Positions 1-64,000 of a stretch of 64,000 nucleotides of DNA are shown here, in pieces. The DNA is from Methanogenium marinum (GTDB lineage: Archaea > Halobacteriota > Methanomicrobia > Methanomicrobiales > Methanomicrobiaceae). A program made the translations under genes and the position numbers. The notes under the pieces are model-generated. The model did not search any database. It saw only the letters and a list, made by a program, of their open reading frames with translations, and was not told the DNA's origin. The stretch's first letter is position 1; every line of letters starts with the position of its first letter. Where the stretch lies: positions 496,001 through 560,000 of the forward strand of contig NZ_JAKELO010000002.1 in assembly GCF_028912405.1 (NCBI RefSeq), given 5' to 3'.

Positions 1-181
1 TTGAATACATTATAACCAATATTGAGATCATCCTGACATTTATTTCAAAACAAACAAAGTCCATCTCCGGGGAACTCTTATCTGCAGACTCAATGAAATC
101 ACTAGAGGTACAGGAGGTTCTGAATGAATTCCTGTCTATGTGGGGGGTCAGAATATCCATGATCATATGCTACAATCAGCC

Positions 182-600
182 TATGCAGCATCATTCCCGG
201 GCACTCACGCTCTTTTGTATACCATATACAGAACAGAATGTCTCCTTTCCGGTCTTTGCAACCGAAGAATCATTTTCGAAAGCTTACACTCTTTAGCATA
301 TTAGTTACAGAGTAGAATCTCTTCTTCACAAACCTTTGCAATAAAGTATCGTATCCAAGAGCTCACGCTCATTAGTGTACCCGTTACAATAACTGAAATC
401 TCATCATCACGAAAACAGGTAGCGAAATATCATTTCAAACACTCACGCTCTTTTGCATAGTATATACAGAACAGAATGCTATACATTTCACTACCAAGAA
501 TGTGCAGGAACGAGTCAGAATCAACACAAGAAAGCTCACGCTCTTTTGTATAATACAGTTACAGAACAGATTTCAATTTGCTTTTCAGAGCATTTGCAGC
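182..600 (-). repeat. Degenerate tandem repeat array ending in the 5S rRNA 3' end
   Basis: Five diverged repeat units of about 73-92 bases lie directly downstream of the 5S gene, in its transcription direction, in register with the 5S 3' half. The marker TTTGCA or a variant sits near 182, 255, 335, 416 and 501, and again at 593 inside 5S. About 20-30 bases further each unit carries a GCTCACGCTCTTTTG-like block, matching GCTCGCGC of 5S, followed by an ATACAGAACAGAAT-like block. No unit can encode a full 5S. This looks like repeated partial duplication of the 5S tail, but the similarity outside the blocks is modest. Repeat spacing is too irregular, and the units too diverged, for a CRISPR. Confidence 0.6.
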
Positions 601-712
601 GAAGTATGGTTCCCGAGCGCTCGCGCAACTCAGTACAGCATACTACGTGAACGGGCTTAACTTCCGGGTTCGGTATGGGTCCGGGTGTTGCCCCGCTGCT
701 ATGGCCGCAAAT
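592..712 (-). rRNA. 5S ribosomal RNA
   Basis: On the minus strand the sequence begins ATTTGCGGCCATAGC and contains the typical 5S core CCCATACCGAACCCGGAAGTT. Its two ends form a nine-pair helix I (704-712 with 592-600, one G-U pair), which sets the ends. The length is 121 nt. It is the last gene of the 16S-tRNA-23S-5S operon. Confidence 0.93.
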
Positions 713-734
713 ACATGACGCTGTATATGTTTGT

Positions 735-771
735 GGTGTGCACACAGAATTTCGTCTGAGTTTTAACGGAC
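735..771 (-). other. 23S processing stem, 3' arm
   Basis: TGAGTTTTAACGGAC at 757-771 is the exact reverse complement of 3720-3734, and GGTGTGCAC at 735-743 of 3748-3756. The two arms bracket the 23S gene and are separated by unequal unpaired segments. This is the expected shape of an archaeal bulge-helix-bulge substrate for the splicing endonuclease that excises pre-23S rRNA. Confidence 0.85.
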
Positions 772-779
772 GTTTTCAG

Positions 780-3706
<2,927 letters not shown>

Positions 3707-3719
3707 TCTTTATGATTGT

Positions 3720-3756
3720 GTCCGTTAAAACTCATTTAACGTCCTATGTGCACACC
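3720..3756 (-). other. 23S processing stem, 5' arm
   Basis: This is the upstream partner of the 735-771 arm: 3720-3734 pairs perfectly with 757-771 and 3748-3756 with 735-743. It lies between tRNA-Ala and the 23S 5' end. Confidence 0.85.
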
Positions 3757-3882
3757 TATACACAGCCTCAATGAGTCGGTTAGACTCTCGGCCCTTCCCC
3801 GATGACTCACGTCGCCGGGTGCATTGGGAGGCCTGGTGTTCAGAAGAATATGTCACGAATGACAGCTCTGAAAACCAGGCAA

Positions 3883-3955
3883 TGGACTTAAGGGGATTTG
3901 AACCCCTGGCCTCGGCGTTGCAAACGCCGCGCTCTTCCAACTGAGCTATAAGCCC
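3883..3955 (-). tRNA. tRNA-Ala(TGC) in the 16S-23S spacer
   Basis: The minus strand folds as a 73-nt tRNA beginning GGGCTTATAGCTC with anticodon loop TTTGCAA (anticodon TGC). The acceptor stem contains the G3:U70 pair that identifies alanine tRNAs, and the discriminator is A. CCA is not encoded. Its position between 16S and 23S is typical of euryarchaeal rRNA operons. Confidence 0.96.
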
Positions 3956-3992
3956 AAGTTCCCATATTATGTCGACATCAGCAATTTTACGT

Positions 3993-4008
3993 TTTATTTA
4001 GTAACCGC
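3993..4008 (-). other. 16S processing stem, 3' arm
   Basis: TTTATTTAGTAACCGC at 3993-4008 is an exact inverted copy of 5575-5590. The two flank the 16S gene, as expected for the pre-16S processing stem. Confidence 0.8.
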
Positions 4009-4023
4009 ATCAACCCAATCTTT

Positions 4024-5491
<1,468 letters not shown>

Positions 5492-5574
5492 TAATTTCTT
5501 GAAGTAGGCAAACTGATACACAGTTTTGCTTTTCAAAGCACACTTACGTTCGACTTATTTTTTAAAGGATATTA

Positions 5575-5590
5575 GCGGTTACTAAATAAA
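5575..5590 (-). other. 16S processing stem, 5' arm
   Basis: GCGGTTACTAAATAAA, the exact reverse complement of 3993-4008, lies 84 bases upstream of the mature 16S 5' end. Confidence 0.8.
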
Positions 5591-5689
5591 TTTCCGCATT
5601 GCCAATGCCAACGTCAGAACCGACACTCCCATCTGAGCGATTTCGGTTCTCCATCAAAATCTCGGACTCTAATATAGATGCTAAAGGAT

Positions 5690-6062
5690 GATAAACCCTC
5701 GCATTTCCATTTCGAGTCCGGAGATTATTCTCTGCGATCGTCCGAAAAATTTCGGAGGAACACAGAGAGTCATATTTCTATGATATCTTGTTGTCTGCAA
5801 ATCAATCAAAGGTCATTTCGACCCCAGATTCCTGAGACATTCGACCTAACAACATGGAACCTCCGACGATATAAACCCTCGTATTTCCATTTGAAGTCAG
5901 GCATAAGAAATCAAACCTCAGCAACCACCAACACAAATGTCAGATAATTACAGATAGTTAATTTCTCAGAAACGCTATTGCCTGCGATACAAAAAAGGCG
6001 AAATCGCCCCTGTTTGTCCCAGACATTCGACCTAACAACATGGCACGCCACATGATATAATG
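5690..6062 (-). promoter_or_regulatory. Three tandem rRNA promoter-like repeats
   Basis: The leader upstream of 16S contains three related units about 180 bases apart. On the plus strand their TATA-type elements are at about 5690-5696, 5870-5876 and 6054-6060 (box A facing the rRNA genes). Units 1 and 2 share ATAAACCCTCG.ATTTCCATTT around the box. Units 2 and 3 share GACATTCGACCTAACAACATGG about 15-35 bases downstream of the box, where transcription would start. The rest of 5592-6229 holds no gene that I can support. Confidence 0.65.
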
Positions 6063-6229
6063 TTTCCGAATTATTTCCGGATTTTACCCCAAAAACAGCG
6101 CTGGATATATGAAATTATTACCCCAGCCCCAGAATTATATACTTCACCCACATGGTCGCGCAGATCAGTTGCAGAAAAATAAAAAATATATCGATTTTAA
6201 GAAAAAATATTCAGTTAAATACAGAAGAG

Positions 6230-6529
6230 TCAGTTGCGTCGCCGGGAAAGCTCCTCAAGCACATCACCAAGGTCTTCACCAGAAGCACGCAAAGCCAGCA
6301 GAATATGAAATAACAAATCAGCAGCCTCTTCGACTGTTCGATCAGATGAACCATTCTTCGCCGCAAGAATAAATTCAGTCGCCTCTTCTCCCACCTTTTC
6401 AAGGGCCTTATCCATCCCCTTACGATGAGTAAGTATGGAAACAACATACGAACCCTCCGGGCGATCCTCCATCCTTTGATTTATCGTATTCCACACATCA
6501 ACAATTACGTCAGCATCCACGTTATTCAC
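6230..6529 (-). CDS. hisE: Phosphoribosyl-ATP pyrophosphatase
   Basis: Hydrolyses phosphoribosyl-ATP to phosphoribosyl-AMP, the second step of histidine synthesis, in the cytosol. The 99-residue product is a single PRA-PH (MazG-like all-alpha) domain of normal family length. The metal-binding acidic motifs are visible: EKVGEEATE near residues 44-52 and EEAADLLFH near 67-75. It overlaps the upstream NusA-like gene by eight bases, so the two are probably co-transcribed and coupled. No other his gene is nearby. It is the first protein gene upstream of the rRNA promoters and is transcribed in the same direction. Confidence 0.93.
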   Translation of the reverse strand: MNNVDADVIVDVWNTINQRMEDRPEGSYVVSILTHRKGMDKALEKVGEEATEFILAAKNGSSDRTVEEAADLLFHILLALRASGEDLGDVLEELSRRRN

Positions 6530-6962
6530 CCTCTGCTACAATATCTGCAACCTCTGTATTATATATAAGCCGGCACAACAGTCGCACCTTTTCCGCATTA
6601 CAACCACCCCTGCCTATAGCAATACCAAGATCACCCTTTTTTCTAATAACAATCCGTTTCTTTTCACCATCCGGATCATTTTCCGTCTTCAGCACATCAA
6701 TTGGTCGGAGAATGTTTCTGACAAATTCATCAAAAGAAACACCTTCCTCAACCATCTCAATGCGCCTACCCAGAACTCTCTGCATCTTACGTATATTATC
6801 CCCGTTTTTACCGATTGCAAGACCCATGTCGCCTTTTTTAACCACATAAATGATCCGGTCAAATCCATCATCTACAATGCAGTCAAGTGCAATCGATTTG
6901 GTAAGAATACGAAGTTCTTCAATATATCTGCGCTCTTTAAAGCCTATGACACTATGCATCAC
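6522..6962 (-). CDS. NusA-like KH-domain RNA-binding protein
   Basis: Archaeal NusA homologue of 146 residues, reduced to two KH domains as usual in archaea. The GXXG-type loops are visible as GDMGLAIGKNG near residues 44-54 and GDLGIAIGRGG near 110-120. The family binds RNA and is assumed to act in transcription elongation or termination. In many archaea nusA lies next to rps12/rps7 and RNA polymerase genes; here it sits instead with hisE, so it may be a second or relocated copy. The first codons are GTG-ATG, and the second codon may be the real start. A TTATATGG-like box near 6994-7002 could serve as promoter. Confidence 0.8.
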   Translation of the reverse strand: MMHSVIGFKERRYIEELRILTKSIALDCIVDDGFDRIIYVVKKGDMGLAIGKNGDNIRKMQRVLGRRIEMVEEGVSFDEFVRNILRPIDVLKTENDPDGEKKRIVIRKKGDLGIAIGRGGCNAEKVRLLCRLIYNTEVADIVAEGE

Positions 6963-7078
6963 TCAGTCACGGTACTGTTTTTTTTATGATACCATATAAC
7001 CCCTTGTTCCATCCAAACTGCAGTATTTCCCACGGATTTCACAGAAAGGTTATTATTCCGCATAAAAGCAGTAATTCT

Positions 7079-7786
7079 ATGTACGGGAGATACGAAATTC
7101 CCTTCGAATACTCAGATGATACTATTAACCTCTCCATAACAGAAGATGGAGACTTTTTCCGCTATATCAGAAAGATACCAGGAGGAGAAACAATTCTAAA
7201 AACTCTCCTGACAACAGGTAGTGCTGTCGTAGCTGTCAACCCCATCGAACCGGTAAATCTCCCAAAAAAAGTCACCCATTATCTGGAAATCGAATTCACT
7301 CCCATACTCATAGAACCTGAAGGGATTAAGATCATATATCTCCTTTTTCCAATAGAAATTGGAGTCATCGTCTTTGGTAATAAAAAAATGGAAGCAGTGG
7401 ACACCTTCTCTTTCTGCCCGCAAAAATATTCACTCTATGGACCATCAGGAGGAGGAGTTATCACCAAATATTTTGCAAGTGACATTTACTCATCCCCACC
7501 GGAAACAGACCGATACTGCACTGGAGTTCTCCGACTGGAAATTCAAAATAAGACCCCAGAATGGGCAAATATAAGCAAAACTGTTCTTGATGGGTATAGC
7601 ATGAAGATATATTTTGGCCCATATGTATCAATGCTTGCATGCATGAAAATACTTACACCAACCACTGCTGAAACTGAGTTCATCCGCAATCCTGCTGCAT
7701 CAGATTTTCAGAAAGCAGTCGAAATCTATCACACCCTCAACATACCTTCAATTAAACGCACATATCTTATGGAATGGGGGTATTGA
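7079..7786 (+). CDS. DUF432-type protein upstream of MscS
   Basis: A conserved-looking archaeal protein of unknown function that I assign tentatively to DUF432. The frame is open from 6986. I prefer the ATG at 7079 (MYGRYEIPF...), because a TATA-like run sits at 6978-6987 and would start transcription only after 6986. With that start the product has 235 residues. It has no clear membrane span or signal peptide and is rich in beta-type segments. Only three bases separate it from the mscS gene, so the two probably form one transcript and may work together. The function is not known; a role in regulating the channel is inference. Confidence 0.65.
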   Translation: MYGRYEIPFEYSDDTINLSITEDGDFFRYIRKIPGGETILKTLLTTGSAVVAVNPIEPVNLPKKVTHYLEIEFTPILIEPEGIKIIYLLFPIEIGVIVFGNKKMEAVDTFSFCPQKYSLYGPSGGGVITKYFASDIYSSPPETDRYCTGVLRLEIQNKTPEWANISKTVLDGYSMKIYFGPYVSMLACMKILTPTTAETEFIRNPAASDFQKAVEIYHTLNIPSIKRTYLMEWGY

Positions 7787-7789
7787 CCA

Positions 7790-8776
7790 ATGAGTGATAT
7801 CATTAACACCTCCATCATTTTTGAATCATCCATATTCGCAGCACCAGTCTATGGCGAAACCACATTAGGCAACATCCTCTGGTTCATCATTATTCTCATT
7901 CTCGCAGTCATCATCGCTAAAATTATTTCCCTCAACCTCAGCAGATTTCTCAAAGACCGTGTCCGGAAAAATGACCTGAACCTCATCACCAAAGCCATAT
8001 ACTGGGGAATATTTTTTATCGGATTTTTAATTGCCCTTCCAAATCTTCCAGTAGACCTCTCCGGCCTCCTCGTTGCAGGAGGTGTATTCGGTATCATCAT
8101 CGGGTTTGCAGCACAGAGCGTTGTTTCAAATCTGATCTCTGGCATCTTCCTCATCTTTGAGCAGCCCCTTAAGATCGGGGACAATGTGCTCATAGAGGAC
8201 ACACTCATCATTGTGGAGGACATACGAATATTTTCCACCATCGGAAAGACCTTTGAAGGTATCTATGTCAGGATACCAAATGAGAAAATATTCACCACTA
8301 CCATAACCAATTATGTAGCAAATACTGCCCGCCGATTTGAATACGACGTGGAAATCCGCTATCAGGACGATGCATCCCGCGCGATACAGATCATTGAAGC
8401 ACTCATTGAAAACGAACCATTCTGTCTGAAAAACCCCGGGCCATCAGTTTTCGTTGATGAACTTGCAGCAGACGGAGTCATGATTAAAACACGCATGTGG
8501 GCACCTTCAGAAGTATGGTGGGACATCAGAACAACCATGCTCTGGAAAATTAAGTGTGCACTTGAAGAGGACGGAATGGAGATCCCATTCCCTCAGCGCA
8601 CCTTATGGCTCAATCCAGATGACGAAGATCCCTCCACCCCAAAACTAATTCACAAAAAAGATCACGTTGCCGAAGTCCGCATGCATACATGCAAACCACA
8701 ACATCCTGCACAGGAAAAAAACCTTCCAAATTCTATTATTGCATATAACGGACCAGACGAATCTGATAAAGACTAA
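7790..8776 (+). CDS. mscS: MscS-family mechanosensitive ion channel
   Basis: Small-conductance mechanosensitive channel of 328 residues that would open under membrane tension to release solutes in hypo-osmotic shock. Three hydrophobic spans lie near residues 25-45, 65-85 and 95-115. The pore-lining glycine/alanine-rich helix includes AGGVFGIIIGFAAQSVVSNLISG. A beta domain (PLKIGDNV..., VRIPNEKIFTT) and a C-terminal alpha/beta domain follow. The C-terminus is a longer polar tail (about 50 residues). It is preceded at three bases by the DUF432-like gene and converges on the hsp20 gene. Confidence 0.92.
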   Translation: MSDIINTSIIFESSIFAAPVYGETTLGNILWFIIILILAVIIAKIISLNLSRFLKDRVRKNDLNLITKAIYWGIFFIGFLIALPNLPVDLSGLLVAGGVFGIIIGFAAQSVVSNLISGIFLIFEQPLKIGDNVLIEDTLIIVEDIRIFSTIGKTFEGIYVRIPNEKIFTTTITNYVANTARRFEYDVEIRYQDDASRAIQIIEALIENEPFCLKNPGPSVFVDELAADGVMIKTRMWAPSEVWWDIRTTMLWKIKCALEEDGMEIPFPQRTLWLNPDDEDPSTPKLIHKKDHVAEVRMHTCKPQHPAQEKNLPNSIIAYNGPDESDKD

Positions 8777-8798
8777 AAAAATAAGAGGGAATTTGTCT

Positions 8799-9191
8799 TT
8801 AATTCAGTTTCGGACAGATAATATCCAAAACACCGTTTTTTATACCAAATCTGCCCTGTCCCTGATGGATAGGAGCAGAAAGAGGAATGTCAAATTCCCG
8901 GCCCTCTATGGTCACCCGCACTTCCTGATCCCGGAACTCCACACGGGGTGCAGAGGATTCATCACCGGATAATTCCAGAGTGATGTAAAAAAAACCGGAA
9001 TCCTCGACAAGGTCATAATCGAACTCATCTTCAAAATCGTCCATATGGAAGATACGCCCGTCATCACCTGAACCAGATATAATCGTGCAGCCAATAAACC
9101 GGGGAGGTTCATCTCCGGGCAGGTTGCGAATCATCTCTTCCATTGCTTTTGCAAGATTTCTGAAGACATCGTCGTATGGTTCATTTGCCAT
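8799..9191 (-). CDS. Hsp20/alpha-crystallin-like protein
   Basis: A 130-residue acidic protein whose C-terminal 75 residues resemble the alpha-crystallin fold: DFEDEFDYDLVEDSGFFYITLELSG, then a strand region ending GRFGIKNGVLDIICPK. This suggests a small-heat-shock or gas-vesicle-Hsp20-like holdase. The family's C-terminal IXI motif is not clear, so oligomerisation may differ. The gene overlaps the upstream ArsR-type regulator by 11 bases. The pairing suggests that the regulator controls its own operon in response to protein stress, which is inference. Confidence 0.72.
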   Translation of the reverse strand: MANEPYDDVFRNLAKAMEEMIRNLPGDEPPRFIGCTIISGSGDDGRIFHMDDFEDEFDYDLVEDSGFFYITLELSGDESSAPRVEFRDQEVRVTIEGREFDIPLSAPIHQGQGRFGIKNGVLDIICPKLN

Positions 9192-9801
9192 TTATTTCAC
9201 GCACCGAATATTTTTGTCCATGACGCGTTACAATCCCTATCCCCTCAAGCCGTGCAATTGCACCCTCAATGGAGGAAACAGGGACATCTGTTATCCTGTG
9301 AATTTCAGGAACAGACAGATCACCGTTACATAGTGCGGTTATTAGATTGATTTCTGTTTCCCCAGCTAATATTTCTTTGCTCGTAGACACAAGATCATCC
9401 ATAGCTGCACCTAGATCACTCTCCAGATACTCCAGCGTCTCAAGATACCTGTTGCGGGCATCCAGAAGAGAACGAAGATTCAGAACGGATTGTAAAAACA
9501 TGTCCTGGGACGAGGAGAATGATTTCTGAATCATGTCTGGTAGTTCTGCCATTTTTATATCAATACTGATGTCACGAACAAGACAGTAGTATTTCCGCCT
9601 CCGCGTATCCGTACGTGAGGAAAGGAACTCTGCGCGCTCCATATACTGAAGATGGTCAATCACTGCCTTGGGGTTCAGCGTCAGCCGCTCAGCTATCTCA
9701 GTCACATAACACGGCTTTTCCCGAAGAAGTACAATGATACGCCGCCTGTTGCGATTACCAAGAATATCGAGAAGATCAGAGCCCCCATCATCACCGATCA
9801 T
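9181..9801 (-). CDS. ArsR-type winged-helix regulator
   Basis: DNA-binding protein of 206 residues. Residues 8-60 form an ArsR-like winged helix (LLDILGNRNRRRIIVLLREKPCYVTEIAERL, then AVIDHLQYMERAEFL). A helical middle region follows (about 85-155), and a second winged-helix-like segment near 160-203 (LITALCNGDLSVPEIHRIT). The two-winged-helix layout is known from methanogen regulators next to small heat-shock genes. There are no metal-binding cysteine clusters, so a metal sensor is unlikely. A strong TATA box lies only 26 bases upstream of the ATG, implying a very short or absent leader. Confidence 0.8.
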   Translation of the reverse strand: MIGDDGGSDLLDILGNRNRRRIIVLLREKPCYVTEIAERLTLNPKAVIDHLQYMERAEFLSSRTDTRRRKYYCLVRDISIDIKMAELPDMIQKSFSSSQDMFLQSVLNLRSLLDARNRYLETLEYLESDLGAAMDDLVSTSKEILAGETEINLITALCNGDLSVPEIHRITDVPVSSIEGAIARLEGIGIVTRHGQKYSVREINGK

Positions 9802-9826
9802 ACTTACCTAAAGTAAATGTAAAAAA

Positions 9827-9836
9827 TAATATAAAT
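9827..9836 (-). promoter_or_regulatory. TATA box for the ArsR-Hsp20 operon
   Basis: ATTTATATTA on the minus strand, centred about 30 bases upstream of the start at 9801. It fits in the 44-base gap after guaB, so expression of this operon is separate from guaB. Confidence 0.65.
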
Positions 9837-9845
9837 ATTTGTTGT

Positions 9846-11318
9846 TTATTCCATCACGCGATAATTGGGAGCCTCATCGGTTATGAGGATATTATGCGGA
9901 TGGCTTTCAAGATATCCGGCTGAAGTAATCTGAACAAATCTTCCGTTCTTCTTAAGGTCAGCAATGGTCTTAGAACCAGTATATCCCATCGCAGATTTCA
10001 GGCCACCAATGAGCTGATATATTACTTCAGAAACATTGCCCACATAGGGAGTAGCTCCTTCCACACCCTCAGGAACATATTTGTTCTTTCCAATATCCTT
10101 CTTTTGGAAGTAGCGGTCACTTGATTCCCCACCGCTCATCACACCAAGAGATCCCATACCACGATACTGTTTGTAACGCCGCCCTTTCATTGCAATAAGA
10201 CGTCCTGGTGCTTCATCTGTTCCTGCAAGAAGACTTCCCAACATCACCGAATCAGCACCGGCAGCAATTGCCTTTGCAATATCACCACTATACCGGATAC
10301 CACCATCAGCGATGACCGGCGTATCATACTCCTGCATCACTTCTGCAACATTCGCAATAGCAGTAATCTGGGGCACACCAACACCTGCGACAACACGTGT
10401 TGTACAAATTGATCCCGGGCCAATTCCAACCTTAACTGCATCAACATCAGAACCTAATTCTTCCGCAGCCTCTTTGGTCGCAATATTACCTGCGATGACA
10501 TCTGCAGAGACACTCTCCACAATATCACGGACAGCTGATACAACATTCATATTGTGCGCATGGGCACAATCAACGGCAAGTGCATCAGCACCTGCCTCAG
10601 AAAGCATGACGGCACGTTCAAAATCAAACGGACCAACAGCTGCGGCAACACAGAGATTGCCATCCCTGTCACGCAGAGCATTTGGATTCTGGTGGCGTTC
10701 CAGAAGGTCCTGCATGGTAATGATGCCCATAAGACTGCCATCCAGATTCGTAACCGGCAGGCGCTCCACCTTATTGGTGTACATCTTCTCAAGAGCCTCT
10801 TCCAGACCGATACCATCTACTGCGGTGATGGGTTCATGCGTCATAACATTGCGGATATTCTCATCACCACGCTTTCCGACGATGCCGCGCAGATCTCTGC
10901 GGCTGACAATACCGATTATCACATCGTCTTCCATCACCGGCACACCACCAATGTCATGGTAACGCATCATCCGATCCACATCACTAACCGTGGAATCAGA
11001 CTGAACGGTGAGAACTTCACGCTCAATGATATCTTCTGCCTGTTTCACAAGCCTGATCTCTTCCACTTCACGCTCTGCACTCATATTGCGGTGGATTATC
11101 CCGATACTGCCCTCACGTGCAAGTGCAATCGCCATCCGTGATTCAGTGACCGTATCCATCGCTGCCGAGATGATGGGACTATTAAGTGCTATATTTCTGG
11201 TCAGCCGGGAATGGGTGTCAGCTTCTGATGGTTCTACAAATGACTCAGCGGGAACCAGCAGGACGTCATCGAACGTCAGGGCCAGTGGAATTTGCAGTTT
11301 TCCGGCGTACATTCTCAT
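9846..11318 (-). CDS. guaB: Inosine-5'-monophosphate dehydrogenase
   Basis: Oxidises IMP to XMP with NAD+, the committed step to GMP. The 490-residue product has the full (beta/alpha)8 barrel with two CBS domains inserted at about residues 95-210. The catalytic loop [11 protein letters not shown] places the active cysteine at about residue 305, and the flap region [13 protein letters not shown] is present. The length is normal. It overlaps the last base of mfnB and follows it on the same transcript. Confidence 0.97.
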
Positions 11319-12004
11319 TACCTCAATAAAGACATTGCTTTTTCAACAAGTTCTTCCCGGACAACACTGCTGCGATCCCCACCGCACACCATTCCACGGA
11401 CACCAATAATTTCAGGATTTATACGGCGAAGAGGTTCGAGATCCTCAAACTTCAGGGAACCGGCAAGAGCAGTCTTCTGATTCAGACTTCGGTTCAGATC
11501 CGTATATTCTCCGAGAACTGATTCATCCATGAAATCAAAGAGGCTCTTCCCGTCCTTAATACCTGTGTCAATCATGGCAATATCTGCACCATACTTTGCC
11601 ACAAGAGGAGCCACTTCCATCGGAGAAATCGTACCCATCCGTTCATAATCCGCATACGCTGCAATAACAACAGTCTTTTCAGGATACTGCCAGTGAACTG
11701 CCTTTGCAACAGCCTCAATCAGTTCTGCAGCACGATCTGCGCCGTCAAATTTCAGACCGACCTTGACATAATCTGCACCGGCGGATGCTGCACCATACGC
11801 AGCCAGCGAGGCCCCACCGGGAAGAAATGAATAATCTCCGATTGCAGCGCTGACAGGCTTGTCTGACAGCTTCTTAATTGCATGAATAACCCACGGAAAA
11901 TTGGCACCAAGTGAACCTTCGGACGGTTTCTTCACATCGATGATATCAGCAGCGAGGGCACTCTGTGCCTCTTCAACACTACTGGGGCTGACTAAGAGTT
12001 CCAT
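11318..12004 (-). CDS. mfnB: 5-(hydroxymethyl)furfural/4-HFC-phosphate synthase MfnB
   Basis: Makes 4-(hydroxymethyl)-2-furancarboxaldehyde phosphate from two glyceraldehyde-3-phosphates, the furan core of methanofuran. The family motif is intact: the N-terminus MELLVSPSS, ADIIDVKKPSEGSLGANFPWVI, and the lysine-containing barrel strand YVKVGLKFDG. The frame is open 15 codons further upstream, but MELLVSPSS matches the family start and gives 228 residues. It is coupled to guaB, whose ATG overlaps its stop by one base. mfnD and mfnF lie at 34.9-36.8 kb. Confidence 0.93.
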   Translation of the reverse strand: MELLVSPSSVEEAQSALAADIIDVKKPSEGSLGANFPWVIHAIKKLSDKPVSAAIGDYSFLPGGASLAAYGAASAGADYVKVGLKFDGADRAAELIEAVAKAVHWQYPEKTVVIAAYADYERMGTISPMEVAPLVAKYGADIAMIDTGIKDGKSLFDFMDESVLGEYTDLNRSLNQKTALAGSLKFEDLEPLRRINPEIIGVRGMVCGGDRSSVVREELVEKAMSLLR

Positions 12005-12166
12005 ACTTATTTTTGGATACTCCCCATAATAGTGATTACGTATGATCATATCCGGACATACACCATTATGCCCCGTATCCCCCGGTTTTTTTCAGAAAGA
12101 AAGAGGGGGCACGCGGAATACAATACGGTGCTGTACAATGATGAATACCGGCAGGAAGGACACACA

Positions 12167-12766
12167 ATGCTAATTACCATAGAAGGAATAGACGGAACAG
12201 GCAAATCAACACTTATCAGAAATCTCACCGAAAATCTGATAGATCTAGGGCCTGTCATCACACGGGAGCCGGGATCAACATGGATTGGAGAACAGGTCAG
12301 GAGAGGTATCGCAGAAGAGATTGACCCTGTTGCAGAGGCGCTCCTCTTCACGGCCGACCACGCCGCGCATATTCGTGACGTAATAAGGCCGGCTCTATCA
12401 GAAGGAAAGGTCGTCATCTCTGACCGTTACAGTGACTCACGCTATGCATACCAGTCTGTCACGCTGGATTCCATTCTGCCGGATGCCCTTGGCTGGCTGG
12501 AGGCAGTCCACCGTGGGTGGACTATTGTCCCTGACCACACCTACCTTCTGACCATCCCGGTTGAAGAAGCGATGAAAAGACTCTCCAATGACCGCGACAC
12601 CGCCGAACACTTTGAAAAAGCAGACATCCTCACCCGTGTCCAGAAGAATTATCTAACGGCAGCAGAACGTGATCCGGAACGATTCGTCATTGTTGATGCG
12701 ATGCTTGAAAAAGAGAAAATTGGAAATTTTGTTGCTGACAGTATCAGGCAATTCGTGAAACGGTGA
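12167..12766 (+). CDS. tmk: Thymidylate kinase
   Basis: Phosphorylates dTMP to dTDP. The product from the ATG at 12167 (199 residues) begins directly with the P-loop (GIDGTGKST, residues 7-15). It carries the DR(Y/H) motif as [12 protein letters not shown] and the dTMP-binding REPG as TREPGST. An open frame of 45 codons precedes it, but GGAAGGA at 12154-12160 is a good ribosome-binding site for 12167. Its last 23 bases overlap the valS end on the other strand. Confidence 0.95.
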
Positions 12767-15344
12767 CAATGACCCCATCATTCAGGGTCAGAACATCCAC
12801 CTCTTCTCCTGCAACACGGAACGAATAAACCAGTTCATACGAACCCTCCGGGATTGCCACCTCTTCTCCGTCAACAGTCACATGTGAGACACCGCTGCGA
12901 AGGTCATCTTCAGAGAGTGCACGCACCGCATCCATAAACCCGCGGGCTTTGTTTCTCAGCGCAGGTCCGATTACTCCCATTGAAAATTTTACATCGGATA
13001 TAACCCGTTCAAGCTGTGGTTTTTCCGTTGTCCAGGTCACTGTGGCATTCAGGGCACGGGACGCATCACCGGCATCATCGATCTCCTCATCAGCATACAC
13101 ATAGACAGCGCCAAGAGGGGCGTTGAGAGCCATTTTATTATCATGCTTGAACCTTCGCACCTCAGATACCACTTCAGCAAGCAGGGCACCGTTACGGTAT
13201 GCATCCGCATCGGTAAACGAGAGATCAGGCCACCCTGCGGCATGCACACTTCCGGCATTCAGATATGAATAGCATTCCTCAGAAAAGAACGGTGAAATCG
13301 GTGCAAACATCCTGCAGATAGTTGCAAGTGCTGTTCTCAGGGTATAGAGGGCACTGTCACGTGCAGGCCCTTCTTCTTCGTAGAGTCTTCCTTTGACCAG
13401 TTCAATATAATTGTCTGCGAAGATATCACGGGAAAACTCGCGGATAGCACGTATGGCACGGTCAAACTGATAAGACTCCATCGCCTCTGTTACCTCTGCC
13501 ACGGTTGCAGAAAGCCGGCACATCAGCCACCGGTCAGCAAGAACCGTCATTGAATCTTCAGTAAGGGAACCCGCGTCCCCTGCCTGCATCAGAACAAAGC
13601 GTGCGATATTCCATAGCTTTGTCTGGAACCTGGACGCAGCAACCACATCATTCCAGGCAAAGACAATATCAGATCCTGTTGCCGCACCGATGGCACTCCA
13701 CTGGCGGAATGCATCTGCGCCGTAATCCTTGAGGATCTCTTCCGGGGGAATGATATTGCCACGGCTTTTACTCATCTTAAAGCCATCTTCACCAAGCACC
13801 ATCCCGTTCACCAGAATCTCCTCCCATGGTTTGGACCCGGTCAGGGCAAGGGATCTCAGAATGGTATAGAATGCCCACGTCCGGATGATGTCATGCCCCT
13901 GCGGACGAATTTGTGCAGGGAAGCGCTCCGGGATATCGCCACCGTCCCAGCCGGTTACGTTTAAGACAGAAATGGAGGAGTCCATCCAGGTGTCGAGTAC
14001 GTCCGTTTCTCCGGTAAACGATGTCCCGCCACAGACCGGACAGGCATGCTTCGGGGACACAGCGGTCGGGTCAATCGGCAGGTCTGCTTCATCCGGGAGA
14101 ATCTTCTCTCCACAGCCATCACAGAACCACACCGGAATCGGGGTGGCAAAGACACGCTGGCGTGATATGCACCAGTCCCATTCCATCTGTGATGCCCAGT
14201 TTTCCAGACGGGAATACATGTGATCCGGTGTCCACGTGATCTCCTTTGCCGCTTTGATGATTCCTTCACTATGAATCTTCACAAACCACTGGCGTTCACT
14301 GAGAATCTCTATCGGAGTCTTGCAGCGCCAGCATGTACCGACACGCTGTTCCAGGTTTTCCTGCCGGACCAGAATGCCCATTTCCTTCATATCAGCAAGG
14401 ATTCTTTCACGGCATTCTTTCGAGGTCAGGCCGTCATAGGGGGCTGCAATGGCAGTCATCCTTCCGGATGAGTTAATCGCCTTTCTCAGGTCAAGATTAT
14501 GCTGTTTCCACCAGTGCACATCCTGCTTGTCACCGAACGTACAGATCATCACCGCACCGCTGCCAAACTCCGGGTCAACTGCCACATCGGTTATAACCGG
14601 CACGTTGTAGCCAAAGAACGGCACGGCCAGAGACTTCCCTTCACACCCTGCATACCGTTCGTCATCCGGATGGACAGCAACGGCCACACAGGCAGCAAGA
14701 AGTTCGGGCCGGGAGGTGGCAATCTCAACACCATCAAAGTTAAAGAAGTTCAGAAGGGTGGTGCGGTCCTCATAGGCAACTTCTGCAAATGCAATAGCTG
14801 TTTCACATCGGGTACAGAAATTGACCGGGTGCTCACTCTGATATATGTCGCCTGCCTTAAGCATCCGGAGAAATGAGATCTGGGTCTTCCGGTAATACTC
14901 CGGCATCATTGTGATGTATTCATTGCTCCAGTCAGTTGAGAAACCGCACCGCCGCATGGTCGCGCGCATTTTTTCAATATTCTGAATCGTTAAATCACGG
15001 CACATCTGCCTGAATGTATCACGTGATACATCATTTTTGGTGATACCGTGAATCTCTTCAACCTTCACTTCGGTGGGAAGACCATGACAGTCCCACCCCT
15101 GTGGGAACATAACATTGAACCCGCGCATCCGCTTATACCGTGCGATAAAATCGATATAGCACCAGTTAAACCCGTTTCCAATGTGGAAGTTCCCTGTCGG
15201 ATAGGGGGGAGGTGTGTCGATAATAAACTGCGGTTTCGTCGAGACGGGATCAAAATAATTGTCCTCATCCTTCCATTCCTGTAGCCAGTGCTCTTCCACA
15301 GAATTAGGATCATACGTCTTCGGTATTTCCGCTGATGGAGACAT
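12744..15344 (-). CDS. valS: Valyl-tRNA synthetase
   Basis: Class I aminoacyl-tRNA synthetase charging tRNA-Val. The Rossmann fold has the HIGH signature as [11 protein letters not shown], the KMSKS signature as FKMSKSRGN, a large CP1 editing domain between them with Cys pairs (CWRC, CDGCGEK...CPVCGG) that probably bind zinc, and a C-terminal anticodon-binding domain. I chose the ATG at 15344 ([13 protein letters not shown], 866 residues). The frame is open 17 codons further upstream but those residues look unlike the family. Confidence 0.95.
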
Positions 15345-15522
15345 TTCAGAAACATTGGTTGTTTTTTCTCTTAATAGTAATCTGAGATTGGGCAATCAAA
15401 TGGGAACAATCCATATCTCATGAACCAAAAATACCGATAATATTCAGGAAAACAAAACTCATCAGGCATAAACCCATTAACCATGAATCACAAAAATAAG
15501 AACAATGGAATGGGAGACAGAG

Positions 15523-16710
15523 ATGTGGGCAGCGTCAGCACTTTCGCTGATATGCATCATTATTGCCCCATACGTATCTCCCCCCTGGCTTCTCTCACTT
15601 TTTGTTGTGCTTATCTGTGCACTGCTTTTTCTCATCAAAAAATCCCGCTATACCTCAGTGTCCATCGCAGCGATAGCAGTGTTCTATGGCCTTGAACTAA
15701 TACCTCTGGTGGTTTTTTCCACCACGTTTGCCATCGTAATTATGGGTGAGACTGCCTACCGGATTGCAGGAAGGGGTACAAAAGGATACATCCCGTTCAC
15801 CATTGTCGCCTTCGTCAGTGCATTCATGGTGATGATGTATTCCGGATATAACGTCCCGTTTGTGGCTGTAACAGGAGTTATCGTTGCTCTTATGCTCCAC
15901 TCCATTCTGCGCGACCGTCAGGATAGTATCTTCATCGAGACGCTGGGAGTTGCAATGACAATGCTCCTCTTCTATGACATTGGATATCATGTTGAGACAA
16001 CCATTCTTCTCATTGCAGTCATCATCGGATTTGGATTTGCATTCTCATCATACAAACTGAAAGCAGCAGATGTCTCCGGTCTTTTTTCCGGAGCACTGAT
16101 GGGCATACTTCTCATTGTCTTCACGGACGTGAGCTGGTTTTTGATCATGCTTACCTTCTTCATTCTTGGTGCGGGAACCACAAAATTCCAGTTTAAAAAG
16201 AAGACAGAACTGGGCGTGGCAGAATCCCACGGAGGTGTGCGTGGATACTTCAATGTCTTCGCAAACGGACTCGTGTCACTCAGCGGGGCAATCCTGTATG
16301 GTGTCACCCAGAATCCCATATTTATCGCACTCTTTCTGGGAAGTGTCGCCTGCGCCACCTCAGACACCCTCGCAAGTGAAATCGGAGTTGTAGGAAAGAC
16401 ACCCCGCCTCATCACCACGTTCAGAGAGGTACCGCGGGGAACAAACGGAGGTGTGACAATAGTAGGAGAACTTGCAGCAACAGCGGGCGCAGTTGTCATT
16501 GCAGCATTGGCATATCTGTTGCACGTTGCTGACCCGACACTTGTTGTTGTCACAGTGCTTGCAGGTTTTTTTGGCACGAACATCGACAGCCTCATAGGTG
16601 CATTATATGAAAATAAAAACCTCATCGGGAATGCCGGAACGAATTTCCTTGCCACGTTACTTTCCGGCATATTTGCGATGGCAGTGTATTATGCATTCAT
16701 CTCTTTTTAA
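15523..16710 (+). CDS. DUF92 family integral membrane protein
   Basis: About 395 residues with roughly ten to twelve hydrophobic spans. The C-terminal half carries the DUF92/TMEM19 signature: SHGGVRGYFNVFANGLVSL, ATSDTLASEIGVVGKTPRLITTF, VPRGTNGGVT and GAGTNFLATL. Plant members (VTE6) are phytyl-phosphate kinases and others are uncharacterised, so an isoprenoid-phosphate kinase role in archaeal lipid metabolism is possible but inferred. The extra N-terminal membrane region is usual in archaeal members. GGGAG upstream favours the ATG at 15523 over one at 15505. Confidence 0.85.
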   Translation: MWAASALSLICIIIAPYVSPPWLLSLFVVLICALLFLIKKSRYTSVSIAAIAVFYGLELIPLVVFSTTFAIVIMGETAYRIAGRGTKGYIPFTIVAFVSAFMVMMYSGYNVPFVAVTGVIVALMLHSILRDRQDSIFIETLGVAMTMLLFYDIGYHVETTILLIAVIIGFGFAFSSYKLKAADVSGLFSGALMGILLIVFTDVSWFLIMLTFFILGAGTTKFQFKKKTELGVAESHGGVRGYFNVFANGLVSLSGAILYGVTQNPIFIALFLGSVACATSDTLASEIGVVGKTPRLITTFREVPRGTNGGVTIVGELAATAGAVVIAALAYLLHVADPTLVVVTVLAGFFGTNIDSLIGALYENKNLIGNAGTNFLATLLSGIFAMAVYYAFISF

Positions 16711-17391
16711 TATTTGAGAATTCGGAAAACCGGCAATTCCACTCATTCTTTGCTGCCTTATTAGTTTCATTCGTCATCCGTTTCCCAACCATGGAATTCA
16801 GATTATTCTTCCGGGTGATGGGCACCAGATGTGCTGTTTGCTTTCTCTTGTAACTGCGGACAACTCATTTATCGTCATTTTGATAGAACGTCCTGCAATT
16901 TACAGCCAAATAACGTATCGATTACACATCCGGCCAATATTTGCCCCGGAAAAAACCACCCTCATAGCACCACGGAGTGGACTGTTCTCGGTTGAGACAA
17001 CCAATACATCCTCCCAAAATTCCTGCAAATAGCTACCGCTCAGTATCTCACAATCAACCGTATTTTTAGCAAATAAAAGGCATTACAGCCGTATTTTTTC
17101 ACAAGTAAAAAAAAGCAGAAAATACGTTCATTTCACGCCCCAATTCACCAATAAACGGGGTCAAAAAGGGTGGACAAAGGGTTACAAAAAACAGGAATGA
17201 GGGAAACACAGTAGCCCACGTTTCCAATATTCATCCGGCCGGATTTTCACCCTTCACACCCAGCTTAACCGTCCCAAAAAAGAAACAGAGAACGTCGAAA
17301 AGATGCAGATTATTTTACCCGTCAGGAGAGACCACTCACCATCTCCGTTGATTTTTATACATTTTAAAAAAACCACAAAAAAAGGGAAGCA
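16711..17391. other. Intergenic region, 681 bases
   Basis: No reading frame with protein-like composition, tRNA or recognised RNA was found here. The sequence has A-runs and T-runs but no obvious repeat. It separates a plus-strand gene from the 3' end of a minus-strand operon, so it should hold two termination regions. Confidence 0.5.
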
Positions 17392-18258
17392 CTAATATTT
17401 GTACCAGCGTCCTTTTTCATCATAGACACCGCCCTTATTTTCTGCTTCCTGTATCTCCTCTTCCTGCTTCTCTTCAGAGATGCCCTGGACATGCCGCTGG
17501 TAAAATACCGCTTTCAACGGCAGAAGAATTGCAGTAAAAATACCCGCCACCACTGCATACAGGGCAATAATAAGAGACAACCCGTCCTCTCCAATAAGAG
17601 CCTGCTGTTCTTCCACGGTCATATTCAAAAGTGTGTTCACATCAAGAGACGGATCAAAGACCATTGAACCTGCAAGGAAAACAGAACCAATGAAGGCACT
17701 TGCAATAAACAACACAATGAGAAGGATAAAGCAGGCGCAATAAAATGCAATTACCTCAAAGGGGCGGGAACGGACAAATTGCAAACTCCGCAACAAAGAA
17801 GCAAAAACCTTCTTATCTTCCAGAACCACTGCGGTATCGTAGAAGAAAAAGAAGAACACTATCGGGATGAAAATCCAGAATACACCCATAATCATCAGCA
17901 TATCATCCTGTCCTCCACCAATTGCAGCAAGAATAATGGTGAGAATAAATGCTGCAACACTACCGATGAACGTTACAAATACTCCTGGAAGCAGAACGGC
18001 GAAATACCGGGAGATACCCCCTGTCCAAAATGCTGACAGTGCCCCATCTTCCCTATATATCATTTCATAGGATGACCCAACAAAGAACGGGAAGATGATG
18101 ATTGCAAAGAAGCCAATGGTTTCAGCATAAAAATTCAGACCATTGAATACACAGTATTCAAGAGCTGCCACACTACACCCGACCCATACTCCTGACAGAA
18201 GAATAAGGGGATATCGCAGGATACAGCGGAATGCTTCTTTGAGTGATTGAAATACCAT
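17392..18258 (-). CDS. Uncharacterised polytopic membrane protein (DUF4013-like)
   Basis: 288 residues with about six hydrophobic spans (for example near residues 20-40, 45-65, 85-115, 120-145, 165-195 and 225-250). The soluble C-terminal tail (EEKQEEEIQEAENKGGVYDEKGRWYKY) is charged. The arrangement resembles DUF4013/UPF0259-type archaeal membrane proteins, but I see no catalytic motif. It follows the pyruvate-kinase-C-domain-like gene by 12 bases and is probably in the same operon. Confidence 0.7.
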   Translation of the reverse strand: MVFQSLKEAFRCILRYPLILLSGVWVGCSVAALEYCVFNGLNFYAETIGFFAIIIFPFFVGSSYEMIYREDGALSAFWTGGISRYFAVLLPGVFVTFIGSVAAFILTIILAAIGGGQDDMLMIMGVFWIFIPIVFFFFFYDTAVVLEDKKVFASLLRSLQFVRSRPFEVIAFYCACFILLIVLFIASAFIGSVFLAGSMVFDPSLDVNTLLNMTVEEQQALIGEDGLSLIIALYAVVAGIFTAILLPLKAVFYQRHVQGISEEKQEEEIQEAENKGGVYDEKGRWYKY

Positions 18259-18270
18259 GGTGTATGTCTC

Positions 18271-18861
18271 TCAGCGGTTCCGTGGCATAGCTACGATCTC
18301 ACGAACCTGCAGGTCAAAGTATCGGGCCGTATTTGCGGGGAGGACAACACATACCGTATCAGCGCCCTGTGCCGTGCCACCCACTGCAATCACTTCTTCT
18401 GCTACCGGGACTTTCCCCTGATCTGCGGCAATGAGCGTACACTCCACAGCCACCTTCAGTCCAATTGCTATCGTCCGCCGGAGGGTCTCAGCCACAGTAT
18501 CAGTTCGTGATCCACCACCTATTTTTGGGTTCGCTGACAGTGCGCGTTCAAGGCCTGACAGAACATGTGTCCCCATGATAACATCCGCACCCTCTTCTTT
18601 GAAATATGGCAGATGTGCCTCATCAAATTCCCACACTCCCGGTTCACGGAACCCGACAAGATGAGTTACCACAACAAGGTGAATACCGGTGTTTTTCATT
18701 GCCTCAGCAAATATCTTCGCTGTTTTCCCGGTGGTGCTTGCAACAATAATAGTGGATATTCCAAGTTCCTGTGCACGCGTTACCGCAATTTTTGCAGCAT
18801 CGTGTGAATTTTCTTTTCCCGGCCGGTCAAAGTAAAATACCGTTTTTTCAGAAAAACTCAT
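18271..18861 (-). CDS. Stand-alone pyruvate kinase C-terminal-like (alpha/beta) protein
   Basis: 196 residues matching the archaeal family that corresponds only to the C-terminal alpha/beta domain of pyruvate kinase. There is no catalytic barrel. Visible features are FDRPGKENSHDAAKIAVTRAQELG, a STTGKTAKIFAE turn and a GGTAQGADTVCVV segment near the end. Structures of such proteins are known but the biochemical role is not settled. It cannot be a working pyruvate kinase. It lies just upstream of the membrane protein gene at 17392. Confidence 0.82.
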   Translation of the reverse strand: MSFSEKTVFYFDRPGKENSHDAAKIAVTRAQELGISTIIVASTTGKTAKIFAEAMKNTGIHLVVVTHLVGFREPGVWEFDEAHLPYFKEEGADVIMGTHVLSGLERALSANPKIGGGSRTDTVAETLRRTIAIGLKVAVECTLIAADQGKVPVAEEVIAVGGTAQGADTVCVVLPANTARYFDLQVREIVAMPRNR

Positions 18862-18977
18862 GATAACATTTTTTGCATCTTATCATTTATACACTGGTAC
18901 TACAATCAGATACCATATGCATAGGCACCAAAATTGCCTGAGATATGAATCAATATTGAAGAAGTGAGGAGAAATTA

Positions 18978-20144
18978 ATGCTGAAAATTGCTATTGCAGG
19001 AAAACCTAACTGTGGAAAATCAACGTTTTTTACCGCATCCACACTCGCGCCTGTCGAAATTGCAAATTATCCGTTTACCACGATTGATGCAAATACCGGC
19101 GTTGCCTACCTGCGTGTCCCATGTGCGTGCCAGGAACTCGGTGTGCAGTGTGACTATTGTTCAAACGGTGTCCGATTCATCCCGGTTGGAATGATTGATG
19201 TTGCAGGACTGGTGCCTGATGCCCACGAGGGAAAGGGACTGGGAAACCAGTTTCTGGATCACCTGAAGGATGCAGATGCCATCATCCACATCATTGACGG
19301 CAGCGGCGGAACAGACAGTGAAGGGAACCCTGTCGATTTAGGATCTCACGATCCAAATGAGGACATCGGATTCATCGAATACGAAATGTCGATGTGGGTT
19401 TACGGAATTCTCGATAAGAACTGGTCAAAGTTGCAGCGTTCAACACAGCAGCGGAATTTTGACATCCTTGAAGCTGTGACTGAGGCACTGGCCGGCCTTA
19501 AAATATCCTATGAAAACATCCGCGATGCTGAACGCAATGCAGAGATTGATCTGAAAGTATGCACCAAGGAAGAACTAATTAAATTCTGTTCCATTCTCGT
19601 GCCCCTGAGCAAACCAATGGTAGTGGTTGCAAACAAAGCAGACCTCACATCAGAAGAGATGCGCAGCCAGCTGAAAGATACCGGCATCTCATTTGCTTCA
19701 GCAGCTAGTGAACTTGCACTGCGAAAGGCAGCTGAGGGTAAATTCATCACATATCTGCCTGGAGATCCCACCTTTGAAATTCCACCCGGGTCAAACCTCA
19801 GTGATGCCCAGAAGAAAGGCCTGATGGCAATTCAGGGTGTAATGGACGTACTCGGTGGAACCGGTGTTCAGCAGGCAATCAATGGCTCTGTCTTTGATCT
19901 CCTGGATATGATCGTTGTCTACCCGGTGGAAGATGAGAACAAGTTCTGTGACGGAAAGGGCAGAGTGCTCCCGGATGCTTTCCTCATGAAGCGCGGCTCA
20001 ACACCCCACGACCTTGCCTACCAGGTTCACTCCGATATCGGGGACAGATTCCTGTATGCGGTTGACGCAAAGACAAAGATGAGAATCAAAGAAACCCATG
20101 AATTGCAGACAGGCGACGTTATCAAGATCGTCTCAACCAAATAG
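18978..20144 (+). CDS. ychF: YchF/OLA1-type GTPase with TGS domain
   Basis: Obg-superfamily P-loop NTPase of 388 residues. G1 is GKPNCGKSTF (residues 8-17), G3 is DVAGLVPDAHEGKGLG, G4 is NKAD, and a C-terminal TGS domain (about 310-388) ends in ETHELQTGDVIKIV. Archaeal members associate with ribosomes and may prefer ATP. The inserted segment CACQELGVQCDYC, with four cysteines near residues 50-64, could bind a metal or be redox active. GAGGAG precedes the ATG. A T-run follows the stop. Confidence 0.9.
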   Translation: MLKIAIAGKPNCGKSTFFTASTLAPVEIANYPFTTIDANTGVAYLRVPCACQELGVQCDYCSNGVRFIPVGMIDVAGLVPDAHEGKGLGNQFLDHLKDADAIIHIIDGSGGTDSEGNPVDLGSHDPNEDIGFIEYEMSMWVYGILDKNWSKLQRSTQQRNFDILEAVTEALAGLKISYENIRDAERNAEIDLKVCTKEELIKFCSILVPLSKPMVVVANKADLTSEEMRSQLKDTGISFASAASELALRKAAEGKFITYLPGDPTFEIPPGSNLSDAQKKGLMAIQGVMDVLGGTGVQQAINGSVFDLLDMIVVYPVEDENKFCDGKGRVLPDAFLMKRGSTPHDLAYQVHSDIGDRFLYAVDAKTKMRIKETHELQTGDVIKIVSTK

Positions 20145-20233
20145 ACAATTTCTTTTTTTTTATGATAATCACCGTGTGATTTCCCGACCAAACCGTGCCT
20201 GAAGCATATGGTTCACGCCCAGACATCCACAAG

Positions 20234-20242
20234 AAATATAAA
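20234..20242 (+). promoter_or_regulatory. TATA box for the 20269 gene
   Basis: AAATATAAA is centred about 31 bases before the ATG at 20269. Transcription would start within a few bases of the start codon, and there is no Shine-Dalgarno, so the mRNA is probably leaderless. Confidence 0.6.
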
Positions 20243-20268
20243 CCATTAACAAAAATGTTCTGTTAATT

Positions 20269-20589
20269 ATGGGCGGAGAGATATTTCAGGCTCAGGTGAT
20301 CAGAAATTTCTTTGAGACGATCACCGGCCCTGACCGGAATATGACACGAATCTTCATGTGCGTTGTCAGTACGGCAAAACTCCGGATGGAACCGCCTGAG
20401 AGAATAACATTCCTTGTGGATCAGATTAAAAAATCCAAACAGAAACGTGAACTCTCCATCGATATCATCGATTATATGTGCGAGGCAGCAATCGACATCG
20501 ACATCACATCGGTGATGACAGCATTCGGGGCGCAGGAAGTGGCCGGGATTGCCGATGATATCGGCGACATCAGTTTTAGCTCCCTCTGA
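20269..20589 (+). CDS. Small conserved-looking hypothetical protein
   Basis: 106 residues with no family that I recognise. It is soluble and mixed-charge, probably mostly helical (residues 5-17, 45-58 and 60-75), with a short acidic C-terminus (DDIGDISFSSL). It has a good TATA box and leaderless-type start and its own transcription unit between ychF and the MATE gene. Coding potential is supported by composition and by the promoter; the function is unknown. Confidence 0.65.
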   Translation: MGGEIFQAQVIRNFFETITGPDRNMTRIFMCVVSTAKLRMEPPERITFLVDQIKKSKQKRELSIDIIDYMCEAAIDIDITSVMTAFGAQEVAGIADDIGDISFSSL

Positions 20590-20601
20590 CAACCAAATAT
20601 C

Positions 20602-21945
20602 CTAAATTTTAATATTTCTCCATTTTCCGGACCGAAACATCAGATAGAGTGCAACGGTCTGAACGAGAATACCAATCGCCATTGCATACCAGACTCCCAC
20701 AATCCCTGTTCCTGTGAGATCCGGGATAATCAGCGCAAGTGGCACCTGAACCAGAAGATAGGAGAGTAACGTTGCATACATCGGTTTTCTGGTATCACCT
20801 GCACCGTTCAGGGCAAACGAAAGGACGATCGCGATGGCTATCAGCACGTAAAAAGGTGATATAACTAAGAAATAAGAGATTGCATACGGATTCGACAGAC
20901 CACTCGGGTCAAAGAATTCAGTGATTCTGGCACCAAACATCAGGAATAAAACCGTGATTACTGCCATGAAACCGGCATACAACTCCAGTGCCTTCCATGC
21001 AGACGCTTCAGAACGATCCGGATCTCCTGCACCAAGATTCTGCCCAACCATCACCGCCGCTGCAGTTGCTATCCCAAACCCCGGCATGAGCGCAAGCATC
21101 TCTATCCTGCTGACGATGCCAAACGCCGAGAGGGCAAGCGTGCCATATGAAACAATGATGATGTACATTATGAGATAGGACACACTCCGCACTCCCGACT
21201 GAACCATATTCGGAACAGCTACCCGCAGGATTCGACGCATAAGACAGACATCAGCTTCTGCCTGCCGGGTGAACTCCATCTGCCTGTTCAGAGGGCCTAG
21301 CAACATCACTCCAATACCAAGCCCTACAGCCCGGGTAATGACCGTTGCCGCTGCAGCACCGGAAACACCCATCGCCGGTGCAATACCAATCCCAAATATA
21401 AGGACTGGATTAAGGACGATGTTGAGCAGATTGATGACCAGAATGATGAGAAGAGGTGTTTTTGTGTCACCAATACTCTGGAAGAAGGCCGAGACAATCC
21501 AGAATTCAACAAGCGTCACAATCCCGAGGGAGAGCACCCTAAGATATGCTGCCCCCTCAATGACAACCTCTTCCGGTGCCCCGAACAACTCCAGCAGATC
21601 TGTTGCAAAGAGCGTGCCCACAACAGAGATCATCAGAGAAAAGATAAGACCGAGAATGAGTGCCTGAATCAGAACACGACCGGCATACGGATAATTTCCC
21701 TCTCCATAATAACGGGAGACAAAAGCTGTCGTCCCTCCGGACAGTCCGATAATAAGGGTCATCAGAACAAAGATAACTGAAATTGAAAGGCCCACACCCC
21801 CAATTGCCGCTGGGCTGAGCCGTCCGACAAAAAAGAGGTCGACAACCTCTACCATACCCTGAAGGATATTGCCGGCAACAAGGGGTGCCGCGATAATAAT
21901 AAGGGAGCGGGAAATTGGGCCTTTCGTCAGATCAATGGATTTCAT
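20602..21945 (-). CDS. MATE-family efflux transporter
   Basis: Multidrug and toxic compound extrusion-type exporter, 447 residues, with about twelve hydrophobic spans in two related halves. The N-terminal half has GMVEVVDLFFVGRLSPAAIGGVGLS and the C-terminal half GFGIATAAAVMVGQNLGAG, both typical. It would export organic cations or drugs using H+ or Na+. The frame opens at a TTG six codons upstream, but ATG at 21945 with GGTG before it is the better start. Last gene of the larB-nadM-coiled-coil operon. Confidence 0.9.
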   Translation of the reverse strand: MKSIDLTKGPISRSLIIIAAPLVAGNILQGMVEVVDLFFVGRLSPAAIGGVGLSISVIFVLMTLIIGLSGGTTAFVSRYYGEGNYPYAGRVLIQALILGLIFSLMISVVGTLFATDLLELFGAPEEVVIEGAAYLRVLSLGIVTLVEFWIVSAFFQSIGDTKTPLLIILVINLLNIVLNPVLIFGIGIAPAMGVSGAAAATVITRAVGLGIGVMLLGPLNRQMEFTRQAEADVCLMRRILRVAVPNMVQSGVRSVSYLIMYIIIVSYGTLALSAFGIVSRIEMLALMPGFGIATAAAVMVGQNLGAGDPDRSEASAWKALELYAGFMAVITVLFLMFGARITEFFDPSGLSNPYAISYFLVISPFYVLIAIAIVLSFALNGAGDTRKPMYATLLSYLLVQVPLALIIPDLTGTGIVGVWYAMAIGILVQTVALYLMFRSGKWRNIKI

Positions 21946-21989
21946 ATCCCATTCACCGGCCAAAACCGGTCTCCCGTTTATCGTGGCAT

Positions 21990-23294
21990 TCAGGTAAATT
22001 CAGGTATCTGAATAAGGCTGACATGCACACCCTCACCTGCCAGATGATCAAGAGTTTGCCTGAGATTTTCCACCATCCCAGGAGCTGAGGCACGAATTCC
22101 ATCGATGACATCCCGAATATCATTGATCTGAGCAGCATTCGCGGCAATCTGTTCATTCAGCATCTGGATTTTCTTTTCCATTGACTCTTTTTTTCCAACA
22201 AACGGAAGATTCTTCAGGTCATCTGCCACCCGTCGGTTCTCCACATCCAGTTCCTCTATCCGTGCAATGGCATCGGTCAATGGAACAATAAAAGCATCCT
22301 GTTCAGAGAAAAGGGACATTTCATCCTTGTTTTTTATAAGTCCATCATTTTCACGGATAATCCGGGCAAGTCGGGGAAATAGTGACGGATAGGCAGCAAG
22401 TCCCTGCACCTGTTCTACATAATCCTGAGACTCCAGCCCATTTCGGACAATATTCAGAAGTTCAATCGTCTCTTTATCCCCGGAAAGTTCACAGGCATGA
22501 ACCGCCTTTCTGAATACATTCGCAGAACGGGAGATAATCCGTTTATAATCCACATCCGCTTCACGGAATTTTCCCTCACTGATTCTCATCTGTGCCATGA
22601 GTTCATCATACTCCACAGATTCAGCTCCTTCACCATATGCCTGAAGATCACGTCCCAGGGTGGAAAGTTCTGCCGTCATTGCATCGTTTTTCTCTGCCAG
22701 ATGTACAGCCAGATCCTGAACTTCTGCTAACTGATTCTTCTTTTCTGATATGAGAGTATGCGCTTCAGTCGCCTCATCTACCCACCCGGACTGTTCCCGC
22801 GTTTTGGTAAGAACACCCGAGAGCGCATTGATTTCACGTCCGATAACATCAGTCTGGATGCGTATCTCCTTCAGCGGCGCGGGAAACACATTTCCAATAT
22901 AGCGGCCCGGCCCTTTGGTATTCTTTGCAATCTGTGAGATGAGTTCAACACAGTCATCATAATATTCACCAGGAACATCAGAAACAGACAGAGAGAGCGT
23001 TTTCTCCATTGCCGCAGCATAACGGGGCACGCCCTGTTCAACCACCCGGAGCAGTTTGGGATGGAGAGGAACATTCTCATCGGGTTTTGCATCTTTCAGT
23101 TCATCAACTGTTCCCTGCATCTCCTGAAGTGCGGCACAGACACGGGGGCGCGATTCCCGGACTGCGCTGTCTGCCTCATCATGAATACCATGTTCTTTTT
23201 CCAATATCCATGCAGGAATATACGGAAATGCAAGTTCAATCTCTTTCGTTTCCGGACTGCGCTTCAATAATTTGTCAAAAAAACCCATATTCAT
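21990..23294 (-). CDS. Coiled-coil-rich protein of unknown function
   Basis: 434 residues, soluble, with long heptad-like helical stretches (about 125-260 and 340-425) and almost no aromatic core elsewhere. The N-terminus MGFFDKLLKRSPE is an amphipathic, basic start seen in membrane-peripheral proteins. I do not recognise the family. It lies between nadM (56 bases upstream) and the MATE exporter (44 bases downstream) on the same strand. A structural or scaffold role is only a guess from composition. Confidence 0.75.
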   Translation of the reverse strand: MNMGFFDKLLKRSPETKEIELAFPYIPAWILEKEHGIHDEADSAVRESRPRVCAALQEMQGTVDELKDAKPDENVPLHPKLLRVVEQGVPRYAAAMEKTLSLSVSDVPGEYYDDCVELISQIAKNTKGPGRYIGNVFPAPLKEIRIQTDVIGREINALSGVLTKTREQSGWVDEATEAHTLISEKKNQLAEVQDLAVHLAEKNDAMTAELSTLGRDLQAYGEGAESVEYDELMAQMRISEGKFREADVDYKRIISRSANVFRKAVHACELSGDKETIELLNIVRNGLESQDYVEQVQGLAAYPSLFPRLARIIRENDGLIKNKDEMSLFSEQDAFIVPLTDAIARIEELDVENRRVADDLKNLPFVGKKESMEKKIQMLNEQIAANAAQINDIRDVIDGIRASAPGMVENLRQTLDHLAGEGVHVSLIQIPEFT

Positions 23295-23350
23295 CCCTGT
23301 AAAAATCGTTTCAGCATCTCTCTTTTATTCCGCATATGCCCAGATACCGG

Positions 23351-24635
<1,285 letters not shown>

Positions 24636-24681
24636 GGCTGATAATTATCATATTGGTATACGTGAAATAACTACGTATTGC

Positions 24682-25032
24682 ATGGCATCAACATACCTTC
24701 TCTATGTAACCATCTTCGGAGTCATCGGGGTGGCATTCCTCTGGCTGCGTGATGCACGGATTTTTTACCGAACTGGCGACCAGACGTATCGAAAGGCTGC
24801 ATATATGGGGGTACTCTTCACCGCATTTGCTTCGATGGGGATCTATTTTGCATACCAACAGGCTGAATTTCTTGGAATGGGCATTGTACTCATTGCATTA
24901 TACCTGCAGGGAAGAGTGGAGCGGAAAAAACTCTTTGGCCCTGGTACCACCGCAACAGATCGGTTACTGGGAACAGTCCCAATAAAAATATCCAGGGAAA
25001 TAAACCCCAAAAAAGGAGATAAAAATACATGA
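24682..25032 (+). CDS. Small membrane protein upstream of hisS
   Basis: About 116 residues with three hydrophobic spans (near residues 3-21, 38-57 and 64-80) and a basic cytosolic tail (RVERKKLFG...KGDKNT). The family is not recognised. I chose the ATG at 24682 because a TATA-like ATAATTATCATATT at about 24643-24656 would place the transcript start only a few bases ahead. A frame extension to 24592 overlaps larB's start. Its stop overlaps the hisS start (ATGA), so the two are coupled. Confidence 0.65.
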   Translation: MASTYLLYVTIFGVIGVAFLWLRDARIFYRTGDQTYRKAAYMGVLFTAFASMGIYFAYQQAEFLGMGIVLIALYLQGRVERKKLFGPGTTATDRLLGTVPIKISREINPKKGDKNT

Positions 25033-26258
25033 TACAGCGACCACGAGGCACACGGGACTTTCTTCCCGACGAGATGGAATTCCGCCGGAATACCGAGATG
25101 AAGATGCGAAAGGCAGCACGGCAATGGGGGTACCGTGAAGTGTGCACACCCACATTTGAGACACAGGAGCTCTATACCATCCGTTCAGGAGAAGGAATCA
25201 TCAAAGAAATGTACACCTTCGAAGATAAAGGCGGACGGGCACTGGCACTGCGTCCGGAAGGCACCGCTGCCGTCCTTCGGATGTATGTGAATGAAGCAAA
25301 GGTGCTAGCAAAACCCCTTCGCTGGTGTTACCTCTCCGACTGTTACCGCTATGAACGCCCCCAGAAAGGGAGATACCGCCAGTTCTGGCAGTTTGGTGCA
25401 GAACTCATCGGTGCCGACACACCAGAAGGGGATGCTGAGGCAATTCTCCTCGCAGATGACATTCTGCGTGCAGCAGGCGTCACCTATGATCTCCATGTCG
25501 GCCATCTCTCCCCAATGCGGGCCATCCTCCGGGATTTACCCGAAGACCGAAAGAGGACTATCATGGCCCTTCTTGATAAGAAGAACATGGAAGGACTGGA
25601 AGAAACCCTCGATTCATGGCACCTGGAAGACCTGGAGTCCTCATTAAAAGGGCTGCTTGAAGCTGACACAACAGACGATGTCTTTGCAATTACCGGTCCT
25701 ATTCCCGAACAGGAACGGATTGAATCAATGGTCAATGTGCTGGAGAACGAAGGCACCGTGTTCCGCCAGAACTATGGCATCGTCCGCGGGCTGGATTACT
25801 ATACCGGCATGGTCTTTGAAGGATTTGCAGAAAATCTCGGGGCAGAAAACCAGATCATCGGCGGAGGCGCATACCGCCTCGCCCACCTCTTCGGCGGCGA
25901 CGACGTTGGTTCATGCGGATTTGGCATAGGATTTGACCGGGTGATGGTTTCCCTCGGTGATGTGCCAGTCCCTGATGAAACCGTTGTTGCAGTGCTCTAT
26001 ACCCCTGAAGCACGTGAGTATGCCTTCTCTCTCTCACGAAAGTTCAGGGACACAGGATTCAGAACAGAGATTAACCTGCTCTCCCGTGGCATCGGCGCAC
26101 AGATGAAACATGCCGCAAAGACTGCCCGCTATGCTGTTCTTGCCGGTGACCGGGAGATGCAGAGTGGCACCGTAACCCTCAGAAACATGAAAACGGGAAC
26201 CCAGAAAGAGTGCAGTGTTGCAGAGGCACTACATGGGGTGAGCCAGGAGTGGCAATAG
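25029..26258 (+). CDS. hisS: Histidyl-tRNA synthetase
   Basis: Class II synthetase charging tRNA-His. 409 residues begin [15 protein letters not shown], typical of the family. Motif 2 is [14 protein letters not shown], the histidine-specific signature [13 protein letters not shown] is present, and motif 3 is [12 protein letters not shown]-terminal anticodon-binding domain follows (about 315-405). The start overlaps the small membrane protein's stop (ATGA). The end overlaps the top6B start by ten bases. Confidence 0.96.
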
Positions 26259-28057
26259 CCGAGAAACTGGCATCACAGCAGAAGAGCATCAGTGTTGCAG
26301 AATTCTTCGAAAAAAACAAACACCTGCTGGGATTTGATTCACCGACCCGTGGCATCATCACCACCATCAAAGAGGCGATAGACAACTCCCTGGACGCCTG
26401 TGAAGAGGCAGAAGTACTTCCAGACATCTGGGTATCCATCACAAAACTCACGAAAGAGACAATCCGGATAGCCGTAGAGGATAACGGGCCGGGCATTGTC
26501 CCGGACAATGTCCCATATGTATTTGGAAAACTCCTCTATGGATCCCGATTTCATCAGATACGCCAGAGCAGGGGGCAGCAGGGCATTGGAATATCAGCAG
26601 CAGTCCTCTTCGCTCAATTGACAACGGGGGTCCCCGCACGCGTCATCTCACGGACAGGCGCAGACAAACCGGCCTATCTTTTTGACCTGATGATCAGGAC
26701 AGAAAAAAACGAACCGGAAATCATCAGAAAGGAGGAATATAACTGGGACCGGACACACGGCACACGAATTGAGCTTGAATTCACCGGCTCGCTTGCTGCC
26801 AAACGACGGCTCATTGATTACCTGAAATATACAGCAGTGGTAAATCCGCATGCGCGGATACAGGCTGATATCGACGGTGAATGGCATTCATTCGAACGGG
26901 TCAGTGACGAGATCATCGTATCACCACAGGCAATTGCCCCGCATCCGTACGGAATTGAATTCGGCACCCTAAAACGGATGGCTGCCATTTCAAAAGACAA
27001 TGTGCATGAATTCCTCATAACAGGATTTTCCCGTGTGGGTCTGAAGAGTGCAGACCAGATGCTGAAGATAGCCGGCATTAAGGGTACACGGAAGGCAAAA
27101 GGCCTCTCATCAGAACACCTCAAGACACTTCTTGCGGCCATGCAGGAAGTGGATGTACCTCCACCTCCCGCATCTCTCTGCCTCTCTCCGATAACCGAGG
27201 AGATGATCGTGCAGGGACTGGAAAAGGAATTTGAACTGGACTTTGTGAAGGCACGGACCAGAAAGGCACAGGTCTTCTCCGGTCACCCGTTCATTGTAGA
27301 AGCAGCCATTGGCTACGGCGGCAAACTGGATCAGGAAGGACAGGCACTCCTCCTGAGGTTTGCAAACCGGGTTCCGCTGCTCTATCAGCAGGGGGCCTGT
27401 GCAGTCACGAATGCCATTGCAGGAATTAACTGGCGGTCGTACAACATCTCCCAGCAGTCCCTCCCGATCGGGCCCATCCTTCTGCTGGTCCATGTGGCCT
27501 CGACAAATGTGCCTTTCACATCTGAATCAAAAGATGCAATCGCAGCCATCCCTGAAATTGAAAAGGAAATAACACTCGCACTTCAGGATCTGGGAAGGGA
27601 ACTGAAGAACTTCATCAACAAACGGGACCGCAATAAACTCGCAGAAGACCGTGCCCGTGCAGTCTGCTCCATCATTCCGGATATTGCAACGAAGGTCGCA
27701 GAAATTGTTGAACTCCCTCCCCCCGACATATCGCCGATTGAAGGACAGATCATGCGCAGGGTAGTGGCAAAGAAAAAAACGGAAGATGGGATGGTAGGAG
27801 TCTCTGTCACAAACTACACGCGAAAACCAATAGAGGTGATGGTCTACAGCCTCTCTGAAGACAATCAGGAAGAAGCAGTACCAAAACCAGATTTCATCGA
27901 TGTCATCGGGAGTGAATTCAATGCAGTCTGGCGAATAACAATTGAACCGGAGTCCGCATGGAAGGCCACATATCCCGGAAAAGGGAGAGGGACTATTGAT
28001 ATCCGCGGTGTGGATGAGAAGATGAAAGTGGTGGTGGATCTCGATGGCATATACTGA
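26249..28057 (+). CDS. top6B: DNA topoisomerase VI subunit B
   Basis: ATPase subunit of the type IIB topoisomerase that decatenates and relaxes DNA in archaea. 602 residues from a GTG start at 26249 ([11 protein letters not shown]), with GGGGTGAG eight bases upstream. An open frame reaches back to 26210 inside hisS. GHKL ATPase motifs are visible: [20 protein letters not shown] and [12 protein letters not shown]. The transducer domain follows. The end overlaps top6A by 14 bases. Confidence 0.96.
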
Positions 28058-29132
28058 GAAAGACAAGGTAACACAGGAACGGCTGGTATCCATCGCTGCA
28101 GACTGGTATGGGCAGATGGCAGGAGGGCAGGTACCCTCAATCACCCTCCCCACACGAACAAAGGCAAACATCGAGTACGATGCAAAGACCGAAGTCTGGA
28201 AGTACGGCAGCAAAGGAACAACACGGACGGCAAATTCCGCAAAGAGCGCACTGCATATCCTGAAGATGGCGTATGTCGTCGGATTTTTAAAACAACAACT
28301 CAACGAATCCCGGTCATCAACGCTCAGGGAGATGTACTACATCTCAGAAGGCTGGAAACGGGCAAAGTTTGCAGCACAGGATGAGAGTAATATGCTGGTC
28401 GAAGACCTTGAAATCGTCACCAAACTCTCCCGGGAAGCTTTCCATCTGCGCCCGGAAGAGGATGGAGCGTCCATCTACGGGCCACTCCACCTCCGTGAAC
28501 AGACCAAGAGGGGGAACCGTGATATCCACTGTCAGGAGAATGTGGGGGAAGCGGGATATCCCATCCCTTCAAATGTTGAGAATATCAAGTTTCTCGACCA
28601 CGACGCGTCCTTCATTATTGCAATGGAGACTGGTGGTATGTATGCCCGTTTAATGGAGAACGGATTTGATGAAGAACATAATGCCATCCTTCTTCATCTC
28701 AAGGGACAACCGGCACGTTCTACCCGCCGCATGCTCAAACGGATGAACAATGAACTGGGCATTCCGGTAGTCATCTTCACCGATGGTGACCCCTGGTCAT
28801 ACCGCATCTTTGCAAGCATCGCCTATGGTTCAATCAAGGCAGCGCATATGTCAGACATACTTGTCACACCGGCGGCCCGCTTCATCGGTGTCCAGCCAAG
28901 TGATATCAGTGATTATAACCTGCCGTCAGATACGCTCACAGAGGGTGATACGGCGGCCCTGAAAGCAATTCTTACCGACCCACGGTTTGACACCGAATAC
29001 TGGAGACACCAGATCAGGCTTCAGCTTGAGATAGGTCTGAAATCAGAACAGCAGGCCTTTGCAAGCAGGGGACTGGACTATGTCACCAAAGAGTATCTCC
29101 CTACCCGTCTGAGCGAGATGGGGATACTCTAG
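28044..29132 (+). CDS. top6A: DNA topoisomerase VI subunit A
   Basis: Spo11-like DNA-cleaving subunit, 362 residues. A winged-helix region contains the catalytic tyrosine in [11 protein letters not shown] (about residues 93-103). The Toprim domain carries the acidic metal site as [14 protein letters not shown] (about 248-260). The length is normal. It forms the A2B2 enzyme with the upstream subunit and is translated from an overlapping frame. Confidence 0.96.
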
Positions 29133-29760
29133 GTCACCACCTCTGTCTTCTTAATTTGATTTTTCAGGAGATGAAATAAATTCTGAGGCAGTCTGCCACC
29201 CTCATCACGGAAGCAGTACTTTCCATCTGAATTCCCTCTCTTGACATTTTCGGTTCATTTTTTCGTATCTCTCATTTTAGGATTCGTTTCTTTCAGAAGA
29301 GACCATATATTTCCTTTTTTTTGGGTGAAAACACAATAATCCTGACAGTAGAATATTCCCACAAATACCTTTCGCGAAACGTGAACAGGAAAAAGGCTCT
29401 TCGCTGAATCGCATGGGTCAATGTTTCAGAAATTCTCATTTTCAATTGGTGTGAACACATTTTCAGCACGCACAAAACCCCACGGAAAAATGGAACAGAA
29501 GGGAAAAACTGCCCACCTCTCCTATGTGAACCATCACACCCGGGGAATGGTTACAGAGAGGGGCACCCCCTCCCCTGCTCTTCATCAGAAACATGAGTAA
29601 ATGGAATTACAAAGGAATGGAAACTACAATGAAATACGTAAAAATTGATTTAGCGCATATTTTGCCACACACATGGAACAGCGAAGAACCAAGAAAATAA
29701 TAAATACCATTAAAAATGGATAGTATCCGGAATTACGACACAACAATGAGAAAATAAATA
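29133..29760. other. Intergenic region, 628 bases
   Basis: Between top6A and a minus-strand operon end. It holds no intact gene. Its middle part (about 29389-29597) is related in sequence to 32376-32580 and appears to be a decayed gene copy, described separately. The remainder is AT-rich with no further pattern that I can name. Confidence 0.5.
29389..29597 (-). pseudogene. Decayed relative of the 32.4-kb Cys-motif ORF
   Basis: On the minus strand this stretch aligns over about 200 bases with 32376-32580. Shared blocks include GATGRTTCACA, TTYTGTTCC/TCCTGTCC, GGGTTTTGTG/GGATTTTGTG, and AAGAGCC/AAAGATCC after CTGAAT/GCTGAATT. Unlike the 32.4-kb copy, no frame keeps the CPSC...FCEYC cysteine pattern; stops occur in each. 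It looks like an older or more damaged copy. Confidence 0.45.
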
Positions 29761-30216
29761 TTATTTTCCTTCAATCTCACGTATCGAATCGACTGTTTTC
29801 TGCAGAAGTTTTTCTTTCCCCTCAATCCGTGCCACATCACGTATCGCTTCAAGGGTATGCACACTATCTTCCAGGAAACTCAGAATATCAGCAGGGTAAA
29901 TTTCCACCCCATAATCATCCATCAGTATTTCACTGATATGCCGGTGGTCAAGTCCAAGGCTGCGGAGTTCAAGAATTTTCATGGCAAATTTTCTCTCAGG
30001 GCATCCGCACTGGGGTGATTCCTTGCATTTGCATTCAAGAAAATCTTTGTAAAATTGAATTATCTGTGACCGCAGTATACGGTCAAGGGAATCATAGTCC
30101 AGAGATGATACAAGGATATCCATGAATGCCCCGTTAAAGGCAAATTCAGGCACACGGTATCCTGCTATCCTCTGGAGTTTTTTTGCGTTCCTGAATCTGG
30201 CCTTCGCGGCGATCAA
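29761..30216 (-). CDS. Conserved-looking protein resembling a helicase C-terminal segment (DUF5814-like)
   Basis: 151 residues with a compact cysteine cluster (CKCKESPQCGCPERKF, about residues 62-77) followed by a helix-rich tail (LRSLGLDHRHISEILMDDYGVEIYPADILSFLEDSVHTLEAI). This pattern reminds me of the C-terminal part of some archaeal DEAD/DEAH helicases, but no helicase motor is present here. The assignment is weak. It starts with TTG overlapping the upstream stop (TTGA), so it is coupled to the DUF2150-like gene. Confidence 0.6.
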   Translation of the reverse strand: MIAAKARFRNAKKLQRIAGYRVPEFAFNGAFMDILVSSLDYDSLDRILRSQIIQFYKDFLECKCKESPQCGCPERKFAMKILELRSLGLDHRHISEILMDDYGVEIYPADILSFLEDSVHTLEAIRDVARIEGKEKLLQKTVDSIREIEGK

Positions 30217-30836
30217 ATGCCTTCTCCAAACTGTTCTTCAAAGTTTTTGAGTGATTTGAGTCCATTCCCGATATCATCCACCTCAATCAACCAGTCATCA
30301 AAGAGCGTCGGATCATCCATCTCCCCCCGGAGATATTTACCACAGCACGACCCGCCCTGGATGACAAGCGCACAAACATTCGCTGCAGTTTTGAGGGCTT
30401 CTTCTGCCTGGTCTTCCCCCAGTGTTCTGCCGTATTTTATGAGATCTTTTACCACACCTGTGGCAGTGCCGTCGATGACTGCCTTGCATCCGGCAAAGAG
30501 TACTAAAAAGCGCATCTGAACACCAGAGACGATATCAGCGAGGTCACTTTCAGGCAGCGGTCCCATGACGATCTCCTCAACTTCCTCAATCTTCCTTTTG
30601 GCAGCCTCTCCGCTATAATTACCAAGAAGGAAGAGTTTGATTATTTTCAGGACGGATACATTGATATCTTCAGTGAAATTATTGAGTGACTGCAGTCCTT
30701 CCGGCATATCCTCTGAATCTTCGTCATACTCAAAACTCATCTCCTCAAGTGTCTTAATCCAGTTATCCCACCGTTCCTGTGTATAAAAATAATACAGGAC
30801 TGACTGTGGTTCCACTTTATCCTTCTTTTTCGCCAT
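30213..30836 (-). CDS. DUF2150-like archaeal protein
   Basis: 207 residues, acidic and mostly helical, starting MAKKKDKVEPQSVLYYFYTQERWDNWIKTLEEM, which fits my recollection of the archaeal DUF2150 family. A later segment contains two adjacent cysteines (GGSCCGKYL, about 168-176). No function is established. First gene of a two-gene operon with the Cys-cluster protein, and divergent from thiI. Confidence 0.68.
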   Translation of the reverse strand: MAKKKDKVEPQSVLYYFYTQERWDNWIKTLEEMSFEYDEDSEDMPEGLQSLNNFTEDINVSVLKIIKLFLLGNYSGEAAKRKIEEVEEIVMGPLPESDLADIVSGVQMRFLVLFAGCKAVIDGTATGVVKDLIKYGRTLGEDQAEEALKTAANVCALVIQGGSCCGKYLRGEMDDPTLFDDWLIEVDDIGNGLKSLKNFEEQFGEGI

Positions 30837-30985
30837 AGTAAGTACTCAATTGTATATCTGCGCTATTAGTGTTTTCGCGTTGCCCTTTTTTTACCCTGCC
30901 TGAGGTAACAATCTACTTTGCCCGTTGGTACCAATGTATCTCCGGTTATTGCCGGCCTGCGGACAGCCGAAAGAGATGAAACATA

Positions 30986-32197
30986 ATGGAAGAAAATATG
31001 GAAACACACGAGGCTGTGATGGTACGATATGGTGAGCTTTTTTTGAAGAGCGAATCTGTCATGAAATATTATATCAATATCCTGACAAACAATTTGGCTG
31101 CAGCGGTCAAAGCAGAAGGGCTGGAATGTTCAATTAAACCGCACAGGGAGAGAATAATCATAACAGGAGATGATCCGGAGAAGATTGCACGGGCTGCATC
31201 ACGGGTCTTTGGCATTGTCGGAGTGAGCAGGTGCGTTATGACACCGCCGGACCGGGACATAATCGAAGAAACAGCTGCCCGGCTTGCAGCGGAAAAACTT
31301 ACTCCCGGCATGTCATTTGCGGTTCGTGCAAAAAGGTCCGGCATGAAAGGGTTTACCAGCCGGGAACTGGGGGCCTCAACGGGCGCACGAATCATTGATC
31401 GGTGTCCCGGCATCCACGTCGACCTGACATCACCTGACTATGAGATCTTTGCGGAGGCCCGGGTATTTGGAGGAATCGTCTATGACAGCCAGATACCCGG
31501 ACCGGGGGGCCTTCCTCTCGGCACACAGGGCAAGTTCCTATCTCTCCTCTCTGCAGGAATTGACTCCCCGGTTGCTACATGGATGATGATGCGCCGCGGA
31601 TGTGTTCCCGTATTTCTCCACTGCGATGGTGGCCGGCATGCCGGTGCAGACGTCCGCAGTACCGTAGATAAGAATCTGGCCACCATCTCCACCTGGTGCC
31701 CGGGAAAAAACGTTCAGATGACAGTAATTCCCCTTGAGCCATTCTATGATGCACTTCTTGGTTCTGACATCCTCAGAACCCGTTGTATCCTCTGTAAACG
31801 GTTCATGCTCCGGTTGGCCACAGAATTTGCCAGGCAGGAGAATATCGCTGCCATTGCGATGGGCGACAATATCGGTCAGGTGGCAACACAGACTCTTGCA
31901 AACCTTGGAGTGGTACAGGAAGTGGCAAATCAGGCGACACCCATCCTCCGCCCCCTTCTGACCTATGACAAGGAAGAAATAATCCTCCGCGCCCGGATGA
32001 TCGGAACCTTCCGTGACAATGCCGGTGATCTCGGGTGCACCATTGTTCCAAAACATCCCTCCATTGCAGCAGATTCTGAAGCGATACGCATTGACGAATC
32101 ACACATTGCACTCGATGAATTGCTAACAAATGCTCTGGCCAACGCTACCATTGTCGAGGCACGCAATGGAGAAATCATTGAATATCCGCCTCAGTAA
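30986..32197 (+). CDS. thiI: tRNA 4-thiouridine synthase ThiI
   Basis: Transfers sulfur to U8 of tRNA and may act in thiazole synthesis. 403 residues: an N-terminal ferredoxin-like and THUMP region (about 10-175), then the PP-loop ATPase with SAGIDSP at about 189-195. The C-terminal rhodanese domain of bacterial ThiI is absent, as in many archaea; conserved cysteines (for example TRCILCKRFM) could carry the sulfur. It starts MEENMETHEAVMVRYGELFLK. Confidence 0.93.
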   Translation: MEENMETHEAVMVRYGELFLKSESVMKYYINILTNNLAAAVKAEGLECSIKPHRERIIITGDDPEKIARAASRVFGIVGVSRCVMTPPDRDIIEETAARLAAEKLTPGMSFAVRAKRSGMKGFTSRELGASTGARIIDRCPGIHVDLTSPDYEIFAEARVFGGIVYDSQIPGPGGLPLGTQGKFLSLLSAGIDSPVATWMMMRRGCVPVFLHCDGGRHAGADVRSTVDKNLATISTWCPGKNVQMTVIPLEPFYDALLGSDILRTRCILCKRFMLRLATEFARQENIAAIAMGDNIGQVATQTLANLGVVQEVANQATPILRPLLTYDKEEIILRARMIGTFRDNAGDLGCTIVPKHPSIAADSEAIRIDESHIALDELLTNALANATIVEARNGEIIEYPPQ

Positions 32198-32730
32198 AAG
32201 TCAGACACTATTAATTACAGAATGAAGATCAAAAATTCAGAATACTGAATTCCTAAATACCATCTTTTTAAAACAGCATAACAGCTCAATTCCGGTTTCA
32301 TTTTTCAGCATCTGTTTTCCGTTTCATTTATGTTTTCTGCCCGGAGTAAGCGCATAAAACCCTACCAGAAAAAACAAAAAGGGATCTTTGCTGAATTGTT
32401 CCGGCAAATGTCTCCGATATCCTCCTTTACATCGCGTGGAACACAATTACAATACTCACAAAATCCTCCAAAATAAGTAGGACAGGAGGGACAAACTTTC
32501 CATCCCATCTGTGAATCATCAAACTTGAGGGAGAGCCTGCAGGGTGGGGGCACATCCTCCCACACTCTTATGAATCGTAACAAATTTGAATATTTCAGGG
32601 AAAAACTCACGTAATTGACCAATTCAGAAATGGCAAACAGAAAACAACCCATAAAAAAGAACAGAAACAAAAATACGTTTTATTTAGAGGGTAAACCCCC
32701 CAAAAATAAGGAATAATTCAAGGCACTCGA
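32198..32730. other. Intergenic region, 533 bases
   Basis: Lies between the convergent ends of thiI and pscS. It contains one possible relic ORF (32362-32670, listed separately); the rest shows no gene. Both genes must terminate here. Confidence 0.5.
32362..32670 (-). pseudogene. Cys-motif relic ORF (DUF2769-like)
   Basis: An open frame of 102 codons whose middle reads GWKVCPSCPTYFGGFCEYCNC. The CPxCPTY...C pattern recalls the methanogen zinc-binding DUF2769 domain. The first 30 residues are hydrophobic and the end is ragged (IPFCFFW), and no ribosome-binding site or promoter is evident. A second, more damaged copy lies at 29389-29597. I think it is a remnant rather than a working gene, but a small expressed metal-binding protein is possible. 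Confidence 0.4.
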
Positions 32731-33909
32731 TCAGGAAACATTAAGCCCGTTTTCCCGGGCAATCTCCTGAAATGACTGGCAGACATGATCAATCTGTGCG
32801 TCAGTCAGGCCGTAGGTATTAAATTTCCAGACACGTGTTGATCCGGGTATAACTCCTATGACACCTTTCTTTTTAAGGCTCTGTGAAAGGAAGTAACCCC
32901 TCTTTTTATGAGTTTCAGCCACTTTGTCAAACGAATCAATCGTATTGATTCTCGTAAGCGTGTGCTCACGTGGCATGTCACTTTCCACTTGGGTACCCTC
33001 AATGGCACAGAGTGCATCCACTACGGTGTTGCTGTTTTTCACTTCACGGTCCCAGTGAAGCACCCGCTCCTTTACCGCCGGGAATGATGCCATAAGGCCA
33101 ACTACCGTCACACCCATCAGCGTGCATCCCATCATCTCCACTTCCTTGATGCCGAATGTGCGGCCGGTGATATCCCCTTTCGCCTGAGTTGTCCGGAAGA
33201 CAATGTCAGCATACTCATCTGTTGTCGCAACAAGCCCTGATGGGGCAGGAGCAGCCATGCTCTTATGTCCTGAACCGATGACAAAGTCCACACCAAGTGC
33301 CTTACCATCCACCGGCATGATGCCAACACTGTATGCACCATTCAAAAGAACCGGGATGTCATACTGGTGGGCCACCTTTGCTATTCCTGCAATCTCATGG
33401 ATATTGCCATACTGGTAATCCACATGTTCCACAAAGAGAATGGACGGCGTCTTTCCCGCCTCACGGGTGACATCCTCAATCCGTGCCGCAGCGTTATCGG
33501 CAGTAATATGATTGCATTCATCCTTCGGGATCTCGTGAATGTCAGCACCCGCCTGCTCCAGAGAGACAAATTCCGTGTAATGGGAAAGGGCTGTCACAAG
33601 GACAGGGTCTCCCTTCTCAACAATTGAACTTGCCACTGCCTGAAATCCACGCCGGGCACCGGGAACCAGCCGGACTGCATCCATGTTCAGCCACTCCGCA
33701 CAGTCATGGTGAAAATCTGCAATCGGGGGTTTATTGATATAATCCAGACGGAACGGTTTCCGACAGTTGTCGCATACCGAATATCCGTCTGAATAGGCAA
33801 GTGCCGCCTTCTGGGCATCAACGGTCAAACGACCGCCTGCCTGGATGGGATCAATATTTATGTAGAGCTCCTCCACATCACGGGTATCGATATCAGCGGT
33901 GCATTTCAT
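32731..33909 (-). CDS. pscS: O-phosphoseryl-tRNA:Cys-tRNA synthase (SepCysS)
   Basis: PLP enzyme that converts phosphoseryl-tRNA(Cys) to cysteinyl-tRNA(Cys), the methanogen route to cysteine. 392 residues. The essential N-terminal cysteines are in VCDNC (46 and 49), the PLP lysine is in GSGHKSM (about 216), and a third conserved cysteine sits at MMGCTL (about 262). GAGGAGG lies about 14 bases ahead of the ATG. The ATG shares one base with the stop of the 59-codon gene upstream. Confidence 0.94.
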   Translation of the reverse strand: MKCTADIDTRDVEELYINIDPIQAGGRLTVDAQKAALAYSDGYSVCDNCRKPFRLDYINKPPIADFHHDCAEWLNMDAVRLVPGARRGFQAVASSIVEKGDPVLVTALSHYTEFVSLEQAGADIHEIPKDECNHITADNAAARIEDVTREAGKTPSILFVEHVDYQYGNIHEIAGIAKVAHQYDIPVLLNGAYSVGIMPVDGKALGVDFVIGSGHKSMAAPAPSGLVATTDEYADIVFRTTQAKGDITGRTFGIKEVEMMGCTLMGVTVVGLMASFPAVKERVLHWDREVKNSNTVVDALCAIEGTQVESDMPREHTLTRINTIDSFDKVAETHKKRGYFLSQSLKKKGVIGVIPGSTRVWKFNTYGLTDAQIDHVCQSFQEIARENGLNVS

Positions 33910-34088
33910 CAGCTCAGTTCCTCCTCAAGAATGGTCACCTGTTTTTTTAGTTTTTCAATCGCTTTTCCGGCACGAACCTTCTGTTCATCATCGAGTTCGT
34001 GGACAGGTGCTGTCTCCCGCAGAATAAACCGAATATCTGTGAGAAGATACAGCGCCTGAAACAGGGCATCCACTGCACGTCTTGACAT
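33909..34088 (-). CDS. Tiny helical protein coupled to pscS
   Basis: A 59-codon frame from ATG 34088 to TGA 33909, beginning MSRRAVDALFQALYLL and ending VTILEEELS. The product would be two charged amphipathic helices separated by HELDDEQ. Its stop overlaps the pscS start as TGATG, and the pscS ribosome-binding site lies inside it, so translation is coupled. It is far shorter than SepCysE, the scaffold known from other methanogens. A small partner of SepCysS is a reasonable guess but nothing more. Confidence 0.65.
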   Translation of the reverse strand: MSRRAVDALFQALYLLTDIRFILRETAPVHELDDEQKVRAGKAIEKLKKQVTILEEELS

Positions 34089-34276
34089 CTGCTAACCTGC
34101 TTATTCCTCTTTTTCTAATGCATAATAAACCAGACACAAAAATTCACCCATTCCCCTGTACGGAAAAGAGGAGGATAGTGCATGCATAAAGTGAAAGAAG
34201 AATTGGGAGACAAAAAAGAGAATGCATACACTTAAGAAATATTTACAGACAATTATCCGGCAGGAGAAAATGTACG

Positions 34277-34885
34277 ATGCGCACAGTTCAGATACCTTCA
34301 ATGCTCAGAGATCTCGTCTCTTCAGCAATTATTTCAGTTGACGGCATCACATTTACCAATCTTGATGCCTGTCCATACTGTGGCGGACCGGTAAAAGGGC
34401 ATGACATACGCCGAAAACGATTTGCAACAGTCAGAGACAACAGCGGGAAAAAGACGGTATATGTATTTGTTAAAAGATATCACTGCGAACAATGTGGACG
34501 TCTCTGTTATGCAGAATCCCCATTTTATCCGGATACACGATTGGGGATACCCATCGTTGACCTCTGCAATGCCCTGATTGAAAAGCACCCCTATCATCAT
34601 GCCGCACGAATTCTTGCAGCTCTTGAGATTGTGGTCGACAGAGGAACACTCAGAAACTACGCGCAGCGTTCATTTCCATTGCCAGATGTGATTGAAATGT
34701 ATGGTGTGCCAATTCCCATTTCCATTCTTAACATGAATGAACAATCATTCAGAGGAAACGAGAGCAGCACCATCCCAGGGGCAGAACACTTCATTGCCAG
34801 TGGTCTCCCACCCGCAGCACGGGCATTTCTTCACACGATGGGAGGCGGCAGCAAACGGAATCAGCGGAATAAACAGGAAAAATAA
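34277..34885 (+). CDS. Zinc-ribbon protein resembling a transposase N-terminal region
   Basis: 202 residues with a four-cysteine zinc ribbon (CPYCGG... YHCEQCGRLCY, about residues 32-68). An HTH-like helical segment follows (IVDLCNALIEKHPYHHAARILAALEIVVDRGTLRNYA, about 95-130). This order is seen in the DNA-binding part of some transposases, but there is no catalytic domain and no inverted repeats. A domesticated DNA-binding protein is likely. AGGAG lies 12 bases upstream and a TATA-like box near 34234-34246. The last 47 codons overlap an opposing small ORF, so the C-terminus is less certain. Confidence 0.65.
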   Translation: MRTVQIPSMLRDLVSSAIISVDGITFTNLDACPYCGGPVKGHDIRRKRFATVRDNSGKKTVYVFVKRYHCEQCGRLCYAESPFYPDTRLGIPIVDLCNALIEKHPYHHAARILAALEIVVDRGTLRNYAQRSFPLPDVIEMYGVPIPISILNMNEQSFRGNESSTIPGAEHFIASGLPPAARAFLHTMGGGSKRNQRNKQEK

Positions 34886-34930
34886 GAAGAACGGGTACCC
34901 TGCCAGATAACAACCCAGAGTAACTGCCAA
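34745..34930 (-). CDS. Small membrane zinc-ribbon protein
   Basis: About 61 residues from a TTG at 34930: one or two hydrophobic spans (GCYLAGYPFFLFFLFIPLIPF), then a clear zinc-ribbon (KKCPCCGWETTGNEVFCPWDG). The frame stays open upstream as a basic stretch then hydrophobic residues, but only rare start codons occur there. It follows mfnF by 23 bases on the same strand. It overlaps the last 141 bases of the convergent gene at 34277-34885. The cysteine pattern makes chance unlikely. Confidence 0.5.
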   Translation of the reverse strand: MAVTLGCYLAGYPFFLFFLFIPLIPFAAASHRVKKCPCCGWETTGNEVFCPWDGAALVSSE

Positions 34931-34953
34931 AGAGCCTATAAAAAGAATAAGGC

Positions 34954-35886
34954 TTAGATTTCTCCGTTTCGTTTCGCCACCTCACGGACAGCAAACGCAG
35001 GGAAGGCATCTGTCTTTGTCCCATAGATATCTGAGAGGTTCCTACCGCCGAAGGTCTCTGCCAGGAGTGCTGACCCAATTCCTGCGCAGATCAGGTCAGG
35101 CATTGTTTCGCTGCCGGAGACCCGCAGGATCTCCTCTTCAATACATCTCCGTTGTTCATCCCAGAATGCAGCAGCCACCGCACACGCATTTTCTTCTCCA
35201 ATCTCTGAAAGGTCTGAACAGACCATCCGTGCAAGACGTTGCAGGGATTCCGTGATCATGACGCCTGCACCATCCGGTGTGGGCACGGCATATTCTCCCT
35301 TCCTGATATGTCCCAGCACAAGATGGACATCGGCACTGATGGCAAACAGTTCATTCGCAATCAGCGTTCGTGTGGCCCCCTGGTCAAGGTATACCTCCCG
35401 CAACAGTGATGCCACCGGTGCACGCAGAAGGCCGGTATAAACCAGCATTCCCCGCTGCAACCGATCAAGGTCACGCAGAGAAGAGAGGCGGTCAAATGAA
35501 GAGAGGGGTATGATATCTGTTGTGGTACTTCCCATGTCAACAAAGACTGAATCCGCGAACTCGCTGCAGAGAAAATCCGCTGAAGCAAGCCAGTTGGCTG
35601 CTGCAAGACACATACAGGGTTCGGTATGAAATTCCCCATCCGTCCCATAGAACAGTGAATCAGGAATGGCCGCTCTGACAGCATTGACAATATAAGCAAT
35701 GCCTGCTTCCTTGGAGGAGAAGCCATCTGCAAGTTCCCCACTCATCACCACCGCAGCTTTTCTCCCGGCATATGGCTTCAGATATTTTGTTAAAGATGAT
35801 TCTTTCCAGAGGGGACAGTAGTGAATGATGATATCATCCCCGTCCACAATCTTCAGGTTTGCACCTCCGACGTCAATTCCTATCAC
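34954..35886 (-). CDS. mfnF: Methanofuran biosynthesis protein MfnF
   Basis: ASKHA-fold enzyme that joins the furan amine phosphate unit to gamma-glutamyltyramine, making the core of methanofuran. 310 residues begin MIGIDVGGANLKIVDG, a phosphate-binding loop, and carry FVDMGSTTTDIIPL near residue 120, both typical of hydantoinase/MfnF-like proteins. Four bases overlap (ATGA) with upstream mfnD strongly supports a common function. Older annotation would call it hydantoinase-like. Confidence 0.9.
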   Translation of the reverse strand: MIGIDVGGANLKIVDGDDIIIHYCPLWKESSLTKYLKPYAGRKAAVVMSGELADGFSSKEAGIAYIVNAVRAAIPDSLFYGTDGEFHTEPCMCLAAANWLASADFLCSEFADSVFVDMGSTTTDIIPLSSFDRLSSLRDLDRLQRGMLVYTGLLRAPVASLLREVYLDQGATRTLIANELFAISADVHLVLGHIRKGEYAVPTPDGAGVMITESLQRLARMVCSDLSEIGEENACAVAAAFWDEQRRCIEEEILRVSGSETMPDLICAGIGSALLAETFGGRNLSDIYGTKTDAFPAFAVREVAKRNGEI

Positions 35887-36767
35887 AGCACCGTCACCGT
35901 CCCATCCTTGTCATAGCGTGCCTGTCCCCTGAGATGGACAGATTCAGGTATGTCCCCTTTCGATGCAGCAACAAGAATCTCAGCGATCTCCTCATCCATC
36001 ACCGCAGCAATACCAGTAAGACTGGAAGTAGGTCGTGGATTGACATCCACAACATAGACATCATCGCTGACAATCACATCAACGCCGACATACCCCTGAC
36101 AGCCAAGAATCGTGGCCGCTTTGATAGCGGTTGCAACAATCTCATCTCTGCGTGGATGGGATATGCCAATCTCACCACCCTCAAACGTCACCAGACCATC
36201 ATCAAACCGAATGAACTGACGATTCAGGGATAGCACCAGTGGTGGACGCCCGCTGTAGTATGAACAGGCATTCCCTACATACCGGCTGATGACAAGGCTT
36301 ACACTCATATGTTCGCCTTCAATGAACTCCTGCCCAAACTCACCGGGACCGGGTTCTTCATCTGCAATACGCATATTCTGTGCTCCTGCCCCCTGCTTTT
36401 CTTTAATTACCCGGATACCTTCTGATATCTCCTTTGGCACAGCAATTCCCTGTGCAGCAAGAATTGCTCCTGCATGCGGTTTTTTTGAACAGAGAGCGCA
36501 GTTGAGACTTCCACACCCGATTGAATGGCAGTTGTCTTCAAGAATCTTTGAATATCTTCCCAGCAGATGGTCCGGTGCAATAACAAGACCCACATCAGCG
36601 AGGGGAGAGAGGCGCCTGAGTTCTGCTTCAAAATCCCCGGACTCCGGGGTTATCACATCATATCCTGACCGGAGGAAACTCTCTTTTAAGACAGAGAGCA
36701 TTGCATTTCCTTCCGGCGCAAGTGCAGGATTGTGAAATACAGTATATTCTGCAAGAAGTGCCAGCAT
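35883..36767 (-). CDS. mfnD: Tyramine-L-glutamate ligase MfnD (ATP-grasp)
   Basis: Attaches the gamma-carboxyl of glutamate to tyramine in methanofuran synthesis. 294 residues of ATP-grasp type. Visible elements are GQEFIEGEHMSVSLV, GYVGVDVIVSDDVYVVDVNPRPTSSL (metal-binding D and N) and the pre-ATP-grasp N-terminus. CGSLNCALCSKK near 84-95 is cysteine-rich. It is the first gene of the mfnDF pair and diverges from surE. Confidence 0.9.
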   Translation of the reverse strand: MLALLAEYTVFHNPALAPEGNAMLSVLKESFLRSGYDVITPESGDFEAELRRLSPLADVGLVIAPDHLLGRYSKILEDNCHSIGCGSLNCALCSKKPHAGAILAAQGIAVPKEISEGIRVIKEKQGAGAQNMRIADEEPGPGEFGQEFIEGEHMSVSLVISRYVGNACSYYSGRPPLVLSLNRQFIRFDDGLVTFEGGEIGISHPRRDEIVATAIKAATILGCQGYVGVDVIVSDDVYVVDVNPRPTSSLTGIAAVMDEEIAEILVAASKGDIPESVHLRGQARYDKDGTVTVL

Positions 36768-36853
36768 TGTGTACTATTATACACCTCCGGAAATTATGAG
36801 AGTGCCGATCGAACTTTTTTTGTAGCCATGACACACCATCTTCATCCAGACAA

Positions 36854-37645
36854 ATGAGACCTAAAATACTCCTCACAAACGATGACGGCGTCACATCAGA
36901 AGGGCTGTGGGCAGCCTATGATGCACTCACCCCTTTTGCAGATGTGACAGTCGTCGCCCCTTCTACACAACAGAGTGCTGTGGGACGCTCCATATCAATA
37001 TTTGAACCAATCAGGGTCACAAAAATTCCGATGCACAACACCGAAGCCTACTCTGTCGGTGGGAAACCAACCGATTCTGTTATAATCGGTATCTACTCAC
37101 TAAATCTGAAACCTGACCTTGTTGTAAGTGGCATCAATATCGGTGAAAACCTCTCATTTGAATCCATCATGACATCAGGTACTGTCGGGGCCGCACTGGA
37201 GGCATCCAACCAGGGAGTGCCATCCATTGCGTTCTCTCTTGAAGTGGAAGATCAGGGTAAGAAATTTGATGACCCACGCTATTCCGATGAGAATTTTGGC
37301 ACGTCAAAGACGGCGATCATAGACATCTGCAAGCGGTTGTTAAAAGACGGATTCCCCCAGAGCACAGATGTTGTCAACGTCAATATCCCGGCAGAAGTAA
37401 AAGGGGGATATGAGATCACCCATCTCGCAGAGAAACTCTTCTTCACCGGTGTAGAAGAACGCGCCGATCCCAGAGGTCGTCCATATTACTGGATCAACGG
37501 GCCCCTCTGCTCAGATGCGGAGGATGGTACTGATGTACATGCAATCCATGAAGGACGCATTTCAATCACCCCCATCACTCTTGACTGCACCGCATATTCC
37601 GGAAAAGCCGGTCTTGAAAAACTGTTTTATGACGAATTGTCCTGA
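36854..37645 (+). CDS. surE: 5'/3'-nucleotidase SurE
   Basis: Metal-dependent nucleoside monophosphate phosphatase, 263 residues. The N-terminal active-site motif is LLTNDDGV (metal-binding DD), with SGINIGENL and VGAALEASNQGVPSIAFSL further on. The length is normal. It diverges from mfnD with an 86-base promoter gap. The end overlaps the convergent membrane protein gene by 19 bases. Confidence 0.94.
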   Translation: MRPKILLTNDDGVTSEGLWAAYDALTPFADVTVVAPSTQQSAVGRSISIFEPIRVTKIPMHNTEAYSVGGKPTDSVIIGIYSLNLKPDLVVSGINIGENLSFESIMTSGTVGAALEASNQGVPSIAFSLEVEDQGKKFDDPRYSDENFGTSKTAIIDICKRLLKDGFPQSTDVVNVNIPAEVKGGYEITHLAEKLFFTGVEERADPRGRPYYWINGPLCSDAEDGTDVHAIHEGRISITPITLDCTAYSGKAGLEKLFYDELS

Positions 37646-38163
37646 GATTCCTCAGGAACAGATTCATCTGTTTCATCAAACCGGAATAGGGAGTCTGACC
37701 ATACCAGCCAGCCGGCCACGAAAAGCACGGGGACACCGACAGGGATAGCAAACCCCCCACTTGATGAAAACGATGGCCCATACTGTGCAATGAGAGCTAA
37801 AAGATAGAGGAGTCCTGACCCCATGATGCAGATTCCACCCCTGCGGGGAGAATACATGCGCTGCATCCGGGACGGAATGGCAACAGAAACAATTCCTGCA
37901 ATTCCGGAAACAACCCCTGCCACCCATAATACCGGCATCAGTGCACTTCTGCCGGTAATAGTTCCCTCCAGCACGTACTGGAGGTCACGGAAAATTGTGA
38001 TCACATTTGCACCCATATAGGTCTCCTGATACCGGAAGAGCGGAAACTGCACCCCCGCACCCAACATCGAACCAATAACATAGACCGATACTGGCAAACA
38101 TAATATGAGGACAACAAGGCCTGCAAGAGTCCATCCACGACGGTAAGGTGTATCAGGATTCAT
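37627..38163 (-). CDS. Uncharacterised four-span membrane protein
   Basis: About 178 residues with four hydrophobic spans (near 14-36, 73-94, 105-125 and 130-150) and a polar acidic C-terminus (DETDESVPEESQDNSS). I chose the ATG at 38163 because AGGGG precedes it. The stop of the HEAT-repeat gene lies eight bases upstream, so the two are probably one operon. No family is recognised. Confidence 0.65.
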   Translation of the reverse strand: MNPDTPYRRGWTLAGLVVLILCLPVSVYVIGSMLGAGVQFPLFRYQETYMGANVITIFRDLQYVLEGTITGRSALMPVLWVAGVVSGIAGIVSVAIPSRMQRMYSPRRGGICIMGSGLLYLLALIAQYGPSFSSSGGFAIPVGVPVLFVAGWLVWSDSLFRFDETDESVPEESQDNSS

Positions 38164-38170
38164 GCAACCC

Positions 38171-38812
38171 CTATCTGTCCCTGCCAAGATTTATCAGGGC
38201 TTCTAACATCACAGCACGGGTCTTTTCATAATTTTCACGTTGCAGAGCACCCTCAATGAGTGGTGCATATGCCATAAGATTCATCTGCCCAAGGGCACGG
38301 GCGGATGATGCACGAACAAACTCATTCTCATCATCAAGGAGAACAGCCACAGCATCAGCAGCTTCGATCCCTGATGAAAGGCCCAGTCCCTTTGCTGCCA
38401 TGTATCTCACGTGATCCCTGCTGTCCTGAAGGGCTTCTACAAGAAGACTATGTGCCACATCGCCGCCGATGATACCCAGGGCTTCTACAGCACGGTAACG
38501 GACAATCCATTCATCATCATTCATCAATACCGCAAGAGAAGGGACTGCATCGCAACCAATACAACAAAATAATTCCATGCCACGTTTTCTTATGGATTTA
38601 TCGGGAGAACGCAGAAGAACAGAGATTTCCGGAAGCACTATTTCAGCAGGCAAATCCTTCAGAGAGGATTCAGCCGACTGCCTGAGGACACCATCGTCTG
38701 AGAGCAGGTCTGCTATGATTTCTTCAACTGACTTTTCCGGTATCATATCCTGATAATGTTTGAACGATTGGGGCAAAAATACCTCGGTTCCCTTAAGCAA
38801 AAACATCATCAC
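38171..38812 (-). CDS. HEAT-repeat protein
   Basis: Up to 213 residues, with about five HEAT-like helical repeats. Clear units are IVRYRAVEALGIIGGDVA, HVRYMAAKGLGLSSGIEAA and FVRASSARALGQMNLMAYA. The class resembles the PBS-lyase-type HEAT proteins of methanogens and serves protein interaction. A TATA box (about 38815-38823) is so close to the first codons that the real start may be the internal Met at 38746 (MIPEKSVEEII). Confidence 0.8.
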   Translation of the reverse strand: MMMFLLKGTEVFLPQSFKHYQDMIPEKSVEEIIADLLSDDGVLRQSAESSLKDLPAEIVLPEISVLLRSPDKSIRKRGMELFCCIGCDAVPSLAVLMNDDEWIVRYRAVEALGIIGGDVAHSLLVEALQDSRDHVRYMAAKGLGLSSGIEAADAVAVLLDDENEFVRASSARALGQMNLMAYAPLIEGALQRENYEKTRAVMLEALINLGRDR

Positions 38813-38884
38813 TATATATTTATTTTTCCAATACTATCCTAAGAAATTCCAGACACTATAAATCATAGATACTATATACGAGGA

Positions 38885-40603
38885 ATGAAGCGAATGGAAC
38901 ATCATAAAATAAAAACATTCATCCTGATATTTGCAGTTATTGCAATTTTCCTTTTTTTAGGACTTGCAAGTGAAGGTAAAATCGGAATTGCACTTTTTAA
39001 TAATACATCCCATACTACAGAAACTCCCGAGGCAGGCGAACCAATTGCATACCTCATCTCTAACCTGACCCGGCCTGCAGAAGTCGAAATATCAGAAGAA
39101 GATATAAAACGGATCCCTAAAGTGGAGGGAGTAGTTAACTCAAATGGGAACGGAAATTCCTCAGAATATGAGGAGACTGTACTTGGTTCATTTCTTCAGG
39201 CAGCAGAACAGTTTTCCGGAGCCGGAAAAGGAATGGAAACCTATAAAGTTGACACATTTGATTTGCTCACAGACCCTGACTTTGCAGAACCAGCTTATCT
39301 TGGCCGGGAGAAAGGAGTGAAAGTGTCGATTGTCTACAACAGTTCGCCCAGCAATATCGATGAAACATACTGGGGCCACCTGACTGACGCCTCACTCATT
39401 ACCCATTCCATTTATGGCAGCACTGCCGGATCAGATACCGGATATGTGACAGTATCCTACATGTTCGCAGAGAAAGCCCCACGGTTTCAGGTCACCCTTA
39501 CTGCGCAGGATGCCGGGACTATCAGCAGTGACTGGACTGAGGACAACTATCTTCCGATGTCTGCATGGTCCACTGTGACCATTGATTCATCCGAAGGCAT
39601 TGTGCCCTACGAAAATATTGATACTGCCCTCCCGGAAACTCAGAGAAACGAGGGCATGTTTTCCGATGCAGCGACACCCGTGAGTGCAGTCACTGAATAC
39701 AACCTCTACCTATCCAAAAATGATCTAAAAGAGCTTTTCGGCAGATACAGTATTGAAATTCAGAATTATATCCAGAAAATATCCGACGATTCAATCAACT
39801 CTGATTTCCGCAGCATGGCAGACACCTCAAATAATATGATGATCAGAGCAGCAGAGATAGAAGACGAAATAAAACAGCTTCCAATCTCCCCGGAATACAC
39901 TGATGTGGCAAAAAATTTCCTGGAAGGAATGAGAAATTACCGATATGCAGGTTCTTATTTCTGGTATGGTTCATTATTTACCGAAATTGAACCCATCAAA
40001 ACAGGCAACACCTATATTCAGCAAGGATTTTCAAAGAATAACGATGCACTCGAAGCACTTGATATAGAGACCATTGAAACAGAACTCTTTGAAATGCCCA
40101 GTACAGATGTATTCCCCAATGCAAAATATATTTATGAAAATTTCGAGTATCAGGACACCTACAAAAGAAACGACATCTCTGCAAAACTGAGTTCATTCAG
40201 CAGCACAGATACCTACGTCCTTAAGCAGGGCGACAATGTAGAGAGGAATGTTGCAGGATATGGATACAAGTATATCTTCCCTGTCGTAGAATTCCACCAT
40301 TTGGGATACCGGGGAACCGGATCCTCACGCATAACTACCCCGGACACAGATGATTTCAGCATCTTTTACAACGGAGAGGAATACACAAGCATCACTCCTT
40401 CCCCCTACGTCGGCCGGACACTGGATACAACGACCTATATCGAACCGATAGGATATCCCTATTATAAGATGAATCTGAACAGAAAAGAAGCATATGAGGG
40501 CGTGCTTGTCTTCAAGGTGCCACATGACTTTGATCCCGCAAAGGCATACATGGTGCTGGACCTTGGCGATGAAGAAGCAGTATGGCACATGCTGCCACGC
40601 TAA
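38885..40603 (+). CDS. Large secreted or membrane-anchored protein
   Basis: 572 residues: an N-terminal basic-hydrophobic signal or anchor (about 8-28, IKTFILIFAVIAIFLFLGLA), then an extracellular region rich in Ser/Thr/Asn and aromatic residues. The C-terminal 40 residues (GVLVFKVPHDFDPAKAYMVLDLG) form a beta-rich Ig-like end of the type seen in archaeal secreted DUF4352-like proteins. Other parts match nothing that I know. The mRNA is probably leaderless, with CTATAAAT at about 38856-38863, 25 bases before the ATG. It diverges from the HEAT-repeat gene. Confidence 0.8.
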   Translation: MKRMEHHKIKTFILIFAVIAIFLFLGLASEGKIGIALFNNTSHTTETPEAGEPIAYLISNLTRPAEVEISEEDIKRIPKVEGVVNSNGNGNSSEYEETVLGSFLQAAEQFSGAGKGMETYKVDTFDLLTDPDFAEPAYLGREKGVKVSIVYNSSPSNIDETYWGHLTDASLITHSIYGSTAGSDTGYVTVSYMFAEKAPRFQVTLTAQDAGTISSDWTEDNYLPMSAWSTVTIDSSEGIVPYENIDTALPETQRNEGMFSDAATPVSAVTEYNLYLSKNDLKELFGRYSIEIQNYIQKISDDSINSDFRSMADTSNNMMIRAAEIEDEIKQLPISPEYTDVAKNFLEGMRNYRYAGSYFWYGSLFTEIEPIKTGNTYIQQGFSKNNDALEALDIETIETELFEMPSTDVFPNAKYIYENFEYQDTYKRNDISAKLSSFSSTDTYVLKQGDNVERNVAGYGYKYIFPVVEFHHLGYRGTGSSRITTPDTDDFSIFYNGEEYTSITPSPYVGRTLDTTTYIEPIGYPYYKMNLNRKEAYEGVLVFKVPHDFDPAKAYMVLDLGDEEAVWHMLPR

Positions 40604-40714
40604 CTAACTCAATTTTAATAATACATTTTTTCAGAGGATTTCAAAATTTCCCACAGGAATCTCATATTCTTCAATAACAATTTTTCCCGATTGAATCCTG
40701 CCCTCGTCACAGAC

Positions 40715-41460
40715 CTAACTGTTCCTCATATCCTTCGCCGTCCGAAAGAACTCTTTCGGCGAAAGCATCCCCGGCAGGGGAATGATGCCGGACGGACGTT
40801 CCATGTCGCAGACACCGGTTGTCCCCTTGTTGGCGGCATGTACAGCAGAGTGCAGCAGATGGCGGAAGCTGCCGCCATCATACAGGGCGAGTATATTGCT
40901 TTATTCGAACTTTTCGTCCTGAATTGCACCGGAAGCAATTTGGTTGGCGGAAAATCCCTGGGCGCAGGCACCCGAACCCACATCTGCATGGGAGACGTCC
41001 GGGAGCTGTGGGGTCTCATTCTTCCGCAATATACTCTTCTCTTGAAGAAGCGTCTCTCTATTCTCTCTTAGATTTGTATCATTCGGTTGGAATGCCCGGG
41101 TTTTATCTTGGCGGAAAGTGCCGCCATGCTGCTGCAAAGCTGCCGCCATTCCGCCAACGTCACCCCTGCCATTGGTGGGCGGGTGTTCCCCCATCACCTC
41201 CGCTGCCATCCCCGCCGGGTGATACAGAATCAAGCCAGACGACCACCGACCCGTTCCATCGTCGGTAGGCCTCCCGAGACCTCCTCCTCCTCCACTGCTT
41301 CGCAATGCCGGATGTGGTTGCATCACTCCGGGTTGCATGTCCGCACCTCCCCGTTCGGCATCATCAGCCGGTTCTTTTCTTCTGCGATTCGATTCTTACG
41401 GACACGCGTTGCAAACGGGTCCGGGACGTGGCTGAGAACATTCTGTTCTGTTTTGGTCAT
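40715..41460 (-). pseudogene. Series of overlapping or broken ORFs, possibly one decayed gene
   Basis: Frame A, 41460 to 41323 (45 codons, MTKTEQNVLSHVPDPFATRV...RTCNPE), has AGGAG 8 bases before its ATG. Frame B starts at 41323 overlapping that stop (TGATG) and runs 140 codons to a TAA at 40901-40903, ending IQDEKFE. Frame B's register continues past the TAA as protein-like sequence (LALYDGGSFRHLLHSAVHAA...MERPSGIIPLPGMLSPKEFF) to 40715. I recognise no family. One frameshift plus one stop would explain it as a single decayed gene of about 250 codons; coupled real genes are also possible. Confidence 0.4.
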
Positions 41461-41649
41461 GGAGTTTTGCTCCTGTGCACGAAGTGGTGTGCACAGAAAT
41501 TGATAGGACAGCCGGGATGAGAGAGAAAAAGTCTACGGAGTGTATGTAAAGGATATTTTATGTTGATCAGTTTGAGACAGTCGTGGAATTATTCGCAAAT
41601 TCACACCATTTAGAGGGAAGCTAGAGGGAAGCACATCTGGGATAAAATC

Positions 41650-41892
41650 CAAGTTTGCCACTTCACTCAATTTTCTTTGATTTTGGCAAAATAGAATTTG
41701 ACCGTTCCAGGTATTTGGAAAATTTTCTCTCAAAATATCTCCAATTTTGCCTTAAATTTCAGACGAAATTCGAATTTAGATAATCAAAGTTGCATTTTCC
41801 CCTCAAATCTAACCCAACTGTCAGATTTAATTTTGACATTTTTTGAGATTTCGGAACACAAAGCACTTCGATGAACCAAGTGGCAAACTTAG
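41650..41892. repeat. Imperfect inverted repeat in AT-rich DNA
   Basis: AAGTTTGCCACTT near 41650-41662 is repeated in inverse as AAGTGGCAAACTT near 41878-41890, with weaker similarity continuing on both sides. A loop of about 215 bases separates the arms. The arms could be two decayed copies of one element in opposite direction. Confidence 0.4.
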
Positions 41893-42201
41893 GTTGAATT
41901 TCACAAAGCGCTGAAAAATCAATTCCACTTTTTTTGATCCATGAAGACATTACGTGCAGGTACAGTGATAAAATCAGGAAAGAAAGGGATACAACAAATT
42001 ATCTCATTCAACATTATTCTGAATATTCATATATCCTCTAAAAATCCCCAAAAATGGCTAAAAACAAATTCTGCCAACCGTAACACAGGCATACGATAAA
42101 AATGGGAAAATAACACCAGATTACTCAGAAATACGATAAAAACAGTCTGAAACAGACTGCAATAAACAAAGTGACTAAAGAAACCGTTCAAAAAATTGTT
42201 A

Positions 42202-42274
42202 CGCCCAGGACGGAATTCGAATCCGTGTCGCAGCCGTGACAGGGCTGCATGATAGGCCCCTACACTACCTGGGC
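42202..42274 (-). tRNA. tRNA-Asp(GTC)
   Basis: Folds on the minus strand as 73 nt: GCCCAGG acceptor pairing with CCTGGGC, anticodon loop CTGTCAC (GTC), T-loop TTCGAAT and discriminator G, all right for Asp. No intron and no encoded CCA. It lies 24 bases downstream of tRNA-Tyr and is probably co-transcribed with it. Confidence 0.95.
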
Positions 42275-42298
42275 ATTTCGCACACACGCTCAGACAAA

Positions 42299-42405
42299 TC
42301 CCGCCTCCCGGAATCGAACCGGGGACATCGCGGTAGCCGCGCAGTTACCGTTGACCGGCAAACTATACTACAGCCGCGCACTCTACCAGTCTGAGTTAAG
42401 GCGGG
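42299..42405 (-). tRNA. tRNA-Tyr(GTA) with intron
   Basis: Minus-strand tRNA of 107 nt with acceptor CCCGCCT/AGGCGGG, giving the C1:G72 pair typical of archaeal tRNA-Tyr, and discriminator A. The anticodon stem is CGCGG...CCGCG, the loop CTGTAG...A (GTA). A 33-nt intron lies between positions 37 and 38, at about 42335-42367. The mature tRNA would be 74 nt. The TATA box at 42427-42433 sits 25 bases upstream. Confidence 0.93.
42335..42367 (-). other. tRNA-Tyr intron
   Basis: 33-nt insertion at the canonical 37/38 site. The intron's 3' end carries GCGCGGCT, which repeats the exon sequence just before the anticodon. The intron tail can therefore pair with the 3' half of the anticodon stem as well as exon 1 can. 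Confidence 0.75.
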
Positions 42406-42426
42406 TTTTGCGCCGTGGTGCTCTAC

Positions 42427-42433
42427 AATATAA
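42427..42433. promoter_or_regulatory. TATA box between tRNA-Tyr and the LeuA-family gene
   Basis: AATATAA reads as a TATA element on both strands. It lies 25 bases upstream of the tRNA-Tyr 5' end and could also serve the gene to its right, giving a leader of about 60 bases. Confidence 0.5.
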
Positions 42434-42516
42434 CACTGCGGTAGGCTTAAAGATTGTGTTTTGATTCCAGAATGTGCCAATACCACAGCCCGAACCATTA
42501 TATTCACGCCAGACAT

Positions 42517-44094
42517 ATGAAAAAAGCATGTCTCAAAAAGAATACGAAACCGGGACAGTCGCAAGAGCTGCGGCAGGTCGCTTTCTTCGGCGATTCGAAA
42601 CGCATTCAGAGTAGAGTAACCATTTTTGACACCACCCTCAGGGATGGTGAACAGACACCCGGCGTGTCATTTACCCGTGATGAAAAAGTAACCATCGCAC
42701 ATCAGCTTTCAGATATTGGTGTTCATGCCATCGAAGCAGGATTTCCCGCATCGTCTGATGATGAAAAAACATTTGTAAGGGAAATTGCCTCAGAAGGACT
42801 GGAGAGTAGCATCTGCGGTCTCGCACGGGCAACTCAGAGAGACGTAGAGGCATGTGCCGACTGTGGTGTTGATATAATCCACGTCTTCATACCAACGTCA
42901 GAAGTGCAGCGCGTGCACACCATCAAAAAGACCCATGAGGAGGTCGTCGAAATCACACGTTCTATTGTCCGGTTTGCCCGCGACCATGCAGACCAGGTGA
43001 TGTTCTCGGCGATGGATGCCACACGCACCGGAATAGACGAACTCACTGAAGTATACCAGACAGCTGTGGATGCAGGGGCCACAATCCTCAATGTGCCCGA
43101 CACCGTTGGAGTAGCATCCCCGACATCCATGAAAGCACTTCTTTCCACCCTTTCAGATACTATTGCCTGCCCACTCGATGTGCACTGCCACAATGACTTC
43201 GGCATGGCAGTTGCAAACACCATATCTGCAGTAGAGGGAGGGGCATCCCAGGTACAGGTAACCGTCAACGGAATAGGGGAACGGGCAGGGAACGCAGACA
43301 TCGCGCAGACTGTGATGGCACTGGAGTCCATATATGGCATCAGGACAGGAATCAGCACCGAAAGGCTGGTAGAGACATCACGGATGGTTTCACGCTTCTC
43401 AGGCATCTCAGTAGGCCCGACACACCCGGTCGTGGGAGAGAATGCATTCGCCCACGAGAGCGGCATACATTCACAGGGAGTGCTCGCAGAGGCAAGCACG
43501 TTTGAACCGGGCATTATGACACCAGAGATGGTCGGGCACCGCAGAAGACTGAAACTGGGCAAGCATGTTGGTCGCCATGCTGTATCACAGATGCTCTCCG
43601 ATGCACACATCACCACAAAAGAAAACGAACTGGACGAAATTGTCGCACAGGTCAAAGAGATTTCAAACCGCGGGAGAAAAGTTACGGAAAATGATCTCTT
43701 TGAGATTGCAGAGACAATCATCGGCAAAACAGGTATTGAAAAGACCGTTGTCCTCAATGACATCACCGTTATCAACGGAAACCACGTGATGGCAACAGCC
43801 ACTGTCAGAGCAAATGTGGAAGGGAAAGAAACGATTTGCTGCAGAATCGGAAACGGACCAGTCGATGCTGCCATGAAAGCAGTCGTGGGTATAGTCCCTG
43901 AAGAGTTGACATTAAAAGAATTCTCCGTATCCGCCATCTCAGGCGGGAGTGACGCCATTGGCCACGTATCCATTGCTGTTGAGGATGCAAAAGGAAGATT
44001 GTACGATGCCAGCGCCTCATCGGACGATATCGTCCTTGCATCAGCAGAGGCGATGGTTAATGCACTGAATCTCGTGTACCGGTTAAAAAAATAA
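42517..44094 (+). CDS. 2-isopropylmalate synthase / (R)-citramalate synthase family
   Basis: Condenses acetyl-CoA with a 2-oxo acid (2-oxoisovalerate or pyruvate), feeding leucine or isoleucine synthesis. About 525 residues from the ATG at 42517. The catalytic barrel starts IFDTTLRDGEQTPGVSFT, has HCHNDFGMAVANT for metal binding and GNADIAQTVMALE; the C-terminal LeuA dimer/regulatory domain (about 400-520) is present, which argues against the homocitrate synthase AksA. LeuA and CimA cannot be separated by eye. Starts further downstream near codon 30-50 are also possible. Confidence 0.85.
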   Translation: MKKACLKKNTKPGQSQELRQVAFFGDSKRIQSRVTIFDTTLRDGEQTPGVSFTRDEKVTIAHQLSDIGVHAIEAGFPASSDDEKTFVREIASEGLESSICGLARATQRDVEACADCGVDIIHVFIPTSEVQRVHTIKKTHEEVVEITRSIVRFARDHADQVMFSAMDATRTGIDELTEVYQTAVDAGATILNVPDTVGVASPTSMKALLSTLSDTIACPLDVHCHNDFGMAVANTISAVEGGASQVQVTVNGIGERAGNADIAQTVMALESIYGIRTGISTERLVETSRMVSRFSGISVGPTHPVVGENAFAHESGIHSQGVLAEASTFEPGIMTPEMVGHRRRLKLGKHVGRHAVSQMLSDAHITTKENELDEIVAQVKEISNRGRKVTENDLFEIAETIIGKTGIEKTVVLNDITVINGNHVMATATVRANVEGKETICCRIGNGPVDAAMKAVVGIVPEELTLKEFSVSAISGGSDAIGHVSIAVEDAKGRLYDASASSDDIVLASAEAMVNALNLVYRLKK

Positions 44095-44100
44095 GGATAA

Positions 44101-44463
44101 TCAGTTCATTGAGGGTGTTTTAACACTCTCAAGCGCACTTTTTATCTGGGCCTGAAGCTGCTCAAACTTTGAAGTGAGAGCTTTTTCCTGCTTTTCAAGT
44201 GATTTTATTCTGAGTTCTAATGTTTCAGTCTTCTCTGTCAGATCTGCAATAACCTTATCACGATCCTGCTTCATCATCACGGTTCCGATGGTGACATAGA
44301 CTTCTGATTCTTCAGAGATGCTTCCAAGCTCCGCCTCTGCTTTGCGGGCCTCTTTTGCCATCATCTCAAATTGTGACTTCTGCTGAATAATGGTCCCAAG
44401 TTGCTGCTGGACCTGCTGAATCATTGCAATCTGATTCTGAACTTTTGGTGAAACTCCATTCAT
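44101..44463 (-). CDS. pfdB: Prefoldin subunit beta
   Basis: Chaperone that holds unfolded proteins for the thermosome, as an alpha2beta4 jellyfish-shaped hexamer. 120 residues: N- and C-terminal coiled-coil helices around a short beta hairpin (VYVTIGTVMMKQDRDKVIADL). It begins MNGVSPKVQNQIAMIQQVQQQL, typical of archaeal beta. It overlaps Pcc1 by four bases (ATGA) and ends the superoperon. Confidence 0.93.
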   Translation of the reverse strand: MNGVSPKVQNQIAMIQQVQQQLGTIIQQKSQFEMMAKEARKAEAELGSISEESEVYVTIGTVMMKQDRDKVIADLTEKTETLELRIKSLEKQEKALTSKFEQLQAQIKSALESVKTPSMN

Positions 44464-44720
44464 TTCAATACTTCCTGCATCTCTTCTGCAATCATAATTA
44501 TTCGAAGATATGAATTTACTGCCGCCCTGAGTGCGGAGATGTCCTCCCCTTCAACAGACAGAACAATTCTCCCATCCGTTTCCCGGGAGAGCGAGGCGCA
44601 TGAACGCCCCATATCTCCCATCTCCGGAAGTGCAGCTACATATAGCACATCAGGACGAGCGGTCCTGATGTGAAACACTGCTTTGTGTTCCCGAAGGTTT
44701 TTCTGCGATTCTGAGGACAT
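44460..44720 (-). CDS. pcc1: KEOPS complex subunit Pcc1
   Basis: Small subunit of the KEOPS complex that makes N6-threonylcarbamoyladenosine in tRNA. About 86 residues ending with SLSRETDGRIVLSVEGEDISALRAAVNSYLRIIMIAEEMQ, the family's dimerisation helix. The start is uncertain: the frame opens at 44756, but ATG 44720 (MSSESQKNL) is used here and gives a 71-base overlap with the Brix gene; a GTG at about 44678 would reduce it further. kae1, bud32 and cgi121 are not in this window. Confidence 0.8.
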   Translation of the reverse strand: MSSESQKNLREHKAVFHIRTARPDVLYVAALPEMGDMGRSCASLSRETDGRIVLSVEGEDISALRAAVNSYLRIIMIAEEMQEVLK

Positions 44721-45096
44721 ATCCTTTTTTCTGCGTCCCATGGAACAGGATTTCATTCACACCAGCATCCGTGAGGGTAATATCCAGGCATTCTGCCAAT
44801 TCATGATACACCAACTCACTGCCAGTGCGAAGTCCCCTTTCAAGGGGCACGTCACGCGGGGATACGGAAAATCCTGTAAGAAGAATCCCGGCTATCAGAT
44901 CACCGGAGACATACGTCTCAATCAGAATTTTTCTTCCCCGTCGCGAGACTATCAAAACGATATCTCCCCAGGATAATACTTCATCAACTCCTGCCTTCCC
45001 ACGAGAGGAATATTTTCCCCCCAGAGAAAATGCAAGATCCTTCCCCAGAGTCCGCAACTCCGGGGCAGGTTTCCGTGATGTTGTAACAAGCTTCAT
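44650..45096 (-). CDS. Archaeal Brix-domain ribosome biogenesis protein (Imp4-like)
   Basis: 148 residues starting [23 protein letters not shown], the archaeal Brix signature, with [16 protein letters not shown] and GPSxS-type core further on. Eukaryotic relatives (Imp4, Brx1) act in rRNA processing; archaeal ones are assumed to do similar work. Its ATG overlaps the Rpo12 stop (ATGA) and its end overlaps Pcc1. Confidence 0.88.
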
Positions 45097-45224
45097 CGGG
45101 ATTTGAGGGTTTTTATCCCTGCCCCGCGCTCTTTAAAGAGAATTCGGTGACCACAATAAGGACAACGGACATTGACATCCACTTCGACCCTTTGTTTACA
45201 CCGGGCACACTTGTATCCAGACAC
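45093..45224 (-). CDS. rpoP: RNA polymerase subunit Rpo12 (RpoP)
   Basis: 43-residue zinc-ribbon subunit of archaeal RNA polymerase, starting at GTG 45224: [14 protein letters not shown], then [14 protein letters not shown]. The four cysteines (C..C...C..C) bind zinc, and the RILFKERG ending is diagnostic of the Rpb12/RpoP family. It sits 10 bases after rpl37ae and overlaps the Brix gene start. Confidence 0.93.
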
Positions 45225-45234
45225 GACGGAGTCA

Positions 45235-45525
45235 CTACTCCTTGATCAGTGAACGTTCAATGGTACGAAGTGCAACCTTCAGATTTGGTGTCTGCGGCGC
45301 ATATGCACCACCAGCAAACTTGAAACCGCACTTGCGGCATTCCCAGATACCGGTACCCTTCCGGGCAACAGCCTGTGTATCACAGCGCGGACATACATGC
45401 TTCGCGCGTGAAACTGTCTCGATCTCGTTGACACGCTTCCGAAGGAATCGCCCATAGCGTGGCCCAAATCTGCCAGCACTTCCTGTAATACGTCCCTTTG
45501 CTCTCTGGTTACTCTTTTTTGCCAT
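45235..45525 (-). CDS. rpl37ae: 50S ribosomal protein L37Ae (eL43)
   Basis: 96 residues starting [25 protein letters not shown], with a C4 zinc ribbon (CPRCDTQA...[10 protein letters not shown]). The normal archaeal eL43 length. Probably has its own promoter: AATATATAC at about 45549-45557 lies about 28 bases before the ATG. Confidence 0.96.
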
Positions 45526-45548
45526 GTAATATTGCCCCTGATATGTCT

Positions 45549-45557
45549 GTATATATT
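45549..45557 (-). promoter_or_regulatory. Internal TATA box ahead of rpl37ae
   Basis: AATATATAC on the minus strand, in the 47-base gap between SBDS and L37Ae, 28 bases upstream of the L37Ae start. It would start a second, probably leaderless, transcript inside the superoperon. Confidence 0.5.
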
Positions 45558-45572
45558 TTCTCTCAACCTTTA

Positions 45573-46274
45573 TTAATCCTGATCAAGAATCTTCAATTCA
45601 GCGTCCCCTTTTGTGAGACGGTTGATGAGGGAGTAGAACTCCTCCTGAATTCCCGCAGGGATGCGAACAACACAGATCCATGATCCGTCATTCTGCCACT
45701 GATCCCGCTCTATGGTTGTTGCTGTGCGAAGTTCACCATACGCCTTTGGCGCATAATCAGCAGGAATCTTCACTGCAAATTTCATCTCAGCAAACTTGAT
45801 CGGTATTAACGGCCGTAATGCCTTTACGACATCCTTTACCTGCTCATCAACATGTTTGAACGGATCCACACTAACCTTCGCCTGCTCCATTGCCATCTCA
45901 ATACGCACACGGGGATGAGGAAGTTTCGTCTGGGGATTGATAGCATTCCGGGAGATGAATGTCACAATCTGATTCCGCTTGTCCTCAGTCATCCGTTTCC
46001 GCTGCTCTGAGGTCAGGTGGATCTCCCCTTTCCTGATGATACGCTCGGCAATCGGTTCGAATTCAACCGTATCAAATACCTTTTTCAGTGTCTCTTCAGG
46101 TGATTTTTCAGCTTTTGACGAATTTTCAAAGATATACAGTGCTGCCACTGCATCCTCTACCGGAATGTCGTCACCCTGTCTGATAGCAGCTGCCAAGTCA
46201 GGGTCAACGAGAATTTCAAATCGTTCCCCATGGCTCTCAAGCCGTGCGACAACTGCCTGGTCAAGCGGAATCAT
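45573..46274 (-). CDS. SBDS ribosome maturation factor
   Basis: 233 residues in three domains: the SBDS N-terminal domain ([28 protein letters not shown]), a central helical domain ([33 protein letters not shown]), and a C-terminal ferredoxin-like domain. The family releases the anti-association factor aIF6 from large subunits. It lies directly downstream of psmA (16 bases). Confidence 0.95.
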
Positions 46275-46290
46275 ATATCTTGTTCACCAC

Positions 46291-47037
46291 CTACTGATCT
46301 TCAGTAGCCTTTTCCGGTACAAACGTGGTGGTATATTCGCTAACTTCCTCTTTGGTCATCTTCCTGAACATGCCGGTTTCAAGAGGTATGATACCTATCT
46401 CAACATTGTCCACGTCAAATTTGCCTTCCGTTGCAGCATACAATGCCTCAAGGCCAAGATTGATCGATTTCGCACAATCCATATCATCGGTGTACTTCTC
46501 ATCGAAGACCTTCATGACAGCAGGCCGACCAGTACCAATTCCCGTTGCCTTGTATTCCAGCAGAGTGCCGGACGGATCCGTCTCAAAGAGTCGGGGAGCG
46601 CCATCACTCACACCAGCAATCAGAAGAGCAGTGCCATACGGACGGGCACCACCAAACTGTGTGTACGTCTGCATATGATCACATAGTTTCTTAGAGAGAG
46701 TCCCAAGATCTATAGACTCATTATACGATACCCGGTTTATCTGGCATTCTACCCTGGCTCGATCAACAAGTGCCCGTGCATCCCCTACAAGACCAGAGGA
46801 AGCAACGGCAATATGACCATCTATTTTGAATATTTTCTCAATTGAGGTCTGTTCCAGAAGGCGGGAACTGACTCGCTTATCCACAATGAGAACAACTCCA
46901 TCTTTACATTTGATACCGACGGCTGTTGTCCCCCTCTTAACTGCTTCACGGGCATACTCTACCTGGTACAGTCTGCCATCAGGGCTGAACACAGTAATAG
47001 CCCTGTCATATCCCATTTGTGCCTGCATTGGCTGCAT
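46291..47037 (-). CDS. psmA: Proteasome subunit alpha
   Basis: Outer-ring subunit of the archaeal 20S proteasome, 248 residues. The N-terminal gate and [27 protein letters not shown] signature are typical. The catalytic threonine belongs to the beta subunit, which is not in this window. Its ATG overlaps the rnp2 stop by one base. Confidence 0.96.
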
Positions 47038-47519
47038 CAGAAATCCTCCAAATCATCTGTATTTAAGTACAGTGCTGTTGTTTGTTTAATACCCTGTTGA
47101 ACTAAATCAACCTTTTGACCCGATATCCTGAGAATCCGGTAGGTATTTTCACCAATTTTACAATTTCCCTCATCAGAGGGCAAAGAACAAATTACGATCT
47201 TTTTCTTTAGTCCATGGATGGTACCTGAGGTGACAAACGGGTGCAGAGCCACCGGAGCACCCCCTACATCTGTCACGGTTGCAAGAGCCGTTTCTACGTC
47301 ATCTTCAGTACCACGAATACAACGCAGAATGACAAACCCCCCACCACAGGATATGACACTGGTCCGCATTGTTGCGGCACCAGTATCGCCAAAAAGGGAT
47401 GCCTCGCACCCCAGAATCGCATAATGCATATCCCGTGCTGATGCAGAGCACCACTGCGGCACCATCTCAGCAGCAATGTAGCGCCAGTTTGGCCGTTGTG
47501 TCGGTGGAAGGGGCCTCAT
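47037..47519 (-). CDS. rnp2: RNase P protein subunit Pop5 (Rnp2)
   Basis: 160 residues starting [19 protein letters not shown]; the Pop5/Rpp14 fold runs to about residue 110, with a longer C-terminal part ([34 protein letters not shown]...) than the shortest homologues. It removes tRNA 5' leaders as part of RNase P with Rnp3. It starts inside the rnp3 end (ATGA). Confidence 0.88.
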
Positions 47520-48157
47520 TTGATCACCTCCACTGATCGACGGGGTGACAGTAATGCTGCCGGGGTAGAAAGTGCCTCACAAACCTGCAGTTCATCAAGC
47601 CCCGCCACCGCACCCAGACGGGCAAACGCCCTGACAGAACGCAGACCAACGAGGGAACGTCCCCCGGATGAAATAGTCAGCATAAATCCATACTTTTGAG
47701 ACAGACGGCTTATTTCACGGTAGCGTTCCAGTGCCCGCTGTCTTCGTGAACCTGACTCCACTATGATACGCGAAAGATCAATATCCACAGCAACACCCCG
47801 ATCAGCAGCCATCCGGGCACTCACATGATCAAAGGCTCGTCTGTCTGTATGATGAATTCCCCGGAGAATATTCAGGGAAATATTTCCCAGAATTGCACGG
47901 TTAAAAACGGCATCCCCCGCATGAACCATCACAACATCTGTCTTTGGTGCACCCCGGAGCGCATCCCTGCAGGACTTCACGGAGTTTGCAGTAATATCTG
48001 CCCCTGAGAGAAAACGGACATTCCCTACCGTGCAACCCGCAGGGATACCCACAGCTATTGCCCCGGTAAAACCCCGCAGTTCAAGCTCATCTGCGAGCCT
48101 CCGAAGGGAGGTATCTCCCACCGGATATGGATAAATACATGCATCAGCAGTCTTCAT
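47516..48157 (-). CDS. rnp3: RNase P protein subunit p30 (Rnp3)
   Basis: 213 residues with the PHP-like TIM barrel of Rpp30: KTADACIYPYP, VVMVHAGDAVFNRAIL, VDIDLSRIIVESGSR and the C-terminal GRSLVGLRSVRAFARLGAV. It partners with Rnp2, encoded directly downstream with a four-base overlap. Confidence 0.9.
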   Translation of the reverse strand: MKTADACIYPYPVGDTSLRRLADELELRGFTGAIAVGIPAGCTVGNVRFLSGADITANSVKSCRDALRGAPKTDVVMVHAGDAVFNRAILGNISLNILRGIHHTDRRAFDHVSARMAADRGVAVDIDLSRIIVESGSRRQRALERYREISRLSQKYGFMLTISSGGRSLVGLRSVRAFARLGAVAGLDELQVCEALSTPAALLSPRRSVEVIK

Positions 48158-48248
48158 AACAAATGTGTCCCTGCGGCAGAAATGAATAATTTGTGTCAGC
48201 CGGAAACTGCCGCATGTATCCCGGCATCAGCTGGAAAAGAAAAAAGGG

Positions 48249-48839
48249 TTATTTCCCTTTGTTTCCGTTTGAACGGATACTTGGACGAGTGTGTTCGGTT
48301 CCTTTTCCACGTTTGCCCATACCACGTCCCTTCACACCAGCACTGGTCTTACCACGCTCGGCACGACCACGGTGGACCGGATCTGCCATCCATCCGAGGT
48401 GCGGGTCATTAACGATTGACGGGTGGTGCCCATCAACGAGAATAACTTCATACCACTTCTGGCGACCATCCTCTCCAACCCAGTATGAGTTCAGTGCTTC
48501 CATGTTACGGTACTTGCGGCAGGCACGCTCTTCAGCGATACGCTGGATACTCTTACCCATGGTCACCTTGCGCATACCCATCCGGCTTGTCCGGCGTCCA
48601 CGGATATACCTGGATTTCCTTCGTCCACCACGGCGAATGCCGACACGGACCACAATGATACCCTGCTTTGCACGGTATCCAAGGGTGCGTGCACGGTCGA
48701 TACGAGTTGGGCGCTCAATACGCACAACACTACCTTCCCGTCTCCAAATCTGCATCCGGTTCCACAGAAGCTGCTTGACTTCTGATTCGTCTGGTTTTTT
48801 CCATGCCTCACGGACATAGGCGTACATTGATTTTGACAT
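48249..48839 (-). CDS. rpl15e: 50S ribosomal protein L15e
   Basis: 196 residues, very basic, with the typical [24 protein letters not shown] start, [18 protein letters not shown] and [17 protein letters not shown]. First gene of the superoperon; 91 bases separate it from rnp3. Confidence 0.97.
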
Positions 48840-48937
48840 TGGTTTTCACCATGAAGGTTCAGCCATCCATTATGTATGGCCACATCCCTTTTTCCAGCGG
48901 GTATACACCCGGCGGTTCCCATATATTAGACCTTTGT

Positions 48938-48950
48938 CTATTAAATATAG
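48938..48950 (-). promoter_or_regulatory. TATA box for the superoperon
   Basis: CTATATTTAATAG on the minus strand, about 100 bases upstream of the L15e ATG. A transcript starting near 48918 would have a leader of about 80 bases. Confidence 0.6.
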
Positions 48951-48962
48951 AGGGGTGCTGAT

Positions 48963-49427
48963 TCAGGACTTCCGTTTCTCAGTGACACATATTCCCTCAA
49001 TGGATGTCTCCGGATACTGCCCGTCCTCATCTTTTTCAGCGGATTTGACCATATCCCATATCGTGAGAAGCGCCACACTGACACCGGTCAGAGCTTCCAT
49101 TTCAACACCAGTCCGGCCGTATGTCCGCACGGCCACCTCTGCTGAGATAAAACCATCACCATCATGGAAATCCACATCGACACCACCGACCGGAAGCGGA
49201 TGGCACATCGGAATCAGCGATGATGTCTGCTTTACCGCCAGGATGGCTGCAATCCGTGCTGTTGCAAGCACATTTCCCTTGATAACTTCTCCCGACCGGA
49301 TGGCCTCCAGCGTCTCCGGACGGAGATGAATCCGGCCTTCTGCCCGTGCAAGGCGATGTACGTCATCCTTCTCTGTTACATCCACCATATAGGCACGATC
49401 ATTATTGATATGAGAAAATTCTGGCAT
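48963..49427 (-). CDS. moaC: Cyclic pyranopterin monophosphate synthase MoaC
   Basis: Second step of molybdopterin synthesis, 154 residues. Family motifs are visible: MVDVTEKDDVHRLARAEG, KGNVLATARIAAILAVKQTSSLIPMCHPLP and GRTGVEMEALTGVSVALLTIWDM. Methanogens need the cofactor for formylmethanofuran dehydrogenase. It lies 48 bases downstream of nnr. Confidence 0.96.
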   Translation of the reverse strand: MPEFSHINNDRAYMVDVTEKDDVHRLARAEGRIHLRPETLEAIRSGEVIKGNVLATARIAAILAVKQTSSLIPMCHPLPVGGVDVDFHDGDGFISAEVAVRTYGRTGVEMEALTGVSVALLTIWDMVKSAEKDEDGQYPETSIEGICVTEKRKS

Positions 49428-49475
49428 ATTGTCTCTCCATCTCCGGTTCCTGTCACTGCAGTTCCGGAGATTCTG

Positions 49476-50888
49476 TCAGAATGCTTCGTTATGATCTGAC
49501 TTATTATGATATGCCTTACGATTGTGGCCACTGTTCGCACCAGAAAGGACCGGGGGGATCTGCATCAGGAGATCTGTCGCAGCAAGACCATCACCCAAAT
49601 CAGCCAGAGATTCTCCGGCACAGCCATTGACATAGGCACCCAGGGCTGCTGCCTCAAATGCCGGAAGACGACAGAATAATGCCCCTACGATACCTGAAAG
49701 AACATCCCCGGTACCGCCAACGGTCATATGCGGGGTGCCACTACGGCTGAACCGTACACGGGCAGTATCAGATATAACATCAACCAACCCTTTTGCGAGT
49801 GTGACTCCGGCAGGCCCGTGATCACGCACCATGCGGGCACGCCCGGCAGCGTCGTCCGGCAGCCGGCAGCCTGTCATCCGAAAAAACTCTCCCGCATGAG
49901 GTGTATATATCGAATTATCTGCAACCGGCAAAGGCTGCCGGAGGGCATCCGCATCAAAGACAGCCCGCCCCATATATTCGGCAATCTCTAAAATGACCTG
50001 ATGACTTTCCGTCCCCAGGCCACACCCACATACCGTAACATCGGCATGCTCCGCAAGCCCGGCAAGCAGGTCCGTGTCCTCTTCGTTAATCACCGACCCC
50101 CCGGTCCGTTCCACAATAAGATCAGGACAGGGGAGCAGATTCGGAGTTGCCACCCGGACGAGATCTGCCCCCGCACGGATGGCTGCCATCCCGGCAAGAT
50201 ACGGCGCACCCTGATACGGCCCGCCACCAATGACCAACACCTCACCCCCCGCGCCCTTATGACTGCCCGCTGCTTTTGCCGGCAGGAGTAGCAGATCCCC
50301 CGGCCCCATGAAACACTCGGCTTCATCCGGAATGCCTATGTCAATAACCACAGGATCACCCCCTTTTGACCGGTGAAATGAACAGAAAACCTTTGCAGGA
50401 AGACCGGGAGTCGGCGTATCTGCAGCCACCACCGGGACACCCGATTCCCGCACGACTCTTACAGCAGTAACATATGGCTCCCGAAGCCCTCCCCGGATGC
50501 CGGTGCCCAGCATGGCATCGACGATGACATCTGCTGAAGAAATACTGTCCCTGCACGCCAAAAGAGCATCCGGAGTATCAGCAATAATGACAGAGACACT
50601 GCAATGAGAGAGAACATGTAAATTACGGGCGGCTTCCTGCGTCCGTATTTCACGCGACATGCATAACACCGTCACCATACAATCCCTGCAGAGATGGCGG
50701 GCTGCGACAAACCCGTCCCCACCGTTGTTGCCTTTCCCACAGATTACCACAACATGGCCAGGAGACATACCCCTCACATAGTCTGCCAGACCTTTTCCCG
50801 CACTCTCCATCAGCTGAACAGCAGACACTCCCAGTGCCTGCGCATTGGCATCAACTGAGCGCATCCTTTCCGGGCTTATGATACCCAT
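49476..50888 (-). CDS. nnr: Bifunctional NAD(P)H-hydrate epimerase and ADP-dependent dehydratase
   Basis: Repairs damaged NAD(P)H hydrates. From the ATG at 50888 (MGIISPERMRSVDANAQALG) it has about 470 residues. The N-terminal YjeF epimerase domain includes VVICGKGNNGGDGFVAARHL; the C-terminal ribokinase-like dehydratase includes GGPYQGAPYLAGMAAIRAGADLV, VFDADALR and GGTGDVLSGIVGAL. The frame is open another 15 codons upstream. Followed by moaC. Confidence 0.93.
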   Translation of the reverse strand: MGIISPERMRSVDANAQALGVSAVQLMESAGKGLADYVRGMSPGHVVVICGKGNNGGDGFVAARHLCRDCMVTVLCMSREIRTQEAARNLHVLSHCSVSVIIADTPDALLACRDSISSADVIVDAMLGTGIRGGLREPYVTAVRVVRESGVPVVAADTPTPGLPAKVFCSFHRSKGGDPVVIDIGIPDEAECFMGPGDLLLLPAKAAGSHKGAGGEVLVIGGGPYQGAPYLAGMAAIRAGADLVRVATPNLLPCPDLIVERTGGSVINEEDTDLLAGLAEHADVTVCGCGLGTESHQVILEIAEYMGRAVFDADALRQPLPVADNSIYTPHAGEFFRMTGCRLPDDAAGRARMVRDHGPAGVTLAKGLVDVISDTARVRFSRSGTPHMTVGGTGDVLSGIVGALFCRLPAFEAAALGAYVNGCAGESLADLGDGLAATDLLMQIPPVLSGANSGHNRKAYHNKSDHNEAF

Positions 50889-51044
50889 TTCCAGAAATTC
50901 ACAAAATTCTATCGAATACTGTCCAGGATTCATCTTCGTGGCACCTGCCTACACTCCTATCAGACTCATTTACTGTTCTCCCCCATTAACGTTCCACCAT
51001 AAAGGCACCTTTCATCAGAGAGCAATGACAACCACTACACAGCA

Positions 51045-52430
51045 ATGACGTTTGAAGATGATGTACGGAGAGTTGCCCGGCAGATACAGGATGCAGACAC
51101 GGTCACCGTGATATCCCATATCGATGCAGACGGCATCACCAGTGAAGCAATCATGATGCAGGCATGCGCAGATGCGGGAATCCCTGCGCAGAGCGTCTTC
51201 GTACGTCAGCTTGAACCAATGACCATGAAATATGTGCCTGAAGACAGCAGTCTGAAAGTCTTCATCGACCTCGGCGCAGGACAACAGAATCTGCTTGAGG
51301 AACGAAGCATGGGCACCGAAGATGTGGCCATTATCGACCACCATGTCGCACAGAATGTTGACACACCATATCTGCAGGCAAACGGCCAGCCGTATGGCTA
51401 CAATCAGCTATCAGCAGCAGGTATCGGATATCTCGTCGCAAAGGAAATGAACCCGGGACATCCCCACCTTGGAATACTTGCACAGAACGCTGTCGTCGGA
51501 AATGTTGGTGACATGATGGCACGGGAGCACTGTGGCCTGACAGGGCCGGCACACGAAATCGCAGCAGACGGAGAACGGGCGGGAACAATCAGAATTGTGC
51601 CACAGGAGCTGAACTGCTACGGCATCTCCACCCGCCCCCTCAGGATCTGTCTTTCATACAGTGATGACCCGTTCATCCCGGGGATCTCCAATAACGAACA
51701 GAAGGCAGAAGCATTCCTCAGGAAACTGGAGATAGAAGAGCGAACCGCAGGCGGCAGACAGCGTGTTTGGGAAGACCTTAACCAGAACGAGAAGTCTGCC
51801 ATCATCAATGGTCTTGCACAGCAGATGCTTGCAACCGGACAGGACATATCCCGTCTTCTCGCAGAGCACTACATATTCCCGGGCGAAGAAAAAGGAACAC
51901 CGCTTCGAAATGCGTCTGAGTATGCGACCATGCTCAATGCCTGCGGTCGCTGGGCCAAACCACGGGTGGGAAGTGCGGTCTGCGCCGGCGACCGGGCACA
52001 GGCATATCGCGAAGGAGAAGAGATGCTGCGCCATCACAAACGGATCATACGGGAAATGATGGAGTACATCCTTGATACGGGCACCACTGCACTAAGCCAT
52101 ATACAGCACATCCATGTCGGTGACCGGTTTCCGGATACCATCGTAGGAATAGGGGCAGGGATGGCACTCTCCAAACTGGATTACGAAAAACCAATCATGA
52201 TCCTCTGCTACCTCAATGACGATCCTGAACTCACGAAGGTATCCATGCGAACCAATACACGGATGGTTGAACGGGGGGTCGACCTGCAGGCAGCACTCAT
52301 CACAGCATCTGAAGAGATCGGTGGAGGCGGCGGAGGACATAAGATAGCTGCGGGAGCATATATACCACGGAATGCCGAAGAGGGGTTTGCAGAACGTGTC
52401 AACAGAATTATCGCAGAACAGCGCAATTAA
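51045..52430 (+). CDS. DHH-family phosphoesterase (archaeal RecJ-like)
   Basis: 461 residues. The DHH motifs are VISHIDADGITSE (motif I), IDLGAGQ, IIDHH (motif III) and GNVGDMMAREH. The DHHA1 C-terminus has GGGGGGHKIAAGAYIP. Archaeal members act as single-strand nucleases or as partners of the replicative CMG complex (GAN-like). Its substrate cannot be told from the sequence. First gene of a four-gene cluster reading rightward. Confidence 0.88.
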   Translation: MTFEDDVRRVARQIQDADTVTVISHIDADGITSEAIMMQACADAGIPAQSVFVRQLEPMTMKYVPEDSSLKVFIDLGAGQQNLLEERSMGTEDVAIIDHHVAQNVDTPYLQANGQPYGYNQLSAAGIGYLVAKEMNPGHPHLGILAQNAVVGNVGDMMAREHCGLTGPAHEIAADGERAGTIRIVPQELNCYGISTRPLRICLSYSDDPFIPGISNNEQKAEAFLRKLEIEERTAGGRQRVWEDLNQNEKSAIINGLAQQMLATGQDISRLLAEHYIFPGEEKGTPLRNASEYATMLNACGRWAKPRVGSAVCAGDRAQAYREGEEMLRHHKRIIREMMEYILDTGTTALSHIQHIHVGDRFPDTIVGIGAGMALSKLDYEKPIMILCYLNDDPELTKVSMRTNTRMVERGVDLQAALITASEEIGGGGGGHKIAAGAYIPRNAEEGFAERVNRIIAEQRN

Positions 52431-52875
52431 CCGCGTCCGGACGATCGCGGATTATCAGTTCGGGAGAGGGGCAGGAGTTGCCCTCTTCCCCGATGAATGT
52501 ACATTCAAACTCTCCACCACCAAGCGAATACGCTATGTGATGCTGGACAAAGTCCGTATCGCAACAGTCCGGGCACATGACGGACGATTCACCTTGTCCA
52601 TTGAAGGAGCGGAACGTCTCTGGCAGTTCCTGCCCGCGCCCGTCTACCGCGTTTCTGTCGCAGAAGAGGTGGCAGAGTTCATTATGAAAGGAAAGAATGC
52701 TATGGCAAAACATGTCATCGCAGCTGACCCGGACATTATGGCAGGAGATGAAGTCCTCGTTGTCACAGGCGATGATCAGCTCATCGGTACCGGGAATGCG
52801 CTTCTCTCAGGTGATGAGATGATGGCATTTAATTATGGTGGAGCAGTACAAGTACGGTCAGGAAGGTCGATTTAA
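52396..52875 (+). CDS. PUA-domain protein
   Basis: About 159 residues from a GTG at 52396 (with GAGGGG 10 bases upstream). The start is uncertain because the frame is open to 52372 inside the DHH gene. The C-terminal 75 residues are a PUA RNA-binding domain (AKHVIAADPDIMAGDEVLVVTGDDQLIGTGNALLSGDEM). The N-terminus has IADYQFGRGAGVALFP, seen in stand-alone archaeal PUA proteins. An RNA-modification partner is likely, but no catalytic part is present. Confidence 0.8.
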   Translation: MSTELSQNSAINRVRTIADYQFGRGAGVALFPDECTFKLSTTKRIRYVMLDKVRIATVRAHDGRFTLSIEGAERLWQFLPAPVYRVSVAEEVAEFIMKGKNAMAKHVIAADPDIMAGDEVLVVTGDDQLIGTGNALLSGDEMMAFNYGGAVQVRSGRSI

Positions 52876-53216
52876 TGATACCAGGAATGAATCCAAAAAA
52901 AATGAAACAGATGATGAAGCAGCTCGGCATGAAGATGGAAGACATCGAGGGTGTCGAGCGGGTGGTCATCTATACAACCGAGGGGGAATATGTCTTTGAT
53001 CCCGCAGAGGTCGTAGTCACCACAATGCAGGGCTCAAAGACCTACCAGTTGCAGGGCAGCGAGCCAGTATTCACGCCAAAAGATATGGAAATACCTGATG
53101 AAGATGTGATGCTTGTCACAGAACAGGCACAGGTCTCCCCTGAAGAAGCACGTGCTGCACTCAAAGGGGCAAAAGGCGAAATTGCAGAGGCAATTATCAG
53201 GCTCACCAGCGCATGA
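52875..53216 (+). CDS. nac: Nascent polypeptide-associated complex protein
   Basis: Archaeal NAC homodimer that binds the ribosome exit site. 113 residues: basic N-terminus (MNPKKMKQMMKQLGMKMEDIEGVERVVI), NAC beta-barrel domain, and C-terminal UBA (VSPEEARAALKGAKGEIAEAII). It starts on the last base of the previous stop (TAATG). Confidence 0.95.
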   Translation: MIPGMNPKKMKQMMKQLGMKMEDIEGVERVVIYTTEGEYVFDPAEVVVTTMQGSKTYQLQGSEPVFTPKDMEIPDEDVMLVTEQAQVSPEEARAALKGAKGEIAEAIIRLTSA

Positions 53217-53941
53217 TTAATACTGGCCAGCGAGTCCTTCTGATCTGGGAAGGAAAAGAGTATTACGTACGTGCAGGCGAAGGGACACTCTCAACTGACA
53301 AGGGGATTATTGATCTGAATGCCCTCCTGGATGCATCGCCAGGTGAGAACATAGAAACACACCTGGGAATCCCATTTTATATCAGAATACCCCGGCCGAC
53401 TGATTTTTTTTCCCACGCCCGACGTACTGGGGCACCGATGCTCCCAAAGGATATCGGAATGGTCTGTGCACTGACTGGCATGAACAGGAATGACGATGTT
53501 CTGGATGCAGGTACTGGCAGCGGGATTGCCTCAATCTTCTTCGGTGGTATTGCCAGAACTGTCACCACCTATGAAATCCGCGAGGAATTTGCAAAAGTCT
53601 GCCAGAAGAACATTCTGGAAGCAGGCCTCGAGAATGTTGAGGTCATTGCAGGTGACATGCTCGATGCAGAAGGAGAATATGACGTTGTCCATCTGGATCT
53701 GCAGATCACAGAGGCACACATTCGTCATGCTCATTCCCTGCTCAGACCAGGCGGTTATCTTGCCACCTACACACCGTTTCTGGAACAGACGTTCATTGTC
53801 ATGGACACAGCAGAACCACTCTTCACCGATGTCGTCTGCCATGAACTGATCGGGCGTGAACTGACTCGTACAAAACGAGGAACCCGCCCATCCACGCGCG
53901 TAAGTCACAGCGGATATATCACCGTTGCCCGGAAGAAATAA
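53213..53941 (+). CDS. trmI: tRNA (adenine-57/58-N1)-methyltransferase TrmI
   Basis: SAM-dependent methyltransferase, 242 residues. An N-terminal small beta domain (about 1-55) precedes the Rossmann fold with VLDAGTGSGIASIFFGG (SAM motif I) and TYEIREEFAKVCQKNI. MLPKDIGMVCALTGM and the end SGYITVARKK agree with the TrmI family. Overlaps nac by four bases. Confidence 0.9.
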   Translation: MINTGQRVLLIWEGKEYYVRAGEGTLSTDKGIIDLNALLDASPGENIETHLGIPFYIRIPRPTDFFSHARRTGAPMLPKDIGMVCALTGMNRNDDVLDAGTGSGIASIFFGGIARTVTTYEIREEFAKVCQKNILEAGLENVEVIAGDMLDAEGEYDVVHLDLQITEAHIRHAHSLLRPGGYLATYTPFLEQTFIVMDTAEPLFTDVVCHELIGRELTRTKRGTRPSTRVSHSGYITVARKK

Positions 53942-54109
53942 TACTTCCAGCCCATTTTTTCCCGCGCACAACCTGTCTGCAGGATACTTCTATTACCCCG
54001 AATCGCACATTATTAAATATGAATGAAATCGCAGACGGAGATGCCTGGTGCATTTCCCTGCGTATATTTCCATTCTTTTTTTGCCGTTACAACAGGAGGC
54101 AGGCCTCTG

Positions 54110-55003
54110 ATGAAAAACATCATATCAATAAAGGATTTTGACAGGGAGGAAATTGACAGCCTTCTTGCACGGGCAGGTGCAATTGATGCAGCACCGCAGA
54201 TACGAAAGACACTGGATGGAAAACAGGTCGCACTCCTCTTCTTTGAGCCAAGTACACGGACACGGATGTCATTTACATCCGCGGTGGCACGCCTTGGGGG
54301 CACGACAATCACCGTTGACAGTGTTGAGGGCAGTTCGATATCGAAGGGTGAAACACTGGCAGATACCGTACGAGTGGTGAGCAGTTATGTGGATGCCATC
54401 GTTCTGCGCCACCCAAAGGAGGGAGCGGCACGCCTGGCAAGTGAGTTTGCATCAGTGCCGGTGATAAATGCAGGAGACGGAGCAGGCCAGCACCCATCCC
54501 AGACCCTTCTTGATCTTTATACCATCCGCCAGTCGATGCCCCTTAAAGGCATCCACATCGGCCTTCTGGGTGACCTTAGATACGGAAGAACTACCCATTC
54601 ACTTGCCTATGCACTCTCCAATTATGATGTCACCATCCACACCATCGCACCCCCCACTCTTGAACTGCCGGAGAGTCTGGTGACTGAACTGCACAAACGC
54701 GGGTGCACAGTGCAGGAGCATGAAGATATCACAGAAGTTGTCCCGGATCTTGATGTGATGTACACCACACGAATCCAGCGGGAACGTTTCCCGGACGCGG
54801 CATCCTACTATAATGTAGCAGAGAGTTACCGCATCACACCAGAAATATTAGAAGGCCGCAAAGAAGGGATGATTATTCTTCACCCCCTGCCACGTGCAGG
54901 TGAAATCGACCCTCGCGTGGATGCCCTGCCCTGTGCACGCTACTTTGAACAGGCACGAAATGGGATACCGGTAAGAATGGCAATGCTTGAAGAGGTGATC
55001 TAA
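54110..55003 (+). CDS. pyrB: Aspartate carbamoyltransferase catalytic subunit
   Basis: Carbamoylates aspartate in pyrimidine synthesis. 297 residues from the ATG at 54110, with GGAGG upstream. The carbamoyl-phosphate loop is FFEPSTRTRMSF; HPSQTLLDLYTI and HPLPRAGEI follow. The frame is open to 54023 but those codons lie before the ribosome-binding site. pyrI follows by two bases. Confidence 0.96.
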   Translation: MKNIISIKDFDREEIDSLLARAGAIDAAPQIRKTLDGKQVALLFFEPSTRTRMSFTSAVARLGGTTITVDSVEGSSISKGETLADTVRVVSSYVDAIVLRHPKEGAARLASEFASVPVINAGDGAGQHPSQTLLDLYTIRQSMPLKGIHIGLLGDLRYGRTTHSLAYALSNYDVTIHTIAPPTLELPESLVTELHKRGCTVQEHEDITEVVPDLDVMYTTRIQRERFPDAASYYNVAESYRITPEILEGRKEGMIILHPLPRAGEIDPRVDALPCARYFEQARNGIPVRMAMLEEVI

Positions 55004-55005
55004 AA

Positions 55006-55476
55006 ATGGAGAATGAACCAAGGGGTCTCCTCATAAGCCCCATTAGAGACGGGACCGTGATTGACCATATCAGTGCCGGTGCCGCACTCACCGTCCTGCG
55101 GATGCTGGACATAACGGGTCAGACAGATGAAGAACTCTCCATTGCCACGAATGTGACCTCCATGACCAGCGGGCATGAGGGTAAAAAAGATATTGTCAAA
55201 GTGAGCAACAGGGAACTTTCAAAGGAGGAAGTGGACAGAATTGCGCTCATTTCACCCCATGCCACCATCAACATCATCCGTGACTATATTGTGGTCGAAA
55301 AGAAGGGTGTCGAAATACCAAAATTCCTTTCAGGGATTATAAGGTGCACCAATGCCGGGTGCATTACCAATGACAATGAACCCATAAAAAGTGCATTTGA
55401 AGTCACAGAGGAAGGCCTTCACTGCCTGTACTGTGACACCGTCATAACCACAAATCCCGAAAACCATATCATTTGA
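55006..55476 (+). CDS. pyrI: Aspartate carbamoyltransferase regulatory subunit
   Basis: Allosteric subunit that binds nucleotide effectors (CTP, ATP), 156 residues. The N-terminal effector-binding domain has IRDGTVIDHISAGAALTVLRML; the C-terminal zinc domain has C..NAGC...CLYC. Its end overlaps coaD on the other strand by eight bases. Confidence 0.96.
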   Translation: MENEPRGLLISPIRDGTVIDHISAGAALTVLRMLDITGQTDEELSIATNVTSMTSGHEGKKDIVKVSNRELSKEEVDRIALISPHATINIIRDYIVVEKKGVEIPKFLSGIIRCTNAGCITNDNEPIKSAFEVTEEGLHCLYCDTVITTNPENHII

Positions 55477-55927
55477 TCATCCGCCCGTGGTCATCAATTT
55501 CACCCCGGTGTATCCGGGTGCTTGATATCCATCTCCCGTCATCGGCGAGGACACAGGTGATCTGGTGAATATCCACCTTTTTTCTGCCACGTTCTTTTCT
55601 CAGACGATTGATCTCAAGACTCACCGGAAATGTCTCCTCACTGACGACAAGAGCATCAAAATCGGTGTCGAGGGTAGCACCGTATCTGTCCTCAAGGGGA
55701 ATAACATTCCAGGTTGCCGAATACCCGGAATCACGGATAAATGCATCAAGGCTTTTTTTGCGCACTTCATACGATAAAATCGGATGATTTTTTCCACCTG
55801 CGAACGCATCAGTGGAAAGACCGACAATAACGTGCCCGTTTTTCCCGGCAAGCTCAAATGAACGGGATATGAGCTTTTTATGGCCGTCGTGCAGCGGGCT
55901 GAAAGTGCCCCCTACCATAATCTTCAT
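55469..55927 (-). CDS. coaD: Phosphopantetheine adenylyltransferase (archaeal CoaD)
   Basis: Adds AMP to 4'-phosphopantetheine in CoA synthesis. 152 residues: GGTFSPLHDGHKKLI with the HxGH motif (HDGH), and WISSTRIHRGE at the C-terminus. The archaeal type lies apart from bacterial CoaD. It diverges from the carbonic anhydrase gene by 30 bases. Confidence 0.9.
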   Translation of the reverse strand: MKIMVGGTFSPLHDGHKKLISRSFELAGKNGHVIVGLSTDAFAGGKNHPILSYEVRKKSLDAFIRDSGYSATWNVIPLEDRYGATLDTDFDALVVSEETFPVSLEINRLRKERGRKKVDIHQITCVLADDGRWISSTRIHRGEIDDHGRMIK

Positions 55928-55957
55928 TGGAGCGTGACGTTAAACGTATAACCTATT

Positions 55958-56449
55958 ATGAATAGCGATACTTCTGCCGGGATACCTGCATTTATTGCCG
56001 GAAATGCAACCGTGACCGGAGATGTCAGCATCGCAGATGATGTCAGCATCTGGTACGGCGCAGTCATCAGGGCCGATAAAGACCAAATTACCATCCACGC
56101 AGGTTCAAATATACAGGACAATGCTGTTGTTCACACCACCACCGGGTGCCCGGTTTCCATTGGCAAAGATGTATCTGTCGGCCATGGTGCCATCATCCAT
56201 GGTGCAGTAATACAGGACAGAGTACTGGTAGGGATGGGCGCTATCGTGATGAATAACGCAGTCATAGGAGAAGACAGCATTATTGCAGCAGGATCTGTTG
56301 TGACGGAAGGAAAAGAGATACCCCCACGATCCCTTGTGATGGGCGTACCAGGCAAAGTGATACGAGAGGCATCAGAAGAACAGATCAGCAATATCCTGAA
56401 GAATGCCCATTCCTATGTTAAACTGGGGAGGGATACGAACAATGGCTGA
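55958..56449 (+). CDS. Gamma-class carbonic anhydrase-like protein
   Basis: 163 residues of left-handed beta-helix hexapeptide repeats. The three metal histidines of the gamma carbonic anhydrases can be seen at about 59 (NAVVHT), 76 and 81 (VGHGAIIHG). The catalytic Glu loop of Cam itself is absent, as in many CamH-like proteins, so activity is uncertain. Its end overlaps the HdrA-like start by eight bases. Confidence 0.87.
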   Translation: MNSDTSAGIPAFIAGNATVTGDVSIADDVSIWYGAVIRADKDQITIHAGSNIQDNAVVHTTTGCPVSIGKDVSVGHGAIIHGAVIQDRVLVGMGAIVMNNAVIGEDSIIAAGSVVTEGKEIPPRSLVMGVPGKVIREASEEQISNILKNAHSYVKLGRDTNNG

Positions 56450-57716
56450 AGTGGCAGTCATCGGCGGTGGGGTGGCCGGCATCCAGGCAGCCCTTGATAT
56501 AGCAGATCATGGTGTCAGAGTACACCTGATAGAACGTGAACCGTCCATTGGGGGCCATATGGCCCAACTGGACAAGACATTCCCCACAAACGACTGTTCA
56601 ATGTGCATTCTCTCCCCGAAGATGGTGGATATTGCCCGCCACCCGAATGTGATTGTCCACACCCTCACTGAGGTCACCGGCATCACCGGAGACGTAGGCA
56701 ATTTTACGATAACAGCTATCCGTCACCCACGATATGTCGATGAGAACACCTGCAACGGCTGCGGAGACTGCACCGAAATATGTCCGGTGGAGGTCTACAA
56801 TGAATTTGATGCAGGAGTGGGCGTAAGGAAAGCAATCTACAAACCGCACCCACAGGCAGTTCCCGACATCACGATTCGTGATGCAGTTCACTGCATTGAC
56901 TGTGGTCTCTGCTATGACATCTGTGGCAAGGACTCCATCTTCCGGGAGGAGGAAGAAAAAGAGATCACGCTCCATGTTGCCTCTGTCGTCATTGCAACCG
57001 GCTTCCGTACCTTTGATGCTGATAAGAAGACGGAATTCGGGTATCTTCGCCACCCGGATGTTATCACCAGCCTTGAATTTGAACGACTCATCAACGCGAG
57101 CGGCCCTACCGGCGGAAAGATTAAACGCCTCTCTGACGGAAAGGCACCTGACCACATCGTATTTATCCAGTGTTTCGGATCACGTGACATTCCTGCGAAA
57201 CGACCATACTGTTCAGGTGTCTGCTGCATGTATGCGGTAAAGAACGCTATTCTCATCAAGGAGAAAAACCCGGATACCAGAGTCACCATCTGCTATATGG
57301 ACATCCGTGCCTATGGGAAGGGATACGAGGAATACTATGTCCGGGCACAGGAACTGGGAGTTCGTTTCCTGAGGGGTCGTCCGGGAGAAATTATCCGGAC
57401 AAAAGATGGGATGATAATTCCGGTTGAAAACACGGAAACGTCAGAACTGGAAACACTGGAGCCTGGACTGGTAGTACTCTCTGTTGGCCTTGAACCAGCG
57501 GACGGAGCAGCAGAACTTGCAGAAAAATTTGGAATCGAACTGGATGAAAACGGATTTTTCGAGCAGGAAGATATGAAATGCGCACCAGTCAAAACCGTAC
57601 GCCCGGGAATCTACATTGCAGGTGCAGCTGTTGCGCCAAAGGATATCCCCGACAGTGTGACACAGGGAGAAGCAGCAGCAATGCGAGCGTTCCTGGACAC
57701 AGTCACCGCAGAGTAG
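56442..57716 (+). CDS. HdrA-like flavo-iron-sulfur protein
   Basis: About 424 residues from the ATG at 56442. An FAD-binding GxGxxG (GGGVAGIQAALD) opens the protein. Two ferredoxin-type clusters follow: C104 xx C107 xx C110 xxx C114 and C151 xx C154 xx C157 xxx C161. A cysteine pair (DCSMC) lies at about 52-55. It lacks the additional domains of the longest HdrA proteins. The family takes part in flavin-based electron transfer, and partners HdrB and HdrC are not nearby, so its partner here is unknown. The frame is open to 56403. Confidence 0.87.
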   Translation: MAEVAVIGGGVAGIQAALDIADHGVRVHLIEREPSIGGHMAQLDKTFPTNDCSMCILSPKMVDIARHPNVIVHTLTEVTGITGDVGNFTITAIRHPRYVDENTCNGCGDCTEICPVEVYNEFDAGVGVRKAIYKPHPQAVPDITIRDAVHCIDCGLCYDICGKDSIFREEEEKEITLHVASVVIATGFRTFDADKKTEFGYLRHPDVITSLEFERLINASGPTGGKIKRLSDGKAPDHIVFIQCFGSRDIPAKRPYCSGVCCMYAVKNAILIKEKNPDTRVTICYMDIRAYGKGYEEYYVRAQELGVRFLRGRPGEIIRTKDGMIIPVENTETSELETLEPGLVVLSVGLEPADGAAELAEKFGIELDENGFFEQEDMKCAPVKTVRPGIYIAGAAVAPKDIPDSVTQGEAAAMRAFLDTVTAE

Positions 57717-57725
57717 GAGTACTCA

Positions 57726-58763
57726 ATGCGAACAATAACATGGAACACTGAGGGACGATGCCTCACATACATTAACCAGACACGCCTGCCTGCGGAGCTG
57801 GTGACCGTAGAGACACAGTCAGTCTCACGCCTTGCAGACGGCATACGCCGTCTCGAAGTCCGTGGTGCACCTGCACTGGGAGTTGCTGGTGGATACGGGG
57901 CGGCCCTCTCCTGTTTCTCACATAAGAATGAAGGAACCTTTCAGGGGTTCTGCCATGCAGTCAAATCGGATGCAGCATTCCTCAGGGCAACCCGACCAAC
58001 AGCAGTCAACCTGGGATGGGGCATCGACCGTGTACTGCAGAATGCAATGGCAGAAGATACACCTGCAGCAGCATATGAGGCAGCGTTGCAGGAGGCACAG
58101 GTCATCGAAGCAGAGGATATCGCACTCTGCCACCGCATCGGTGCATATGGAGCATCTCTGCTGCCTGATACCTGCACCGTCCTGACACACTGCAATGCAG
58201 GAGCCCTTGCCTGCGTTGAATGGGGTACGGCACTGGGCGTCATCCGCTCTGCTGTTGAAGCAGGCAAGAACATATCTGTTCTTTCCTGTGAAACACGCCC
58301 CTTAAATCAGGGATCACGCCTCACAGCATATGAACTTCATGCGGACGGCATACCGGTTAAAACCATTCCTGACTCTGCAGCAGCACACCTTATGAGGAAA
58401 GGTATGATTGATGCGGTAGTGGTCGGTGCTGACCGGATTACCCCGGATGCGGTATTCAATAAGATAGGGACCTATATGCATGCCGTATGTGCACACCACC
58501 ATTCCATCCCCTTCTATGTGGCAGCACCCTATTCAACTCTTGACAATAGCAGGAATGAGGCGGATGTAATAATTGAAGAACGTGTACGTGATGAACTGGC
58601 CGTATGTGGCACCCGTAAGCTGATGCCGGACGGAGTTGAAACCATAAATCCCGCCTTTGACGCAACCCCCCTAGCCCTCATAACTGCAATCATTACTGAC
58701 AAGGGAATTATTCGGCAGCCCTATACTGAACTGGCGGGCCAGGATGGCAGGAACAGACCATGA
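57726..58763 (+). CDS. mtnA: S-methyl-5-thioribose-1-phosphate isomerase
   Basis: 345 residues, close to bacterial MtnA: LEVRGAPALGVAGGYG, LTHCNAGALACVEWGTALGVI (active cysteine in HCNAG) and VVVGADRITPDAVFNKIGTY. In methanogens it recycles methylthioribose or 5-deoxyribose phosphates. The end overlaps the DUF116 gene by four bases (ATGA). Confidence 0.93.
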   Translation: MRTITWNTEGRCLTYINQTRLPAELVTVETQSVSRLADGIRRLEVRGAPALGVAGGYGAALSCFSHKNEGTFQGFCHAVKSDAAFLRATRPTAVNLGWGIDRVLQNAMAEDTPAAAYEAALQEAQVIEAEDIALCHRIGAYGASLLPDTCTVLTHCNAGALACVEWGTALGVIRSAVEAGKNISVLSCETRPLNQGSRLTAYELHADGIPVKTIPDSAAAHLMRKGMIDAVVVGADRITPDAVFNKIGTYMHAVCAHHHSIPFYVAAPYSTLDNSRNEADVIIEERVRDELAVCGTRKLMPDGVETINPAFDATPLALITAIITDKGIIRQPYTELAGQDGRNRP

Positions 58764-59467
58764 GCGCAGAATACCTTAACCCGACGGTTGTTGTCGGCAC
58801 ACCGTGGTGGGACCAGTTGATCTATCTCATCGGGGAAGTGACTCTGCTCATCTTCCTTTTTATGATCATCGTCCCGCTCATCATGAGTGCCATCATCCTT
58901 CTTTCTATCCATAACCGCCATTTTTATGCCCCCCGTCTGCTCAAGGCGGGACTCGTGATGACGGAAGGGATGATTAAGGCATTTTGTCGTTTTTTTGGCC
59001 TGGAAGATCAGGAACTGATGGCATTTTTCATCCACCTGCACAACACCCTCTCCACGACATCGTTCGAGGCAGTGCCGGTGGAAGAGCGTGCGATATTCAT
59101 CCCGCAGTGCATGCGGGCAGCAGACTGCCCGGCGCACCTCACCCCCGAAGGAATTATCTGCCGGCGGTGCGGCAGATGTGAAGTCGGGGAGAATATTGAT
59201 CACCTTGAGGCAATTGGATATCGTGTCTGGGTTGCACCCGGCTCAACACTCATCAAACGGATGTTCAAAAAGTACCACCCCACTGCAATCATCGGCATCG
59301 GATGCCTGATGGAAGTAAAAGAGGGCCTTGAGATGTGCGACAAGGCAGGTATCATCGGCATGGGAGTTGTTACCATCAAAGACGGGTGTGTGGAAACAGC
59401 CGTCAACTGGCAGGATGTCTATGACGTGGCACTGCTTGGTACAGAAAATGTAGATACGGCCATCTAA
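58760..59467 (+). CDS. DUF116 membrane protein
   Basis: 235 residues. Two N-terminal hydrophobic spans (about 20-50) precede a cytosolic part with four cysteine-rich motifs: PQCMRAADCPA and CRRCGRCEVG, then IIGIGCLMEVKEGLEMC. These cysteines may bind a metal or cluster. The function is unknown in the literature that I know. It converges on the polymer-forming protein gene by four bases. Confidence 0.85.
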   Translation: MSAEYLNPTVVVGTPWWDQLIYLIGEVTLLIFLFMIIVPLIMSAIILLSIHNRHFYAPRLLKAGLVMTEGMIKAFCRFFGLEDQELMAFFIHLHNTLSTTSFEAVPVEERAIFIPQCMRAADCPAHLTPEGIICRRCGRCEVGENIDHLEAIGYRVWVAPGSTLIKRMFKKYHPTAIIGIGCLMEVKEGLEMCDKAGIIGMGVVTIKDGCVETAVNWQDVYDVALLGTENVDTAI

Positions 59468-59880
59468 GGGCCGTTTCCAACCACTTTTACGTTTCTTCCG
59501 GTAAGTTTTCCAGATTTAATCTTTCCACACACAAATATTGTCTCATCAGAGGAGACTTCCCCAACCTGCACACCGGGGCGCAAAGTGATGTTCCCTCCGG
59601 CGTGCAGACTGCGGATACGGGCTTCATCACAAATGATCACATCCTCTATAACATTGAGTAAACCCTTGATGCGCACCTGATTTCCAATGACTGCATTATC
59701 ACAAGTGACATCTCCTCCTACCGTAGAACGCGGGCCGAGTTCAAGAGAACCCCCCACATCAAGGCGCCCCCAGAAGTGGGTGTCAGGGGCTACAATAAAA
59801 TTGCCGGGTATCTGCACATTACCGTCAAAGAAGGATCCCTTTGGTGCAATGAAACTGTCTCCCTGCCGGTAAACTTTCAT
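59464..59880 (-). CDS. Bactofilin-like polymer-forming protein
   Basis: 138 residues of short beta-helix repeats, with IPGNFIVAPDTHFWGRLDVGGSLELGPRSTVGGDVTC and similar Gly/Val-rich turns through about residue 125. Such proteins polymerise in bacteria; the archaeal relatives' role is unknown. No signal sequence or membrane span. One of two convergent ends here. Confidence 0.78.
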   Translation of the reverse strand: MKVYRQGDSFIAPKGSFFDGNVQIPGNFIVAPDTHFWGRLDVGGSLELGPRSTVGGDVTCDNAVIGNQVRIKGLLNVIEDVIICDEARIRSLHAGGNITLRPGVQVGEVSSDETIFVCGKIKSGKLTGRNVKVVGNGP

Positions 59881-59937
59881 TGATTAGGTTTCCCATTTCA
59901 AAGATTATTAATTATACTCTCTGCTTCTGCCGAAGAG

Positions 59938-60780
59938 TCATCCAATCATGGCCCAGAGGATAAATAATGCGAGAACAGCAAACATTCCAGTTTTAAGCGA
60001 TTTTGTCGCGCCGGATTTCCTGACACAGGCAGATGTCGAACACCTGAGGGAAGATGCCACCGCAGAAAGGATTACCAAATCGGCCACAACAATTGTGACA
60101 AGATACCACACTCCCCACCAGGGCACAATGGGCAAAATACTGAGAACGACTGCTCCCGCCGCAAGGACAGCCGCTACACGGCAGGAAGTGAGGACACCGG
60201 TGACCATGGGAAGGGTACGGACACCCCCTGCCTGATCACCTTCGATATCCTCTGCATCCTTCAGGATCTCACGCGCCATCATTGGGAAAAAGACGATGCC
60301 TGCAATGGGGAGATTCAGAAGAATACCGTCCATACCTCCTGAAGCACCCCCAAAAAGAAAGATACTTCCGGACAGATATGAGACAGCGAAATTACCCACA
60401 AGAGGCACACCCTTCAGCCTCGCTGCATAGGCTATCAAAATTATGGAATTGACGCAGGCAAAACCAAAACAAAACGGATGGACAAATGCCGCACAGATGA
60501 TACCCGAAAGGAAGAGAACAGCACTGAAGATGGCTGCACCCCTTACACTAACAGCAGCGGAGGGAATCGGCCTTTCCGGACGATTAATGGCGTCAATTTC
60601 ACGATCAAAATAGTCATTGACTGCGTTTCCCGCACCGGTAATGCAGAATACTGCCAAAACAAGCAGGAGCATGGCAGGAGTCAGCTCCATCCCTGCGACA
60701 AGCACTCCAAGCAGGACGGCAATGCCTGCGACAAGCGCATTGACAGGACGTATGATCTGCAGATATCCGCGAAGACTCAT
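59938..60780 (-). CDS. Digeranylgeranylglyceryl phosphate synthase (UbiA family)
   Basis: Adds the second geranylgeranyl chain in archaeal membrane lipid synthesis. 280 residues, about eight membrane spans; the prenyl-diphosphate motif is NAVNDYFDREIDAINRPERPIPS (about residues 50-72), and a second DAEDIEGD (about 176-183). The length is right for DGGGPS. Other UbiA enzymes cannot be ruled out by eye. Confidence 0.88.
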   Translation of the reverse strand: MSLRGYLQIIRPVNALVAGIAVLLGVLVAGMELTPAMLLLVLAVFCITGAGNAVNDYFDREIDAINRPERPIPSAAVSVRGAAIFSAVLFLSGIICAAFVHPFCFGFACVNSIILIAYAARLKGVPLVGNFAVSYLSGSIFLFGGASGGMDGILLNLPIAGIVFFPMMAREILKDAEDIEGDQAGGVRTLPMVTGVLTSCRVAAVLAAGAVVLSILPIVPWWGVWYLVTIVVADLVILSAVASSLRCSTSACVRKSGATKSLKTGMFAVLALFILWAMIG

Positions 60781-60837
60781 GTATCAAAATCCTATACAGT
60801 TCATTTCGGATTAATTTTGTCTAAAATAAATGGAGAA

Positions 60838-60912
60838 CGGGCTTGAGGGGATTTGAACCCCTGATCATTAACTTAGGAGGCTAACGCCTTATCCAGACTA
60901 GGCCACAAGCCC
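60838..60912 (-). tRNA. tRNA-Arg(CCT)
   Basis: Folds on the minus strand as 75 nt: GGGCTTG acceptor, anticodon stem TTAGC/GTTAA, loop CTCCTAA (anticodon CCT), T-loop TTCAAAT, discriminator G. No intron and no encoded CCA. The sequence AGGTATAAGA at 60941-60950 could be its TATA box, shared with trm1. Confidence 0.93.
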
Positions 60913-60977
60913 ATACGTGCCTATAACCTTCATCATCAGAAGGTATAAGATTTCCGAACCACCACGTTTCTGGAACG

Positions 60978-62096
60978 ATGAGTGACAGAGAGGTTTTGGA
61001 AGGGAGCACCCGGTTTTTCATACCGGAACAGGACGAAAACAGTTCATTCCCACCCGGAAGTGCAGCGGTTTTCTTTAATGACCGAATGAGGCTGAACCGT
61101 GACAGCACAAATTACCTTCTCCGTCAGCTGGACGTATCATCATACTTTGATGCAATGGCAGCGTCCGGCGTCCGCGGACTGAGAGTGGCTCACGAATGTG
61201 GCATCCCCGTCACGATTAATGATTACAGCCCGGAGGCAGCAGCCCTTATCCGGAAGAATGCAGCCATGTACCCGGAGAATGAGATCACTGTTACAGAAGA
61301 GGACTGCAGAGCGGTGATGCTGAGACAGCGGTTTGATGTTGTAGACCTGGACCCATTTGGTACACCAGCACCGTTTGTAGATATCGCAGCCACCAGCGCA
61401 CGCCATTATCTCTTTGTCACTGCAACCGACACTGCACCCCTTTGTGGAGCACACCTGAAGGCAGGCATTCGCCGATATGGCGCCCGCCCAATGAACACAG
61501 AATACCACAGTGAGGTGGGCCTGCGCTTACTTCTTGGATTTGTCGTGCGCGAGACAGTAAAATATGACAGGGGGATTGAACCGCTCTTCTGCTTTGCGCG
61601 GGAGCACTTCGTCCGCCTCCACCTGCGCATGACAAATGGTGCAGGCAAGGGTGATATGGCGCTCAAAAACATCGGCTACATTCACCAGTGCCCTGCATGC
61701 CCATGGCGGATGACAGAAACCGCCTTCCTCCCATCTGTGCAGGAATGTCCGGAGTGCGGTGCTAAGATGAGCAGGATTGGGCCCCTCTGGGTCGGCCCCA
61801 TCAACAACCATGAGGTGCTTACGCAACTGGCAGCAGATCTGGATGCAGACGGTATGGGAGAGAGTGTACTCGCACGGCTGGTCACAATCCTAGACGGAGA
61901 ACTTCCCACACCAGCGTTTTATAATTACCACCGGCTTGCCAAACACTGGCGGATCTCACCGTCTCCTGCAGACGATGTCATTGCAACCATCCGTGATGCA
62001 GGATACCAGGCATCACGGACCCATTACGATGGACGGGGAATAAAAACAGATGCACCCCTGCATGTTCTTAGGGATGCAATAACTACGCGCGGGTAA
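60978..62096 (+). CDS. trm1: tRNA (guanine-26-N2)-dimethyltransferase Trm1
   Basis: Makes N2,N2-dimethylguanosine at position 26 of tRNA. 372 residues: YFDAMAASGVRGLRVAHECG (SAM motif), DVVDLDPFGTPAPFVDIAA (catalytic), and a C-terminal zinc region (CPACPWRM...CPECGAKM). Its start is 66 bases from tRNA-Arg on the other strand. The end overlaps the DRG gene by 14 bases. Confidence 0.95.
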   Translation: MSDREVLEGSTRFFIPEQDENSSFPPGSAAVFFNDRMRLNRDSTNYLLRQLDVSSYFDAMAASGVRGLRVAHECGIPVTINDYSPEAAALIRKNAAMYPENEITVTEEDCRAVMLRQRFDVVDLDPFGTPAPFVDIAATSARHYLFVTATDTAPLCGAHLKAGIRRYGARPMNTEYHSEVGLRLLLGFVVRETVKYDRGIEPLFCFAREHFVRLHLRMTNGAGKGDMALKNIGYIHQCPACPWRMTETAFLPSVQECPECGAKMSRIGPLWVGPINNHEVLTQLAADLDADGMGESVLARLVTILDGELPTPAFYNYHRLAKHWRISPSPADDVIATIRDAGYQASRTHYDGRGIKTDAPLHVLRDAITTRG

Positions 62097-63195
62097 CAAC
62101 GGTCAGGATATCACCGTCAATGAGACTATGCGACAGGCCAACCCGCTGGGCATCATGCTTCACTGACGGACCCCACACTTTTGCGTAGCGGAATTTCTCG
62201 ACAAAGTCACGGTGCAGTTTCATACAGACTGCCTCTACGGTTGCCGGTTCACGGATGATAAGTGGCTCTTCCATGTCCGCCTTGCCACCCACTGGCTTCA
62301 TGTAAATACGGATGAAACCCAGTTGATCAAATATCTCATCTTTGAGCGTTTCAATGTTGAATCCACTGACAGCAGAGAGAAGAATTGGCGGTCGGCCGAA
62401 ACGTTCCGTCACATCCTCATTGATCTGAGCCAGGGTCACTTTGTCGACCAGGTCTACCTTGTTGACGGCAAAAAACGCCGGGACATAGACACGGTTTCCG
62501 AACATCGCGTCAATAAAGTCGTCCTGCGTTACCTCTCCACGGACAAGGATATCAGCATTTACAATCTTGTTATCTGCAAGAACAGGGCGGATATCATCGA
62601 TATCGATGCCTGAATTCCCGACCGTGTTGAACCGGAGGCCACCAGATCCCCTTCTCCTGATGGTGACATCCGGTTTATCCTTGTTCAGGCGTATACCAGC
62701 ATCATAGAGTTCTCGAATCAGGACATTGATGTGTTTTTCATTGTACACATCACCCAGAAGCAGGATGAGATCAGCACCACGTACGACGCCAATCACTTCC
62801 TTACCACGCCCCTTCCCCATTGCAGCTCCTGCAATCAGGCCAGGGATATCCAGAATCTGGATATTTGCCCCTTTGTGTTCCATAGAACCGGGCACAACAG
62901 TAAGAGTCGTGAAAGCATAGGCTGCAGACACACTTTCTGTGTTGGTCAGTTTATTCAGGAGTGTGGACTTACCAACAGATGGGAAACCAACGAGGACAAC
63001 GGTTCCATCACCTGATTTTTTCACTGAAAATCCTTCACCACCGCCAGCAGAGGCCATGGCACGGGAAACGGCATCATCTTTGAGACGGGCAATCTTTCCT
63101 TTGAGCTTTCCTATATGCCCGGAGGTCGCCTTGTTATATTTAGTATTGCGAATTTCGTCTTCGATTAGTTTAATCTCTTCTTCAATTGTGGCCAT
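62083..63195 (-). CDS. DRG-family GTPase with TGS domain
   Basis: 370 residues. G1 is GFPSVGKSTLLNKLTNT, G3 DIPGLIAGAAMGKGRGKEVI, G4 NKVD; the HTH-like insertion (about 150-230) and the C-terminal TGS domain (about 300-368) match DRG1-type proteins conserved in archaea and eukaryotes, which bind ribosomes. It begins MATIEEEIKLIEDEI. An inverted repeat (63221-63240) lies just upstream. Confidence 0.94.
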   Translation of the reverse strand: MATIEEEIKLIEDEIRNTKYNKATSGHIGKLKGKIARLKDDAVSRAMASAGGGEGFSVKKSGDGTVVLVGFPSVGKSTLLNKLTNTESVSAAYAFTTLTVVPGSMEHKGANIQILDIPGLIAGAAMGKGRGKEVIGVVRGADLILLLGDVYNEKHINVLIRELYDAGIRLNKDKPDVTIRRRGSGGLRFNTVGNSGIDIDDIRPVLADNKIVNADILVRGEVTQDDFIDAMFGNRVYVPAFFAVNKVDLVDKVTLAQINEDVTERFGRPPILLSAVSGFNIETLKDEIFDQLGFIRIYMKPVGGKADMEEPLIIREPATVEAVCMKLHRDFVEKFRYAKVWGPSVKHDAQRVGLSHSLIDGDILTVVTRA

Positions 63196-63220
63196 TGGTG
63201 TTGCTATACATATCGGCGGG

Positions 63221-63240
63221 ACACTACTTATGGGTAGTGT
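63221..63240 (-). promoter_or_regulatory. Inverted repeat upstream of the DRG gene
   Basis: ACACTAC (63221-63227) and GTAGTGT (63234-63240) form a perfect dyad with a six-base spacer. The spacer and right arm contain CCATAAGTA, which could serve as the box A, about 30 bases upstream of a start near 63205. A repressor binding here would block transcription. It is suggestive only. Confidence 0.4.
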
Positions 63241-63377
63241 ATCTCCCGGTTTTTCTGCAGAACGCCTATCACGGAAAAAATCAACAATATTGGCCCGGAT
63301 TTATCAAATCACCTCTATATAGGGCACCAGCCATCCAAAATACCCGGACGAAATTAACCCCATTATTGTGACCTCCC

Positions 63378-63579
63378 TCACCACCCTAAAACCATTTTGA
63401 AGAAATACGACACACCGAAGATAAGGATAAACACCCCACAGGCAGCAAGAACAATACGATACTGACGAACAGAAAGGACAGATCCCTGAATGATTGCTAT
63501 CAGGGTTAGGGCCGGGTGCCAGGGCCCCGGAAAGCCCAATCACAAACCCTATGATGAGTGTTGCCAGCACACCATCCAT
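63378..63579 (-). pseudogene. LysE-family exporter remnant
   Basis: Starting at ATG 63579, MDGVLATLIIGFVIGLSGALAPGP is the N-terminus of a LysE/RhtB-type amino acid exporter. A change of frame follows at once and the next part reads LTLIAIIQGSVLSVRQYRI and then VLAACGVFILIFGVSYFFKMVLGW, the family's last span, ending at TGA 63378. About 100 central residues of a normal LysE (about 200) are missing, so this is an internally deleted pseudogene. Confidence 0.65.
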
Positions 63580-63645
63580 GTTTAATACAAATATGGCATG
63601 AAACCAGAAAAGTGTCTCCTGCATGCAGGCTTACACGGGCCGGAT

Positions 63646-63747
63646 TCATACCAGAACAAGCAGAAATACCACCCCACCAACAGCAAGAGCCACAACACCG
63701 GCAATTTGGAGTAGAAAAAATATACCGGCAGATCCTTCAGGATTCAT
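63646..63747 (-). CDS. 33-residue membrane protein coupled to atpD
   Basis: A 33-codon frame from ATG 63747 to TGA 63646. MNPEGSAGIFFLLQIAGVV followed by ALAVGGVVFLLVLV is one single strong hydrophobic span with a short polar N-terminus. Its start overlaps the atpD stop (ATGA). A real small ATP-synthase-linked protein is possible; the frame is short, so the evidence rests on coupling and composition. Confidence 0.5.
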   Translation of the reverse strand: MNPEGSAGIFFLLQIAGVVALAVGGVVFLLVLV

Positions 63748-64000
63748 GGAATCAACCCTCCGGAACGGGTCATCTTTGCCCGTTTTCTCCGAAAAATATC
63801 TTCACGTTCCATCTCCTCCAGATAGTCATCAATATAGGCTGCTGTGTCATGCAGCGAAGGAATAAGAATATTTGCAAGGGCATTTACCCTCCGTCGGGTT
63901 ACAACAATTTGATCGGCAAGGCGCACAAGGGATCCTTCCAGTGCCGCAAGGGTGAGGATAGCTTTCACTGCCTCCTCGCACCCCCGGTATGCCACATCCA
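63744..64000 (-). CDS. atpD: A-type ATP synthase subunit D, C-terminal part
   Basis: The last 85 or so residues of the central-stalk subunit D, running off the right edge of the window. RRVNALANILIPSLHDTAAYIDDYLEEMEREDIFRRKRAKM matches the family's C-terminal helix (NALE-type motif and basic end). Other ATP synthase genes would be to the right, upstream in the operon. Confidence 0.9.
   Translation of the reverse strand, partial: DVAYRGCEEAVKAILTLAALEGSLVRLADQIVVTRRRVNALANILIPSLHDTAAYIDDYLEEMEREDIFRRKRAKMTRSGGLIP

Follow-up and report, generated by a model that had tools for sequence, protein, structure and literature searches.

The region under consideration lies on the minus strand of a window of 64,000 nucleotides from the genome of Methanogenium marinum, this being the whole stretch of DNA that was analysed, and falls between a protein gene and a block containing tRNA-Asp and a 2-isopropylmalate synthase-like gene. 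It carries two overlapping open reading frames. The first, of 45 codons (41460-41323), has a GGAG ribosome-binding site ahead of it, and the second, of 145 codons (41338-40901), closes with a TAA at 40903-40901, beyond which its register stays open for 61 more codons as far as a TAG at 40717-40715. There is also a box, GGATATTTTAT at 41551-41561, which on the minus strand reads ATAAAATATCC. These frames, the box, the ribosome-binding site, the in-register continuation after the stop and the peptides quoted in the original prediction are all present in the sequence, and the reported enrichment in GC over the AT-rich flanks is borne out, with about 56% for 40750-41500 as against about 36% for 41500-42250. 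The first frame had been described as leading into the second by way of TGATG. TGATG is only the meeting point of the stop of the first frame with a later ATG, and the second really starts at ATGCAACCC within the first, in an overlap that is kept in intact relatives. Searches of the window frames against Pfam and PHROGs gave no match, and an Rfam scan of the region returned, above threshold, only two nearby tRNAs, after which a group II intron was dropped as a candidate. The second of these tRNAs, beside tRNA-Asp at 42299-42405 (minus strand), is apparently intron-bearing and is absent from the ARAGORN list.

The DNA of the region is repeated. The genome has further partial copies of 40604-41560, at 92, 84 and 78% identity, along with short pieces, and most of the region is repeated in three to four other places with 78-92% identity. 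Five of the six other Methanogenium genomes also have copies. Because of this recurrence the series of open reading frames is more than a product of chance. The 21 genomes from the family's other genera had no copy, and none turned up in a DNA search of phage and plasmid collections. The matches form two blocks, A (41549-41326, minus strand) and B (41277-40694, minus strand), which are usually found apart. The component parts of the region, with L and G numbers denoting loci and genomes respectively, are:

41461 to 41549, minus strand: leader of the parent operon, aligned with the leaders of intact L132, L139, L141, L142 and L134
41473 to 41480 (CTGTGCAC) and 41489 to 41496 (GTGCACAG): perfect 8-bp hairpin in the leader, adjoining the ribosome-binding site
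41323 to 41460, minus strand: gene 1, 45 codons, open (MTKTEQNVLSHVPDP...), homologous to gene 1 of intact elements at 73-80% DNA identity
41278 to 41338, minus strand: gene 2 from its start (ATGCAACCC, overlapping gene 1) to the deletion junction at about 41277
40694 to 41277, minus strand: remnant of the primase-helicase gene, with register and order as in L007, L120/L149 and intact L070 and L024
40692 to 40693: insertion junction, directly at the relic's truncated right end and the last point of homology to the orthologous intergenic DNA of G013

In its intact settings block A stands ahead of gene 2, gene 3 and a gene for a primase-helicase of about 960-1160 amino acids, and in several intact copies an Orc1/Cdc6 gene comes after the primase-helicase on the opposite strand. 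The context of the gene 2 start codon is kept in the intact elements, and the homology of block A stops at 41325. The parental TATA-like TTTTTCTTTATA has decayed in the window to TTTTTCTCTCTC (about 41529-41518). The ATG of gene 1 is immediately preceded by a hairpin, TTCTGTGCACA...GTGCACAGGAG, which is conserved in the window (41473-41496) and in L132, L139, L141, L142, L136 and L134 and is a possible operator or a possible means of translational control.

Block B comprises the end of a winged-helix region (DREAYRRWNG in L007), a disordered linker and the start of a C-terminal Zn ribbon (PLPG...VCDEGRI), and both of the stops given above, TAA and TAG, fall within its register. In L007 (G010) a primase remnant (CLTVLDATVAEEICGIALKRRDHYFFFDREAYRRW), block B and the C-terminal Zn ribbon are read, in that order, in a single open frame, while in L149/L120 (M. 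cariaci) block B is preceded by a primase remnant spanning most of the gene, and the codon register is shared between the intact gene and the relic (DVGSNGSRLQQSGS in L070, DVGGMAAALQQHGG in the window). Since block B belongs to primase remnants at these loci and the window keeps the same register, the 145-codon frame represents the start of gene 2 fused to the primase-helicase linker. What had been taken to look like one protein is therefore a chimera, created by a deletion at about 41277, and the statement that it matches nothing known does not hold, as intact relatives match both blocks. The suggestion of recoding is not supported either: the TAA at 40903 is a CAA in the 92%-identical L002, and the position is sense in L007, which is open throughout, with frames varying among the copies. 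The accompanying suggestion of a restricted, decayed family was correct, in that the exact sequence is limited to Methanogenium and always fragmentary, with stops and non-triplet indels that differ from copy to copy. A recurrent deletion end at TTTGA/CGGGAG, proposed for L003, L008 and the window, was dropped, as the primase sequence of L003 and L008 runs on upstream, diverging.

The insertion itself can be seen by comparison with relatives, where the upstream gene and the tRNA-Asp block are neighbours, about 400-690 bp apart as against 1.6 kb here. Homology to G013 breaks off at about 40692 and is picked up again at 42177, and the break at about 40692 identifies the truncated right end of the relic as the insertion junction. 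At the same locus relatives have no orthologue of the relic, the site being near-empty. The same 1.5-kb stretch also contains, at 41642-41895, a separate dispersed repeat of about 250 bp, which is MITE-like with terminal inverted repeats (AAGTGGCAAACTT...) and has copies at 86-91% in G010, G011 and G013.

Both blocks are homologous to the intact elements, the register is shared, stops interrupt it, the middle is lost, the spread is multi-copy and restricted to the genus, and the site in relatives is near-empty. The region is very probably a decayed, internally deleted copy of an integrated Methanogenium replicon. The intact parent is the operon of genes 1, 2 and 3 and the primase-helicase, joined in several copies by Orc1/Cdc6, and the window copy would have arisen through a deletion that brought together the 5' end of this operon and the 3' part of the primase-helicase gene, followed by insertion and then decay.

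The primase-helicase, whole or in part, is found at 67 loci of Methanomicrobiales, with intact ones in Methanogenium. A DNA profile built from 18 block-B copies picks out, in Methanofollis, Methanoregula and Methanoculleus, the stretch of intact primase genes that encodes the linker. A search of viral contigs for the primase found none. Invariant among 36 distinct proteins are D-x-D (PIDLDP), SGNGAH and DTANFN-region motifs, which we take to be those of a prim-pol (AEP) domain. The helicase, of the AAA+ type, has the Walker A motif GNSGKGKTH and fold matches to MCM and to fusellovirus proteins (SVK1 A460 and an SSV7 protein), and the fold search also returns viral prim-pol/AAA proteins; a PDB sequence profile search gave no match to the family. 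HTH_23 was found in 3 of 12 members, a winged-helix-like segment is present in the AlphaFold model, and the protein ends with an invariant CxxC...CExC (Zn ribbon). Conservation is 0.3-0.4 in the linker as against 0.6-0.8 in the domains, and none of the 247 invariant positions lies within the linker. In the AlphaFold model of L117, which is of moderate quality overall (mean pLDDT 62.9, pTM 0.40), pLDDT is below 50 across residues 745-880 and mostly 20-35, such that this part is predicted to be disordered. Genus-wide, C-terminal pieces of the primase gene, consisting of linker and Zn ribbon, far outnumber other parts of the gene (for instance at G000:C2:1579665, 1914992, 2039025 and 2040008).

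With regard to the rest of the element, no integrase was recognised among the genes shared by 11 Methanogenium elements. Common to six to seven of the Methanogenium elements are a protein of 170-204 amino acids (MADFIQTTNTKSAVRDLLVPI..., L132:15378-15992), for which there is no NCBIfam family and whose DNA is about 97% identical between copies within one genome, and a small protein that is coiled-coil-like in part and hydrophobic at one end, the gene for which lies about 5.1 kb downstream of the L132 primase start (minus strand). Just upstream of the intact primase elements in two species there is a long CRISPR-like array with a period of about 61 nt (L132:2806-8216, corresponding to G000:C2 at about 728.8-734.2 kb, and L136:6668-7837 in G012).

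Unexpectedly, the linker DNA of the window carries an ordered array of short TTGGCGGCA-like sites. There are about 11 of them, they face both ways and they fall in every codon phase, with the following arrangement:

41108 to 41157, minus strand: left cluster, with direct sites at 41157 (TTGGCGGAA), 41149 (ATGGCGGCA), 41138 (TTTGCAGCA) and 41127 (ATGGCGGCA)
41116, minus strand: inverted site of the left cluster (TTGGCGGAA), the whole left cluster being found in intact genes as well
41029 to 41088, minus strand: part of the block with the highest AT content (GC 35%), lying between the clusters, a candidate unwinding element
near 41028: weak single direct site (TTGCGGAAG), from the alignment
40944 to 40952, minus strand: single inverted iteron (TTGGCGGAA)
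40830 to 40878, minus strand: right cluster, with a direct site at 40878 and inverted sites at 40867, 40857, 40847 and 40838, and containing the hairpin GATGGCGG/CCGCCATC

The order of orientations, ----+-+-+++ (four direct sites and an inverted one, then a direct, an inverted and a further direct site, and lastly about three that are inverted), is common to the genes and is retained by the relic. The motif differs from element to element, with TTTCAGCA in L085, TTGCAGCA in L117, TTTACAGCA in L095, TTGGCAGCA in L070, TTTGCAC[CT] in some Methanogenium and TTGGCGGCA in the window. The relic has 10 copies, compared with a mean of 4.5 and a maximum of 7 among 300 codon shuffles, none of which reaches the observed number. 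With shuffles that preserve amino-acid composition and codon usage, 26 of the 36 distinct intact genes exceed all 60 of their randomised versions, and the other ten, several of them from Methanogenium, do not (L065, L066, L067, L089, L102, L106, L133, L134, L141 and L142); in these ten the motif may have been missed or the origin may lie elsewhere. By repeat count the linker tops every other segment of its gene in 21 of the 36, and the 60-nt segment of lowest GC falls in the linker in 31 of them. In a scan along 40 primase genes the linker did not stand out by its folding energy, whereas it did by repeat count. Because the sites occur in all three codon phases and both orientations they do not amount to a peptide repeat. 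The layout of the array is conserved across Methanomicrobiales, the motif is not, and the encoded peptide provides no explanation. The original prediction had regarded this region as the best candidate in the window for something undescribed, a view that stands for the iteron-like array and falls for the protein.

There are two further aspects of the array. The primase gene of L086 (Methanoculleus Yes49-05) has a longer linker with extra copies of the right half of the array (20 sites). Block-B fragments with unrelated left flanks start at most about 12 nt from GACGTT, the left edge of the array, in L012, L144/L145, L147, L153, L146/L023 and L022, which suggests breakage or recombination there.

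The presence of repeated sites around an AT-rich middle, together with a primase-helicase that is self-contained, points to an origin within the initiator's own gene, and by analogy with the O gene of phage lambda the array is rather likely to be the replication origin of the element. In such a scheme the winged helix of the primase-helicase would hold it to the sites. Opening of the AT-rich middle, loading of the MCM-like helicase and the start of synthesis by the primase would follow, all of these steps taking place inside the initiator's gene. The Orc1/Cdc6 gene of several elements is a possible alternative initiator. Between elements, motif distance follows the divergence of residues 801-838 (the wing and next helix in the model), with a partial r of 0.55 after correction for the rest of the protein and with 0 of 500 permutations reaching this value, although linkage could produce the same correlation since 801-838 is encoded beside the array. 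The corresponding value is 0.09 for the HTH residues 736-800 and 0.36, and hence weaker, for the prim-pol domain. A broader proposal, to which we would give somewhat better than even credence, is that these are widespread methanogen replicons with an origin inside the primase-helicase gene and a two-orientation array whose motif changes with the wing, and that deleted copies of the window type, which retain leader and array, are remnants of a separate TTGGCGGCA specificity class represented only by relics in this genome, which is 81% complete.

Of the other explanations for the array, the one that fares best, though it is unlikely, is that it marks a place of recombination or integration, or else one end of a small MITE-like unit, mobile on its own, that sits in the linker. 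The complementary arms of the core are long and it behaves as a foldback (fold z -4.1), several dispersed copies with unrelated left flanks (L012, L144/L145, L147, L153 and nearly L146/L023) start at or close to GACGTT, and a right terminus, GGCAGGAT, is common to the window and L002. However, right ends are otherwise variable and often extend into the Zn ribbon, and no target-site duplication was seen. Across many genera the array occupies one position within the primase gene, in frame and with its layout conserved, which would not be expected of an inserted unit. A pure MITE core, consisting simply of the foldback and its arms, was rejected because in other genera the same array lies in frame within intact primase genes.

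A structured non-coding RNA transcribed from a dispersed repeat would account for both strands outdoing their shuffled versions in folding (z about -4) and for the matching of arm changes between subfamilies (GGCGG/CCGCC in place of TGCAG/CTGCA). It is nonetheless highly improbable: Rfam gave no such RNA for the region, the sites sit in a protein-coding gene of intact elements, and the motif changes identically at all sites, even at those that do not pair with one another, as would be expected of protein-binding sites evolving in concert. Almost no credence attaches to a genuine lineage-specific protein, intact or made by stop-codon readthrough, for although gene 1 is open, the primase register is open for 145 codons and L002 and L007 are partly open over the stops, the stops and frameshifts are copy-specific, the frame is a two-gene chimera, the parental TATA box has decayed and relatives have no orthologue at the locus.

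The relic explains the GC-rich, protein-like fragments that are strewn through Methanogenium genomes. As a relic it is ordinary; it is the embedded array that appears to be undescribed. The array provides a short and precise target, an origin candidate within an archaeal prim-pol/helicase gene with a motif that varies between elements, and it might serve in replicating vectors for Methanomicrobiales, for which, to our knowledge, there are few genetic tools.

The closest known relatives by description are the arCOG07809 elements, represented by Mpal_2033. Makarova et al. 2014 (PMC4158269) present these uncharacterised, putatively integrated elements as small, with large proteins of this architecture, and suggest that they are satellite viruses. 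An integrase and attachment sites are reported for several of them. The likeness, drawn from that description, extends to the primase, helicase, HTH and Zn finger, to an archaeal distribution that includes methanogens, to a fusellovirus-related helicase and to the lack of an obvious recognised capsid gene. The passages of that paper that were consulted do not describe an origin, iterons or the decay of genes in Methanogenium. In the literature searched arCOG07809 was named only in PMC4158269, nothing relevant was found on iterons in such elements, and there was no description of origin, replication mode or initiator specificity for elements of this type. The parent family is thus known in outline, and the array appears to be undescribed in the literature searched.

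A Rep-like hypothetical protein of the 4.4-kb plasmid of Methanothermobacter marburgensis (NC_014409) shares 25% identity over residues 388-722, that is over the helicase part only. The plasmid pRN1 (orf56/orf904) likewise encodes an archaeal prim-pol/helicase/winged-helix protein, although a distantly related one, and has its origin candidate near the gene, poorly conserved in sequence and conserved in form; there, however, a stem-loop of 100 nt, situated just downstream of the replication gene (PMC4234260), is the candidate, as opposed to an iteron array inside it. Phage lambda offers a parallel in arrangement, with iterons and an AT-rich region in the middle of the initiator gene O (ori-lambda, PMC7466680). 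The lambda origin has four iterons flanked by an AT-rich region, whereas here about 11 sites in both orientations lie on both sides of an AT-rich stretch, and while the O protein is unrelated, the putative initiator in the methanogen elements is itself a primase-helicase.
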